The notes under the pieces: generated by a model | Told to the model about the DNA's origin: nothing | The model's database searches: none | Seen by the model: only the letters and a program-made list of their open reading frames with translations | Part shown: piece after piece, positions 1-43,241 of the stretch | How the letters are laid out: each line of letters begins with the position of its first letter | Position numbering within the stretch: the stretch's first letter is position 1 | NCBI GenBank assembly: GCA_030148645.1 | Contig: JASBTB010000101.1 | Location: forward strand, 1 to 43,241 | Length of the DNA stretch: 43,241 nt | Direction of reading: 5' to 3' | Origin: Demequina sp. | Lineage (GTDB): Bacteria; Actinomycetota; Actinomycetes; Actinomycetales; Demequinaceae | Translations under genes and position numbers: made by a program

Positions 1-63
1 GTCGTCGACTCCGGTACCGAACTCGTTGCGGTGAGGGAACGTACTCCTCAGTTGCTCTCATGA
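1..63 (+). CDS. Possible C-terminal fragment of an upstream gene
   Basis: One frame stays open from the first base of the window to a TGA at 61-63, giving about 20 residues. The next gene starts 18 bases later behind its own AGGGGG ribosome site, so this could be the tail of a co-oriented upstream gene. Twenty residues are too few to recognise a family. The other two forward frames either stop early or run into the next gene, so this frame is only the most economical reading. It could also be plain intergenic DNA. Confidence 0.25.
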   Translation, partial: VVDSGTELVAVRERTPQLLS

Positions 64-81
64 AGCGAATTAGGGGGCACC

Positions 82-471
82 ATGGCGTTGACCGACGTCC
101 CACCACACAGACTGCTTGCTGCCATCCAAGAAGGCGAAGAGGCTTCGGCACTCGAACTGATCAACCTTGCCTCGTCCCGCGACGCCTCGATTCGTGACAG
201 CGTGGCCGCGCGTGTCGATGCGCCCATCAGCGCCCTGATTGTGCTCGCCCAGGATCCCAAGGCGACGGTGCGCCGCACCCTCGCCGCCAACCCGGCCGTG
301 GCCCGCGTCGAATCCGTGTTGGGCATGCTCGTGGAGGACAAGGACAGTCATGTCGCGCTCGCGCTCGCGCTCAACCCGGCCACACCCGCCGCGACCCTTC
401 GTCGGTTGCTCGGCTACGGCAAGAAGAGCGTGCGCAGCGCCGCCCAAGAACGGCTTGCGGGCCTCCTGTAG
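82..471 (+). CDS. Variant leucine-rich-repeat protein (copy 1)
   Basis: A 129-residue soluble protein made of about four helical repeats of 24-28 residues. Each carries a pattern like LAxDxxxxVRxxLAxNPxxP (for example LIVLAQDPKATVRRTLAANP). This matches the variant leucine-rich-repeat / HEAT-like family common in Actinobacteria, whose usual role is protein binding; the partner is unknown. It has no signal peptide, no membrane segment and no cysteine cluster of the Azotobacter LRV type. The start is set by AGGGGG at 71-76. It is paralogous to the gene at 1722-2144, and the two bracket the sugar kinase and xseB. The gene converges on the kinase gene with a 9-base gap. Confidence 0.75.
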   Translation: MALTDVPPHRLLAAIQEGEEASALELINLASSRDASIRDSVAARVDAPISALIVLAQDPKATVRRTLAANPAVARVESVLGMLVEDKDSHVALALALNPATPAATLRRLLGYGKKSVRSAAQERLAGLL

Positions 472-480
472 GGACGGCCG

Positions 481-1407
481 TCAAGCCTGTGCACGCTCGA
501 GTTCCGCGGACGAGGGTGGGTTGGCTCCGGATCGAGACACCGTGATGGCCGCGATGCGCGCGCACCTTGCCAATACCGCAGCGATGGTCTCTTCTGGCGC
601 ATTCGCGAGAGCTTCGCGGCGGTGTGCTCCCAACAGGTCTGCCGACCACAGTCCATCGATCAGGCCTGCCATGTACGAGTCGCCGGCTCCGACCGTGTCG
701 GCCACCTCCACTCGCACGGACGGCACGTCGATCACCGCGCCCGATGCGACCGCCACCGAGCCCTCGGGACCTCGAGTGACCACGACAAGTGCGGCGCCGG
801 TGGCCGCCCATTGCCTGGCCACGTCGAGGGGATCGGCTCCCGGCATCAGCCACTCGAGGTCCTCGTCCGACACCTTGACCACGTCGGCGAGGTGGACAAA
901 CGCCTCGATGTGGGTCAGCGCAGTGCGCGGCTCGCCCATGAGCGTCGGGCGCGCATTCGGGTCGTAGGTGATCGTGGAGGCGGCGCGTGCGCCGCGTAGC
1001 AACCGTTTCACGTCCGTTCCACCGGGCTCGAGGACGGCAGCGATCGAGCCCGTGTGCACCGCGAGGGGAGCGGGGCGTGTGACCGCGTCGGGCGCGAGCG
1101 ACCAGGTGAGGTCAAAGTCGTACGTCGCCACGCCTTGAGCGTCGAGGTGCGCCGTCGCGACCGAGGTCTGCCGGGCGGGCGTGCCACCAGCTACGGACAC
1201 GTGCGACGCCTCAAGGTGTGCGCGCACCAGGCGGCCGTGCGCGTCGTCACCGAGCGCCGTCAACAACTCGACGTCGCGACCCAGGCGACCCAAGCCCAGC
1301 GCCACATTCGCGGGAGAGCCTCCCGGGTGGGTCACGGTAGTGCCGTCGGGGGCAACCACCACGTCAACAAGCGCCTCGCCGACGACGAGTGCGTGGTTAT
1401 GCGTCAT
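481..1407 (-). CDS. PfkB-family carbohydrate kinase (fructokinase-like)
   Basis: A 308-residue cytoplasmic kinase of the ribokinase/PfkB fold that phosphorylates a sugar with ATP. The N-terminus has the substrate-side GGSPANVALGLGRLG motif. The C-terminal half has DTVGAGDSYMAGL, the second PfkB signature, in which the GAGD aspartate is the catalytic base and the glycines form the anion hole. Length is normal for fructokinases. The gene overlaps the end of xseB by 11 bases on the same strand, so the two are probably translated from one message. The exact sugar cannot be read from sequence; fructose is the likeliest by motif similarity, but 2-keto-3-deoxygluconate or another hexose is possible. 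Confidence 0.85.
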   Translation of the reverse strand: MTHNHALVVGEALVDVVVAPDGTTVTHPGGSPANVALGLGRLGRDVELLTALGDDAHGRLVRAHLEASHVSVAGGTPARQTSVATAHLDAQGVATYDFDLTWSLAPDAVTRPAPLAVHTGSIAAVLEPGGTDVKRLLRGARAASTITYDPNARPTLMGEPRTALTHIEAFVHLADVVKVSDEDLEWLMPGADPLDVARQWAATGAALVVVTRGPEGSVAVASGAVIDVPSVRVEVADTVGAGDSYMAGLIDGLWSADLLGAHRREALANAPEETIAAVLARCARIAAITVSRSGANPPSSAELERAQA

Positions 1408-1615
1408 CGGCGCTGCCCGTTGCCGCTGCGATGGTGCTCTCGGCGCCCGCCAGCAGATACTCGCAGCGGCGTGCGAGCGCCTCGCCGCGCTCCCACAGCG
1501 ACATCGATTCGTCGAGAGTGGCAGCGCCCGCTTCGAGACGCGCCACGATGTCGATCAACTCGTCGCGCGCCTGTTCATAGGTCATCTGGTTTGCCTGCGG
1601 TGTGAAGTCAGTCAC
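1397..1615 (-). CDS. xseB: Exodeoxyribonuclease VII small subunit
   Basis: A 72-residue helical protein with the XseB core (ARDELIDIVARLEAGAATLDESMSLWERGEALARRCE). It binds the large subunit XseA to form exonuclease VII, which digests single-stranded DNA to oligonucleotides. The GTG at 1613-1615 is chosen because a TAATGT hexamer ends exactly six bases before it, the leaderless arrangement seen at other genes here. A GTG six bases further upstream would touch that hexamer. Unlike the usual adjacent xseA-xseB pair, xseA lies over 500 bases upstream, with an oppositely oriented repeat-protein gene between them. The 3' end overlaps the sugar kinase gene. Confidence 0.9.
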   Translation of the reverse strand: MTDFTPQANQMTYEQARDELIDIVARLEAGAATLDESMSLWERGEALARRCEYLLAGAESTIAAATGSADDA

Positions 1616-1621
1616 GCCCAC

Positions 1622-1627
1622 ACATTA
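1622..1627 (-). promoter_or_regulatory. -10 element of xseB (leaderless)
   Basis: TAATGT on the minus strand lies six bases before GTG 1615, so transcription should start at or within a base of the start codon. No -35 match is evident. The need for its own promoter follows from xseB being cut off from xseA by a gene on the other strand. Confidence 0.55.
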
Positions 1628-1721
1628 TCGCGTCATAGTCCGGGACCCCAGCCCTCTCACAGACCAACCAGACGGTTGATGTGCGCATGTCGTCCGTCGA
1701 CGTTCACAAAGGGGTGACCAC

Positions 1722-2144
1722 ATGGCCAACGACCACTCGCGCGCGGCACTGCCCGGGCCGCTCGACCCGAGTCTGTCTGACCACGATCTTGCGCAGTTGG
1801 CGCGATCGGAGCAGGCCACGGTGCGTGCCGCGGCTGCGGCGCATCGGAATACTCCGCTCACCGTCATTCTCCAGCTCGCACGCGACGAGGCGCGCGTGGT
1901 GCGCGCTGGCGTCGCCCGCAACCCGCGCACGGACATCCCCGAAGAAATCTTGCGCGACCTTGCGACCGACAACGCCGTCGAGGTGGTCTTCGCCCTGATC
2001 GCGAACGACTCGGTGCCCGACTCCGTCATCGCGCGCGTGATGCGTGGCAAACACAGGGACGCCTACGGCCCGGCCAAGGCACGGCTGTCCAGGAACGGCA
2101 CCAAGACGGGAATCTTGAGCACTTTTGCCGCCCTGCGCGGATAG
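1722..2144 (+). CDS. Variant leucine-rich-repeat protein (copy 2)
   Basis: A 140-residue protein built from the same repeats as copy 1 at 82-471, for example LQLARDEARVVRAGVARNP and LRDLATDNAVEVVFALIANDSVP. It has an extra basic C-terminal tail. It has no signal peptide or membrane segment, so it is probably a cytoplasmic binding protein of unknown partner. The start follows a strong AAAGGGGTG ribosome site at 1708-1716. Its position is odd: it lies in the opposite orientation between xseA and xseB, converging on xseA with only a 7-base gap and diverging from xseB. Duplication of the repeat gene around the kinase-xseB block may have separated the two exonuclease genes. Confidence 0.75.
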   Translation: MANDHSRAALPGPLDPSLSDHDLAQLARSEQATVRAAAAAHRNTPLTVILQLARDEARVVRAGVARNPRTDIPEEILRDLATDNAVEVVFALIANDSVPDSVIARVMRGKHRDAYGPAKARLSRNGTKTGILSTFAALRG

Positions 2145-2151
2145 GGCCGGG

Positions 2152-3441
2152 TCAGCCGGGCGGCGTCACGTCGGTGACGCGTGCGCCGAGCGCGCCCGAC
2201 GCGACGCGGACCGAGATGTCCTCTCCCACCGCGACATCGTCGGGTGACGTGACGACCCTTCCGGAGGCGTTTCGTATCACGGCGTAACCCCGGTCGAGGG
2301 TCGACTGTGGGCTGAGCGCCCGCAACGAGGCCGCCGCCGACGCGAACTCGCCACGCGCCCGCGCCACGGCATTGGCGGCGGCCGCGCGCAGGCGTTCGTG
2401 CGCGTGACGGAGTGCGTCGCGGTGTGGCTCAAGCATCCGTACCGGTTGCGCGATCACCGGCCGCTCCCGCAGATCCGCCACCCGCTCGCGTTCGCGGCGT
2501 ACGCGTGCGGATATCGCCGCCACCATGAGCGCGCGTGCTCCCTCGAGGCGTTCCCGTTCGGCTGCGGCATCGGGGACGATGCGCTTGCCAGCATCGGTGG
2601 GGGTGGAGGCGCGATAGTCGGCGACCAAGTCCAGCAGCGGGTTGTCCATTTCGTGGCCGATGGCGCTCACCAGCGGTGTCACGACCGCAGCGGCGGCGCG
2701 CACTAGTTTCTCGTCGCTGAACGCGAGCAGGTCCTCCAAGGAGCCTCCGCCGCGGGCCACCACGATCACATCGACATCGTTGCGCAGGTCGAGTTCGCGC
2801 AGTGCGGCGGCCACGTCGGCCACCGCCCGCGGACCCTGCACCGTGACTCGCCTGATCTCGAACCGTGCGGCGGGCCAGCGCTGCGTGGCGTTGGTGACGA
2901 CGTCGTGCTCCGCATCGCCCTGGGTCGCCACCACGAGGCCGATGCGTCGCGGGATCATCGGTAGCGCGACCTTGCGGTCGGCAGAGAAGAGCCCCTCGGC
3001 CGCGAGGGCAACCTTGAGTGCCTCGATGCGCGCGAGGAGGTCGCCCAGACCCACCGAGCGCACCTCGTCGGCCACCATCTGAAGGTCGCCGCCCCGCGGC
3101 CACCACTGAGGTTTCGCGTGGATGACTACCCGCGCGCCGTCCTCCAGCGAGACGCCCAACGCATCGACCTGTGTCGCAGGCAGCGTCGCCTTGAGGGACA
3201 TCTGTGCTTCTGTATCGCGCAGGGTGACAAACACGAGATGGCGCCAGCGTTTGACGTTGAGGACCTGCCCCTCGACCCACACGGGGCTCATGCGCGCGAT
3301 GTAGTCGCCGATCTTGGGGCTCAGGTGGCGCACGGGCCACGGCCGCTCGGCGCTCGTGTCGGCCGCCGTTGCGGCGAGGGAGACGGGGGCATCGGGAAGG
3401 ATGTCGGGTGCGTGTTCGTTGTTCCCATCAGCGTCGGCCAC
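2152..3441 (-). CDS. xseA: Exodeoxyribonuclease VII large subunit
   Basis: A 429-residue catalytic subunit of exonuclease VII. The N-terminal OB-fold ([26 protein letters not shown]) binds single-stranded DNA. The central catalytic domain has the family motifs [18 protein letters not shown] and [20 protein letters not shown], which carry the conserved Arg, His and Asp. A helical, arginine-rich C-terminal region, which in the family binds XseB, ends with the conserved [10 protein letters not shown] segment. The GTG at 3439-3441 is chosen because it precedes the whole OB domain and is the last sensible start before the divergent ispH. The frame stays open much further upstream, but that part lies antisense to ispH. 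No convincing ribosome site was seen. Confidence 0.93.
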
Positions 3442-3458
3442 TGTCCAAGCCTGCCACG

Positions 3459-3464
3459 TAGGAT
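3459..3464 (+). promoter_or_regulatory. -10 element of ispH (leaderless)
   Basis: TAGGAT lies seven bases before ATG 3472, in the 30-base gap between the divergent starts of xseA and ispH. The following GGAGA could also act as a weak ribosome site if transcription begins upstream. Confidence 0.55.
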
Positions 3465-3471
3465 GGAGAAC

Positions 3472-4449
3472 ATGCCTGCCCCCAACTCCCGGCGAGTTCT
3501 GCTTGCCGCCCCGCGTGGCTATTGTGCTGGCGTCGACAGGGCCGTGATCGCCGTGGAGAAGGCCCTCGAACTGCACGGAGCGCCGATCTATGTTCGCAAA
3601 GAGATCGTCCACAACAAGTATGTGGTGGAGACCCTGACCGAGCGTGGCGCGATATTTGTGTCCGAGACGGATGAGGTTCCCGAGGGTGCCCGGGTGGTGT
3701 TCTCCGCACACGGTGTCTCGCCTGCCGTGCGCGATTCCGCGGCGGCACGCCAGTTGACGACGATCGACGCCACGTGCCCGCTCGTGACGAAGGTGCACAA
3801 GGAGGCGGTGCGCTTTGCGCGCGCCGACCAGACGATCCTCCTGATTGGGCACACCGGCCACGAAGAGGTCGAGGGCACGGCGGGCGAGGCCCCCGAGAAC
3901 ACCATCGTCGTGAATTCGCCCGATGATGTCGACGGGCTCGAGGTGCCGGACCCCGGCAACGTGGTGTGGTTGTCGCAAACCACGCTGTCCGTGGACGAGA
4001 CCATGGAGACGGTGCGACGATTGCGCGTGAAGTTCCCCGAACTCCAGGATCCGCCGAGCGACGACATTTGCTACGCCACCCAGAACCGCCAGGTGGCCGT
4101 CAAGAAGATCGCGCCGCAGGTGGAGTTGATGATCGTCGTCGGTTCGGCGAACTCCTCCAACTCCGTGCGGCTCGTCGAGGTGGCGCGCCAGTCGGGAGCG
4201 GACTCCGCATACCGCATCGATCGCGCCCGTGAACTGCGTGGCGAGTGGTTCGATGGCGTCGCCACCGTGGGGGTGACGTCGGGCGCATCGGTGCCCGAGA
4301 TCCTGGTGCGCGACGTGCTCGACGCCTTGGCCGCCCGCGGCTACGAGACGGTGGAGGAGGTGCGAACGGCCACGGAGGACCTCATGTTCTCGCTGCCGCG
4401 CGAGATCAGGGCGGACCTCAAGCACCGCGAGGCGGCCGCGAACGCCTAG
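3472..4449 (+). CDS. ispH: 4-hydroxy-3-methylbut-2-enyl diphosphate reductase
   Basis: A 325-residue Fe-S enzyme for the last step of the MEP isoprenoid pathway, reducing HMBPP to IPP and DMAPP. The three cluster-ligand cysteines are visible at Cys18 ([10 protein letters not shown]), Cys102 ([10 protein letters not shown]) and Cys200 (ICYATQNRQ). The substrate-binding histidines (VHNKYVV and [10 protein letters not shown]) and the SxN motif ([11 protein letters not shown]) are also present. ATG 3472 is preferred to ATG 3463 because it follows a -10-like TAGGAT at leaderless spacing and begins just before the conserved core. The gene ends in a CTAG shared with the stop codon of the convergent rmuC. 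Confidence 0.96.
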
Positions 4450-5801
4450 TCCGGCGGCTCTTCCTCGGCACCCAGTTCCGGCGCCGCAATCTGACGGATG
4501 TCGAGGTGGACCGGGTGTGACTCGTCGATCACGCCAGTGATTTCCTGCATCTGACCGAACTTCCGTGCGCTGACGAGCACGCGGGATTCCATCGACGCGA
4601 CCGTCGCGTTGTAGGCCTTGCCCGCCCCGTCGAGTGCCTTGCCGAGGCGAGCCAGGTGGCCGCCCATGGTGATCAGGCGGTCGTACAGTTCCTTGCCGGT
4701 GGCGAGTACCTGTTGCGCATTCTTGGCAAGGGTGTCTTCCTTCCACGCATGCGCGACGGTGCGCAACATGGCCACCAGCGTGGTGGGCGTGGCGATGACC
4801 ACGCGCTTGGCGAACGCGTACTCCTGAAGCCCCGGGTCCTGTTCCAGCGCGCTCTGGTAGAAGGCCTCCGACGGGACGAACATCACCACGAACTCGGGCG
4901 CCGAATCGAACATGTCCCAGTACTTCTTGGACGCGAGGTCGTCGACGTGTTTCTTCACGTGCCGCGCATGCGCGAGCAGCCGTTCGGCACGCACCGCCTC
5001 ATCATCAGTCTCGAAGGCCTCCAGGAGCGCCGAAAGCGCGACCTTGGAGTCGACCACGATGGTGCGCCCGCCGGCGAGTTTCACCGTCATGTCGGGGCGG
5101 AGATTCTTGCCCTCCGCATCCTTGACGTTCTCTTGCTCCTCGAAGTCGACGTGATTGACCATGCCCGACAGTTCGACGACGCGACGCAGTTGGACCTCAC
5201 CCCAGTTGCCGCGCACGTCGGAGCGCCGCAACGTATTCACGAAATCGGTGGTCTTCTTGTCGAGTTTGGCGGAGGCCTCGATCATCTGCCGCACCTGCTC
5301 TGCAAGGGCCGCCTGTCCTTCGGCGCGGGACTTGTCCGCATCGGCGGTCTGGCGTTGCACCTCGAGGAGTGCCTTCGCAATGGGCTCGACCATTGTCTTG
5401 ACGGACTGTTCGCGTTTGGCGAGTTCGGCGTCGGCACCCTGCCTCTCGAGCGTGAGCCGCTCCTGCGCCACCGCAAGCAACTGCTCGGTGCTGGCCTTGA
5501 GGGTCTGCGCCGACAGCGCCTGGAATGCCTGCTCCATCTGGGCCCGGTCGCCCCTGACTTGGGCTACGTACCTCTCGTGAGCGGCCGTCAGATCGGCCTC
5601 GCGACTGACGGCCATCTCCTGAACCTCGACGATGCGCCGCTCGAGCTCGCTTACCCGGGACCTGTACACCTCGAGGGTTCCACGGGCCTCGGCAACCCTC
5701 GCGTCGGCCGCCCGTTGCGCGGCCGCGGCCCGCAGCGCTCCCACCAGCCATCCGATGACGGTTCCTGCGATGGCGGCGATGGCCGCGATCCAATACTCCA
5801 T
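4446..5801 (-). CDS. rmuC: DNA recombination protein RmuC homolog
   Basis: A 451-residue RmuC-family protein, linked in E. coli to limiting inversions at short inverted repeats; a nuclease-like fold is predicted for the family. The first 30 residues form a membrane anchor ([19 protein letters not shown]). A long coiled coil follows to about residue 170. The conserved C-terminal domain has [43 protein letters not shown] and [25 protein letters not shown] 5801 was chosen because it begins directly at the anchor; the 19 residues upstream look non-coding. The stop codon lies inside the CTAG at 4446-4449, overlapping the ispH stop. Confidence 0.92.
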
Positions 5802-5871
5802 GGACCTACTGTGGCACGGGGCACCGACAGCGCGAGTTTTGCGATGTGCGGCGGGCACCTGGTGCGTGGCG

Positions 5872-5887
5872 TGTGATCTGCGTCACA
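5872..5887. promoter_or_regulatory. Perfect CRP/GlxR-type operator palindrome
   Basis: TGTGATCTGCGTCACA fits the cAMP-receptor consensus TGTGA-N6-TCACA with both half-sites perfect. It lies 168 bases before the peptide-binding lipoprotein start, about 80 bases from its likely transcription start, and 70 bases before rmuC on the other strand. In Actinobacteria such sites are bound by Crp/GlxR proteins. Binding here is inferred from the match only. Confidence 0.7.
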
Positions 5888-5950
5888 TGACATCCTGCTT
5901 GGATATCGGAATCGATGCCTGGGCGTAATGTGTTCGTTACCTGCTCTCCG

Positions 5951-5981
5951 TAGCATGGTGACATCCCGAGGAAACTCCTCG
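5951..5981 (+). promoter_or_regulatory. -10 element and leader hairpin of the peptide transporter
   Basis: TAGCAT at 5951-5956 is a plausible -10, placing the transcription start near 5963. The same hexamer in the same TAGCATGG context occurs before the BMP lipoprotein gene at 41657. A small hairpin (CGAGGA-AAC-TCCTCG, 5967-5981) would form right at the 5' end of the message and may stabilise it. No good -35 was seen. Confidence 0.45.
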
Positions 5982-6054
5982 CGGAACGTCGTGCACGCTT
6001 TCGCCCCCTACTTGGGCGGTGAACCGCGTCGCGAGTAAAGAAAGGAGTCCGAGT

Positions 6055-7683
6055 ATGCAGCTCGGCACAATTGGTAAGGGCATGGCGCTGGCAGCAGCCG
6101 CGACACTGGCCCTAGCCGCGTGCTCGTCCGGCGGCAACCCCGAGGTCACCACCGGCTCGACTGGCGGCGGTACCACCGACGGAACTGCGATCGTGTACGC
6201 GAACGGTTCGGAGCCCCAGAACCCCTTGGTTCCAGGTAACACGAACGAGACCGGTGGCGGCAAGATCATCGACTCGATCTTTGCTGGCCTGGTCTACTAC
6301 GACGCCACCGGAGCGGCGATCAACGAGGTCGCTGACTCGATCGTCGCGGACGACCCTCAGAACTTCACCATCACGTTGAAGGACGGCTGGACGTTCACCA
6401 ACGGTGAGCCCGTCACGGCCAATTCGTTCGTGGACGCCTGGCAGTACACCGCTTTGGCCTCCAACGGCCAGTTGGGTGCGTACTTCTTCGAGGACATCGC
6501 CGGATTCAGTTACGACGAGGACTCGCCGCTCGCCCTCACGGTGATTGACGACCTCACGTTCACGGTGGAGTTGAGCAAGCCCGCCGCCGACTTTGCGCAG
6601 CGCCTGGGCTACGCGGCCTACTTCCCGCTCCCGCAGGCGTTCTTCGACGACCCTGAGGCCTTCGGCACCGCCCCGATCGGCAACGGCCCGTACATGCTGG
6701 CCAGCGCCGACGCGTGGCAACGCGACGTCCAGATCGAACTCGTGACCAACCCCGACTACCAGGGTGGTCGCGCCCCGCAGAACGACGGCCTGACCTTCGT
6801 GTTCTACGCCACGCAGGAAGCCGCCTACGCGGACCTGCTGTCGAACAACGTCGACGTCATCGACGGCATCCCGGACTCCTCCCTGGCCACATACCAGACC
6901 GAACTGGGCGACCGTGCGGTCAACCAGGCGGCGGCCATCTTCCAGTCCTTCACCATCCCGGAGCGCCTGCCGCGCTTCTCGGGTGAAGAGGGCAGGTTGC
7001 GTCGTCAGGCCCTGTCCATGTCGATCAACCGTCAGGAAATCACCGACGTGATCTTCCAGGGAACGCGTACCCCGGCCTCCGACTTCACCTCCCCGGTGGT
7101 CGACGGCTGGAGCAACTCCCTCCAAGGAGCAGAGGTCCTGGAATACAACCCCGACAAGGCGGTGGAGTTGTGGGCTCAGGCTGACGCCATCAGCCCCTGG
7201 GAAGGCACCTTCAAGTTGGCGTACAACGCCGACGGTGGCCACCAGGCTTGGGTCGACGCCACGATCAACTCGATCAAGAACACGCTCGGTATCGACGCTG
7301 AGGGCGACCCGTACGCCACCTTCGCCGAGTTGCGCGGAGACGTGACCAATGACACGATCACGTCCGCGTTCCGTACCGGCTGGCAGGCCGACTACCCTGG
7401 CCTGTACAACTTCCTCGGACCGCTGTATGCGACAGGCGCCGGCTCGAACGACGGTGACTACTCGTCGGCCGAGTTCGACGCGCTGCTCCAGGAGGGTATC
7501 TCCAACCCGGACACTGCGGAGCGCAACACCATCCTGCAGCAGGCCCAGGAGGTCCTTCTGAAGGACCTGCCAGCGATTCCGCTGTGGTACTCCAACGTCA
7601 ACGGTGGGTACTCGGAAAATGTCAGCAACGTGACATTCGGCTGGAACTCGGTGCCTCTCTACTACGAGATCACCAAGAACTAG
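6055..7683 (+). CDS. Peptide ABC transporter substrate-binding lipoprotein
   Basis: A 542-residue extracytoplasmic solute-binding protein of the SBP_bac_5 (OppA/DppA) family that captures peptides and delivers them to the permease encoded next. The signal peptide (KGMALAAAATLALAAC) ends in a lipobox with the lipid-carrying Cys23. A Gly/Thr/Ser linker follows, then the family core with NGSEPQNPLVPGNTNE, GWTFTNGEPVTANSFVDAW and FGTAPIGNGPYML. ATG 6055 was chosen over an in-frame ATG 36 bases upstream because AAAGGAG at 6041-6047 precedes it at normal spacing and it begins at the signal peptide. The gene heads an operon, but a strong hairpin separates it from the permease genes. Confidence 0.93.
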   Translation: MQLGTIGKGMALAAAATLALAACSSGGNPEVTTGSTGGGTTDGTAIVYANGSEPQNPLVPGNTNETGGGKIIDSIFAGLVYYDATGAAINEVADSIVADDPQNFTITLKDGWTFTNGEPVTANSFVDAWQYTALASNGQLGAYFFEDIAGFSYDEDSPLALTVIDDLTFTVELSKPAADFAQRLGYAAYFPLPQAFFDDPEAFGTAPIGNGPYMLASADAWQRDVQIELVTNPDYQGGRAPQNDGLTFVFYATQEAAYADLLSNNVDVIDGIPDSSLATYQTELGDRAVNQAAAIFQSFTIPERLPRFSGEEGRLRRQALSMSINRQEITDVIFQGTRTPASDFTSPVVDGWSNSLQGAEVLEYNPDKAVELWAQADAISPWEGTFKLAYNADGGHQAWVDATINSIKNTLGIDAEGDPYATFAELRGDVTNDTITSAFRTGWQADYPGLYNFLGPLYATGAGSNDGDYSSAEFDALLQEGISNPDTAERNTILQQAQEVLLKDLPAIPLWYSNVNGGYSENVSNVTFGWNSVPLYYEITKN

Positions 7684-7689
7684 TCAGCA

Positions 7690-7729
7690 CGTGGGGCTCG
7701 TCCCGACTCCGGTCGGGACGAGCCCCACG
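7690..7729 (+). terminator. Long perfect stem-loop between binding protein and permease genes
   Basis: A perfect 18-bp inverted repeat (7690-7707 with 7712-7729) closes on a TCCG tetraloop, starting six bases after the stop codon of the binding-protein gene. No T-run follows. It may act as a partial terminator or as a 3' barrier to RNA decay, so that more binding protein than permease is made. Confidence 0.75.
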
Positions 7730-7756
7730 CCTGTCTGTTGACCGGTTCCCAGGCTG

Positions 7757-7762
7757 TACGAT
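7757..7762 (+). promoter_or_regulatory. Possible internal promoter for the permease genes
   Basis: TACGAT lies about 45 bases before the first permease start and downstream of the hairpin, so the permease and ATPase genes could have their own weak promoter. An upstream TTGACC at 7738-7743 sits too close (13-base spacer) to be an ideal -35. Confidence 0.3.
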
Positions 7763-7807
7763 GAGGCCACTCATGCCAAAACCCACGACGACAACCGCGA
7801 GCCGCCG

Positions 7808-8734
7808 ATGCTGAGATACATCCTGAGGCGATTGCTCCAGGCCGTGCCCGTCTTCTTGGGCACCACATTCCTGATCTACTTCATGGTCTTCGCCATGCCC
7901 GGCAACCCGATCGTCGCGCTGTTCGGCGACAAGACCCCCAATCCCGCCCAGGTTGCCGTGCTCGAGGCGCAGTACAACCTGGACAAGCCGTTCTTCGTGC
8001 AGTACGTGCTGTACCTCAAGAACGTCCTGACCGGCGATCTCGGCACGACCTTCTCGGGCCGCAACGTCAACGAGGTCTTCGGGGCCACATTCCCCGTGAC
8101 GCTCAAGTTGGTGCTCATGGCGGTTGTCCTCGAGTTCGTCCTGTCCGTGGTGATCGGCCTCATCTCCGGACTACGCGAGGGTAAGTATTTCGACAACGCC
8201 AGTGTGGTCGTCGCCCTCGTCCTCAACTCACTGCCCGTCTTTGTTGCGCTGTTCCTGGCGCAGTACTTCATCGGCATCAAGTGGGGACTAGCGCCCGTCA
8301 CGGTGGGGCGGGACACGTCGTGGGGGGCGATGTTCGTCCCTGCGCTCGTGATCGCCCTGACCATTTACGTCACAGGTATGCGCCTCATGCGAGGTTCGGT
8401 GATCGAAGCCCGCAGCGAGGACTACGTGCGCACCGCGTACGCCAAGGGCCTGACGTCGCGTCGCATCGTTCCCGTGCACATCGCCCGCAACTCGCTTATC
8501 CCCGTCGTGACAAACTCGGCCGCGAGCTTCGGCGCCCTCATTGCCGGAACCACGATCACGGAAGGTATCTACAACATCCCGGGTGTCGGCAACACGCTGT
8601 TTCAAGCGATCATTCGCGGGGAGAACGCCACAGTCGTGTCGTTCGTCACGATCCTCACCCTGCTGTACGTGATCGTCAACATCCTCGTAGACCTCCTGTA
8701 CGCCGTCCTCGACCCCAGGATTCGCTATGTCTGA
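7808..8734 (+). CDS. Peptide ABC transporter permease, OppB/DppB type
   Basis: A 308-residue inner-membrane permease with about six transmembrane helices. The N-terminus has the family signature (LRRLLQAVPVFLGTTFLIYFMVFAMPGNP). Near the C-terminus is the cytoplasmic coupling-loop motif that docks on the ATPase (AYAKGLTSRRIVPVHIARNSLIPV). It pairs with the next gene product to form the channel. The stop codon overlaps the start of the second permease gene by 8 bases, so the two are translationally coupled. Confidence 0.93.
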   Translation: MLRYILRRLLQAVPVFLGTTFLIYFMVFAMPGNPIVALFGDKTPNPAQVAVLEAQYNLDKPFFVQYVLYLKNVLTGDLGTTFSGRNVNEVFGATFPVTLKLVLMAVVLEFVLSVVIGLISGLREGKYFDNASVVVALVLNSLPVFVALFLAQYFIGIKWGLAPVTVGRDTSWGAMFVPALVIALTIYVTGMRLMRGSVIEARSEDYVRTAYAKGLTSRRIVPVHIARNSLIPVVTNSAASFGALIAGTTITEGIYNIPGVGNTLFQAIIRGENATVVSFVTILTLLYVIVNILVDLLYAVLDPRIRYV

Positions 8735-9671
8735 GCGCCACGCCGAGCATTACGTTGCCCCCGTCGACGACAACGAAAAGATCGAGGTCGACTCCGTCAG
8801 ACTGGGTGACCGCAGGTCCAACCTCTGGATCGACGCGTGGCGCGACCTGCGTCGTCGGCCACTCTTCTACGTGGCTCTCGTCATCGTCTGCGTCGTCGCC
8901 CTCGCTGCCGCGTGGCCGACACTGTTCACCCAGGTGGCTCCCAACCGTGGCTGTGAGTTGGCGCTGTCCAACGGCGGGCCCACCGCGGGACACCCACTGG
9001 GCTTCACGCGTCAAGGGTGCGATGTGTACTCGCGCGTGGTGTGGGGTGCCCGCACCTCCTTGTCGGTGGGAATGCTGGTGGTGCTCATCACCGCCTTTAT
9101 CGGCATCCCCATGGGAGCCTTGGCGGGTTTCTTTGGCGGCAAGGTCGACTCGATCCTGTCCCGCATCGGCGACATCTTCTTCTCGATCCCCTACTTCCTG
9201 GCGGCGATCGTGGTGATGTCGGTGCTGTCGGAGAACCGCAACGTGCTGACTATCGCCTTTGCCATCGCCGGATTCGCCTGGGCCTCGCTCGCCCGCATCG
9301 TCCGTGCGGAGGTGCTGCGCATCAAGAACCTCGAATATGTGGCGGCGTCGACGGCCGTGGGCAGGTCGAGATTCGCGACACTGGTGGGGCACGTGCTGCC
9401 CAACTCGCTGACTCCCGTCATCGTGACGCTGACAATCAGTTTGGGCTCCGCCATCGTCGCCGAGGCCGCACTCAGCTTCCTCGGCATCGGACTCGGCTCC
9501 TCGGTGATGTCGTGGGGCAACGACATCTCCCAGGCGCAGGTCACCATCAAGACGGCACCGATGGCACTGTTCTGGCCGTCCCTGTTCCTGACGATCACTG
9601 TGCTGGCGTTCATCATGTTGGGAGAACTCGTGCGAGACGGCCTGGACCCGAAGGCGAGGGCACGCCGATGA
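8727..9671 (+). CDS. Peptide ABC transporter permease, OppC/DppC type
   Basis: A 314-residue second permease subunit. A long cytoplasmic N-terminus is followed by a first helix (LFYVALVIVCVVALAAAWP), a periplasmic loop containing the family GCDVYSRVVWGARTSLSVG segment, and five more helices. The coupling loop reads YVAASTAVGRSRFATLVGHVLPNSL. It overlaps the preceding permease gene by 8 bases and the following ATPase gene by an ATGA, so the operon is tightly coupled. The cysteine in GCDVYSR is typical of OppC proteins. Confidence 0.93.
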   Translation: MSERHAEHYVAPVDDNEKIEVDSVRLGDRRSNLWIDAWRDLRRRPLFYVALVIVCVVALAAAWPTLFTQVAPNRGCELALSNGGPTAGHPLGFTRQGCDVYSRVVWGARTSLSVGMLVVLITAFIGIPMGALAGFFGGKVDSILSRIGDIFFSIPYFLAAIVVMSVLSENRNVLTIAFAIAGFAWASLARIVRAEVLRIKNLEYVAASTAVGRSRFATLVGHVLPNSLTPVIVTLTISLGSAIVAEAALSFLGIGLGSSVMSWGNDISQAQVTIKTAPMALFWPSLFLTITVLAFIMLGELVRDGLDPKARARR

Positions 9672-11416
9672 ACAACGTCACCACATCGGTCGTGTCCCGA
9701 CAGGCGCCAGGTCAGCACCACGGCCCGCTCGTGGCCGTCAAGGACCTTGAGGTGTCGTTCCGCACGTTGGGCGGTTCGGTCTCCGCCGTGCGTGGCATGA
9801 GCTTCGACATCTGGCCGGGGGAGACCGTGGCCATCGTCGGCGAGTCCGGCTCGGGCAAGTCGACCACCGCCACCGCCCTGATCAACCTGCTGCCCAGCAA
9901 TGGCAGGATCGGCGCAGGGAGCATCACGATCGACGGTCGGGAGATGGTGGGGCTGAGCCAGGATCAGATGGCATCCGTCCGTGGCAAGCTCGTCGGCTAC
10001 GTTCCTCAAGACCCGATGTCCAATCTGAACCCCGTGTGGTCGGTGGGATTCCAGGTCGAGGAGGCGGTGCGCGCCAACGGGCTGGCTCACACGCGCAAGG
10101 AGATCAAGGCGCGCGCCGTGGAGGTGCTCAAGGAAGCGGGGCTCGCGGACGCGGACCGGCGCATGAAGCAGTTCCCGCACCAGTTCTCCGGAGGCATGCG
10201 CCAGCGTGTGCTGATCGGCATCGGCCTGGCTGCAGACCCCAAGTTGTTGATCGCCGACGAACCGACATCGGCGCTCGACGTGACCGTTCAGAAGACCATC
10301 CTGGACCACCTCGACACACTCACACGCGAGAACCATACGGCCGTCCTGTTTATCACCCACGACCTAGGCCTCGCGGCCGAACGGGCGTCAAAACTGATCG
10401 TGATGCATCGCGGCAAAATCGTGGAGGCCGGGCCAAGTGTCGAACTGCTGCAAGACCCGCAACACCCCTACACGAAGTCGCTGATCGCGGCGGCCCCGTC
10501 GTTGGCGTCGCGTCGCATTCGTGGCGCCTCTGCCAGTGACGACGGCGGGACGACTCTTGACATGGCGCGCCTGGCCGCGCACCACCACGGAACCGCAGAG
10601 GAACTCCACGTCTCCGACGCCCCCGTGTCCATCGAGGTGAAGAACCTGACCAAGGTGTTCTCGATCCGCAAGGGCGGCTTCCGCACGGAGTCGCTCACGG
10701 CGGTCGACAATGTTTCGTTCACGGTGCGCAAGGGATCCACCTTGGCGCTGGTGGGAGAGTCGGGATCCGGGAAGACCACCGCTGCCAGGATGATCCTCGG
10801 CCTGGAGCCGCCCACGTCAGGCGACATCGTCGTCGGCGGCACCAACCTGAACGGAATCTCCCGCAAGGGCATGTTCAACCTGCGCAGCCGCATGCAGCCG
10901 GTGTTCCAGGACCCGTATGCGTCACTGGACCCTCAGCGTTCGATCGGTGCGATTATTGCGGAGCCGCTCAAGGTTCACGCCGTGGGAGACCGCCCCACCC
11001 GCGTGGCCCGCGTGAAGGAACTACTCGACCAGGTATCCCTGCCCCAGGCGATCGCGCAACGCTATCCGAACGAACTCTCCGGAGGGCAGCGTCAGCGCGT
11101 CGCCGTGGCTCGCGCCCTCGCGCTCAAGCCAGAGGTGGTCGTGCTGGACGAGGCCGTGTCGGCCCTTGACGTGTTGGTTCAGGCTCAGGTGCTCCAACTG
11201 CTGGCCGACCTTCAGGAGGATCTTGGGTTGACCTACCTGTTCATCACCCACGACCTCGCGGTGGTGCGGGTGGTGGCCGACGAGGTCGCGGTGATGGAGA
11301 ACGGCAAGATCGTCGAGACCGGAACCACCGACGAGATCTTCGCGAACGCCCAGAAGCCATACACTCAGCGCCTGCTCGACGCGATCCCCGGGTCCGGGAT
11401 CGAGTGGGCCCCCTAG
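9668..11416 (+). CDS. Fused dual ATP-binding peptide transporter ATPase (OppD-OppF type)
   Basis: A 582-residue protein joining two ABC ATPase domains that are often separate OppD and OppF subunits. Domain 1 has Walker A GESGSGKST (residues 58-66), signature FSGGMRQRV and Walker B LLIADEPTSALD. Domain 2 has Walker A GESGSGKTT (near residue 363), signature LSGGQRQRVAVARAL and Walker B VVVLDEAVSALD. A linker of about 60 residues between them follows the OppD-type tail (QHPYTKSLIAAAPSL). Domain 2 lacks an obvious OppF C-terminal cysteine motif. ATG 9668 overlaps the stop codon of the second permease gene. The frame is open further upstream only as a shadow of that gene. Confidence 0.92.
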   Translation: MNNVTTSVVSRQAPGQHHGPLVAVKDLEVSFRTLGGSVSAVRGMSFDIWPGETVAIVGESGSGKSTTATALINLLPSNGRIGAGSITIDGREMVGLSQDQMASVRGKLVGYVPQDPMSNLNPVWSVGFQVEEAVRANGLAHTRKEIKARAVEVLKEAGLADADRRMKQFPHQFSGGMRQRVLIGIGLAADPKLLIADEPTSALDVTVQKTILDHLDTLTRENHTAVLFITHDLGLAAERASKLIVMHRGKIVEAGPSVELLQDPQHPYTKSLIAAAPSLASRRIRGASASDDGGTTLDMARLAAHHHGTAEELHVSDAPVSIEVKNLTKVFSIRKGGFRTESLTAVDNVSFTVRKGSTLALVGESGSGKTTAARMILGLEPPTSGDIVVGGTNLNGISRKGMFNLRSRMQPVFQDPYASLDPQRSIGAIIAEPLKVHAVGDRPTRVARVKELLDQVSLPQAIAQRYPNELSGGQRQRVAVARALALKPEVVVLDEAVSALDVLVQAQVLQLLADLQEDLGLTYLFITHDLAVVRVVADEVAVMENGKIVETGTTDEIFANAQKPYTQRLLDAIPGSGIEWAP

Positions 11417-11646
11417 TGCGGCCGGTGTCGGCGCCGTGTGCTCTGGCTGGTGCGCGACGCGGACCGGCGCGCTGACGGCGGCGGAAACGGCGCGAACTCG
11501 CCCACCTCGGGCACCACGACCCCCGGCGTCTCGTTCCTCACCAACGGCGGGCCTGCGACGGGCGGGGGAGCGGGCAGAATGCGTTCGCGCTCCATCTCTT
11601 TGCGCGCCCGAGCCACCCCGGGATTGAACGCCTCTTCGAATGCCAT
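11413..11646 (-). CDS. Small proline-rich protein of unknown function
   Basis: A 77-residue frame on the minus strand between the transporter ATPase and ychF. It begins MAFEEAFNPGVARARKEMERERILP, then has proline-rich segments and a basic tail. The N-terminal FNPGVARARKEMERER part looks like a real short helical motif rather than random translation. I do not recognise the family with confidence. A GGGAGG lies 14 bases upstream of the ATG, rather far. Its stop codon lies in a CTAG shared with the convergent ATPase gene, a pattern seen at two other real gene pairs here, which supports it being a gene. Confidence 0.5.
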   Translation of the reverse strand: MAFEEAFNPGVARARKEMERERILPAPPPVAGPPLVRNETPGVVVPEVGEFAPFPPPSARRSASRTSQSTRRRHRPH

Positions 11647-11704
11647 GACGCCACGGTACGCCTCCCTACGCACCAGCGCGAGGATGGCCGCTGCTGCGCG
11701 CCGC

Positions 11705-11710
11705 TAGACT
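11705..11710 (+). promoter_or_regulatory. -10 element of ychF (leaderless)
   Basis: TAGACT lies eight bases before GTG 11719. Starting at the in-frame TTG 11710 would place the start inside this hexamer. Confidence 0.5.
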
Positions 11711-11718
11711 TGCTGCCC

Positions 11719-12804
11719 GTGGCTCTCACTATCGGCATCGTCGGACTGCCCAACGTCGGCAAATCAACGCTGTTCAATGCGCTGACGCGCGCCAGTGTTC
11801 TCGCGGCGAACTACCCGTTCGCCACGATCGAACCGAACGTGGGTGTGGTGCCGCTTCCCGATCCGCGGCTGAACACCCTCGCCGAGATCTTCGGCTCGGA
11901 GAGGATTCTGCCAGCGACCGTGTCGTTCGTCGACATCGCGGGCATCGTCAAGGGCGCCTCGGAGGGCGAGGGCCTGGGCAACGCATTCCTGGCCACTATT
12001 CGCGAGGCTGACGCGATCTGCCAGGTGACGCGCACGTTCGTCAACCCCGACGTGGTGCACGTGGACGGCAAGGTGGACGCCGCGAGCGACATCGAGACCA
12101 TCAACACCGAACTGATCCTCGCGGACCTGCAAACCGTGGACAAGGCGCTGGTGCGGCTCGAGAAAGAGGTGCGCATCAAGAAGGCCGACCCTGCGTACCT
12201 GACGGCCGTTCAGACCACGAAGGAGATCCTCGAGTCCGGTGTGGCCCTGAGCGCGGGCGCCGGGCCCGCGGGCCTAGACCTGACCGACGTGCGCGACCTC
12301 AACCTGCTGACGGCGAAGCCCTTCATCTACGTGTTCAACACGGACGAGGAGGGGCTGGTCGACAAGGACAGGCAGGGCGCCTTGGCCGAGCAGGTGGCTC
12401 CCGCGGCCCCAATCTTCCTGGACGCCAAGTTCGAATCGGAACTGGTGGACCTTACTGAGGATGAGGCCCGCGAGATGCTCGAGGCCAACGGACAGGATGA
12501 GTCGGGCCTGGATCAGTTGGCGCACGTAGGCTTCGACACCCTGGGCCTACAGACCTACCTCACGGCGGGTCCCAAGGAGTCGCGTGCCTGGACAATCCGC
12601 AAGGGCGCGACGGCCCCGGAGGCGGCCGGAGTGATCCACACCGACTTCCAGAAGGGCTTCATCAAAGCCGAGGTCGTGCACTTCGCCGACCTCCTCGAGG
12701 CCGGGTCGATGGCTGCGGCGAAGGCTGCCGGCAAGGTGCGCATCGAGGGCAAGGACTACGTCATGCACGACGGCGATGTGGTGGAGTTCCGCTTTAACGT
12801 ATAG
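11719..12804 (+). CDS. ychF: Redox-regulated ATPase YchF (Obg-family)
   Basis: A 361-residue P-loop ATPase of the TRAFAC/Obg family that associates with ribosomes and is linked to stress responses. The N-terminal G domain begins MALTIGIVGLPNVGKSTLFNAL and continues with switch regions and DIAGIVKGASEGEGLGN. A coiled-coil insert follows, and then the C-terminal TGS domain (AWTIRKGATAPEAAGVIHTDFQKGFIKAEV) ending VEFRFNV. GTG 11719 gives the canonical N-terminus. The last 27 bases, encoding VVEFRFNV-stop, recur downstream at 14017-14043 and more weakly at 13420-13443. Part of the TGS domain recurs at 14095-14148. Confidence 0.95.
   Translation: MALTIGIVGLPNVGKSTLFNALTRASVLAANYPFATIEPNVGVVPLPDPRLNTLAEIFGSERILPATVSFVDIAGIVKGASEGEGLGNAFLATIREADAICQVTRTFVNPDVVHVDGKVDAASDIETINTELILADLQTVDKALVRLEKEVRIKKADPAYLTAVQTTKEILESGVALSAGAGPAGLDLTDVRDLNLLTAKPFIYVFNTDEEGLVDKDRQGALAEQVAPAAPIFLDAKFESELVDLTEDEAREMLEANGQDESGLDQLAHVGFDTLGLQTYLTAGPKESRAWTIRKGATAPEAAGVIHTDFQKGFIKAEVVHFADLLEAGSMAAAKAAGKVRIEGKDYVMHDGDVVEFRFNV
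12778..12804 (+). repeat. ychF 3' tail, repeat copy A (within the gene)
   Basis: The final nine codons of ychF, VVEFRFNV-stop. Over the first 23 bases this matches copy C at 14017-14039 at 22 positions (one T/C difference in the Phe codon). Copy B at 13420-13443 matches the last 24 bases at 18 positions. Confidence 0.85.
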
Positions 12805-12829
12805 CGCTATTGACGCGAAGCGTTATACG
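12798..12829. promoter_or_regulatory. Inverted-repeat operator of higBA
   Basis: CGTATAGCGCT (12798-12808) and AGCGTTATACG (12819-12829) form an inverted repeat with 10 of 11 positions complementary and 10 bases between the arms. It begins in the last codons of ychF, and its right arm covers part of the higB -10. This is the expected place for a HigA or HigBA autorepressor to bind and block transcription. Confidence 0.65.
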
Positions 12830-12831
12830 AT
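12826..12831 (+). promoter_or_regulatory. -10 element of higBA (leaderless)
   Basis: TACGAT lies six bases before GTG 12838, so the toxin message probably has no leader. The hexamer overlaps the right arm of the inverted repeat, which would let the antitoxin exclude RNA polymerase. Confidence 0.5.
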
Positions 12832-12837
12832 GGCTGT

Positions 12838-13119
12838 GTGATCAGATCATTCGGTGACAAGACCACCGAGCGCATCTGGAACGAGCAGTTCACGAAGTCT
12901 GTTGACCCGATGGTTCAGCGTGTGGTGCTGCGCAAGCTGGAGATTCTCCACGCCGCGCGCGACGTTGAGGACCTACGGATTCCTCCGGGGAACCGTCTTG
13001 AGAGGTTGGTCGGTGACCGGCGGGGCCAGTACAGCATCCGTGTGAACGCTCAGTGGCGGATTTGCTTTGTATGGAGAGATGGAGGTGCGGATGATGTCGA
13101 ACTTGTCGACTACCACTGA
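12838..13119 (+). CDS. higB: HigB/RelE-family toxin
   Basis: A 93-residue toxin of the RelE/HigB superfamily, in which known members cut mRNA on the ribosome. Recognisable features are the N-terminal MIRSFGDKTTERIWNEQFTKS, the middle LRIPPGNRLERLVGDRRGQYSIRVNAQWRICFVW, and the C-terminal VELVDYH that ends in the His seen in family active sites. GTG 12838 is the only start that preserves the full N-terminus. Toxin-first gene order, with a 29-base overlap into the antitoxin gene, is typical of higBA. The pair lies directly after ychF, between two copies of the ychF tail, suggesting insertion. Related systems include plasmid-maintenance killer proteins. Confidence 0.9.
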   Translation: MIRSFGDKTTERIWNEQFTKSVDPMVQRVVLRKLEILHAARDVEDLRIPPGNRLERLVGDRRGQYSIRVNAQWRICFVWRDGGADDVELVDYH

Positions 13120-13414
13120 GGTCGAGTTGATCCGGCCTGTGCATCCCGGTGAGATCCTCATGGAGGACTTCATCGAGGGCTTCGGTATCACCCAGAACAA
13201 ACTCGCGGTGGCAATCGGCGTGCCTCCGCGCCGTATCAACGAGATTGTCCACGGCAAGCGCGGGATCACTGCTGACACCGCGGTGAGACTCAGCGCGTAC
13301 TTCGGAAACTCGGCGGAGTTCTGGATGAATCTTCAGTCGCACTACGAGTTGAGGCTTGAGCGTCGAGCCTTGAAGGCTCAGGTGGCGGCCATCACTCCGC
13401 TGCACGTCGCGTGA
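13091..13414 (+). CDS. higA: HigA-family antitoxin (XRE helix-turn-helix)
   Basis: A 107-residue antitoxin and autorepressor. It has the HigA/VapI signature IRPVHPGEILMEDFIEGFGITQNKLAVAIGVPPRRINEIVHGKRGIT, where the helix-turn-helix lies in QNKLAVAIGVPPRRINEI. The C-terminal ADTAVRLSAYFGNSAEFWMNLQSHYEL contacts the toxin in related proteins. ATG 13091 follows GGAGG at 13081-13085 inside higB, so antitoxin translation is coupled to toxin translation but has a strong site of its own. It probably binds the inverted repeat at 12798-12829. A degenerate ychF tail follows six bases after its stop codon. Confidence 0.92.
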   Translation: MMSNLSTTTEVELIRPVHPGEILMEDFIEGFGITQNKLAVAIGVPPRRINEIVHGKRGITADTAVRLSAYFGNSAEFWMNLQSHYELRLERRALKAQVAAITPLHVA

Positions 13415-13419
13415 GTCCG

Positions 13420-13443
13420 GTCGAGTTCCGGTTGGGCGTCTAG
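13420..13443 (+). repeat. Degenerate ychF 3' tail, repeat copy B
   Basis: These 24 bases read VEFRLGV-stop, against VEFRFNV-stop at the end of ychF, and match 18 of 24 bases. They lie exactly between the end of higA and the acetyltransferase gene and are not part of either protein. The stop codon is kept in register. The match is weaker than copy C, so common origin is likely but not certain. Confidence 0.55.
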
Positions 13444-13460
13444 TGGGCGAGGGCGGCGGC

Positions 13461-13940
13461 GTGTCGCTGCGCCCACTTCGCGTTGACGACGCGCCCGTGA
13501 TGGCCGCGGTTCTTGCTGACCCCCCGCTCTATACGTTCACGGGAGGGGCGCCGCCCGCCGAGGCGGAGTTGGAACGGCGCTATGCCAGGCAGGTTAGGGG
13601 ATCTTCGGCTGACGGCACGCAGGACTGGCGCAATTGCATCGTGCTCATCGGATCGCAGCGAGAACCTGCAGGCTTCGTGCAGGCCACGATTCCCGCGGAC
13701 GGAGGTCCGGCCGAGATCGCGTGGGTCATCGGGACGCAGTGGCAGGGCAACGGTTATGGCGGTCGCTCCGCAGCATTGCTCATTGTCGAGCTGGCGCTGC
13801 GCGGAGTTCGACGTATCGCGACCCGCATCCATCCCGGAAACGAGGCTTCGCAACGCATCGGCAAGGGCGTCGGGATGGCTCCCACAGCCGTCGTCGTCGA
13901 TGGCGAGATCCGCTGGGAAGGCAATGTCGCGATCTCGTGA
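13461..13940 (+). CDS. GNAT-family N-acetyltransferase
   Basis: A 159-residue acetyl-CoA-dependent acetyltransferase, closest by motif to the RimJ/RimL-like GNAT branch. It begins MSLRPLRVDDAPVMAAVL, has the acetyl-CoA pyrophosphate-binding motif QWQGNGYGGRSA, and then NEASQRIGKGVGM, the usual fourth motif. The substrate cannot be read; family members modify protein N-termini, polyamines, antibiotics or toxins. GTG 13461 was chosen because GAGGG at 13449-13453 precedes it at a 7-base spacing and homologous domains begin here. GTG 13443 would add six Gly-rich residues. The gene lies between ychF-tail copies B and C, directly after higBA. Confidence 0.85.
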   Translation: MSLRPLRVDDAPVMAAVLADPPLYTFTGGAPPAEAELERRYARQVRGSSADGTQDWRNCIVLIGSQREPAGFVQATIPADGGPAEIAWVIGTQWQGNGYGGRSAALLIVELALRGVRRIATRIHPGNEASQRIGKGVGMAPTAVVVDGEIRWEGNVAIS

Positions 13941-14016
13941 CACTACTCACCGCGTCCGCCGCGCACGTCTGGGGTCGAGTGTCCATCCCGACCCACACAG
14001 TATTCGGCTACGGAAC

Positions 14017-14043
14017 GTGGTGGAGTTCCGCTTCAACGTGTGA
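14017..14043 (+). repeat. ychF 3' tail, repeat copy C
   Basis: This sequence reads VVEFRFNV-stop, as at the end of ychF 1,239 bases upstream. It matches 22 of the first 23 bases, then uses GTG TGA instead of GTA TAG. It is not attached to an intact ychF; the frame leading into it is the shadow frame of the acetyltransferase gene and a short spacer. The last six bases differ, so each copy carries its own downstream flank. Confidence 0.85.
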
Positions 14044-14094
14044 GCACCCGCGTCAACGCCAGGGGGGCGGTCGATGCCACCGCGGAGATCGACG

Positions 14095-14148
14095 CCCGCA
14101 TGGACCGTGCGCAACGGCGCGACCGCTGGCGAGGCGGCCGGAATGATC
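14095..14148 (+). pseudogene. Decayed ychF fragment (TGS domain)
   Basis: Eighteen codons read PAWTVRNGATAGEAAGMI, against RAWTIRKGATAPEAAGVI in YchF (12583-12636). Thirteen of 18 residues and 41 of 54 bases are identical. Many differences are at third codon positions, as expected of an independently evolved ychF rather than a recent copy. No other part of ychF could be followed on either side. It lies after tail copy C, so the order is tail then internal domain, which needs at least two separate ychF-derived pieces. The rest of 13941-14241 shows no supported gene. Confidence 0.65.
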
Positions 14149-14241
14149 CCGCCGACCGGGACACGGGCTGTGTCATGCCCGTTGGCGACGTCAGGCAAAG
14201 CCGTCAGGCTCTGGTGCTCCGCGCGACCCTGGAGCGTGTTG

Positions 14242-14673
14242 TCAGGAGATCGCCCGTCTGACGAGTTCCGCGATGCGCGCCTCGACCTCGTCGTCGATGG
14301 CGGTGAGGGCAAAGGACGTCGGCCAGAACGTGCCCTCGTCCAGGGCGGCCGTGTCCTGAAAGCCGAGCGTCGCATAGCGCACCTTGAACTTGCCAGCGTC
14401 CTGGAAGAACACCACCGCTTTGCCCGCCTTCGCGTACGCGGGCATGCCATACCAGGTCTTCACCTCGAGTTCCGGGGCCACCGTGGTCACGATCTTGTGA
14501 ACCCGCTCGGCGAGCGTGCGGTCGGCGGGTGCCATCGCCGCGATCTTGTCGAGGCACGCCTGGGCATCGGCGGCCTTGCCTTTGGCGGCCCTGGCGCGCT
14601 TGGCCTCGGCCGCGTGCTCCTTCATGGCCGCCTTCTCTTCGGCCGACCACGTCTCGTTGCTCTTGCTCGCCAC
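14242..14673 (-). CDS. DUF1801 (YdhG-like) protein
   Basis: A 143-residue cytoplasmic protein. A charged alanine-rich N-terminal helix (SAEEKAAMKEHAAEAKRARAAKGK) is followed by a DUF1801 domain: LDKIAAMAPADRTLAERVHKIV, ELEVKTWYGMPAYAKAGKAVVFFQ and FKVRYATLGFQD. The domain belongs to the YjbR/CyaY-like superfamily, and some members are called iron chaperones, although the function of this actinobacterial type is not established. GTG 14673 follows AAAGGGG at good spacing; the frame upstream is open but has no family similarity. The 155 bases between this gene and the CGNR regulator contain no gene I can support. Confidence 0.8.
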   Translation of the reverse strand: MASKSNETWSAEEKAAMKEHAAEAKRARAAKGKAADAQACLDKIAAMAPADRTLAERVHKIVTTVAPELEVKTWYGMPAYAKAGKAVVFFQDAGKFKVRYATLGFQDTAALDEGTFWPTSFALTAIDDEVEARIAELVRRAIS

Positions 14674-14828
14674 GTCGGGCCCCTTTCGTCGGGTGATGGT
14701 CACACGGTACCGCGGCCCTCCCGAAGCGTCGGGTGAGCACCGCACATCGAGGTGGGAGGCAACCCGCCCCGCACCGCTGGATGCGAGGAGGGCCGGTTTG
14801 GGGTGCTCACGCGACACAGCGGCCGTGA

Positions 14829-15368
14829 CTAGCCGTCGCTCGTGGTCTGTCGAGCGCGGTACGCGGCCACGGCTGCCCGGTTGGTGCAGGTGGTGGAGCA
14901 GTATTTGCGGGAGCGGTTGCGCGACAGGTCGAAGACAACGCCGTCGCAGTCGTCGTGAGCGCACCGGTCGAAGCGGCTCATCTCGTCTGCGCGGATGACG
15001 TCCACCATGGCCATGGCCGTCTCCACGAGGATGCGCTCCGCCAGGGGGCGGTCGTCCGAGATGGCGTGGATGTGCCAGTCGACATCTCCGTGGCGCACGA
15101 GTTGCGGCACGGCATCCTGAGCACTCAGGATTGCGTTCACCAAAGGCACAGCCTCCTCGCGAGATGCGATGAACATGGCGTGCAGTTGGTGGCGGATCGC
15201 TCGCACCGGCTCGAGGTCGCGCTGTACTGGACGGGCACCGGTGTACTGGAAGTCGTCGAAGAAGGCCTCGAGTTCCTCCAGGGTGGTGAGGGTGTCCGGC
15301 TCCAGTTCGGTGTTGGAGAGCCGAACGGCCGATTCCAGCGCCTCCGCGGTGTCACTTGCAAAAACCAT
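14829..15368 (-). CDS. CGNR zinc-finger / ABATE-domain transcriptional regulator
   Basis: A 179-residue predicted DNA-binding protein. The N-terminal half is the ABATE domain, proposed to sense a ligand. The C-terminal half is a stress-linked CGNR zinc finger: FDRCAHDDCDGVVFDLSRNRSRKYCSTTCTNRAAVAAYRAR, with four cysteines to bind zinc. The name-giving CGNR is CTNR here. It is divergent from an EamA exporter with 38 bases between the starts, and the two share a promoter region with a symmetrical TGACAC/GTGTCA pair, so it probably controls that exporter and itself. The start codon follows TAATGT by six bases, implying a leaderless message. Confidence 0.88.
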   Translation of the reverse strand: MVFASDTAEALESAVRLSNTELEPDTLTTLEELEAFFDDFQYTGARPVQRDLEPVRAIRHQLHAMFIASREEAVPLVNAILSAQDAVPQLVRHGDVDWHIHAISDDRPLAERILVETAMAMVDVIRADEMSRFDRCAHDDCDGVVFDLSRNRSRKYCSTTCTNRAAVAAYRARQTTSDG

Positions 15369-15369
15369 G

Positions 15370-15400
15370 TTGACACATTACCACCGACCCTCTAGTGTCA
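15370..15400. promoter_or_regulatory. Divergent promoter and operator between CGNR regulator and EamA exporter
   Basis: On the plus strand TTGACA (15370-15375), a 17-base spacer and TAGTGT (15393-15398) form a near-consensus promoter ending eight bases before the exporter ATG. On the minus strand TAATGT (15380-15375) lies six bases before the regulator ATG. TGACAC (15371-15376) and GTGTCA (15395-15400) are mirror images that overlap these elements, a likely binding site for the regulator. Confidence 0.65.
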
Positions 15401-15406
15401 TGAGTC

Positions 15407-16444
15407 ATGGCCGTAGTGACTAATGACGCCCCGCCTTCACAGCTCGCTGGAGGTCTGGGCTTCGCCGTGGTATCCGCCGCCTCCTTCGGGCTCTCGGGGA
15501 GTCTGGCGCGTGGCCTCATGGACGCCGGGTGGACAGCGGGCGCGGCCACCATTGCCCGCGTCGTCATCGCTAGCGCCGTCCTGGTGGTGCCCGGCGTTCT
15601 GGCAATGCGCGGCAGGTGGCAGGTGCTCCGCAGGGCGTGGCGCACGGTGGTGGCATACGGGGTCTTCGCCGTCGCGGGCGCGCAACTGTTCTACTTCCTG
15701 GCGGTGGGGCATCTCGACGTCGGTATTGCGCTCTTGATCGAATACATCGCGCCCATTGCGGTCGTCGTGTACCTGTGGGTCCGCCACGGCCACAAGCCGG
15801 GTCCCCTCACCGTCGCTGGCGCGGCGATCGCGGCCTTGGGGCTGGTGTTGCTCCTCGACGTGGTGGGAGGCGGAAACCTCAGCCTGGTGGGTGTTGGCTG
15901 GGCCCTGGCGGCGATGGTGGGTGCCTCCGTGTACTTTGTTCTGTCCTCCGACACCTCTACCGGCTTGCCCCCGATCGCGCTCGCCACCGGCGGTTTGCTG
16001 GTCGCCAGCGTTGGACTGGGACTCGCCGCAGTGGCGGGGGTCCTCCCGGTGACTTTCACCGCGCGCACCGTGCGCCTGGTCCCTTTCGACGCCCCGTGGT
16101 GGTCGGTCGTCCTGGCACTGGGGGTCGTTTCGGCGGCGGTCGCCTATGTCACGGGGATCGCGGGCACGCGGTTGCTGGGTGCAAGGCTCGCCTCGTTCGT
16201 GGCGTTGATGGAAGTGATCGCAGCCGCCGCCTTCGCCTGGCTGCTGCTGGCGCAGACGCCGCTGCCCATCCAGTTGGTCGGGGCGGGACTGGTGCTCGCG
16301 GGCGTCGTCGTGGTCAAGACGGGCGAATCTACCCCGATCCTCGACAACGCGGTCCCGACAATCGTCGCCCCGGTCCAGGGGCCACGCCGACGCCGTGTGT
16401 TCGGCAAGCAGCGGCCGGCCAGAGTGCCCGTCGACATCGGGTAA
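15407..16444 (+). CDS. EamA-family (DMT superfamily) transporter
   Basis: A 345-residue membrane protein with about ten transmembrane helices in two EamA halves. The first begins LGFAVVSAASFGLSGSLARGLMDAGWTAGAATIARVV; the second begins near VGVGWALAAMVGASVYFVLSS and ends LASFVALMEVIAAAAFAWLLLAQTP. A basic cytoplasmic tail of about 40 residues follows. Family members export amino acids or other small metabolites; the substrate here is unknown. It is divergent from a CGNR zinc-finger regulator, the commonest hint of ligand-controlled efflux. The ATG lies eight bases after a -10, so the mRNA is probably leaderless. Confidence 0.9.
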   Translation: MAVVTNDAPPSQLAGGLGFAVVSAASFGLSGSLARGLMDAGWTAGAATIARVVIASAVLVVPGVLAMRGRWQVLRRAWRTVVAYGVFAVAGAQLFYFLAVGHLDVGIALLIEYIAPIAVVVYLWVRHGHKPGPLTVAGAAIAALGLVLLLDVVGGGNLSLVGVGWALAAMVGASVYFVLSSDTSTGLPPIALATGGLLVASVGLGLAAVAGVLPVTFTARTVRLVPFDAPWWSVVLALGVVSAAVAYVTGIAGTRLLGARLASFVALMEVIAAAAFAWLLLAQTPLPIQLVGAGLVLAGVVVVKTGESTPILDNAVPTIVAPVQGPRRRRVFGKQRPARVPVDIG

Positions 16445-16458
16445 GCGCACATCCGGGT

Positions 16459-17025
16459 TTAGCGGAGGAAGGCGAAGGCGAGCGCCGCTCCCGCTACGAG
16501 CATGAGGGCGATGCCGACGGCGTCGGGCTGGCGCCTGATCGACGCCGTGGTGCGGTCGCCCTCGCCGCCGTGAGCGTCCGTCCACGCGCGCCAGGCGTCG
16601 TACACCTGACTGCCAACGGCGTTCGGCTGGCCCTCACGGTCGTCCGCCCGCACAGGCATCGGCGCGTCGTTGTCGAACACCCCCGTCCTGGCGCTGCGTG
16701 AGGCGGGCACGGCGAACGCGCCAGCCTTTCGGCCGTCATCTCCCACCATCTCAAGAGACCAGCGCATGCGGATCTCCTGAATCCTCGCGTAGCGCGCCGA
16801 TGCCGTGTGGAGGATGTTCCTGAACACGACGCCGTCGGCGCCGATCAGCACCGCGGGTCTGAGGTAGACGGAAACGCCGACGATCGCGACGCCCGCACCT
16901 AGGCCGATGCCGACGTTCGCCCCCGACAAGCCCGAAGCGACGACGTCGGCGCCAGCAAAGATGAGGCCGAGACCGACCCACAGCCAACCCCAGACCAGCG
17001 AACTCCGTGCGCGATAGACATCCAC
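16459..17025 (-). CDS. PH-domain membrane protein
   Basis: A 188-residue protein. Two N-terminal transmembrane helices (LVWGWLWVGLGLIFAGADVVA and VGIGLGAGVAIVGVSVYL) lead into a small bacterial PH-like domain with the family turn VLIGADGVVFRNILHTASARYARIQEIRMRWSLEM. A final helix (VGIALMLVAGAALAFAFL) returns to the membrane. Such proteins are widespread in Actinobacteria and of unknown function. The start is GTG 17025; no good ribosome site or -10 was seen, so it is uncertain by a few codons. It converges on the EamA gene with a 14-base gap. Confidence 0.82.
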   Translation of the reverse strand: MDVYRARSSLVWGWLWVGLGLIFAGADVVASGLSGANVGIGLGAGVAIVGVSVYLRPAVLIGADGVVFRNILHTASARYARIQEIRMRWSLEMVGDDGRKAGAFAVPASRSARTGVFDNDAPMPVRADDREGQPNAVGSQVYDAWRAWTDAHGGEGDRTTASIRRQPDAVGIALMLVAGAALAFAFLR

Positions 17026-17056
17026 GCCGTCATCGTCGCACAGCGGGGCCCCTGCC

Positions 17057-17404
17057 TCATTCGATGATCAGCTGGCCGTCCGCGATGTGTGCGGTCACGA
17101 CAGCGCGCACCCATGCCGGGTCGAGAGCACCGTAGACGTGGGGGAACAGTTCGCCGCCACCGCCATCTTCGTATCGGACGTCCACGCCGCTGGCGCGCAC
17201 GGCGTCGTCGTCCATCACCAGAATCGCGAGCGGATCCGCCACGTCCGCATAGAAGCGGGCTGCCACGCCGGGCACTTGGTCAGGACGTGCGCAGTGAATG
17301 AAACCCACCTCGTCGAGCGTTGCGCCGCGGGTTGACACGCGGTAGTCACCAGCGGCCGTCGCGAAGTCCCAATCGCGAGCCAGGGCGAGGTGCCAGATTT
17401 CCAC
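17057..17404 (-). CDS. DUF952 family protein
   Basis: A 115-residue cytoplasmic protein. It opens with MEIWHLALARDWDFATAAGDYRVSTRG, then GFIHCARPDQVPGVAARFYAD and FPHVYGALDPAWVRAV, the conserved blocks of DUF952, a small single-domain family without an assigned activity. The His and Cys in FIHCA are conserved. GTG 17404 gives the canonical beginning; the open frame extends further upstream without family similarity. A GGAGG lies too close to the GTG to serve as a normal ribosome site, so the exact start is less sure than the identity. Confidence 0.85.
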   Translation of the reverse strand: MEIWHLALARDWDFATAAGDYRVSTRGATLDEVGFIHCARPDQVPGVAARFYADVADPLAILVMDDDAVRASGVDVRYEDGGGGELFPHVYGALDPAWVRAVVTAHIADGQLIIE

Positions 17405-17451
17405 ACCTCCATGGTGGCATGGACGCAGGCACCCAGGGGGCCAAAGGGTGA

Positions 17452-17480
17452 GGGCCCGCCGCCGATGCGGTGACGGGCCC
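17452..17480 (-). terminator. Stem-loop downstream of the chemoreceptor gene
   Basis: GGGCCCG (17452-17458) pairs with CGGGCCC (17474-17480). Inside it CCGC-CGAT-GCGG continues the stem, giving about 11 pairs with a three-base bulge. It starts some 20 bases after the chemoreceptor stop and ends before the DUF952 start, so it probably ends the chemoreceptor transcript. No T-run is present on the minus strand. Confidence 0.55.
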
Positions 17481-17501
17481 ACCGACGGGTGGTGGGGGGG
17501 T

Positions 17502-18623
17502 TTACTCCGCCGTCGAGAGTTCGCGTAGCGCCTTGGAGGCGTCGTGCACCATGTCGAGTTGGTCCACGATGGCGGAGATGTCGTGTGTGGTGGCCTCGGC
17601 GGTCTGCGCGACGTCGTTCACCGAGCGAGAGATCTCGTTGGTGGTGGCGCTTTGCTCCTCGACCGCGCCAGCGATCGACGTCTGCGCGTCCGAAATCTGG
17701 TGAATCAGGTCGGTGATGGCCGTAAGTGCGGTGGTGACATGCGCGCTGTCCTCCTGCAAGGTGCCGATCATCTGCGTGATTCGTTGCGTCGCCTCCGCCG
17801 TCTCCCGCGCCAGTTCCTTGACCTCCGACGCCACCACGGCAAAGCCTTTGCCAGCCTCTCCGGCGCGTGCCGCCTCGATGGTCGCGTTCAGCGCGAGCAG
17901 ATTCGTCTGCTCCGCGATGGAAGTGATGAGCTTCACGACGACGCCGATCTCTTGGCTCGACGTGTCCAGTTGGGCCACGCGCTCCGATGCGGTGCTCGCC
18001 GCGGTCACCGCTTCGCGGGCAACGGTCACCGCTTGCGTTGCCGAGTTGGCAATCTCCTGCACCGAGGAGCTCATTTGCTCCACGGCGGCCGAGGCGGTCT
18101 GGGCACCCTCCGCCGTGTTGGCGGCCTGCAGGGTCAACTGGGTGGTCAGTGCCTCAAGGTTTTCCCCCAGCGACAGGAGCCGTCCGGACGTCTCCGCCGA
18201 TGCGCTTCGCACTTGAACGGTTGCCGATTCGTTGGTCCACACAACGGCCAGTCCGAGTACCTTCCCGGAGTCGTCGACGATCCGGTCTGTGATCGTGGTG
18301 AGGGTCGTCTCCTCAAAGGAAAGTCTGCTGGTGCGGGGAAACACGTTGGGGTCTGACGCGTTGCCGTCGGGGCGGTGAAACTCCTTCAGGTTGGTCCCGA
18401 TGACGGTGTCGGCATCGACGCCGAACTCGTGGGTCATGGGGCCGCCGATCTCGCGCAACGTGGCCATGGCCATGCGGTTCGCGAAAACGATGGTGCCGGT
18501 GGGGTCGGTGATGAAGACGTGGGTCGGCAGTGCGTCGATGCTCGCTCGGAGGTGCGAAGCACGCTCGAGAAGCGCAGTTTTGCCTGCGTCGGACGAGCGG
18601 CGACTGGGCGCAAGGAGTGCCAT
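17502..18623 (-). CDS. Soluble PAS-domain methyl-accepting chemotaxis protein
   Basis: A 373-residue chemoreceptor. Residues from about 25 to 140 form a PAS domain ([32 protein letters not shown]). The rest is a long helical signalling domain with the strongly conserved hairpin tip [35 protein letters not shown], which contacts CheA and CheW. No transmembrane segment or signal peptide is present, so this is a cytoplasmic receptor that probably senses an internal cue such as redox or energy state. ATG 18623 follows AAAGG at a 7-base spacing; the upstream open frame is low-complexity. No other chemotaxis or flagellar gene lies in the window, so partners must be elsewhere. Confidence 0.92.
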
Positions 18624-18791
18624 GACGAGCCTTTCTACGATGACGGTCGCCCCACACATCGGCAGCGCGCGAGCGCCGTTGAGCCTTTGAGCGGCGCGTC
18701 CGTTCGACTGTGCGGCGGATTCACTCGACACATAGGGGAGCATAGGGGCCACTGACCGGGCTCCGTCGTGGCCGCAGCACGCGGACGCCGC

Positions 18792-18797
18792 TAGAAT
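18792..18797 (+). promoter_or_regulatory. -10 element of typA
   Basis: TAGAAT suggests a transcription start near 18804, giving a leader of about 40 bases that carries the GAAAGAAG ribosome site before ATG 18846. No convincing -35 was seen. Confidence 0.45.
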
Positions 18798-18845
18798 GGG
18801 AAGGCTCGCGTCTGAGCCCACCCCTCATCGATGAAAGAAGTCCCT

Positions 18846-20747
18846 ATGTCCGTGCGCTCCGACTTGCGCAACGTCGCCATTGTCGCCCACGTCGACCACG
18901 GCAAGACCACCCTCGTCGATGCGATGCTGCGTCAGGGCGGCGCCTACGGGGAACACGCGCACGTCGAGGACCGCGCCATGGACTCCGGTGACCTCGAACG
19001 CGAGAAGGGCATCACGATTCTCGCCAAGAACACGGCGATTCGCTATACGGGAGGCTCTGCCGGTCCCGACGGTGTCACCATCAACGTGATCGATACCCCG
19101 GGGCACGCTGACTTTGGCGGCGAAGTGGAACGCGGACTGTCGATGGTCGACGGCGTCGTACTGTTAGTCGATGCCTCGGAGGGTCCGCTTCCGCAGACCC
19201 GCTTCGTGTTGCGCAAGGCGCTCGCGGCGCACTTGCCCGTCATCATCGTCGTGAACAAGGTGGACCGCCCCGACTCCCGCATCGTCGAGGTGGTCAATGA
19301 GACGCATGACCTGTTGTTGTCGCTCGCGTCCGACCTGCACGACGACGTGCCCGACTTGGACATCGACGCCCTACTCGAGGTGCCCGTTGTCTACGCCTCG
19401 GCCAAGGCGGGCATCGCGTCGTTGATCCAGCCAGCCGACGGCACGCTTCCCGACGGCGAGAATCTGTTGGCGTTGTTCGAGACCATCATGGAGCGTGTAC
19501 CGGCGCCCACGTATGAACAGGGCGCACCGTTGCAGGCGCACGTGACGAACCTCGACGCCTCGCCATTCTTGGGGCGACTGGCGTTGCTTCGCGTGTTCAA
19601 TGGGCAGATTCGCAAGGGCCAGAGCGTCGCGTGGGCGCGCGCCGACGGCACCATGAAGACGGTGAAGATCACCGAATTGTTGGAGACCAAGGGCCTGGAC
19701 CGCGTTCCCGCCGAGTCTGCGGGCCCCGGCGACATCATCGCCGTCGCAGGTATCGAGGACATCACGATCGGCGAGACGCTGACCGATGTGGATGACCCGA
19801 GACCGCTTCCTCTCATCACGGTGGACGACCCCGCGATCTCCATGACGATCGGCATCAACACTTCGCCGCTGGCTGGCCGCGTCAGGGGTCACAAGGTCAC
19901 GGCCCGCCAGGTGAAGGATCGGCTCGACAGGGAACTCATCGGTAACGTCTCGATCCGCGTGCTACCCACCGAGCGCCCCGATTCGTGGGAGGTTCAGGGC
20001 CGCGGCGAACTCGCTCTGGCGATTCTGGTGGAGCAGATGCGACGCGAGGGCTTTGAACTCACGGTCGGCAAGCCGCAGGTGGTGACGCGCGAAGTCCACG
20101 GCAAGGTGCACGAGCCGATGGAGCATATGACGATCGACGTTCCCGAGGAGCACCTCGGTGCCATTACCCAGTTGCTCGCCTCCCGCAAGGGGCGCATGGA
20201 GTCGATGGCGAATCACGGCACGGGGTGGGTGCGAATGGAGTTCGTCGTCCCCGCGCGCGGGCTGATCGGCTTTCGTTCGACCTTCCTGACGGACACTCGG
20301 GGCACGGGAATTGCCTCGTCGATATCCCACGGGTTCGAGCCGTGGGCCGGGCCCATCGTGTACCGCTCGTCCGGATCGCTGGTGGCGGACCGTGCTGGCG
20401 TGGTGACAACCAACGCCCTCACCTATTTGGATTCTCGTGGCACCTTCTTTGTGGGCCCCACAGAAGATGTCTACGAAGGCATGGTCGTTGGCGAGAATGC
20501 GCGATCCGAAGATATGGACGTCAACATCACGAAGGAAAAGAAGCTCAACAACATTCGCTCGTCCACCAGCGAGGAATTGGAGCGACTCAGCCCCCCTCGC
20601 CGACTCACGCTGGAGGAGTCCCTCGAGTTCGCTGGCGACGACGAATGTGTTGAGGTCACCCCCGAGAAGGTACGCATTCGCAAGGTCATTCTGGATAGGA
20701 CCGAGCGCGGCCGCGCGACCTCACGCGCCAAACGACACCACGCGTAG
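18846..20747 (+). CDS. typA: Translational GTPase TypA/BipA
   Basis: A 633-residue ribosome-associated GTPase related to EF-G that helps ribosome assembly and growth under stress. The G domain has G1 AHVDHGKTT, the switch-I stretch EREKGITILAKN, G3 DTPGHADFGGEVER and G4 NKVDR. EF-G-like domains follow, and then the TypA-specific C-terminal domain (RGLIGFRSTFLTDTRGTGI and the basic DRTERGRATSRAKRHH end). ATG 18846 matches the canonical MSVRSDLRNVAI start and has GAAAGAAG upstream; an in-frame ATG five codons earlier overlaps that site. Confidence 0.96.
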   Translation: MSVRSDLRNVAIVAHVDHGKTTLVDAMLRQGGAYGEHAHVEDRAMDSGDLEREKGITILAKNTAIRYTGGSAGPDGVTINVIDTPGHADFGGEVERGLSMVDGVVLLVDASEGPLPQTRFVLRKALAAHLPVIIVVNKVDRPDSRIVEVVNETHDLLLSLASDLHDDVPDLDIDALLEVPVVYASAKAGIASLIQPADGTLPDGENLLALFETIMERVPAPTYEQGAPLQAHVTNLDASPFLGRLALLRVFNGQIRKGQSVAWARADGTMKTVKITELLETKGLDRVPAESAGPGDIIAVAGIEDITIGETLTDVDDPRPLPLITVDDPAISMTIGINTSPLAGRVRGHKVTARQVKDRLDRELIGNVSIRVLPTERPDSWEVQGRGELALAILVEQMRREGFELTVGKPQVVTREVHGKVHEPMEHMTIDVPEEHLGAITQLLASRKGRMESMANHGTGWVRMEFVVPARGLIGFRSTFLTDTRGTGIASSISHGFEPWAGPIVYRSSGSLVADRAGVVTTNALTYLDSRGTFFVGPTEDVYEGMVVGENARSEDMDVNITKEKKLNNIRSSTSEELERLSPPRRLTLEESLEFAGDDECVEVTPEKVRIRKVILDRTERGRATSRAKRHHA

Positions 20748-20795
20748 TCACCGCAGCGTGCGGCGCGGACGAAGGGCGGTTGTCTCCCCGTCACC

Positions 20796-20801
20796 TATTC
20801 T
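20796..20801 (+). promoter_or_regulatory. -10 element of the small membrane protein gene (leaderless)
   Basis: TATTCT lies seven bases before ATG 20809, which decides between three closely spaced in-frame ATG codons at 20803, 20809 and 20815. Confidence 0.5.
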
Positions 20802-20808
20802 GATGCAC

Positions 20809-21162
20809 ATGCTCATGAGGGTTCTGTCTGTCGCCGCACTTGCTCTGTTGGGCGTGGTCGTGGCCAGTGTTGGGGTGGGTGCGCACCGGTCGTTGGGCTA
20901 CGGCGGAGCGATTGTCGGCATCGTGGTCGTGCTCCTCGCGGGTGCCTTCGCCAAGACGTGGCGGGCGTGGAGCGGCTTCATCGCGTACGCCGTGGCGTGG
21001 GGCGCCATGGCGATCGTGTACGTCTCGACAGGACCTGGCGGGTCGATCCTTGTGGCCGACGACCTGCGCGGAAGGCTGTGGTTGTTCGGAGGGGGCGCGG
21101 CGGTGGCGATCGTTGCGGCCGCGCCGCGAAGCGTCTTCGTAGGACGAGATGTCGCGTCGTAG
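20809..21162 (+). CDS. Small four-helix membrane protein
   Basis: A 117-residue hydrophobic protein with about four transmembrane helices: LSVAALALLGVVVASVGVG, GGAIVGIVVVLLAGAF, GFIAYAVAWGAMAIVYV and LFGGGAAVAIVAAAP. Size, layout and position next to typA resemble the DUF6113 proteins of Actinobacteria, but this is from memory and was not tested. Function is unknown. The last 14 bases overlap the start of the VanW-family gene, so the two are co-translated. Nothing suggests a signal peptide distinct from the first helix. Confidence 0.75.
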   Translation: MLMRVLSVAALALLGVVVASVGVGAHRSLGYGGAIVGIVVVLLAGAFAKTWRAWSGFIAYAVAWGAMAIVYVSTGPGGSILVADDLRGRLWLFGGGAAVAIVAAAPRSVFVGRDVAS

Positions 21163-23197
21163 GCGGCTCATTGCGGCTCGCCACGCGGCGGGCCTTACCA
21201 GGCGTCGTCGCCGACATGGACACAGGAGTCTCACGGCGCGTTTTGAGGTGCCGCCGCGCACGGGAACCCGTGTGGTGCCGACGCGGCGTGGCTCGCCGAT
21301 GCCTCCGATACCACCACTTGCCGTGGCGCCGATGCCGTCGGAGGGCGACGAGGTGCGGCTTGACGCCATCATTCGTCCGCTCGACGATCCGGGTCCAACG
21401 GAACGTGAGAGGTCCTCGGTCACCGTCGTGGTCCCGGCTGAGTTGCTCGCGGAACCGGAACCCGAGCCGGAACCCGAGCCGGAACCGGAACCCGAGCCGG
21501 AACCGGAACCGGAACCGCAGCCCCGACGCACGCGCGCCCCCACCCGGCACCGCGCGCTCGCGACACTCGGCGTGCTGGGAGCGGTCCTCATTGCCGCGTA
21601 CGTGGGAGGGCAGGCGTGGGCGACACAGTCGGTGGCACCCGGCGTCACGGTGCTTGGGGTCGACGTGGGCGGACTTTCGAGCAATGAGGCGAACAGTGCG
21701 ATCCGGACGATGGCAAACGAGGTCAACTCCGTGCCGGTGCGCCTCGAAATCGCCGGAGTCGCCGCGGAGTTCCTGCCCGGTGAGGCTGGGTTGCGGGTCG
21801 ATGCGTCGGCGACGCTGGCCCGGGTGGTGGGATTCACGTTGGACCCGAGGCGCCTGCTGGCACACCTCAACGGCGGCGGCCCAGTCGAGCCGGTGGTGGC
21901 GGTGGAGCGAGGAACTCTCACCGGCGCGGTGGGTAAGGCCGCTGGCTTCCTCGATCGGCGCCAGCAGAGCGCCACCGTGACGCTCGACGGAGCCCGCGCG
22001 GTGGTCGCCGGGGGCACGCCGTCGGTGGCGATCGACAGGGACGCGACGGCTCGACTCGTTCTCGATTCGTGGCCAGAAGCCGTTGCGATCGTGCCCGTGG
22101 CACAGGTGGTCCAGCCTGAGATTCCCCAAGCAACCGCTCAGGAGTTCCAAGAAAAGATCAACGGCCAGATCCTGTCCGCGCCGGTGACCCTGGTGGGACC
22201 CAACGGCAAGGTGACCCTCGAGCCCGAGCGTTGGGTGCAGTTCGCTCGAATCGAGTCGGCTCAGGGCACACTGAATCTTGTGGTCGATGGCGCGGCGCTG
22301 GCGGCGGACCTGTTGGCCGAGATGCCGACGCTCAACAATGAGCCGCGGGGCGCGAGCGTGTCGTTCGACGCCGCACACCAGTTGGTGATCGACGACGGCC
22401 TGCCTGGGCGCACCATCGACACGACCGCGCTCGGGCAGCGCGTGGTGAAGGCGGCGTCCACTGCAACTCGCACCTCCGCGATTCCCTACGAAACGACCGC
22501 GGTAGCGCCACCTACGCAGAACGTCAACATCGACGACCTCAAGGAGCTCGTTTCCGAGTTCAGCACTCCGCTTCCCTACATCCCGATCCGTACCAAGAAC
22601 CTGGTGCATGCCGCCAACAAGATCTCAAACGTGATCGTCCCACCGGGTGGTACCTTCGATTTGACCGAGGTGCTCAGTCCGATCACGATTGCGGGTGGAT
22701 ACTTCCCGGCGGGTGTCATCACCGACGGTATCCACACCGAAGGTGTGGGTGGCGGGCTTTCGCAGATGGCCACGACGGTCTACAACGCCGCGTACTTCGC
22801 GGGCTTCGACATCCTTGAGCACCGTGAGCACTCCGTGTACTTCACGCGCTACCCCGCGGGACGCGAGGCAACCATCTACACCGGGCAGATCAACATGGTG
22901 TTCAAGAACGACACACCGTACGCCGCGATCATGAGTGCGTACGTCGAGGACAGTCGGCTCTACGTCGATATCTGGTCCACCACGTACTACCGGGTAGAGA
23001 CGTCGGCCTCGCCTAGGAGCAATGTGCGCTACCCCGGCACCACCGTGGTAGCAGGCCCCGACTGCGTGCCCTCGAAGGCCGGACAACCCGGCTTCACCAT
23101 CACCAACTACCGAAAGGTGTACGTGGCGGACACGTTGGTGAAGGACGAACAGGACCGCTGGACGTACAGGCCCGACAATGCCATTGAATGTGAGTAG
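21149..23197 (+). CDS. VanW-family protein with PG_binding_4 domains
   Basis: A 682-residue cell-envelope protein. A cytoplasmic, disordered N-terminus of about 130 residues includes eleven consecutive Glu-Pro pairs. A single membrane anchor (LATLGVLGAVLIAAYVGGQAWA) follows. The extracytoplasmic part has PG_binding_4-like modules (VTVLGVDVGGLSSNEANSAI, FQEKINGQILSAPVTLVGPN) and ends in the VanW domain with GGTFDLTEVLSPITIAGGYFPAGV and EGVGGGLSQMATTVYNAAYFAGFDILEHREHS. VanW was named for its place in some vancomycin-resistance clusters but is common in ordinary Gram-positive walls, so no resistance is implied. The start overlaps the preceding gene. Confidence 0.9.
   Translation: MSRRRRLIAARHAAGLTRRRRRHGHRSLTARFEVPPRTGTRVVPTRRGSPMPPIPPLAVAPMPSEGDEVRLDAIIRPLDDPGPTERERSSVTVVVPAELLAEPEPEPEPEPEPEPEPEPEPEPQPRRTRAPTRHRALATLGVLGAVLIAAYVGGQAWATQSVAPGVTVLGVDVGGLSSNEANSAIRTMANEVNSVPVRLEIAGVAAEFLPGEAGLRVDASATLARVVGFTLDPRRLLAHLNGGGPVEPVVAVERGTLTGAVGKAAGFLDRRQQSATVTLDGARAVVAGGTPSVAIDRDATARLVLDSWPEAVAIVPVAQVVQPEIPQATAQEFQEKINGQILSAPVTLVGPNGKVTLEPERWVQFARIESAQGTLNLVVDGAALAADLLAEMPTLNNEPRGASVSFDAAHQLVIDDGLPGRTIDTTALGQRVVKAASTATRTSAIPYETTAVAPPTQNVNIDDLKELVSEFSTPLPYIPIRTKNLVHAANKISNVIVPPGGTFDLTEVLSPITIAGGYFPAGVITDGIHTEGVGGGLSQMATTVYNAAYFAGFDILEHREHSVYFTRYPAGREATIYTGQINMVFKNDTPYAAIMSAYVEDSRLYVDIWSTTYYRVETSASPRSNVRYPGTTVVAGPDCVPSKAGQPGFTITNYRKVYVADTLVKDEQDRWTYRPDNAIECE
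21452..21517 (+). repeat. Glu-Pro coding microrepeat in the VanW-family gene
   Basis: Eleven tandem Glu-Pro codon pairs, mixing GAA/GAG and CCG/CCC, form a 6-base periodic tract. Such a tract makes a stiff, negatively charged linker next to the membrane and can change length in 6-base steps without breaking the frame. Confidence 0.9.
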
Positions 23198-23235
23198 GCG
23201 GTCCGGATTCTGAATGGAAGCGCGACGCCCTCTAC

Positions 23236-23729
23236 GGTGTGGTTGTTGAGGTCACATGGTGAAGGGTTGCGCTTCCTTGGGAACACGGTATCGGCACGTG
23301 TTTTTCGATGATCGGGTGCAGATTGAAAAGTGGATTGATCAGCAGGTCAGTCGGGAGCATATCGCGGCTCGACTGAGTTACGCTGCCTCGCCGGTCTTGG
23401 GGGAGATCAGCAGGCGGTCGTGGTTGTCGGCGACCACATCTGCGGCATCTACGCCGTACCGGCTGGCAGGTTGACCAGCGGCGCTGCAACCCGGCGAAGG
23501 AAAGGTGCGTGGGGGCCAACGGCACGGTGCTGACCGGACGTGGGCGTCGCCTCAGCCGTACCGGTGTGGGTGCCTGCCGCCGCGTTGCTGGGGCTGCTGC
23601 GGGCCATGCTGCAATGGTTCCGCCGCTCGCATGTGGCCATCTATGCAACCTTCGGGGGCCCCGCAAAATCGTCGACTGGACCACCCCGACCGAGATTTTC
23701 GAAGAACTCACCGTGGACCCAGCCACACC
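23236..23729 (+). mobile_element. Decayed IS30-like insertion sequence
   Basis: Between the VanW-family gene and fdxA lie about 630 bases without an intact gene. A frame at 23256-23474 encodes RVQIEKWIDQQVSREHIAARLSYAASPVLGEISR, which looks like the helix-turn-helix start of an IS30-family transposase, then stops. A different frame at 23656-23709 encodes GPRKIVDWTTPTEIFEEL, the typical C-terminal motif of the same family. The middle, with the catalytic acids, is missing or scrambled. GGTGTGGTTG (23236-23245) and the complement of 23720-23729 match at 9 of 10 positions and may be terminal repeats. Complete IS30 elements are about twice as long. Confidence 0.6.
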
Positions 23730-23784
23730 ACATGGCTCGTCAGACGGGAACCCGGGGGGTCTCCGATGACACCCGACCGGGGGC

Positions 23785-23790
23785 TAGGAT
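23785..23790 (+). promoter_or_regulatory. -10 element of fdxA
   Basis: TAGGAT lies 39 bases before the fdxA GTG, leaving room for a leader with the GGGAG ribosome site. It lies just beyond the IS30-like remnant. Confidence 0.45.
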
Positions 23791-23829
23791 GAAATCCTTC
23801 CACCCGTGTCGAGTCCCAAGGGAGCCGAA

Positions 23830-24150
23830 GTGACGTACGTCATCGCCTTGCCGTGTGTAGACCTCAAGGACAAGGCTTGCATCGACGAGTGTCCGGTCGA
23901 CTGCATCTACGAGGGTGAGCGCATGCTCTACATTCATCCCGATGAGTGCGTCGACTGTGGTGCGTGTGAGCCGGTGTGTCCTGTCGAGGCCATCTACTAC
24001 GAGGACGATGTGCCCGACAAATGGTCTGACTACTATGCAGCCAACGTCGAGTTCTTCTCGGAGATCGGCTCGCCAGGTGGCGCAGCGAAGATGGGCCTCA
24101 TCGCCCACGATCATGACCTGATCAAGGCCCTTCCTCCCCAGCACGTGTAA
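23830..24150 (+). CDS. fdxA: 7Fe ferredoxin FdxA
   Basis: A 106-residue small electron carrier with one 3Fe-4S and one 4Fe-4S cluster. The N-terminal cluster motif is PCVDLKDKACIDECPVDCIYEG, where the spacing Cys-x7-Cys-x3-Cys-Pro marks the 7Fe type. The second motif is DECVDCGACEPVCPVEAIYYEDD. A C-terminal helix (KWSDYYAANVEFF) is usual. GTG 23830 gives the canonical MTYVIA start behind GGGAG. dapC follows nine bases later, a conserved neighbourhood in Actinobacteria. It probably passes electrons to cytochromes P450 or central oxidoreductases. Confidence 0.95.
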   Translation: MTYVIALPCVDLKDKACIDECPVDCIYEGERMLYIHPDECVDCGACEPVCPVEAIYYEDDVPDKWSDYYAANVEFFSEIGSPGGAAKMGLIAHDHDLIKALPPQHV

Positions 24151-24159
24151 GCGGTCCTC

Positions 24160-25281
24160 GTGGGCCTGAACGCATCGGCGCTCCCCGACTTTCCGTGGGA
24201 TGCGCTGACGCCCTTCGTGGAGCGGGCATCGGCGCATCCTGACGGCATCGTCGACCTGTCCGTGGGCACGCCCGTCGACCCGACGCCACTGGTGGTGCGG
24301 GATGCTCTCGCGCGAGCGGCCGATGCTCCGGGCTACCCTGCGACGCACGGCACGCCCGCTCTGCGCGAGGCTGTGGCGCAATGGTTTGCGCGCCGCCGGG
24401 CGGTGCCCGGCGTCGACCCCGCGGGAGTGCTGCCGACGATCGGCTCGAAGGAACTCGTGGCGTTCCTGCCAGCGCTCCTGGGGCTTGGTCAGGGCGACGT
24501 GGTGGTGCACCCTGCCGCGGCCTACCCCACGTACGACGTGGGCGCACGGCTCGCCGGTGCGACCCCACTTGCCTCGGACGATGTCGCCCAGTGGGCGGGC
24601 AACACTGCCGTCAAGTTGGTCTGGGTGAACTCGCCGTCAAACCCCACCGGCGCGGTGGTGGGCGCCGATGCCTTACGCGCCACCGTCCATGCCGCGAGGG
24701 CCGTGGGTGCGGTCGTGGCGTCCGACGAGTGCTACGCCGAGTTGCCCTGGGAGGAGCCGTGGGCGAGCGGGGGTGTGCCATCGGTGCTGGACCCCACGGT
24801 CGCTGGTACGGACCATACGGGCCTTCTGGCGCTGTACTCGTTGTCGAAGCAGTCCAACCTGGCCGGGTACAGGGCGGCGTTCGTTGCGGGCGATCCCGCA
24901 CTGATTGCCACGTTGCTGGAGACGCGCAAGCACGCGGGCATGATGATGCCCGCGCCCATTCAGGCGGCCATGGTGGCGGCCTTGGCGGACGATGCCCACG
25001 TGGTCGCCCAACGTGAGGTGTACCGGGCGCGCCGAGACGTGTTGGGGGTCGCACTGCGAGAGGCGGGCTTTGCGATCGACGGTTCTGCGGCAGGGTTGTA
25101 CCTGTGGGCCTCGCGAGGCGAGGACTGCTGGGCCACGATCTCGTGGCTGGCGGACCTCGGTATCGTGGCCGCGCCAGGGGTGTTCTACGGACAGGCAGGA
25201 ACGCGGCATGTGCGCGTCTCGCTCACCGCGAGCGACGAGCGTGTCTCATCTGCAGCCCGCAGGCTCGCAAATAAACAGTAA
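24160..25281 (+). CDS. dapC: Succinyldiaminopimelate transaminase
   Basis: A 373-residue PLP-dependent class I/II aminotransferase that makes N-succinyl-LL-diaminopimelate from the keto precursor and glutamate in the succinylase branch of lysine biosynthesis. The cofactor lysine is Lys230 in YSLSKQSNLAGYR. NSPSNPTG and SDECYAELPW are the Asn and Asp/Tyr cofactor contacts, and RHVRVSL holds the carboxylate-binding Arg. The assignment over other aminotransferases rests on context: fdxA immediately upstream, and dapD and dapE 2-4 kb downstream. GTG 24160 follows nine bases after the fdxA stop. Confidence 0.88.
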   Translation: MGLNASALPDFPWDALTPFVERASAHPDGIVDLSVGTPVDPTPLVVRDALARAADAPGYPATHGTPALREAVAQWFARRRAVPGVDPAGVLPTIGSKELVAFLPALLGLGQGDVVVHPAAAYPTYDVGARLAGATPLASDDVAQWAGNTAVKLVWVNSPSNPTGAVVGADALRATVHAARAVGAVVASDECYAELPWEEPWASGGVPSVLDPTVAGTDHTGLLALYSLSKQSNLAGYRAAFVAGDPALIATLLETRKHAGMMMPAPIQAAMVAALADDAHVVAQREVYRARRDVLGVALREAGFAIDGSAAGLYLWASRGEDCWATISWLADLGIVAAPGVFYGQAGTRHVRVSLTASDERVSSAARRLANKQ

Positions 25282-25339
25282 ACTTGTTCCCAAGCGTGGG
25301 CCCGTGCCACAGTGGGTGGTGCGCTGCAAAGGAGGAGAC

Positions 25340-26629
25340 ATGACCGAGGTCAAGGATGCCCGTCTCACGGTGGATGGCTCCACCATCGAGTTGGAGATCG
25401 AACGCGCCTCGATTGGCAACGACGGTCTTTCCGTGAGCAACCTGTTGCGCGATACCGGCCTGGTCACGGTGGATCCCGGATTCACGAACACGGCCTCGTG
25501 TGAGAGCGCCATCACATACATCGACGGCGACCAGGGGGTGCTCCGGTATCGCGGCTATCCGATCGAGCAGTTGGCGGAACACTCCACGTTCCTTGAGGTT
25601 GCCTACCTGCTGATTCGCGGAGAACTTCCCACGGAGTCCGAACTCACCGCCTTCAACCACCGTGTGGCCCGCCACATGCATGTGCACGAGGGCATCAAGA
25701 CGTTCCTCGGGGCCTTTCCCCGCGACGCGCACCCCATGGCCGTCCTGTCCGGCGCGCTCAGCGCCCTGAGCACGTTCTACCCCGAGTCGGTGGGGCGAGG
25801 CGAGTACGAGATCGAGTTGGCGACCGTGCAGTTGTTGGCGAAGACTGCGGTGGTGATCTCGTACCTGCAGCGTCGGGTCACCGGAGGCGAACTGATCGAG
25901 CCACGGCCGGGCGGCCACTACGTGGATGAGTTCATGCGGGTGGCCTTCTCCGGCCCGGACGGCGAACTGGACATCGATCCGATTGTGCGTCGCGCGCTCG
26001 ATCTGCTCCTCATTCTCCATGCCGACCATGAGCAGAACTGTTCTACGTCGACCGTGCGCATCGTCGGCTCGTCCCAGGCGAACATCTACGCCTCGGTGTC
26101 GGCCGGCATCGGCGCGCTGTCGGGCCCTTTGCATGGGGGTGCCAATGAGGCCGCGCTCAGGATGTTCGACCACATCAAAGAGTCCGGCGACACGGTCGAA
26201 CAGTTTGTGGCCAAGGTCAAAGACAAGAGTGAGGGCGCCCGGCTCATGGGTTTCGGGCACCGCGTCTACAAGTCGTTCGACCCGCGCGGCACCGTGGTCA
26301 AGAGGATCGCCGACCAGGTGCTCGACCAACTGGGCGGCAACAATGAGACGTTCGACATGGCCAAGCGGCTTGAGGAGATCGCCCTGAGCGACGACTACTT
26401 CATCGAGCGCAAACTGTACCCAAACGTCGACTTCTACACGGGTTTGCTGTACTCGGCCATGAAGTTCCCCGTACCGATTTTCACGCCGCTCTTCGCGTTG
26501 GGGCGCATGCCGGGCTGGATCGCGCACTACCGCGAGATGATGCACGACCCCAAGACCAAGATCGGCCGTCCCCGTCAGATCTACACGGGCGTCGTCGAAC
26601 GCGACTACGTTCCGATGGACCAGCGCTAG
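25340..26629 (+). CDS. gltA: Citrate synthase
   Basis: A 429-residue hexamer-type citrate synthase condensing oxaloacetate and acetyl-CoA to start the TCA cycle. The catalytic residues are His265 (GPLHGGANEAAL), His307 (GFGHRVYKSFDPR) and Asp364 (VDFYTGLLYSAMKFP). The N-terminal small beta domain (ARLTVDGSTIELEIERASIG) is typical of this class. ATG 25340 follows GGAGGAG at 25331-25337. TAAACT at 25279-25284, overlapping the dapC stop, is a possible -10. The gene ends in a CTAG shared with the stop of the convergent secreted-protein gene. Together with sdhCDAB at 37-40 kb it supplies TCA functions. Confidence 0.96.
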   Translation: MTEVKDARLTVDGSTIELEIERASIGNDGLSVSNLLRDTGLVTVDPGFTNTASCESAITYIDGDQGVLRYRGYPIEQLAEHSTFLEVAYLLIRGELPTESELTAFNHRVARHMHVHEGIKTFLGAFPRDAHPMAVLSGALSALSTFYPESVGRGEYEIELATVQLLAKTAVVISYLQRRVTGGELIEPRPGGHYVDEFMRVAFSGPDGELDIDPIVRRALDLLLILHADHEQNCSTSTVRIVGSSQANIYASVSAGIGALSGPLHGGANEAALRMFDHIKESGDTVEQFVAKVKDKSEGARLMGFGHRVYKSFDPRGTVVKRIADQVLDQLGGNNETFDMAKRLEEIALSDDYFIERKLYPNVDFYTGLLYSAMKFPVPIFTPLFALGRMPGWIAHYREMMHDPKTKIGRPRQIYTGVVERDYVPMDQR

Positions 26630-27489
26630 CGCGTCGCGATCGCCACCCGGATTCCGGCATAGTCCTGGGGTCGATCCGTGGGCGGAATCGACGCGGACGA
26701 GCCGTCCGTGGCGACCCTGCTCGCGTCGTTCTCGACCCACGTCACACCGGTGACCGATGCCGTGGCGATTACCCACGTGGCCAGTGCGGCCCGCGCCTGA
26801 GGTGAGTCAACGCCCGGACGAACCCCCAGCGTCGTCGTGTCTTGTTCTTGCGCCACCACGTCTACCGTGTTCACCCCGGCCCCGAAGTCGGCGGCGAGCC
26901 GGTCGGCGAAGAGGTGCGGTGTGGCAATGGCGGGCCCCGTCACCGAACACGTCACGACGCCCCCTTGACCGGTGAAGGCCAGCGCCCATGCCCGCGCCTC
27001 GTCCTCATGGTCTGCATACGCCAGCGGGAAGCCGGACCGCTGGACGGCTTGTGCCGCGTCGGTCACCGCCAGGTCTTCCCAGCCGTTGACCCGCAGCAGT
27101 GCGGTGTAGAACGCCTCGGTCGAGTAGTACGGGTCCGTGACTTGTTCGACAGATCCCCAGCCTTGCGACGGCCGCTGTTGGAACAGGCCGAGGGAGTCGC
27201 GGTCGCCGTAGTCCAGGTTGCGGAGGCTCGATTCTTGGAGGGCGGTGGCCAGTGCCACGGTGACGCCGACGGCGTCGAAGCCCTGGCGCGAGCCGACGGC
27301 GGCGATCAGCGCCGCGTTGTTGACCTGTTCGGCTGTCAGTGAATAGCTGAACTCGCCTTGCGTGACAGTGCAACTGTCCGTAGGCACGCTGCGCTGTTTC
27401 CCGCTCAGCAGTCCGGGACCCCAGTAGAGGGCCGCAGCGCTCGCCGCGACAAAGGCAGCCACCGCGACTGCTGTGCCTGTTCGCGACAT
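26626..27489 (-). CDS. Secreted or anchored lysozyme-like (transglycosylase-type) protein
   Basis: A 287-residue exported protein. The N-terminus (TAVAVAAFVAASAAALYWG) is a signal peptide or uncleaved anchor. The central domain has ALQESSLRNLDYGDRDSLGLFQQRPSQGWG, a lysozyme-like fold motif. There the Glu of QESSL would be the catalytic acid, and SLGLFQQRPSQGWG resembles SLT-type proteins. A C-terminal region of about 100 residues is less conserved. The likely target is peptidoglycan, but activity is inferred from motif only. It starts two bases after the dapD stop on the same strand, so cell-wall precursor synthesis and a wall-active protein are probably co-expressed. The stop lies in a CTAG shared with gltA. 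Confidence 0.75.
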   Translation of the reverse strand: MSRTGTAVAVAAFVAASAAALYWGPGLLSGKQRSVPTDSCTVTQGEFSYSLTAEQVNNAALIAAVGSRQGFDAVGVTVALATALQESSLRNLDYGDRDSLGLFQQRPSQGWGSVEQVTDPYYSTEAFYTALLRVNGWEDLAVTDAAQAVQRSGFPLAYADHEDEARAWALAFTGQGGVVTCSVTGPAIATPHLFADRLAADFGAGVNTVDVVAQEQDTTTLGVRPGVDSPQARAALATWVIATASVTGVTWVENDASRVATDGSSASIPPTDRPQDYAGIRVAIATR

Positions 27490-27491
27490 CG

Positions 27492-28433
27492 CTAATTGGC
27501 GTGGAGGGCGGCGTTGAGTGCGACGCCGGAGCCCTCGCGAGCCACCGCCTCGAGCCCACCGTTGAGGGAGTTGCGGCGAAACAACACGTTGTTCTTGCCT
27601 GCCAGGTCGCGCGCCTTGACCACCACCGGTTCGCCGTCGTCGTCCGTGGCGCCGACGATGCGCACCTTGGAACCGGCCGTCACGTAAAGCCCCGACTCGA
27701 CGATGCAGTCGTCGCCAAGGGGGATGCCGAGGCCAGCGTTGGCGCCCAACAGCGAACGCTCGCCGATGGTGATGACGTCCTTGCCGCCGCCGGACAGGGT
27801 ACCCATGATCGACGCACCACCGCCGATGTCGGAGCCGTTGCCCACCGTCACACCCGCGGAGATGCGCCCCTCCACCATCGAGGCACCCAGAGTGCCCGCA
27901 TTGAAGTTGACGAAGCCTTCGTGCATCACCGTGGTGCCCTCGGCCAGGTATGCGCCCAGGCGGACCCGGTCGGCATCGGCGATGCGCACACCCGACGGCA
28001 GCACGTAGTCCACCATCCGCGGGAACTTGTCGATGCCATAGACAGTCACGTGCTGCCCGAAGGCACGGAAGCGCCCGCGAGTCGCCTCGAATCCCTCGAT
28101 CGCGCACGGCCCCGCCGACGTCCACACCACGTTGGGCAAGATGGCGAAGATCCCGTCGAGGTTGATGCCGTGGGGCCTGACCAGTCGGTGACTGAGCAGG
28201 TGAAGACGTAAGTATGCGTCGGCGACGGTTTCGGGTGCCTCGTCGGTGTCGATCTCGATCAGCAGCAATTCGGTCGAGATGTGGCGCAGAGGGTCGGACC
28301 GCACCGCAGCCTCGAGTTGCTGGGGAGGGTTCGGCCTTTCGGGCGCCGGGCCCAACGCGGGCGCGGGGTACCAGGTGTCGAGGGGTTTGCCGCTACCGTC
28401 GAGCGTTGCAAGTCCGTAACCGTGCGCTTTCAT
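27492..28433 (-). CDS. dapD: Tetrahydrodipicolinate N-succinyltransferase
   Basis: A 313-residue trimeric acyltransferase that adds succinyl from succinyl-CoA to tetrahydrodipicolinate, the first succinylase-branch step to meso-diaminopimelate and lysine. The N-terminal helical domain is of the actinobacterial group-2 type (LRLHLLSHRLVRPHGINLDGIFAILPNVVWT). The C-terminal left-handed beta-helix shows hexapeptide repeats through YLAEGTTVMHEGFVNFNAGTLG, SMVEGRISAGVTVGNGSDIGGGASIMGTLSGGG and SLLGANAGLGIPLGDDCIVE. The ATG lies seven bases after TAGGCT, a leaderless start. The lysozyme-like gene follows in the same operon, and a small membrane-protein gene and dapE diverge upstream. Confidence 0.95.
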   Translation of the reverse strand: MKAHGYGLATLDGSGKPLDTWYPAPALGPAPERPNPPQQLEAAVRSDPLRHISTELLLIEIDTDEAPETVADAYLRLHLLSHRLVRPHGINLDGIFAILPNVVWTSAGPCAIEGFEATRGRFRAFGQHVTVYGIDKFPRMVDYVLPSGVRIADADRVRLGAYLAEGTTVMHEGFVNFNAGTLGASMVEGRISAGVTVGNGSDIGGGASIMGTLSGGGKDVITIGERSLLGANAGLGIPLGDDCIVESGLYVTAGSKVRIVGATDDDGEPVVVKARDLAGKNNVLFRRNSLNGGLEAVAREGSGVALNAALHAN

Positions 28434-28440
28434 GGCGGTA

Positions 28441-28467
28441 AGCCTACGGGCACGGCGGCGCTACGGT
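28441..28467. promoter_or_regulatory. Divergent -10 elements of dapD and the small membrane-protein gene
   Basis: In a 40-base gap, TAGGCT on the minus strand (28446-28441) lies seven bases before the dapD ATG, and TACGGT on the plus strand (28462-28467) lies six bases before ATG 28474. Both genes would be transcribed without leaders from back-to-back promoters. No -35 matches are clear. Confidence 0.5.
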
Positions 28468-28473
28468 GGTGCC

Positions 28474-28800
28474 ATGGACGGCGGGGACAGGCACGACGAG
28501 GAGGTGCACGGGGTGGCGCGCCGCGATCAGCCAGTCCCACCGCCGTGGGCCGGCCCTCACTACGAGCTGGCGTCGCCGTGGATCGGGCGCCCGGGTCCCA
28601 GGCGCCCCATCTCCCGCTCGCGCGCGCTGATCGTGGGCGCGCTGATCCTGTTCCTCGTGCTCCAGGCGGCAGGGTTGGTCATCGCGTACGTGGACACACC
28701 CGCTCAGGCGCTGGCATCGCTTGCGCTTGGAGCCGTGTATCTCGCGGTGGTCGAACTGGCGCCCTGGTGGGCCGTCTCCTGGCTGGTCGCCCGCAGATAG
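28474..28800 (+). CDS. Small two-helix membrane protein of unknown function
   Basis: A 108-residue protein. A charged, proline-rich cytoplasmic N-terminus (DRHDEEVHGVARRDQPVPPPWAGP) is followed by two membrane helices (ALIVGALILFLVLQAAGLVIAYV and LASLALGAVYLAVVELAPWWAVSWLV) and a short basic end. I do not recognise the family. ATG 28474 is chosen because TACGGT precedes it at leaderless spacing; an earlier in-frame start would overlap the dapD start. Its TAG stop is also the first three bases of the dapE -10 hexamer. Position between dapD and dapE suggests shared expression, not a known pathway role. Confidence 0.65.
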   Translation: MDGGDRHDEEVHGVARRDQPVPPPWAGPHYELASPWIGRPGPRRPISRSRALIVGALILFLVLQAAGLVIAYVDTPAQALASLALGAVYLAVVELAPWWAVSWLVARR

Positions 28801-28803
28801 GAT
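28798..28803 (+). promoter_or_regulatory. -10 element of dapE (leaderless)
   Basis: TAGGAT lies six bases before ATG 28810. Its TAG is the stop codon of the preceding gene, so the two signals overlap exactly. Confidence 0.5.
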
Positions 28804-28809
28804 CGCATC

Positions 28810-29922
28810 ATGGCCCTTCCCGTCGTCGCTGGCACACCGGTCGAGGACCTCACCAGGGCCTTGATCGATATTCCCTCGGTCTCTGGTGATGAGCGCGCCA
28901 TCGCCGATGCCGTCGAGGCCGCATTGCGTGCTTGCAGCCACCTTGAGGTGACGCGGGTGGGCGACTCGCTGGTCGCGCGCACGACGCTGGGGCGTAGCGA
29001 GCGGGTCATCGTCGCGGGTCACCTGGACACCGTGCCCATCAAGGACAACGTGCCGTCGCGCCTGTCCGACGACGGCGCGGACGTCATCGGCCGCGGAGCG
29101 GTCGACATGAAGGCGGGTGTTGCCGTACACCTTGCACTCGCCGTCGAATTGTCCGCACCCACGCGCGACATCACGTGGGTGTTCTACGACAATGAGGAGG
29201 TCGAGGCCTCTCGTTCGGGCCTGGGGCGCGTGGTGCGGGAACGCCCCGAACTGCTGGTCGGCGACTTCGCGATCCTGGGGGAGCCGACGTCGGCCGCGAT
29301 TGAAGGTGGGTGCAACGGAACGGTGCGGTGCGAGGTCACACTGCACGGTAAGGCGGCGCATTCTGCGCGCTCGTGGAAGGGCATCAACGCGGTCCACTTG
29401 GCGGCTCCCCTGTTGAGCGCGCTGAGCAACCACGCACCCGCGAACGTCGCGGTGGACGGCCTCGTCTACCGAGAGGGACTGAACGCCGTCCGGGTGGCCG
29501 GGGGCATCGCGGGCAACGTCATCCCCGACGCCTGCACCGTGACCCTCAACTACCGTTTTGCACCCGGTATCGACGTCTCGCAGGCGAAGGAGCGCGTGGT
29601 CGAGTTCATCGACGCGGCCTACGCGGTGGACGATGTGTCGCGCGAGGTGGTATGGACGGACGCATCTGCCGCCGCACGCCCGGGCCTGGACGCACCACTC
29701 GCCCAGGAGTTTGTCGCGGCCGTGGCTGCCACGGGTGCCGATGCGCCTCGCGCCAAGTTAGGGTGGACCGACGTGGCACGCTTTGGAGAATTGGGCATCC
29801 CCGCGGTGAACTACGGCCCCGGCGACCCCCAACTCGCGCACGCCTCCGGCGATGGCGAGCGTTGTCCCATCGACCACATCCATGCGTGCCATGCCGCGCT
29901 CAGGGCCTGGCTGACCGTCTGA
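28810..29922 (+). CDS. dapE: Succinyl-diaminopimelate desuccinylase
   Basis: A 370-residue zinc-dependent M20-family hydrolase that removes succinate from N-succinyl-LL-diaminopimelate. Metal and catalytic motifs are VAGHLDTVPIKDN (first metal His and catalytic Asp), GRGAVDMKAGVAVHLAL (bridging Asp), VFYDNEEVEA (catalytic Glu and metal Glu) and a C-terminal NYGPGDPQLAHASGD with the last metal His. The dimerisation domain starts near GGCNGTVRCEVTLHGKAAHSARSWKG. It is of the actinobacterial DapE type and completes the set with dapC and dapD nearby. The start is fixed by the -10 six bases upstream. Confidence 0.94.
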   Translation: MALPVVAGTPVEDLTRALIDIPSVSGDERAIADAVEAALRACSHLEVTRVGDSLVARTTLGRSERVIVAGHLDTVPIKDNVPSRLSDDGADVIGRGAVDMKAGVAVHLALAVELSAPTRDITWVFYDNEEVEASRSGLGRVVRERPELLVGDFAILGEPTSAAIEGGCNGTVRCEVTLHGKAAHSARSWKGINAVHLAAPLLSALSNHAPANVAVDGLVYREGLNAVRVAGGIAGNVIPDACTVTLNYRFAPGIDVSQAKERVVEFIDAAYAVDDVSREVVWTDASAAARPGLDAPLAQEFVAAVAATGADAPRAKLGWTDVARFGELGIPAVNYGPGDPQLAHASGDGERCPIDHIHACHAALRAWLTV

Positions 29923-29958
29923 CCCTTCGCTACCCACGACGGCCCTCAGGAGGAACTG

Positions 29959-30696
29959 TTGAAGGACTACCACCGCGGACCTGTGCTGTTGCGCGGCAAG
30001 AATGTGCCTAGCACCACCACGTCGGGACGCCTGCTCCAGGATCAGGCTGCCCCCGACTGGCTCCACGAAGACCCGTGGCGTGTGTTGCGCATCCAGTCGG
30101 AGTTCGTCGAGGGTTTCGGGGCCCTGGCCGAACTGGGGCCCGCGATCTCGGTGTTCGGTTCGGCCCGATCCAAGCCGGGCGACGCCGACTACACGGCGGC
30201 CGAACAGATCGGCACCAAACTGGTCGAAGCGGGATTCGCCGTGATCACTGGCGGTGGGCCCGGCGTCATGGAGGCGGCCAACAAGGGGGCGGCGCAGGCG
30301 GGCGGCGTATCGGTGGGTTTGGGTATCGAATTGCCCTTCGAACAAGGCGTCAACGAGTATGCCAATCTTGGCCTGAACTTCCGATACTTCTTTGTGCGCA
30401 AGACGATGTTCGTAAAGTACGCCCAAGGTTTCATTGTGCTTCCGGGCGGCTTTGGCACGTTCGACGAGCTCTTCGAGTCACTGACCCTCGTCCAGACGCG
30501 CACGATCACCCGCTTTCCCATCGTGCTGTTTGGGCACGCCTATTGGGACGGCCTGGTGGGATGGTTGCGGGATGTCGTGGCAGCCGACGGGAAGATCAGC
30601 GAAAGTGAACTCGAGCTGATCACCGTGACGGACGATGTGGATGAGGCTTTGTCCTATGTGGTGCAGACGGTCGAGCCGCACCCGGGTAGCGCGTAG
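29959..30696 (+). CDS. LOG-family (TIGR00730) protein
   Basis: A 245-residue Rossmann-fold protein of the lysine-decarboxylase-like / LOG family. The phosphate- and ribose-binding signatures are VFGSARSKPGDADY, VITGGGPGVMEAANKGA and the hallmark LPGGFGTFDELFESLTL. Members often hydrolyse nucleoside 5'-monophosphates, some releasing cytokinins; actual lysine decarboxylase activity is a historical misname. The start is TTG 29959, placed five bases after CAGGAGG; no ATG or GTG fits as well. The first 45 residues precede the family core. It follows dapE by 36 bases on the same strand and may be co-transcribed, but has no role in the lysine pathway that I know of. Confidence 0.9.
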   Translation: MKDYHRGPVLLRGKNVPSTTTSGRLLQDQAAPDWLHEDPWRVLRIQSEFVEGFGALAELGPAISVFGSARSKPGDADYTAAEQIGTKLVEAGFAVITGGGPGVMEAANKGAAQAGGVSVGLGIELPFEQGVNEYANLGLNFRYFFVRKTMFVKYAQGFIVLPGGFGTFDELFESLTLVQTRTITRFPIVLFGHAYWDGLVGWLRDVVAADGKISESELELITVTDDVDEALSYVVQTVEPHPGSA

Positions 30697-30746
30697 CGGC
30701 GTTTCCCGCGGCGGCGAGGAATTAGGGGAAGGCGTTCGGCGCCGCG

Positions 30747-30775
30747 TAGAATGGACCCAGCGACACGTGAGTGTC
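30747..30775 (+). promoter_or_regulatory. -10 element and leader hairpin of the DUF3117 gene
   Basis: TAGAAT (30747-30752) suggests a transcription start near 30759. The leader then begins with a hairpin, GACAC-GTGA-GTGTC (30762-30775), and carries AAGGAG before ATG 30804. Confidence 0.45.
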
Positions 30776-30803
30776 ACCCCATCAGCGCAAGGAGTAACCC
30801 AGC

Positions 30804-30971
30804 ATGGCTGCTATGAAGCCCCGCACCGGTGACGGCCCCATGGAGGTCGTGAAGGAGGGTCGCGGCTATGTGATGCGCCTGCCACTCGAGGGCGGTGGCC
30901 GTCTCGTTGTCGAGATCAGCGCAGAAGAAGTCCAAGCCCTCGGCGATTGCCTCCTGGGAGCGTTGAAGTAG
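30804..30971 (+). CDS. DUF3117 domain-containing small protein
   Basis: A 55-residue protein beginning MAAMKPRTGDGPMEVVKEGRGYVMRLP and ending in a helix (AEEVQALGDCLLGALK). This is the highly conserved actinobacterial DUF3117 family, present next to sigE-region genes in many relatives. Function is unknown. A strong AAGGAG lies nine bases upstream, and the leader has its own promoter and hairpin. It converges on the methyltransferase gene with a 29-base gap. The shortness is normal for the family. Confidence 0.93.
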   Translation: MAAMKPRTGDGPMEVVKEGRGYVMRLPLEGGGRLVVEISAEEVQALGDCLLGALK

Positions 30972-30978
30972 GCTCCGC

Positions 30979-31010
30979 AGGACCCTAAGCGTCCAGGACC
31001 TTAAGCGTCC
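30979..31010. repeat. 16-bp tandem repeat at the methyltransferase stop codon
   Basis: Two adjacent 16-base units (30979-30994 and 30995-31010) differ at one position (CCC or CCT). The second contains the TAA stop of the methyltransferase gene; the first provides a TAG in the corresponding position. It looks like a recent slippage duplication of the gene end. Confidence 0.8.
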
Positions 31011-31633
31011 ACCGTCGCGATCAGGAGCCCGTCTCCCACGGGCACCAGGCACGCGGTGATGCCCTCTGCTGCGCGCACCGCGCGCAGGCACTCGCGCAGT
31101 GCGGTCGTTTCCGGGTCCCGTTGGGCGGGGTCGGCGACTCGGCCATGGCCGAGTGCGTGCGCCATGACGATGAGGCCACCGGGTCGCGTGAGGCGGACGG
31201 CCTGGTCCAGGTAGTTGGGGAACTCGGTGCGCCGCCCGTCAATCAGCACGAGGTCGTAGCCGCCGTCGGTCAGACGCGGCAACACCTCCAGCGCACGACC
31301 CGTGATGAGGCGAGTGCGTTCGGGAGCGAAACCCGCCGCAGCGAACGTGGCGCGGGCGCTGCGATGGTGCTCCGGCTCCACATCGATGCTGGTGAGGACC
31401 CCGCCGGGGGCCATGCCGCGCACCAGGTACACGCCCGAGACCCCCACGCCCGTGCCGATCTCCACGACTGCCCGTGCATGGCACGCGCGGGCCACCACTG
31501 TCAGCGTGGCACCCGTACCGGGCGACAGGGCGTCGATGCCCCACTCGTCTGCGGCGTCGCGCGCGGCCAGCAGGACCTCGTCTTCGCGTGCGAAATCGTC
31601 GGCGAAGGCCGCCAAAGCAGGGTCGACGGTCAT
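31001..31633 (-). CDS. O-methyltransferase (family 3, SAM-dependent)
   Basis: A 210-residue class I SAM methyltransferase of the COMT-like Methyltransf_3 family. The SAM-binding glycine motif is VVEIGTGVGVSGVYLVRGM. SIDVEPEHHRSARATFAAAG carries the acidic residue for the ribose, and DLVLIDGRRTEFPNYLDQAVRLTRPGG contains the metal-side Asp motif. The substrate is unknown; in mycobacteria a close homolog lies next to sigE in the same divergent arrangement. ATG 31633 follows AGGAGG at good spacing. Its upstream region is shared with the sigE promoter. The C-terminus falls in a 16-bp tandem repeat. Confidence 0.9.
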   Translation of the reverse strand: MTVDPALAAFADDFAREDEVLLAARDAADEWGIDALSPGTGATLTVVARACHARAVVEIGTGVGVSGVYLVRGMAPGGVLTSIDVEPEHHRSARATFAAAGFAPERTRLITGRALEVLPRLTDGGYDLVLIDGRRTEFPNYLDQAVRLTRPGGLIVMAHALGHGRVADPAQRDPETTALRECLRAVRAAEGITACLVPVGDGLLIATVDA

Positions 31634-31692
31634 GGCACCTCCTGGGGAGATCGTATCCGTCGTGCGGCCGATGACACGGGCGGCTCGCGCGT

Positions 31693-31719
31693 GGGAACAT
31701 AGGACCATCAAGGATCGTT
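31693..31719 (+). promoter_or_regulatory. ECF sigma-type promoter upstream of sigE
   Basis: GGGAAC (31693-31698), a 17-base spacer and CGTT (31716-31719) match the GGAAC / CGTT pattern recognised by actinobacterial SigE/SigH-type factors. It ends 25 bases before the sigE ATG, so sigE probably activates its own gene. Confidence 0.6.
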
Positions 31720-31744
31720 GGGCAGACGTGAAGGAGGTCGACGC

Positions 31745-32338
31745 ATGAGCCCTGCCGACGCGGCTACCGCCGCCGATGCGGCCATCGCTGTCGACGCTCA
31801 GGATCTGACGTGGCAGGCCATTGTGGAACAGCATGCCTCTCGCGTGTACCGCCTGGCCTACCATCTCACCGGCAATCAGCACGATGCGGAAGACCTTACG
31901 CAGGATGTCTTTGTGCGCGTGTTCAACTCGTTGTCGCAGTACAAGCCGGGCACGTTCGAGGGCTGGCTGCACCGTATCACCACCAATCTGTTTCTTGACC
32001 GGATGCGCCGCAAGAACCGCATCCGCTTCGACTTCATGGCCGACGACGATGCCGCGGTGGCGACGTCCGAGAGTTTCGACAGGCAGGAGCGGTCGGGGCA
32101 GCCCGAGGACGCCTTCGACATGTCGCACCTTGGAGCCGACATCATCGAAGCCCTGGGCGATCTTCCTCCCGAGTACCGGGCCGCCGTGGTGCTCTCGGAC
32201 ATCGAGGGACTGTCCTACGAGGAGATCGCGGCCACGCTCGGCATCAAGCTTGGCACGGTCCGATCCCGGTTGTCTCGCGCCCGTGCTCGGTTGCGGGACT
32301 CGCTTGCGCATCACGCTCCCGCGCGGGGCGGGCAGTGA
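31745..32338 (+). CDS. sigE: ECF RNA polymerase sigma factor SigE
   Basis: A 197-residue ECF sigma factor for envelope stress. Region 2 is [34 protein letters not shown]...[20 protein letters not shown]. Region 4 is [44 protein letters not shown], which reads the -35. The sequence and the following anti-sigma, htrA and tatB genes match the SigE group of mycobacteria and relatives. ATG 31745 has AAGGAGG at ideal spacing. A likely self-recognised promoter lies 25 bases upstream. The stop overlaps the GTG of the anti-sigma gene, ensuring coupled translation. Confidence 0.94.
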
Positions 32339-33180
32339 AACCCAAGCACCTCGGGGACTCAGTCCACGACCTGTTGGACGGCAGGTTGAGAGGAGACCGT
32401 GCCTACGCGGCGATGGCTCACCTGGGCGAATGTGAAGAGTGCGCGGGACGCTTCCACGAACTCCGTGCGGCGCGGGACGCGCTGAACAGTTCCGAAGCGG
32501 GCATCGACATGCGCTTTGCGGAGCAGTTGCTCGACCGCACCAGAATTGCCGAGATCGCCGCCGCGGAGCGCCCCGAGAACGCCCGCGCGACGCGTCCGGT
32601 GCGGCGCGGGCCCGTGATCGGTTTTGCCGCCCTCATGGTCTTCGCTGTGCTGATCGTTGGCGCGGCCTGGCAGGAGGGCGCACCCGACGACGTGTCACTC
32701 GAGTTCGCTCAGCCCCGCAAGACGACCGGGACGTCGTCCGTTGCCTATTTCGATCCTCAGGGGATGCGCTCCGGAGAGATGCTGCGCTCCTGGATTCACC
32801 CAGACTTCTCACAATCCGACCTGATCCCCATTGAGGGGCGCGTGATACAGCGCGCCAATGGTCAGTTGGCTCTGTTCGCCACCATTCTTTCGGGGCTGGA
32901 CGTCGTGCAGATCGTGCAACAGCACGGTCAACTCACGTCGTCGATGGTGGCGCAGATGCCGCGTGCAAGTGTCGACGGCACCGAGGTTTACGTCGTCGCG
33001 TCGGGTAACTCCTCGACCGTGGTCTGGCAGACCGGCGATGTCGTCGTGGCGCTGTCCTGTGAGTGCTCTTTGAAAACGCTGGAGTCCGCAGCTGCCGAAT
33101 TCCCCACAGCTGAGAACCCCGGCTTCATGGATCGCGTCGCCAATGGTTTTGAGAGTTTCGCCGACGCACTCAGTCGCTAG
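32335..33180 (+). CDS. Zinc-binding anti-sigma factor (RseA-like)
   Basis: A 281-residue membrane anti-sigma factor. The N-terminal cytoplasmic ZAS domain shows His29-x3-Cys33-x2-Cys36 ([12 protein letters not shown]), which holds zinc and sequesters the sigma factor. A single membrane helix ([21 protein letters not shown]) follows near residue 105. The extracytoplasmic part of about 150 residues contains the MucB/RseB-like stretch [35 protein letters not shown] 32335 overlaps the sigE stop. The domain order differs from the short mycobacterial RseA, since the sensor domain is fused on. Release under envelope stress is the expected mechanism; the protease is not identified here. Confidence 0.85.
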
Positions 33181-33190
33181 AGGAGTATTG

Positions 33191-34606
33191 ATGTCCCAGT
33201 TGTTCGCTTCCCCTGATGAGCCGCGCCCGGAGGACGCCGCACCGCACGGTGCCGTCCGCGCCGATGCGGCAGAGGCTCCTGGCACGGCGTCACCCGACGC
33301 CGACGCCGATGTGCGGTCAGCCGACGCCGAGGTGCTGGCGTCTGCGTCGCACGTCGGTCACGAGGACGGTGACCAGGTCTTTGGGGCTCCGCCCGCGCCC
33401 ACGGAATCGTCCACCAACTACGCGGTTCCCGAGGCCCCGGCGCGACCGGACCGCCCTGCGCCACCGCGTCGGACCGTCGGTGCGGCGATAGCCGTGACGT
33501 CCCTGCTTCTTGGGTTGGGTGGCGGGGTGGGCGGCGCCGCCGCCTGGCAACTATGGGGTCCGGAAGACGCGTCGGCGACGAACCAGGCCGTCGCCCTACC
33601 GGTGTCGGTGTCGGGCGGCTCCGCCCAACCCGCCACGGGCTCCGTCGCGGCGGTGGCCCAGGCGGCGCTGCCGTCCGTCGTGCAGATCGAGGTCACCTCC
33701 GCAACGGGCTCCGGCACCGGGTCCGGCATGATCATTCGCTCGGATGGCTACATTCTGACCAACAACCACGTGATCGACCGGGCGAACGGCGACATCCAAG
33801 TGCTGTTCAGCGACGGTTACGTGGAAAAGGCCACCGTAGTGGGCACGTCCCCCGCGTACGACCTCGCGGTGCTTCAGGTCGCCCGCACCGGCCTCACCCC
33901 GCTGGTACTGGGCAATTCCGATGCGATGGTGGTGGGCGACCCGGTAGTCGCGGTGGGTTCCCCGCTTGGCCTCGAGTCGACGGTGACGACCGGCATCGTC
34001 TCGGCGCAGGACCGTCCCGTGACGACCGGCGGGGGCAGTACCGCGGCGTTCATGGCAGCCATTCAGACTGACGCCGCGATCAACCCCGGCAACTCTGGCG
34101 GGCCCCTGCTCAACATGAGCGGCGAGGTCATCGGCGTCAACTCCGCAGTCGCTGCGCTTCCCGGCGCCACTGCGGCGACGGGCGCTGGTTCGGTGGGGCT
34201 GGGCTTTGCGATCCCCTCGAACCAGGCGCGACGCGTGGCCGAGGAACTCATTGCCACTGGCAAGGCCGCCGTGCCTGCGATCGGCGCTCAACTCGACTCG
34301 TCATACACGGGCCGTGGCGTGCGGGTCGCCGACTCGTCCCAGCCGGGCGTCAGTTACGGAGTGGTTCCCAACTCTCCTGCGGACAAGGCAGGCATCGTCG
34401 ACGGCGACATCATCGTGGCCATCGACGGCAGGCCGGTTGCCGATACCAATACCGCGATCGTCCGTATCCGCACCTACGTTCCCGGCGATGAAGTGACGTT
34501 CACGCTCGAACGTGGCGGCAAGGATGTCGATGTGAAGGTCACACTCGGCAGCCTGGACTCGCTCGACTATGGCGATGGCACCGTGGGCAACAACGGGTCA
34601 CAATAG
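33191..34606 (+). CDS. htrA: HtrA-like membrane serine protease with PDZ domain
   Basis: A 471-residue trypsin-like protease for envelope protein quality control. A disordered acidic cytoplasmic N-terminus of about 95 residues leads to one membrane anchor (GAAIAVTSLLLGLGGGVGGAAAW). The protease domain has the triad His193 (NNHVIDRA), Asp224 (YDLAVLQV) and Ser302 (INPGNSGGPLLNMSG). A C-terminal PDZ domain (GVVPNSPADKAGIVDGDIIVAIDGRPV) follows. ATG 33191 has AGAGGAG five bases upstream; an earlier in-frame ATG would overlap the anti-sigma gene. It is the third gene of the sigE unit and a likely SigE target. Confidence 0.94.
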   Translation: MSQLFASPDEPRPEDAAPHGAVRADAAEAPGTASPDADADVRSADAEVLASASHVGHEDGDQVFGAPPAPTESSTNYAVPEAPARPDRPAPPRRTVGAAIAVTSLLLGLGGGVGGAAAWQLWGPEDASATNQAVALPVSVSGGSAQPATGSVAAVAQAALPSVVQIEVTSATGSGTGSGMIIRSDGYILTNNHVIDRANGDIQVLFSDGYVEKATVVGTSPAYDLAVLQVARTGLTPLVLGNSDAMVVGDPVVAVGSPLGLESTVTTGIVSAQDRPVTTGGGSTAAFMAAIQTDAAINPGNSGGPLLNMSGEVIGVNSAVAALPGATAATGAGSVGLGFAIPSNQARRVAEELIATGKAAVPAIGAQLDSSYTGRGVRVADSSQPGVSYGVVPNSPADKAGIVDGDIIVAIDGRPVADTNTAIVRIRTYVPGDEVTFTLERGGKDVDVKVTLGSLDSLDYGDGTVGNNGSQ

Positions 34607-34611
34607 GGAGC

Positions 34612-35001
34612 ATGTTCGACATCAACGGGTCCGAGTTTGTGGTGATCGCCGTGATTGCGGTGATTCTGGTGGGACCCGAACGTCTCCCCGAGTATGTGCG
34701 CGGGCTCCGCGCGCTCGTGAAGCGGGCGCGCGGGGCGGTGCGCGACGGTCACACGGCCCTGCGCTCGGAGTTCGGCGACGACGTCGATTGGCGTCGCCTC
34801 GACCCGCGCCAGTACGACCCGCGCAAGATTGTGCGCGACGCCCTCTTCGACATCGACAATGACGCCCCGCGGGCCACCGCGGCCACGGCCTCGGTGGGAA
34901 CTGCTGCCGTCGGCTCGCAGTCCGGCAGGGTCTCCGCGTCCGGCGGGCAGGACTCGGTCGAGCCTGGTGCCGGGACGCCGTTCGACGACGAGGCCACGTA
35001 G
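34612..35001 (+). CDS. tatB: Sec-independent protein translocase subunit TatB
   Basis: A 129-residue Tat component. The N-terminus is the short TatA/B membrane helix with the family motif ([32 protein letters not shown]), where the GPERLP hinge and a preceding Glu favour TatB over TatA. An amphipathic helix ([20 protein letters not shown]) follows, then an acidic, low-complexity tail. It begins five bases after the htrA stop with GGGAG upstream and closes the sigE-htrA-tatB arrangement known in Actinobacteria. TatA and TatC are not in the window. Confidence 0.9.
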
Positions 35002-35051
35002 GCTCCCCGCACCGCGTCGGCGGCGCGCTCAGAGTTTGGAACAATGTCCCC

Positions 35052-36062
35052 ATGACTCAGCGCGTGTTCTCGGCGATGCAACCCACCTCCGACTCCCTGC
35101 AACTCGGCAACTACCTGGGTGCGTTGGTGCAGTGGGTGGCCCTCCAGGACGGCCGGGAGGCCATCTATTCCGTGGTGGACCTGCACGCGCTCACCGTGGC
35201 TCCTGACCCCGCAACGCTCACTCGGCGCACGCGCGCCACTGCCGCGCAGTTCCTGGCGGCGGGGGTCGACCCCCAGCGCTCCACCCTTTTTGTGCAGTCG
35301 CACGTGCCGCAGCACGCCGAGCTGACCTGGATACTGTCGACCTTCACGGGCATGGGCGAGGCGGGCCGCATGACCCAGTTCAAGGACAAGTCCGCAAAGG
35401 CCGGGCAGTCGGGCACCAATGTTGGCCTGTTCACCTATCCGGTGCTCATGGCCGCCGATATCTTGTTGTACGACACCGATGTGGTGCCCGTGGGCGAGGA
35501 CCAACGTCAACACCTCGAACTGTCGCGGGACCTCGCGCAGCGGCTCAACTCCCGCCTCGGCGAGGGCACCGTGACCGTGCCCGAGCCGCACATCGTCAAG
35601 GAGGTCGCCAAGATCTACGACCTCCAGGATCCCACCGCGAAGATGTCGAAGTCGTCGTCGAGTCCCCACGGGGTGATCGACATCCTGGACGAACCCCAGG
35701 AGATTGCAAAGCGCATCAGGTCGGCCGTCACGGACACGGAGACGGTCATTCGATTCGACCGTGGTAGCAAGCCCGGCGTGTCCAACCTGTTGACGATCTA
35801 TTCGGCCTTCACCGGCAGGCCGGTGGACGACATCGTCGCCGACTACGAAGGCAAGATGTACGGGCACCTCAAGGGGGACCTGGCGGACGTGGTCGTCGGC
35901 GCGCTGGCACCCGTGCGGGAGGCCACGATGGAATGGATCGAGTCCCCCGAGAAGTTGGACTCGGTGTTGGCCCAGGGAGCCGCGAAGGCCTCCGTGATCG
36001 CCCAGGCCACCCTAGAGCGCATCGGTGGGCGCATGGGCCTGTTGCCGCTCGCGCATCGCTAA
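35052..36062 (+). CDS. trpS: Tryptophanyl-tRNA synthetase
   Basis: A 336-residue class I aminoacyl-tRNA synthetase that charges tRNA-Trp. The HIGH-like motif is in [20 protein letters not shown]. The KMSKS loop is [14 protein letters not shown], and the tryptophan-pocket region [19 protein letters not shown] is intact. Length is normal for the bacterial enzyme. The ATG has no strong ribosome site and the 50-base gap upstream shows no clear -10 at leaderless distance, so its promoter is undefined. The YihY-family gene follows 18 bases later, probably in the same unit. Confidence 0.95.
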
Positions 36063-36080
36063 CGTACACCAGGAGGGCCC

Positions 36081-37076
36081 ATGGCGGACACCGCATCCCC
36101 GATGGCGCGAGCCAGAATCCTTGCCTCGCGGGGCAAGCACCTCAAGGCCCGCTTCGACGAGACGCACGCCGGTCGCATGATCGCTCGCTACGGCGAGGAG
36201 AACGGCAACGTGCTCGCTGGTGGCATCGCCTACTACTCGCTCGTCTCGATCGCGGCGGGGCTCGTCATCGGCGCGACGGTCGTCTCGTTTCTCGCTCAGT
36301 ACATCCCCGGTGTGCGCTCCGCGTTCTTCTCGGTGCTCGAGAACGCCGTACCGGGGGTGGTGGGATCCGGCGGCGATGCCCTCGTGTCCGAGAGCACCCC
36401 ACTGGCGACCACCGCGACGGGGGTGGTGGGAGCATTCGCCCTGCTCCTGGGTGCCAACCGCGCCGCGCGCTTCATCGGCGGCCTGCGCACGAGCGTCGTG
36501 ACGATGCTCGGGCGAGACGCGGGAAACCCGCTGCACGGCAAGCTGCGCGACTTCATGGCGCTCCTGGCGATCGCCCTGATTGTCTTCGCGGGCCTCGTGG
36601 TGCAGGTGGTGGCATCGCGCGCGGCCGACTGGCTCGTCAGCCTCATTCCGGATGCCACGGTCAGCGCATGGCTGTTGCGCATTCCCGCCCTGCTCGTGGG
36701 GCTCGTGATCGACATGCTGTTCGTGGCGATGGCGATCGTGGTGTTGGGTCGCTCCCGCGCTGCCTGGCGTCGGCTGTGGCCGGTACTGCTGGTGACGGCT
36801 GGCGTGATCGGTGTGCTCCGGGTGGCCAGTTCCGCGCTGGTGGGCTCCACGGCTGACAACGCGGTGTTGGCCTCGTTCGCGGCGGTGGTGACGTTGTTGA
36901 TCTTCGTGGACTTCACGACCCGCGCCATCCTCATGGCGGCCGCATGGCTGGGTGCGCATCGCAAGACGTCCCTTGAGGACGCCAGTGTCCCCGAGCCCAC
37001 GGTGACAACGCGCGTCGGCACCCAAGGTCGCAGGGTCAAGGTCACCACGCGGCGCGCCACGGTGCTCAGGCACTGA
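36081..37076 (+). CDS. YihY/BrkB-family integral membrane protein
   Basis: A 331-residue membrane protein with about six helices. The family signature lies near the N-terminus (ENGNVLAGGIAYYSLVSIAAGLVIGATVVSFLAQYIPG). Later helices include LLAIALIVFAGLVVQVV, LLRIPALLVGLVIDMLFVAMAIVVL and LLVTAGVIGVLRVASSALVG. The C-terminus is basic and cytoplasmic. The family was once called RNase BN in error; its real function (perhaps lipid or small-molecule transport) is not settled. CAGGAGG lies just before the ATG. It follows trpS by 18 bases and ends 13 bases before the convergent sdhB. Confidence 0.85.
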   Translation: MADTASPMARARILASRGKHLKARFDETHAGRMIARYGEENGNVLAGGIAYYSLVSIAAGLVIGATVVSFLAQYIPGVRSAFFSVLENAVPGVVGSGGDALVSESTPLATTATGVVGAFALLLGANRAARFIGGLRTSVVTMLGRDAGNPLHGKLRDFMALLAIALIVFAGLVVQVVASRAADWLVSLIPDATVSAWLLRIPALLVGLVIDMLFVAMAIVVLGRSRAAWRRLWPVLLVTAGVIGVLRVASSALVGSTADNAVLASFAAVVTLLIFVDFTTRAILMAAAWLGAHRKTSLEDASVPEPTVTTRVGTQGRRVKVTTRRATVLRH

Positions 37077-37089
37077 ACGTGCCCGGCGA

Positions 37090-37857
37090 CTAGATCTCGC
37101 CGGTGTTGAGGGCGTGCTTGATCTCGGAGATTGCCTTGGTGACCTCGATGCCACGGGGGCATGCCTCGGTGCAGTTGAAGGCGGTGCGACACTTCCAGAC
37201 GCCGGCTGTGTCGTTGAGGATCTCCAGGCGGTCCCACTGACCCTCGTCGCGGCTGTCGAAGATGAAGCGGTGTGCGCCCACGATGGCTTGCGGCCCAAAG
37301 TACTGCCCGTCGGTCCAGAACACGGGGCATGCGGTGGTGCAGGCGGCGCACAGGATGCACTTGGTGGTGTCGTCGAAGCGTTCGCGTTGCGCGGGGGTTT
37401 GCAGCCGCTCCCGTTCGGGTGCGGGTCCGGCGGGCATGAGGAACGGCATGATCTTGCGGTAGGAGGCGAAGAACGGCTCCATGTCCACGATCAGGTCCTT
37501 CTCCACGGGCAGGCCCACGATCGGCTCCACGAGGATGGGTTTGGCCGGGTTGAGGTCCTTGAGCAAAGTCTTGCAGGCCAACCGGTTGCGGGCATTGATG
37601 CGCATGGCGTCCGAGCCGCACACACCGTGGGCGCAGGATCGCCTGAACGCGAGCGTGCCGTCTTGCTCCCATTTGATCTTGTGGAGGGCATCGAGCACGC
37701 GATCGGTGGCGTGTGCCTCAAGGTGGAACTCTTCCCAGTAGTCCTCGCCTGGAGCGTGATCCCCCGTTCCCTCGGGGTTCATGCGCTTGATGCGAAGCGT
37801 CACCTGCATGACAGCCACGCCGCCCAACTCGGTGGGCACCTCCTCCACAGCGGTCAT
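37090..37857 (-). CDS. sdhB: Succinate dehydrogenase iron-sulfur subunit
   Basis: A 255-residue electron-transfer subunit of succinate dehydrogenase. Ligands for the 2Fe-2S cluster are in SCAHGVCGSDAMRINARNRLAC, for the 4Fe-4S cluster in CILCAACTTACPVFW, and for the 3Fe-4S cluster in CRTAFNCTEACPRGIEV. It carries electrons from the FAD of SdhA to quinone at the SdhC/SdhD membrane part. The start lies one base after the sdhA stop, with GGAAG inside the end of sdhA as ribosome site. It is the last gene of the sdhCDAB operon. Confidence 0.95.
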   Translation of the reverse strand: MTAVEEVPTELGGVAVMQVTLRIKRMNPEGTGDHAPGEDYWEEFHLEAHATDRVLDALHKIKWEQDGTLAFRRSCAHGVCGSDAMRINARNRLACKTLLKDLNPAKPILVEPIVGLPVEKDLIVDMEPFFASYRKIMPFLMPAGPAPERERLQTPAQRERFDDTTKCILCAACTTACPVFWTDGQYFGPQAIVGAHRFIFDSRDEGQWDRLEILNDTAGVWKCRTAFNCTEACPRGIEVTKAISEIKHALNTGEI

Positions 37858-37858
37858 G

Positions 37859-39628
37859 TCAGTACTTCCGTTCCATGGGCTGGTACTTGGTGATGACGAC
37901 GGGCTTGTAGTCGAGACGTATTCCGCCGGGTGAACCGTACGCCATGGTGTGCTTCATGAACTTCTCGTCGTCGCGAGTGGGGAAGTCCTCGCGGTAGTGG
38001 CCACCCCGGCTTTCCTGGCGAGCGAGGGCGCCCGCCACGACCACCTCGGCCAACTCGATGAGGAAACTCAATTCGACTGCTTCGAGGAGGTCGGTGTTGT
38101 ACTTCTGCCCACGGTCGTGGATCGCGATGTTCTCGTAGCGCGCCTTGACGTCCGCGATCACCCCCGCGGCCGCCGTCAGGGAGTCCGACGTGCGGAAAAC
38201 CTGGACATTGCGGTCCATCGTCTCTTGCACTTCGCGACGCAGTCCCGCGACTGTCTCGGTACCGCCACCCGATACGGACGAACGCAGCTTTTCGACCAGT
38301 CCCGCCACTCCTGCATCTGCCGCTGGTGGCAGGGCGGGAGCCGATGCGGTGGCCGCTGCGTACTCGGCGGCCGCGATTCCTGCGCGTCGGCCGAACACGT
38401 TGATGTCTAGCAGCGAGTTGGTGCCCAGCCGGTTCGCCCCGTGGACAGAGACGCAGGCACACTCGCCTGCCGCGTAGAGTCCGGCCACCACATCGGTGTT
38501 GTTGCGCAGCACCTGTGCGGTGACGGTTGTTGGGATCCCGCCCATCGCGAAGTGCGCCGTGGGGAACACCGGAATGGGCTCGGTGTACGGCTCGACGCCC
38601 AGGTAGGTGCGCGCGAACTCGGTGATGTCCGGCAACTTGGCATCGATGTGGGCTGGCTCGAGGTGGGTCAGGTCCAGCAGCACGTAGTCCTTGTGGGGTC
38701 CGCAGCCGCGTCCCTCGCGCACCTCGTTGGAGATGGCGCGCGCCACCATGTCGCGGGGTGCCAGGTCCTTGATGGTGGGCGCGTAGCGCTCCATGAACCG
38801 TTCGCCGGTCGAGTTGCGCAGGATGCCGCCCTCACCGCGCGCGGCCTCCGACAGCAGGATTCCTAGGCCAGCCAGGCCGGTCGGGTGGAACTGGAAGAAC
38901 TCCATGTCTTCGAGGGGCAGGCCCGCGCGCAGCACCATCCCCATGCCGTCGCCGGTGAGGGTGTGGGCGTTGGAGGTGGTCTTGAAGATCTTGCCCGCAC
39001 CCCCGGTGGCGAAGATCACGGACTTCGCCCGGAACGTGTGGACCTCACCCGTGGCGAGTTCGTAGGCGACGACGCCGGCTACCGCCACCTCGGCGCCAGG
39101 CTTGGCGTCCTGTGGGTCCTCGCTCAGCAGCAACTCCAGCACGTAGAACTCGTTGAAGAACTCCACGTCCTGTTTGACGCACTGCTGGTAGAGGGTCTGG
39201 AGGATCATGTGCCCGGTGCGGTCTGCGGAATAGCATGCGCGGCGCACGGCGGCCTCGCCGTGGTTGCGGGTGTGGCCGCCGAAGCGGCGCTGATCGATGT
39301 GGCCGTCTTCGGTGCGGTTGAACGGCAGGCCCATCTTCTCCAGATCGAGCACCGCATCGACGGCCTCGGCACACAGAATCTGTGCGGCGTCTTGATCGAC
39401 CAGGTAGTCGCCGCCCTTGACAGTGTCGAAGACGTGCCACTCGACGTTGTCGTCCTCGACGTTCGACAGTGCGGCGGCCATGCCCCCTTGCGCCGCTCCG
39501 GTGTGGGAGCGTGTTGGATACAACTTGGTGAGGACGGCGGTGCGCGCCCGCTGTGAACTCTCAAGGGCCGCGCGCATGCCAGCGCCGCCGGCGCCCACGA
39601 TGACGACGTCGTAGTCGTGAGTGGTCAT
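37859..39628 (-). CDS. sdhA: Succinate dehydrogenase flavoprotein subunit
   Basis: A 589-residue catalytic subunit with covalently bound FAD, oxidising succinate to fumarate. Dinucleotide binding is seen at [18 protein letters not shown]. The FAD-linking histidine is in [15 protein letters not shown]. Substrate-site residues lie in [18 protein letters not shown] and in [13 protein letters not shown]. The C-terminal basic helical domain ends [17 protein letters not shown]. The ATG overlaps the sdhD stop (ATGA at 39625-39628), and sdhB follows one base after its own stop. The order C-D-A-B is the usual one. Confidence 0.96.
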
Positions 39629-40074
39629 TTACCTACCTCAGCACAGAAGCTCGGGAGCAGACTGGCGTCTGCGCCTTGGGGACAGGGGTCAAATGTGAAG
39701 ATCACCAGTGTGCCGAGCACCACGATGACCGCGGTGGCCGCCCCCAACAGTGCGTTGAGGAAGCGACGGGTCCGCTGGGAACGGGCGTAGTCGCCGACAA
39801 GATAACTCATGCCGTTCATGCCGTGAAGCATCGCGAGCACCAGCAGCGCGAAGGCCCACCATTTCCACAACGGGGCAGCCCATTTGCCGGCCACAAAGGC
39901 GAAGTCGATCTGGTTGACGCCGTCACCCAGCACCAGGTTGTAGAACAAGTGGGCGAACAGCAGGACGACCAGCACCACGCCAGAGATGCGCTGGAACTTC
40001 CACCACCACCGGTGGGCGGGCGTGAGCCGCTTGCGGGTGGACGGTAGCGGGTGGCTCAACTCGGGCGCGGCCAT
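39625..40074 (-). CDS. sdhD: Succinate dehydrogenase membrane anchor subunit
   Basis: A 149-residue anchor with three transmembrane helices: [45 protein letters not shown] and [19 protein letters not shown]. The histidines in FAHLF and MLHGMNG are likely heme or quinone ligands, as in related anchors. The N-terminus is cytoplasmic and basic. ATG 40074 shares one base with the sdhC stop (TGATG), indicating stop-start reinitiation, and the sdhD stop overlaps sdhA. The subunit has low sequence conservation, so identity rests on topology and operon position. Confidence 0.88.
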
Positions 40075-40448
40075 CACTCGCCTCCGAACACGTTCGTCAG
40101 TTGTCGGGGAAGGAACCCGGCCATGAGCACCACGAAGATGCCCCACACCACCCACACCAGCAACTTCTGGTGGCGTAGCGCCCACGTCCAGCGGTCCACG
40201 GCGATGATGCGCAGACCGTTGAAGGCATGCAGGATGATCGCGGCAACCAAGCCCGCTTCCAGCAGGCCGTACAGAGGAGTCTTGTAACTGTCGATGACCT
40301 GGTTGTAGGCCTCGGGCGACAGGCGCACCAAGGACGTGTCCAACACGTGCACCAGCAGGAAGAAGAAGATGGCCACGCCAGTGGCACGGTGAACGATCCA
40401 CATCCACATGCCCTCGTGGCCGCGGTAGAGCGTCGGCGTCGACGGCAC
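40074..40448 (-). CDS. sdhC: Succinate dehydrogenase cytochrome b556 subunit
   Basis: A 124-residue membrane subunit with three helices. It opens with MPSTPTLYRGHEGMWMWIVHRATGVAIFFFLLVHVLDTSL, the SdhC signature, where the His of HRATG and the His of LVHVLD are the usual quinone- and heme-side ligands. Helices two and three follow (PLYGLLEAGLVAAIILHAFNGLRII and LLVWVVWGIFVVLMAGFLP). GTG 40448 is chosen because AAGGAG lies six bases before it; the open frame upstream runs into the divergent manC region. It heads the sdhCDAB operon. Confidence 0.9.
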   Translation of the reverse strand: MPSTPTLYRGHEGMWMWIVHRATGVAIFFFLLVHVLDTSLVRLSPEAYNQVIDSYKTPLYGLLEAGLVAAIILHAFNGLRIIAVDRWTWALRHQKLLVWVVWGIFVVLMAGFLPRQLTNVFGGE

Positions 40449-40472
40449 GGCATTCTCCTTAGGTGGGACTTC

Positions 40473-40498
40473 GAGGCGTATGCCTCCCATCCTAGACT
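40473..40498. promoter_or_regulatory. Divergent promoter between sdhC and the guanylyltransferase gene
   Basis: On the plus strand TAGACT (40493-40498) lies six bases before ATG 40505, a leaderless start. On the minus strand TAGGAT (40494-40489) is a candidate -10 for sdhC, overlapping the first by two bases. An inverted repeat GAGGC-GTAT-GCCTC (40473-40486) sits in the sdhC leader or start region and may be an operator or hairpin. Confidence 0.45.
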
Positions 40499-40504
40499 TC
40501 CCCC

Positions 40505-41602
40505 ATGAGTGCACCATCTCCCGACGCGGCCGCGATCCCCGACTTCGCCGCGGTGATCCCCGCGGGGGGCGTCGGCTCCCGGCTGTGGCCGCTGTCGCGG
40601 CCCGACCGCCCCAAGTTCCTTCTGGACGTGTTGGGCGAGGGGCGGACGCTGCTTCAGGCGACACTCGATCGGGTGCAGCCGCTCGCCGACATCACGATGG
40701 TGGTCACGGGCGCGCGTCACGTCGCGGCGGTCGCGGAACAATTGCCGACGCTCACCGAAGCCGACGTCGTGGCGGAGCCGAGCCCGCGCGACTCGATGGC
40801 CGCGATCGCGCTCGCGGCGGCGATCCTCGAGCGCCGGCATGGCCCGATCGTCATCGGGTCCTTCGCCGCCGATCAGGTGATCCGCAAGCCGTCGGCGTTC
40901 GACGCGGCGGTGCGCGAGGCCGTCGAGGTGGCGCGCGCGGGCAAGGTGGTGACCATCGGTGTGGAACCCACAGGACCCTCGGAGGCGTTCGGCTATATCG
41001 AGGCGGGGGGTCTCATCGGGACCACGGCCCGCGATGTCGCGACCTTCACGGAGAAGCCGGATGCGGCCACCGCGGCCACCTTCCTCGCGACCGGTCGGTA
41101 CCTATGGAACGCGGGGATGTTCGTGGTGCGCACCGACGTGCTGTTGGCACACCTGGGCCGTCTGCAGCCGGGCATTCTCGCGGGAGTGCGCGAGTTGGGC
41201 GCCGCCTGGGATGGCCCGGGGCGCGACGACGCCCTAGCGCGGTGGTGGCCCACGCTCACCAGGATCGCGATCGACCACGCCATCGCCGAGCCCGTCGCGG
41301 CGCACGGCGGCGTCGCGGTGATACCCGCGGACCTCGACTGGAACGACGTGGGCGACTTCGACTCGTTGGCCGGCCTGTTTTCCCCTCGCCCCGATGGCGT
41401 CATCGAGGTGAACCGAGGCGACGTCACTGCGGTGGAGGATGCGCCGGGTGCGGTGGTCATCGGGGGCGACCGTCCCGTCGTTGTCATCGGAATCCCCCAC
41501 GCCGTGGTGGTGGACTCGGGCGACGCCTTGCTGGTAACCACCCGAATCGCGGCTCAGCAGGTCAAGAACGCCGCCAAACTGGTGGGACAACAGCGGTTGT
41601 AA
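40505..41602 (+). CDS. manC: Mannose-1-phosphate guanylyltransferase
   Basis: A 365-residue nucleotidyltransferase that makes GDP-mannose from GTP and mannose 1-phosphate, for glycolipid and glycoprotein mannosylation. The nucleotide-binding motif is VIPAGGVGSRLWPLSRPDRPKFLLD. The sugar-phosphate side is seen in EPSPRDSMAAIALAAAIL, FGYIEAGG, FTEKPDAATAATFLATGRYLWNAGMFV and DLDWNDVGDFDSL. Length fits the single-domain type without the isomerase domain, and the gene name manC is used in that loose sense. It diverges from sdhC with 56 bases between starts; the ATG lies six bases after a -10. Confidence 0.9.
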   Translation: MSAPSPDAAAIPDFAAVIPAGGVGSRLWPLSRPDRPKFLLDVLGEGRTLLQATLDRVQPLADITMVVTGARHVAAVAEQLPTLTEADVVAEPSPRDSMAAIALAAAILERRHGPIVIGSFAADQVIRKPSAFDAAVREAVEVARAGKVVTIGVEPTGPSEAFGYIEAGGLIGTTARDVATFTEKPDAATAATFLATGRYLWNAGMFVVRTDVLLAHLGRLQPGILAGVRELGAAWDGPGRDDALARWWPTLTRIAIDHAIAEPVAAHGGVAVIPADLDWNDVGDFDSLAGLFSPRPDGVIEVNRGDVTAVEDAPGAVVIGGDRPVVVIGIPHAVVVDSGDALLVTTRIAAQQVKNAAKLVGQQRL

Positions 41603-41609
41603 CCGTTTC

Positions 41610-41625
41610 GTTGCCAAATGGCAAC
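41610..41625. promoter_or_regulatory. Perfect inverted repeat between manC and the BMP lipoprotein gene
   Basis: GTTGCC-AAAT-GGCAAC begins seven bases after the manC stop. A weaker CGGTT-GT-AACCG overlaps the stop itself. With no T-run the pair is a poor terminator. Its position some 30 bases upstream of the next gene's -10 allows an operator role instead. Confidence 0.5.
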
Positions 41626-41662
41626 ATTTCCAGGCAAGTGTGCGACATTTCCCGCGTAGCAT
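41624..41662 (+). promoter_or_regulatory. Promoter region of the BMP lipoprotein gene with direct repeats
   Basis: TAGCAT (41657-41662) is a likely -10, in the same TAGCATGG context as before the peptide-binding lipoprotein. Two direct copies of ACATTTCC (41624-41631 and 41645-41652) lie 21 bases apart, two helical turns, the spacing expected for an activator or dimeric repressor on one DNA face. No consensus -35 was seen. Confidence 0.4.
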
Positions 41663-41717
41663 GGGGTCAACGCACAGGCCTGGCGTGGAACAGGCCGCAG
41701 AATTGAGGAAACAACTC

Positions 41718-42809
41718 ATGAACAACACCTTGCGCATTGGCGCGATCGGCGCCGTGTCGGCGCTTGCGCTGTCGGCGTGCTCCAGCGCCCCGGCAGAAGA
41801 GCCGAACAGCACGTCGGCGACGACGGGCACGACACCGGCTCAGACCATCGACTACAAGGCCTGCATGGTCTCCGACTCCGGTGGTTTCGACGACGGCTCG
41901 TTCAACCAGTCCGGCTTTGAGGGCCTGCAACTGGCCGCCGCCGATCTCGGCATCGACGTGGCGACCGCTGAGTCGAACGGCGAGGACCAGTACGCCCCGA
42001 ACCTCGAGGCCATGGTGGCCGCGAACTGCGACCTGATCATCACGGTCGGTTTCGCCCTGTCGAGCGCCACCGTCGAAGCGGCTCTCGCCAACCCCGACGT
42101 CGCCTTCGCCATCGTGGACGACCAGGCCGACAACGACTTCGACGGCAACGTCGACGCTCCGAACATCAAGCCGTTGACCTTCCAGACGGACGAGGCGGCC
42201 TACCTGGCTGGCTACGCGGCCGCCTCGACCACGGCCACCGGTACCGTTGCCACCTTCGGTGGTATGGCGTTCCCGTCGGTCACCATCTTCATGGACGGTT
42301 TCCTTGCCGGTGCCAACGCCTACAACACCGACAACGGCACTTCGGTGTCGGTGCTGGGCTGGAACGGCACCGACGGTGCCTTTACCGGTGACTTCACCGA
42401 CTTGTCGAAGGGTCAGACCATGGCCCAGGGCTTCATCGACCAGGGCGCGGACATCATCCTGCCCGTCGCGGGCCCTGTGGGTGGCGGCGCGGCTGCCGCA
42501 GCACAGGCAGCCGGCAACACCTGGATCGTCGGCGTGGATGCCGACTGGACCGTCACGTACCCCGAGTACGCGGACATCATCTTCACCTCGATCCTGAAGA
42601 ACATCGGTACCGCCGTGTACGACACGATCAGCGAGGGCGTTTCCGAAGCTGGCCTGTCATTCGCGCCCTACGTGGGCACACTCGAAAACGGCGGTGTGGG
42701 CCTGTCACCGTTCGCCGATGGTACGGTCTCGGCCGATGTGCAGGCGAAGCTGCAGGAGCTCACCGACGGCATCATCGCGGGCACCATCACGCCCAACACT
42801 CAGGGCTAG
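41718..42809 (+). CDS. BMP/PnrA-family substrate-binding lipoprotein
   Basis: A 363-residue extracytoplasmic binding protein of the basic membrane protein (Med/PnrA) family, whose characterised members bind purine nucleosides for ABC import. The signal peptide (IGAIGAVSALALSAC) ends in a lipobox at Cys21, followed by a Ser/Thr linker. The core has DSGGFDDGSFNQSGFEGLQLAAADLG, FALSSATVEAALANPDVAFAIVDD and DQGADIILPVAGPVGGGAAAAAQ. ATG 41718 has GAGGAAAC upstream and starts at the signal peptide. A strong hairpin follows the stop, then an ABC ATPase gene, repeating the layout of the peptide transporter at 6-11 kb. Confidence 0.9.
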   Translation: MNNTLRIGAIGAVSALALSACSSAPAEEPNSTSATTGTTPAQTIDYKACMVSDSGGFDDGSFNQSGFEGLQLAAADLGIDVATAESNGEDQYAPNLEAMVAANCDLIITVGFALSSATVEAALANPDVAFAIVDDQADNDFDGNVDAPNIKPLTFQTDEAAYLAGYAAASTTATGTVATFGGMAFPSVTIFMDGFLAGANAYNTDNGTSVSVLGWNGTDGAFTGDFTDLSKGQTMAQGFIDQGADIILPVAGPVGGGAAAAAQAAGNTWIVGVDADWTVTYPEYADIIFTSILKNIGTAVYDTISEGVSEAGLSFAPYVGTLENGGVGLSPFADGTVSADVQAKLQELTDGIIAGTITPNTQG

Positions 42810-42840
42810 TAGCGAGGCCGCACAGCGATAAGTCGGGTAG

Positions 42841-42873
42841 GGGGCGTGCCACGGTTACCCCGTGGCACGCCCC
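42841..42873 (+). terminator. Perfect stem-loop between BMP lipoprotein and ABC ATPase genes
   Basis: A 14-bp perfect stem (42841-42854 with 42860-42873) with a TTACC loop lies about 30 bases after the lipoprotein stop. A short TTATGCTTC follows. As after the peptide-binding gene, it probably reduces or stabilises transcription into the downstream transporter genes. Confidence 0.75.
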
Positions 42874-42942
42874 TTATGCTTCACTAGGGTCTGCCAGCGG
42901 CGACGATGCCGTGGCAGGGCACACACACAGAAGGGTCTCGAC

Positions 42943-43241
42943 GTGAAACTCGAGTTGCGAGGGATCACCAAGAAGTTCGGTGACTTCGTAGCGAACGACC
43001 GAATCGACCTTACGGTCGAGCCAGGCACCGTGCACGCCCTGTTGGGCGAGAACGGTGCAGGTAAGTCGACGCTGATGAACGTTTTGTTCGGGCTGTATGA
43101 CGCCGATGGCGGCGAAATCCTGGTGGACGACAAGGTGGTGCACTTCGCCGGGCCCGGAGACGCGATGCGCGCGGGGATCGGCATGGTGCACCAGCACTTC
43201 ATGCTGGTACACCCCTTCACCGTGGCGGAGAACGTCATGCT
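42943..43241 (+). CDS. Sugar/nucleoside-type ABC transporter ATPase (start only)
   Basis: The first 99 codons of an ABC ATPase that runs off the window end. MKLELRGITKKFGDFVANDRIDLTVEPGTVHALLGENGAGKSTLMNVLFGLY contains Walker A (GENGAGKST). The Q-loop side is IGMVHQHFMLVHPFTVAENV, whose QHF form is typical of ATPases paired with BMP-family binding proteins (the RbsA-like two-domain type of about 500 residues). The GTG 42943 lies after AGAAGGG. With the BMP lipoprotein it most likely forms a nucleoside importer; permease genes should follow outside the window. Confidence 0.9.
   Translation, partial: MKLELRGITKKFGDFVANDRIDLTVEPGTVHALLGENGAGKSTLMNVLFGLYDADGGEILVDDKVVHFAGPGDAMRAGIGMVHQHFMLVHPFTVAENVM

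Follow-up and report, generated by a model that had tools for sequence, protein, structure and literature searches.

Two 31-bp dyads as candidate operators of a CGNR zinc-finger regulator in the divergent cgnR-eamA control region of Demequina sp.

The short gap between the CGNR zinc-finger gene cgnR and the divergent exporter gene eamA proves to be a genuine control region, conserved to an unusual degree and of a familiar kind, a local regulator next to an exporter. The conserved unit is a 31-bp inverted repeat, GTMA-N3-GTCA-N9-TGAC-N3-TKAC, found twice, once over each of the two start codons. The anatomy of the region, its conservation, a constraint on its letters at the DNA level and its near-uniqueness in the searched genomes are observed directly. 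We consider it likely, reasoning from these features, that dimers of the CGNR protein bind to both repeats and repress cgnR and eamA, and that a ligand releases them. The features discussed here are given below, with positions in the window, i.e. the whole stretch of 43,241 nucleotides that was analysed.

14829 to 15368, minus strand: cgnR, a 179-aa regulator with an ABATE domain and a CGNR zinc finger
15407 to 16444, plus strand: eamA, a 345-aa EamA-family exporter (PF00892, E 2.1e-25)
15351 to 15381, no strand assigned: OL, 31-bp dyad over the cgnR start codon, GTCACTTGCAAAAACCATGTTGACACATTAC; its left half lies in cgnR codons
15397 to 15427, no strand assigned: OR, 31-bp dyad over the eamA start codon, GTCATGAGTCA-N9-TGACTAATGAC; its right half lies in eamA codons
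15370 to 15375, plus strand: predicted -35 of the eamA promoter, TTGACA, overlapping the right half of OL
15393 to 15398, plus strand: predicted -10 of the eamA promoter, TAGTGT, overlapping the edge of OR and ending 8 nt before the ATG
15375 to 15380, minus strand: -10-like TAATGT of cgnR, inside the right half of OL
15371 to 15400, no strand assigned: TGACAC-N18-GTGTCA pair, made of inner halves of OL and OR and not itself a conserved unit

The gene pair, its relatives and its promoters

The cgnR product matches PF07336 (ABATE, E 1.8e-12) and, following it, PF11706 (zf-CGNR, E 3.6e-15), both above the Pfam cut-off. An earlier sequence-only reading of this DNA had called the two genes a CGNR zinc-finger regulator and an EamA exporter, and the Pfam matches, including PF00892, bear out both assignments. 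In 16 aligned orthologs C136, C141, C157, C161, N163 and R164 are kept at 90% or more, and the CxNR helix motif reads CTNR in the window's protein. The protein matches PDB 3h0n (Jann_2411) by sequence (3.6e-13), and 3h0n was also the sole match with E ≤0.001 in a fold search (TM 0.52/0.51, rmsd 13.9), for which an AF2 model of modest confidence (pLDDT 75.8) was used; this fold comparison adds little to the assignment. The locus lies on contig C138 of a 2.2-Mb draft genome, in which zf-CGNR has one match, cgnR itself. Elsewhere in the window, two overlapping small ORFs after ychF (12838-13414) resemble, judged by eye, a HigB/HigA toxin-antitoxin pair, and an ORF on the minus strand (14242-14673) resembles DUF1801 below the Pfam cut-off (22.2 vs 27.2 bits).

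CGNR/ABATE proteins are common in Actinomycetes. Searching with the CGNR protein gave matches in 135 of 199 relatives and in 223 of 345 genomes of the class, paralogs included, and a named genome collection searched in the same way gave 16 loci. An EamA match was found near 182 out of 215 CGNR loci and was divergent in all 182; judged from these sequences, cgnR and eamA form a divergent regulator-exporter module which is kept as a pair. After removal of 33 loci without EamA, 16 exact duplicates (90 nt round the start) and one locus with a gap >600, a set of 165 divergent cgnR-eamA loci remained, including that of the window, with CGNR protein identities of 33-100%. These loci are related and may include near-duplicates, and all counts are to be read as those of non-independent trials. 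For CGNR matches that start late (e.g. L127, L134, L136) the cgnR start was extrapolated and is possibly misplaced.

In the window 38 bp separate the cgnR ATG (15368, minus strand) from the eamA ATG (15407, plus strand). TTGACA and TAGTGT stand in this gap as had been claimed, with a spacer of 17 nt; TAGTGT matches TATAAT at only three of six positions, and no site reached the cut-off of a promoter scan. As had been proposed, the shared divergent promoter is compact. A TTGAC adjoining the cgnR start and followed after 17 or 18 nt by TAnnnT is common to 150 of the 165 loci. An open eamA frame begins 35-43 nt from cgnR in 86 of the 165 loci, and in 81 of these 86 TAnnnT ends 8 nt 5' of the eamA start, which suggests that the eamA message is probably leaderless. 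In two loci (L003, L004) the early eamA ATG is now ATA and an ATG stands behind AGGGAGG 78 nt from cgnR; both keep the operator half TGACTAATGAC and have a TTG at +48 as a possible eamA start.

On the other side TAATGT stands 6 nt before the cgnR ATG of the window. Among the 165 loci TAAKGT was found in 66, an AGGAG Shine-Dalgarno sequence in 50 and neither in 49, never both together, and it is the right arm of OL that doubles as this -10 or this Shine-Dalgarno sequence. A leaderless cgnR message is thus plausible in the window and not general among the loci. The proposal that both messages are leaderless can therefore be kept for eamA; for cgnR it may hold here, not as a rule.

Two dyads under constraint at the DNA level

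The region from -45 to +110 of the cgnR start was scanned in all 165 loci for GTCA-Nk-TGAC. The spacer k=23 gave 128 matches and k=22 gave 28, while all other k between 19 and 27 gave 8 in total; 825 control pieces of the same length from the same loci gave three matches, none of them at k=22 or 23. The matches cluster at two places, -18 (OL) and +28/+29 (OR). Because a spacing of 16 is equally frequent, each arm is read as TGAC-N3-TKAC. Written as GTMA-N22/23-TKAC, OL is found in 123 loci, OR in 149 and both in 118, and ten shifted controls gave 0/165 throughout, bar a single count of 1 (0/165 at the OL position). In 109 of the 118 loci that have both dyads their starts are 46 or 47 bp apart. 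Sorted by CGNR identity, both dyads are present in 35 of 41 loci (at least 69%), 36 of 43 and 30 of 44 in the two classes between, and 17 of 37 (below 45%).

Not everything about the dyads is in favour of an operator. OR is a good palindrome in the window, with 10 of 11 arm bases complementary, and OL is a poor one (6 of 11 by hand count), which counts against such a reading. The conservation of the right half of OL alone proves nothing because the same bases serve as -35 and as -10 or Shine-Dalgarno sequence, and the fact that the right halves of OL and OR vary together in their letters is weak evidence, being confounded by descent. Eleven of the 165 loci have neither dyad despite a divergent cgnR-eamA pair, eight of them from family f7. 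This family has nine loci in the set, of which eight (L134, L136-L142) are without both dyads and one (L130) still matches OR; a change of operator is possible in this family, with the cgnR starts of L134 and L136 being extrapolated. TTGACYCATTTC is present instead in six of the nine loci. Two diverged CGNR-EamA pairs of one genome (L136, L140) lie on a single contig, G052:C17.

The sequence-only reading had taken a mirrored pair, TGACAC at 15371-15376 and GTGTCA at 15395-15400, for a candidate operator and had suggested an alignment of relatives as a check. Both hexamers are there by direct reading, and TGACAC-N12..24-GTGTCA occurs once in the window (shuffle mean 0.05, five out of 100 shuffles with one). 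A single TGACAC is not enriched in the window (15 found vs 29 expected). Three TGACAC/GTGTCA copies lie within 52 bp; the third, GTGTCA at 15349-15354, lies inside cgnR and had not been mentioned. The exact pair is found in 11 of the 165 loci (left TGACAC in 68, right GTGTCA in 31), and among the 41 loci of at least 69% identity the left hexamer is present in all 41, the right one in nine and the pair in six. The pair as operator is therefore rejected, and the conserved units are the two 31-bp dyads. The looser TGAC-N19..24-GTCA, found in 129 of the 165 loci, is expected because TGAC and GTCA are the inner halves of the two dyads. The alignment thus gives strong conservation at the locus, carried by the dyads and not by the pair. 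A conserved operator for the regulator is very likely at this place, as had been supposed, with the correction that the dyads extend past the proposed stretch (15366-15409) into both coding regions.

It could be argued that the conserved blocks are merely the core promoter, Shine-Dalgarno sequence and start codons of two overlapping genes, without any operator. That the right half of OL serves eamA as -35 and cgnR as -10 or Shine-Dalgarno sequence fits this explanation, as does the TTGAC-N17/18-TAnnnT arrangement in 150 of 165 loci. We regard it as highly improbable, as it leaves unexplained the equal spacer of 22-23 in both dyads and what is found in the coding regions. The left arm of OL occupies cgnR codons 5-7, and the codon preceding the Asp of this arm has T as third base in 143 out of 143 genes (14 loci without Asp-Thr at this place and eight without a recognised start codon were left out), although this codon encodes H, D, P, N, S, Y, T or R. 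The background in the same genes is 838 T among 13,747 pyrimidine third bases (6%). On the eamA side, where three of the 86 loci with a close start are without the Asp, hence 83 genes, T is the third base of the corresponding codon in 82 of the 83 (H, N, D, P, R, Y), against 852 T among 19,920 third bases in these genes. Furthermore, the right half of OR can be coding in 103 of its 149 loci and is kept in 46 in which, with ATG, GTG or TTG as start, part of it must fall outside the eamA coding sequence (seven with an in-frame stop after it, 23 with a frame opening inside it, 16 without a preceding start codon). The T-ending codons together with these 46 loci indicate that the arm is kept at the DNA level; on these counts promoter and protein constraint do not explain the kept arms in the coding regions. 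If the predicted leaderless starts hold, each dyad would have one untranscribed half, so that a reading as RNA hairpins would fail and the dyads would act as DNA.

Specificity within genomes and CGNR genes without EamA

Allowing up to three mismatches, the full 31-bp pattern was found in 28 of 44 genomes, every time at the cgnR-eamA locus; elsewhere in the 44 genomes it was found at two places (G012:C2, G009:C1), and the reversed pattern had no match in them. The 16 genomes without a match count against the operator reading. In the genome of the window OR matches the pattern with one mismatch and is the only such place, and exact TGACWCATKAC occurs three times, two of them in the cgnR-eamA promoter. 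A wider regulon was rejected after inspection of the two extra places, of which G009:C1 adjoins an apparent tRNA (by eye), and the remaining half-site of the own genome on C141; all were taken as chance. Because the dyad is near-unique in the genomes searched and zf-CGNR has one match in the own genome, the CGNR regulator looks dedicated to a single target.

The half-sites are short, and the dyads might belong to another, possibly global, regulator and not to the neighbouring CGNR protein. For comparison one EamA gene without a CGNR neighbour was available (G058, L294; G018 was left out with its eamA at a contig edge), and it has no GTCA-N21..23-TGAC in 2.7 kb, a weak comparison with n=1. The almost complete confinement of the dyad to the cgnR-eamA locus in the 44 genomes also speaks against another regulator, as do those CGNR genes without EamA that bear dyads of similar size with different arms, and we think it quite unlikely that the neighbouring protein is the wrong one. 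Of the 33 CGNR loci without EamA, 18 have such a dyad of their own, 29-32 bp long and placed at the start codon of the respective CGNR gene. They fall into three groups:

Group A (L216, L218, L219, L224): GTAAGC...GCTTAC, 31 bp
Group B (12 loci): GTAAGGGT...CATKAC, 29 bp, an imperfect inverted repeat
Group C (L223, L227): GGTGACTG...CAGTCACC, 32 bp

In group A a further dyad of 31 bp, GTAATGA...CCATTAC, stands 46 bp from the first. In all groups the probable start codon falls 11-16 nt inside the dyad (group C has alternative starts), and the arm codon ends in T (CCT, GCT, AGT) in 18 out of 18 loci. Some control windows of the loci without EamA overlap real dyads, and these control counts were not used. 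Three further loci without EamA (L213-L215) keep an OL-like site, and, as a point against the operator reading, 12 of the 33 have no such dyad (L016, whose sequence is without the gene start, L194, L204-L210, L212, L228 and L235). Near the C-terminus the zinc fingers vary from group to group, VAAYRAR going with TGAC-N3-TKAC and VRRHRAR with GTAAGGGT. Six ORFs neighbouring CGNR genes without EamA comprise one methyltransferase, one LysE, one TauE, two MFS proteins and one without a match; the CGNR paralogs L226, L217, L223 and L227 adjoin these other transporters (TauE, LysE, MFS).

The chances seem about even that at least four actinobacterial CGNR subfamilies share one operator plan, i.e. dyads of 29-32 bp in which only the arm letters vary with the zinc finger. 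On such a plan the first dyad would lie over the start codon of the regulator with its arms in the first codons, a second one would follow 46-47 bp off in some subfamilies, and the neighbours of CGNR genes would often be transporters (EamA, LysE, TauE, MFS). On plasmids, where six of eight regions were scanned (Shinella and Neorhizobium left out), both dyads are present in the loci of Embleya and Arthrobacter; the four loci of Tsukamurella, Thioclava and Agrobacterium (two), the last three alphaproteobacterial, have no dyads, a further point against the operator reading.

Proposed mechanism and comparison with known systems

We propose that the gap controls both divergent genes as a self-contained region and carries two operators to which the CGNR protein binds, each a 31-bp inverted repeat of the half-site TGAC-N3-TKAC. 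OL, centred on the cgnR start codon, would cover the -35 of eamA as well as the -10 or Shine-Dalgarno sequence of cgnR, and OR, beginning at the eamA -10, would lie over the eamA start codon. One CGNR dimer could occupy each dyad, with its two zinc fingers on the same side of the helix and separated by about 20 bp, i.e. two helical turns. By occupying both sites, whose spacing is 46-47 bp, the protein would block RNA polymerase at both promoters and so repress its own gene and the exporter, until a small molecule, probably the substrate of the exporter, binds to the ABATE domain and releases it. CGNR binding, repression and the inducer are what we infer, and so is the dimer, from the dyad symmetry and the dimer reported for 3h0n.

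As OL and OR between them cover the two promoters and the two start codons, joint repression is the simplest reading; the sign of regulation is a guess from operator position. An overlap with the -35 is also a position used by some activators, and OL, which overlaps the eamA -35, is weaker than OR in the window. The CGNR protein might thus bind to the dyads, activate eamA (e.g. from OL) and repress only itself. We find this unlikely, since OR spans about -10 to +20 of eamA, where a bound protein is expected to block the polymerase, and since TTGACA is already a consensus -35. If binding of the CGNR protein is confirmed, the dyads would supply an operator for the CGNR zinc-finger class. The defined 31-bp site and the named target make this class directly testable, and the dyads of the paralogs could serve as a specificity series.

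Among the open-licence papers listed in searches for the CGNR family, no title or abstract describes a CGNR operator, and one is a structural paper on the family; no paper was found there on EamA together with a zinc finger, divergent genes and an operator. The structural paper (PMC2954205) deals with 3h0n, which has the same two domains (PF07336, PF11706) as the window's CGNR protein, and proposes that it is a dimeric regulator which binds DNA and responds to a ligand yet to be identified. Neither "operator" nor "EamA" occurs in the main text of that paper; a specific operator, its spacing and a target are what is proposed here in addition.

The predicted eamA promoter resembles leaderless actinobacterial promoters with a TANNNT -10 in that its TAnnnT ends 8 nt before the ATG, and differs from them as these bases abut or overlap an operator dyad. 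A known system that works in a similar way is tetR/tetA, a divergent pair of local repressor and exporter with two operators, which is autoregulated and induced by the substrate of the exporter. The cgnR-eamA pair is likewise divergent with two candidate operators in the shared region, and by analogy autoregulation and the substrate as inducer are proposed for it. In contrast to tetR/tetA, however, the CGNR regulator would have a zinc finger of the treble-clef type (judging from its homology with 3h0n), and the dyads are 31 bp long, lie over the start codons and are partly coding, with an eamA message that is probably leaderless.
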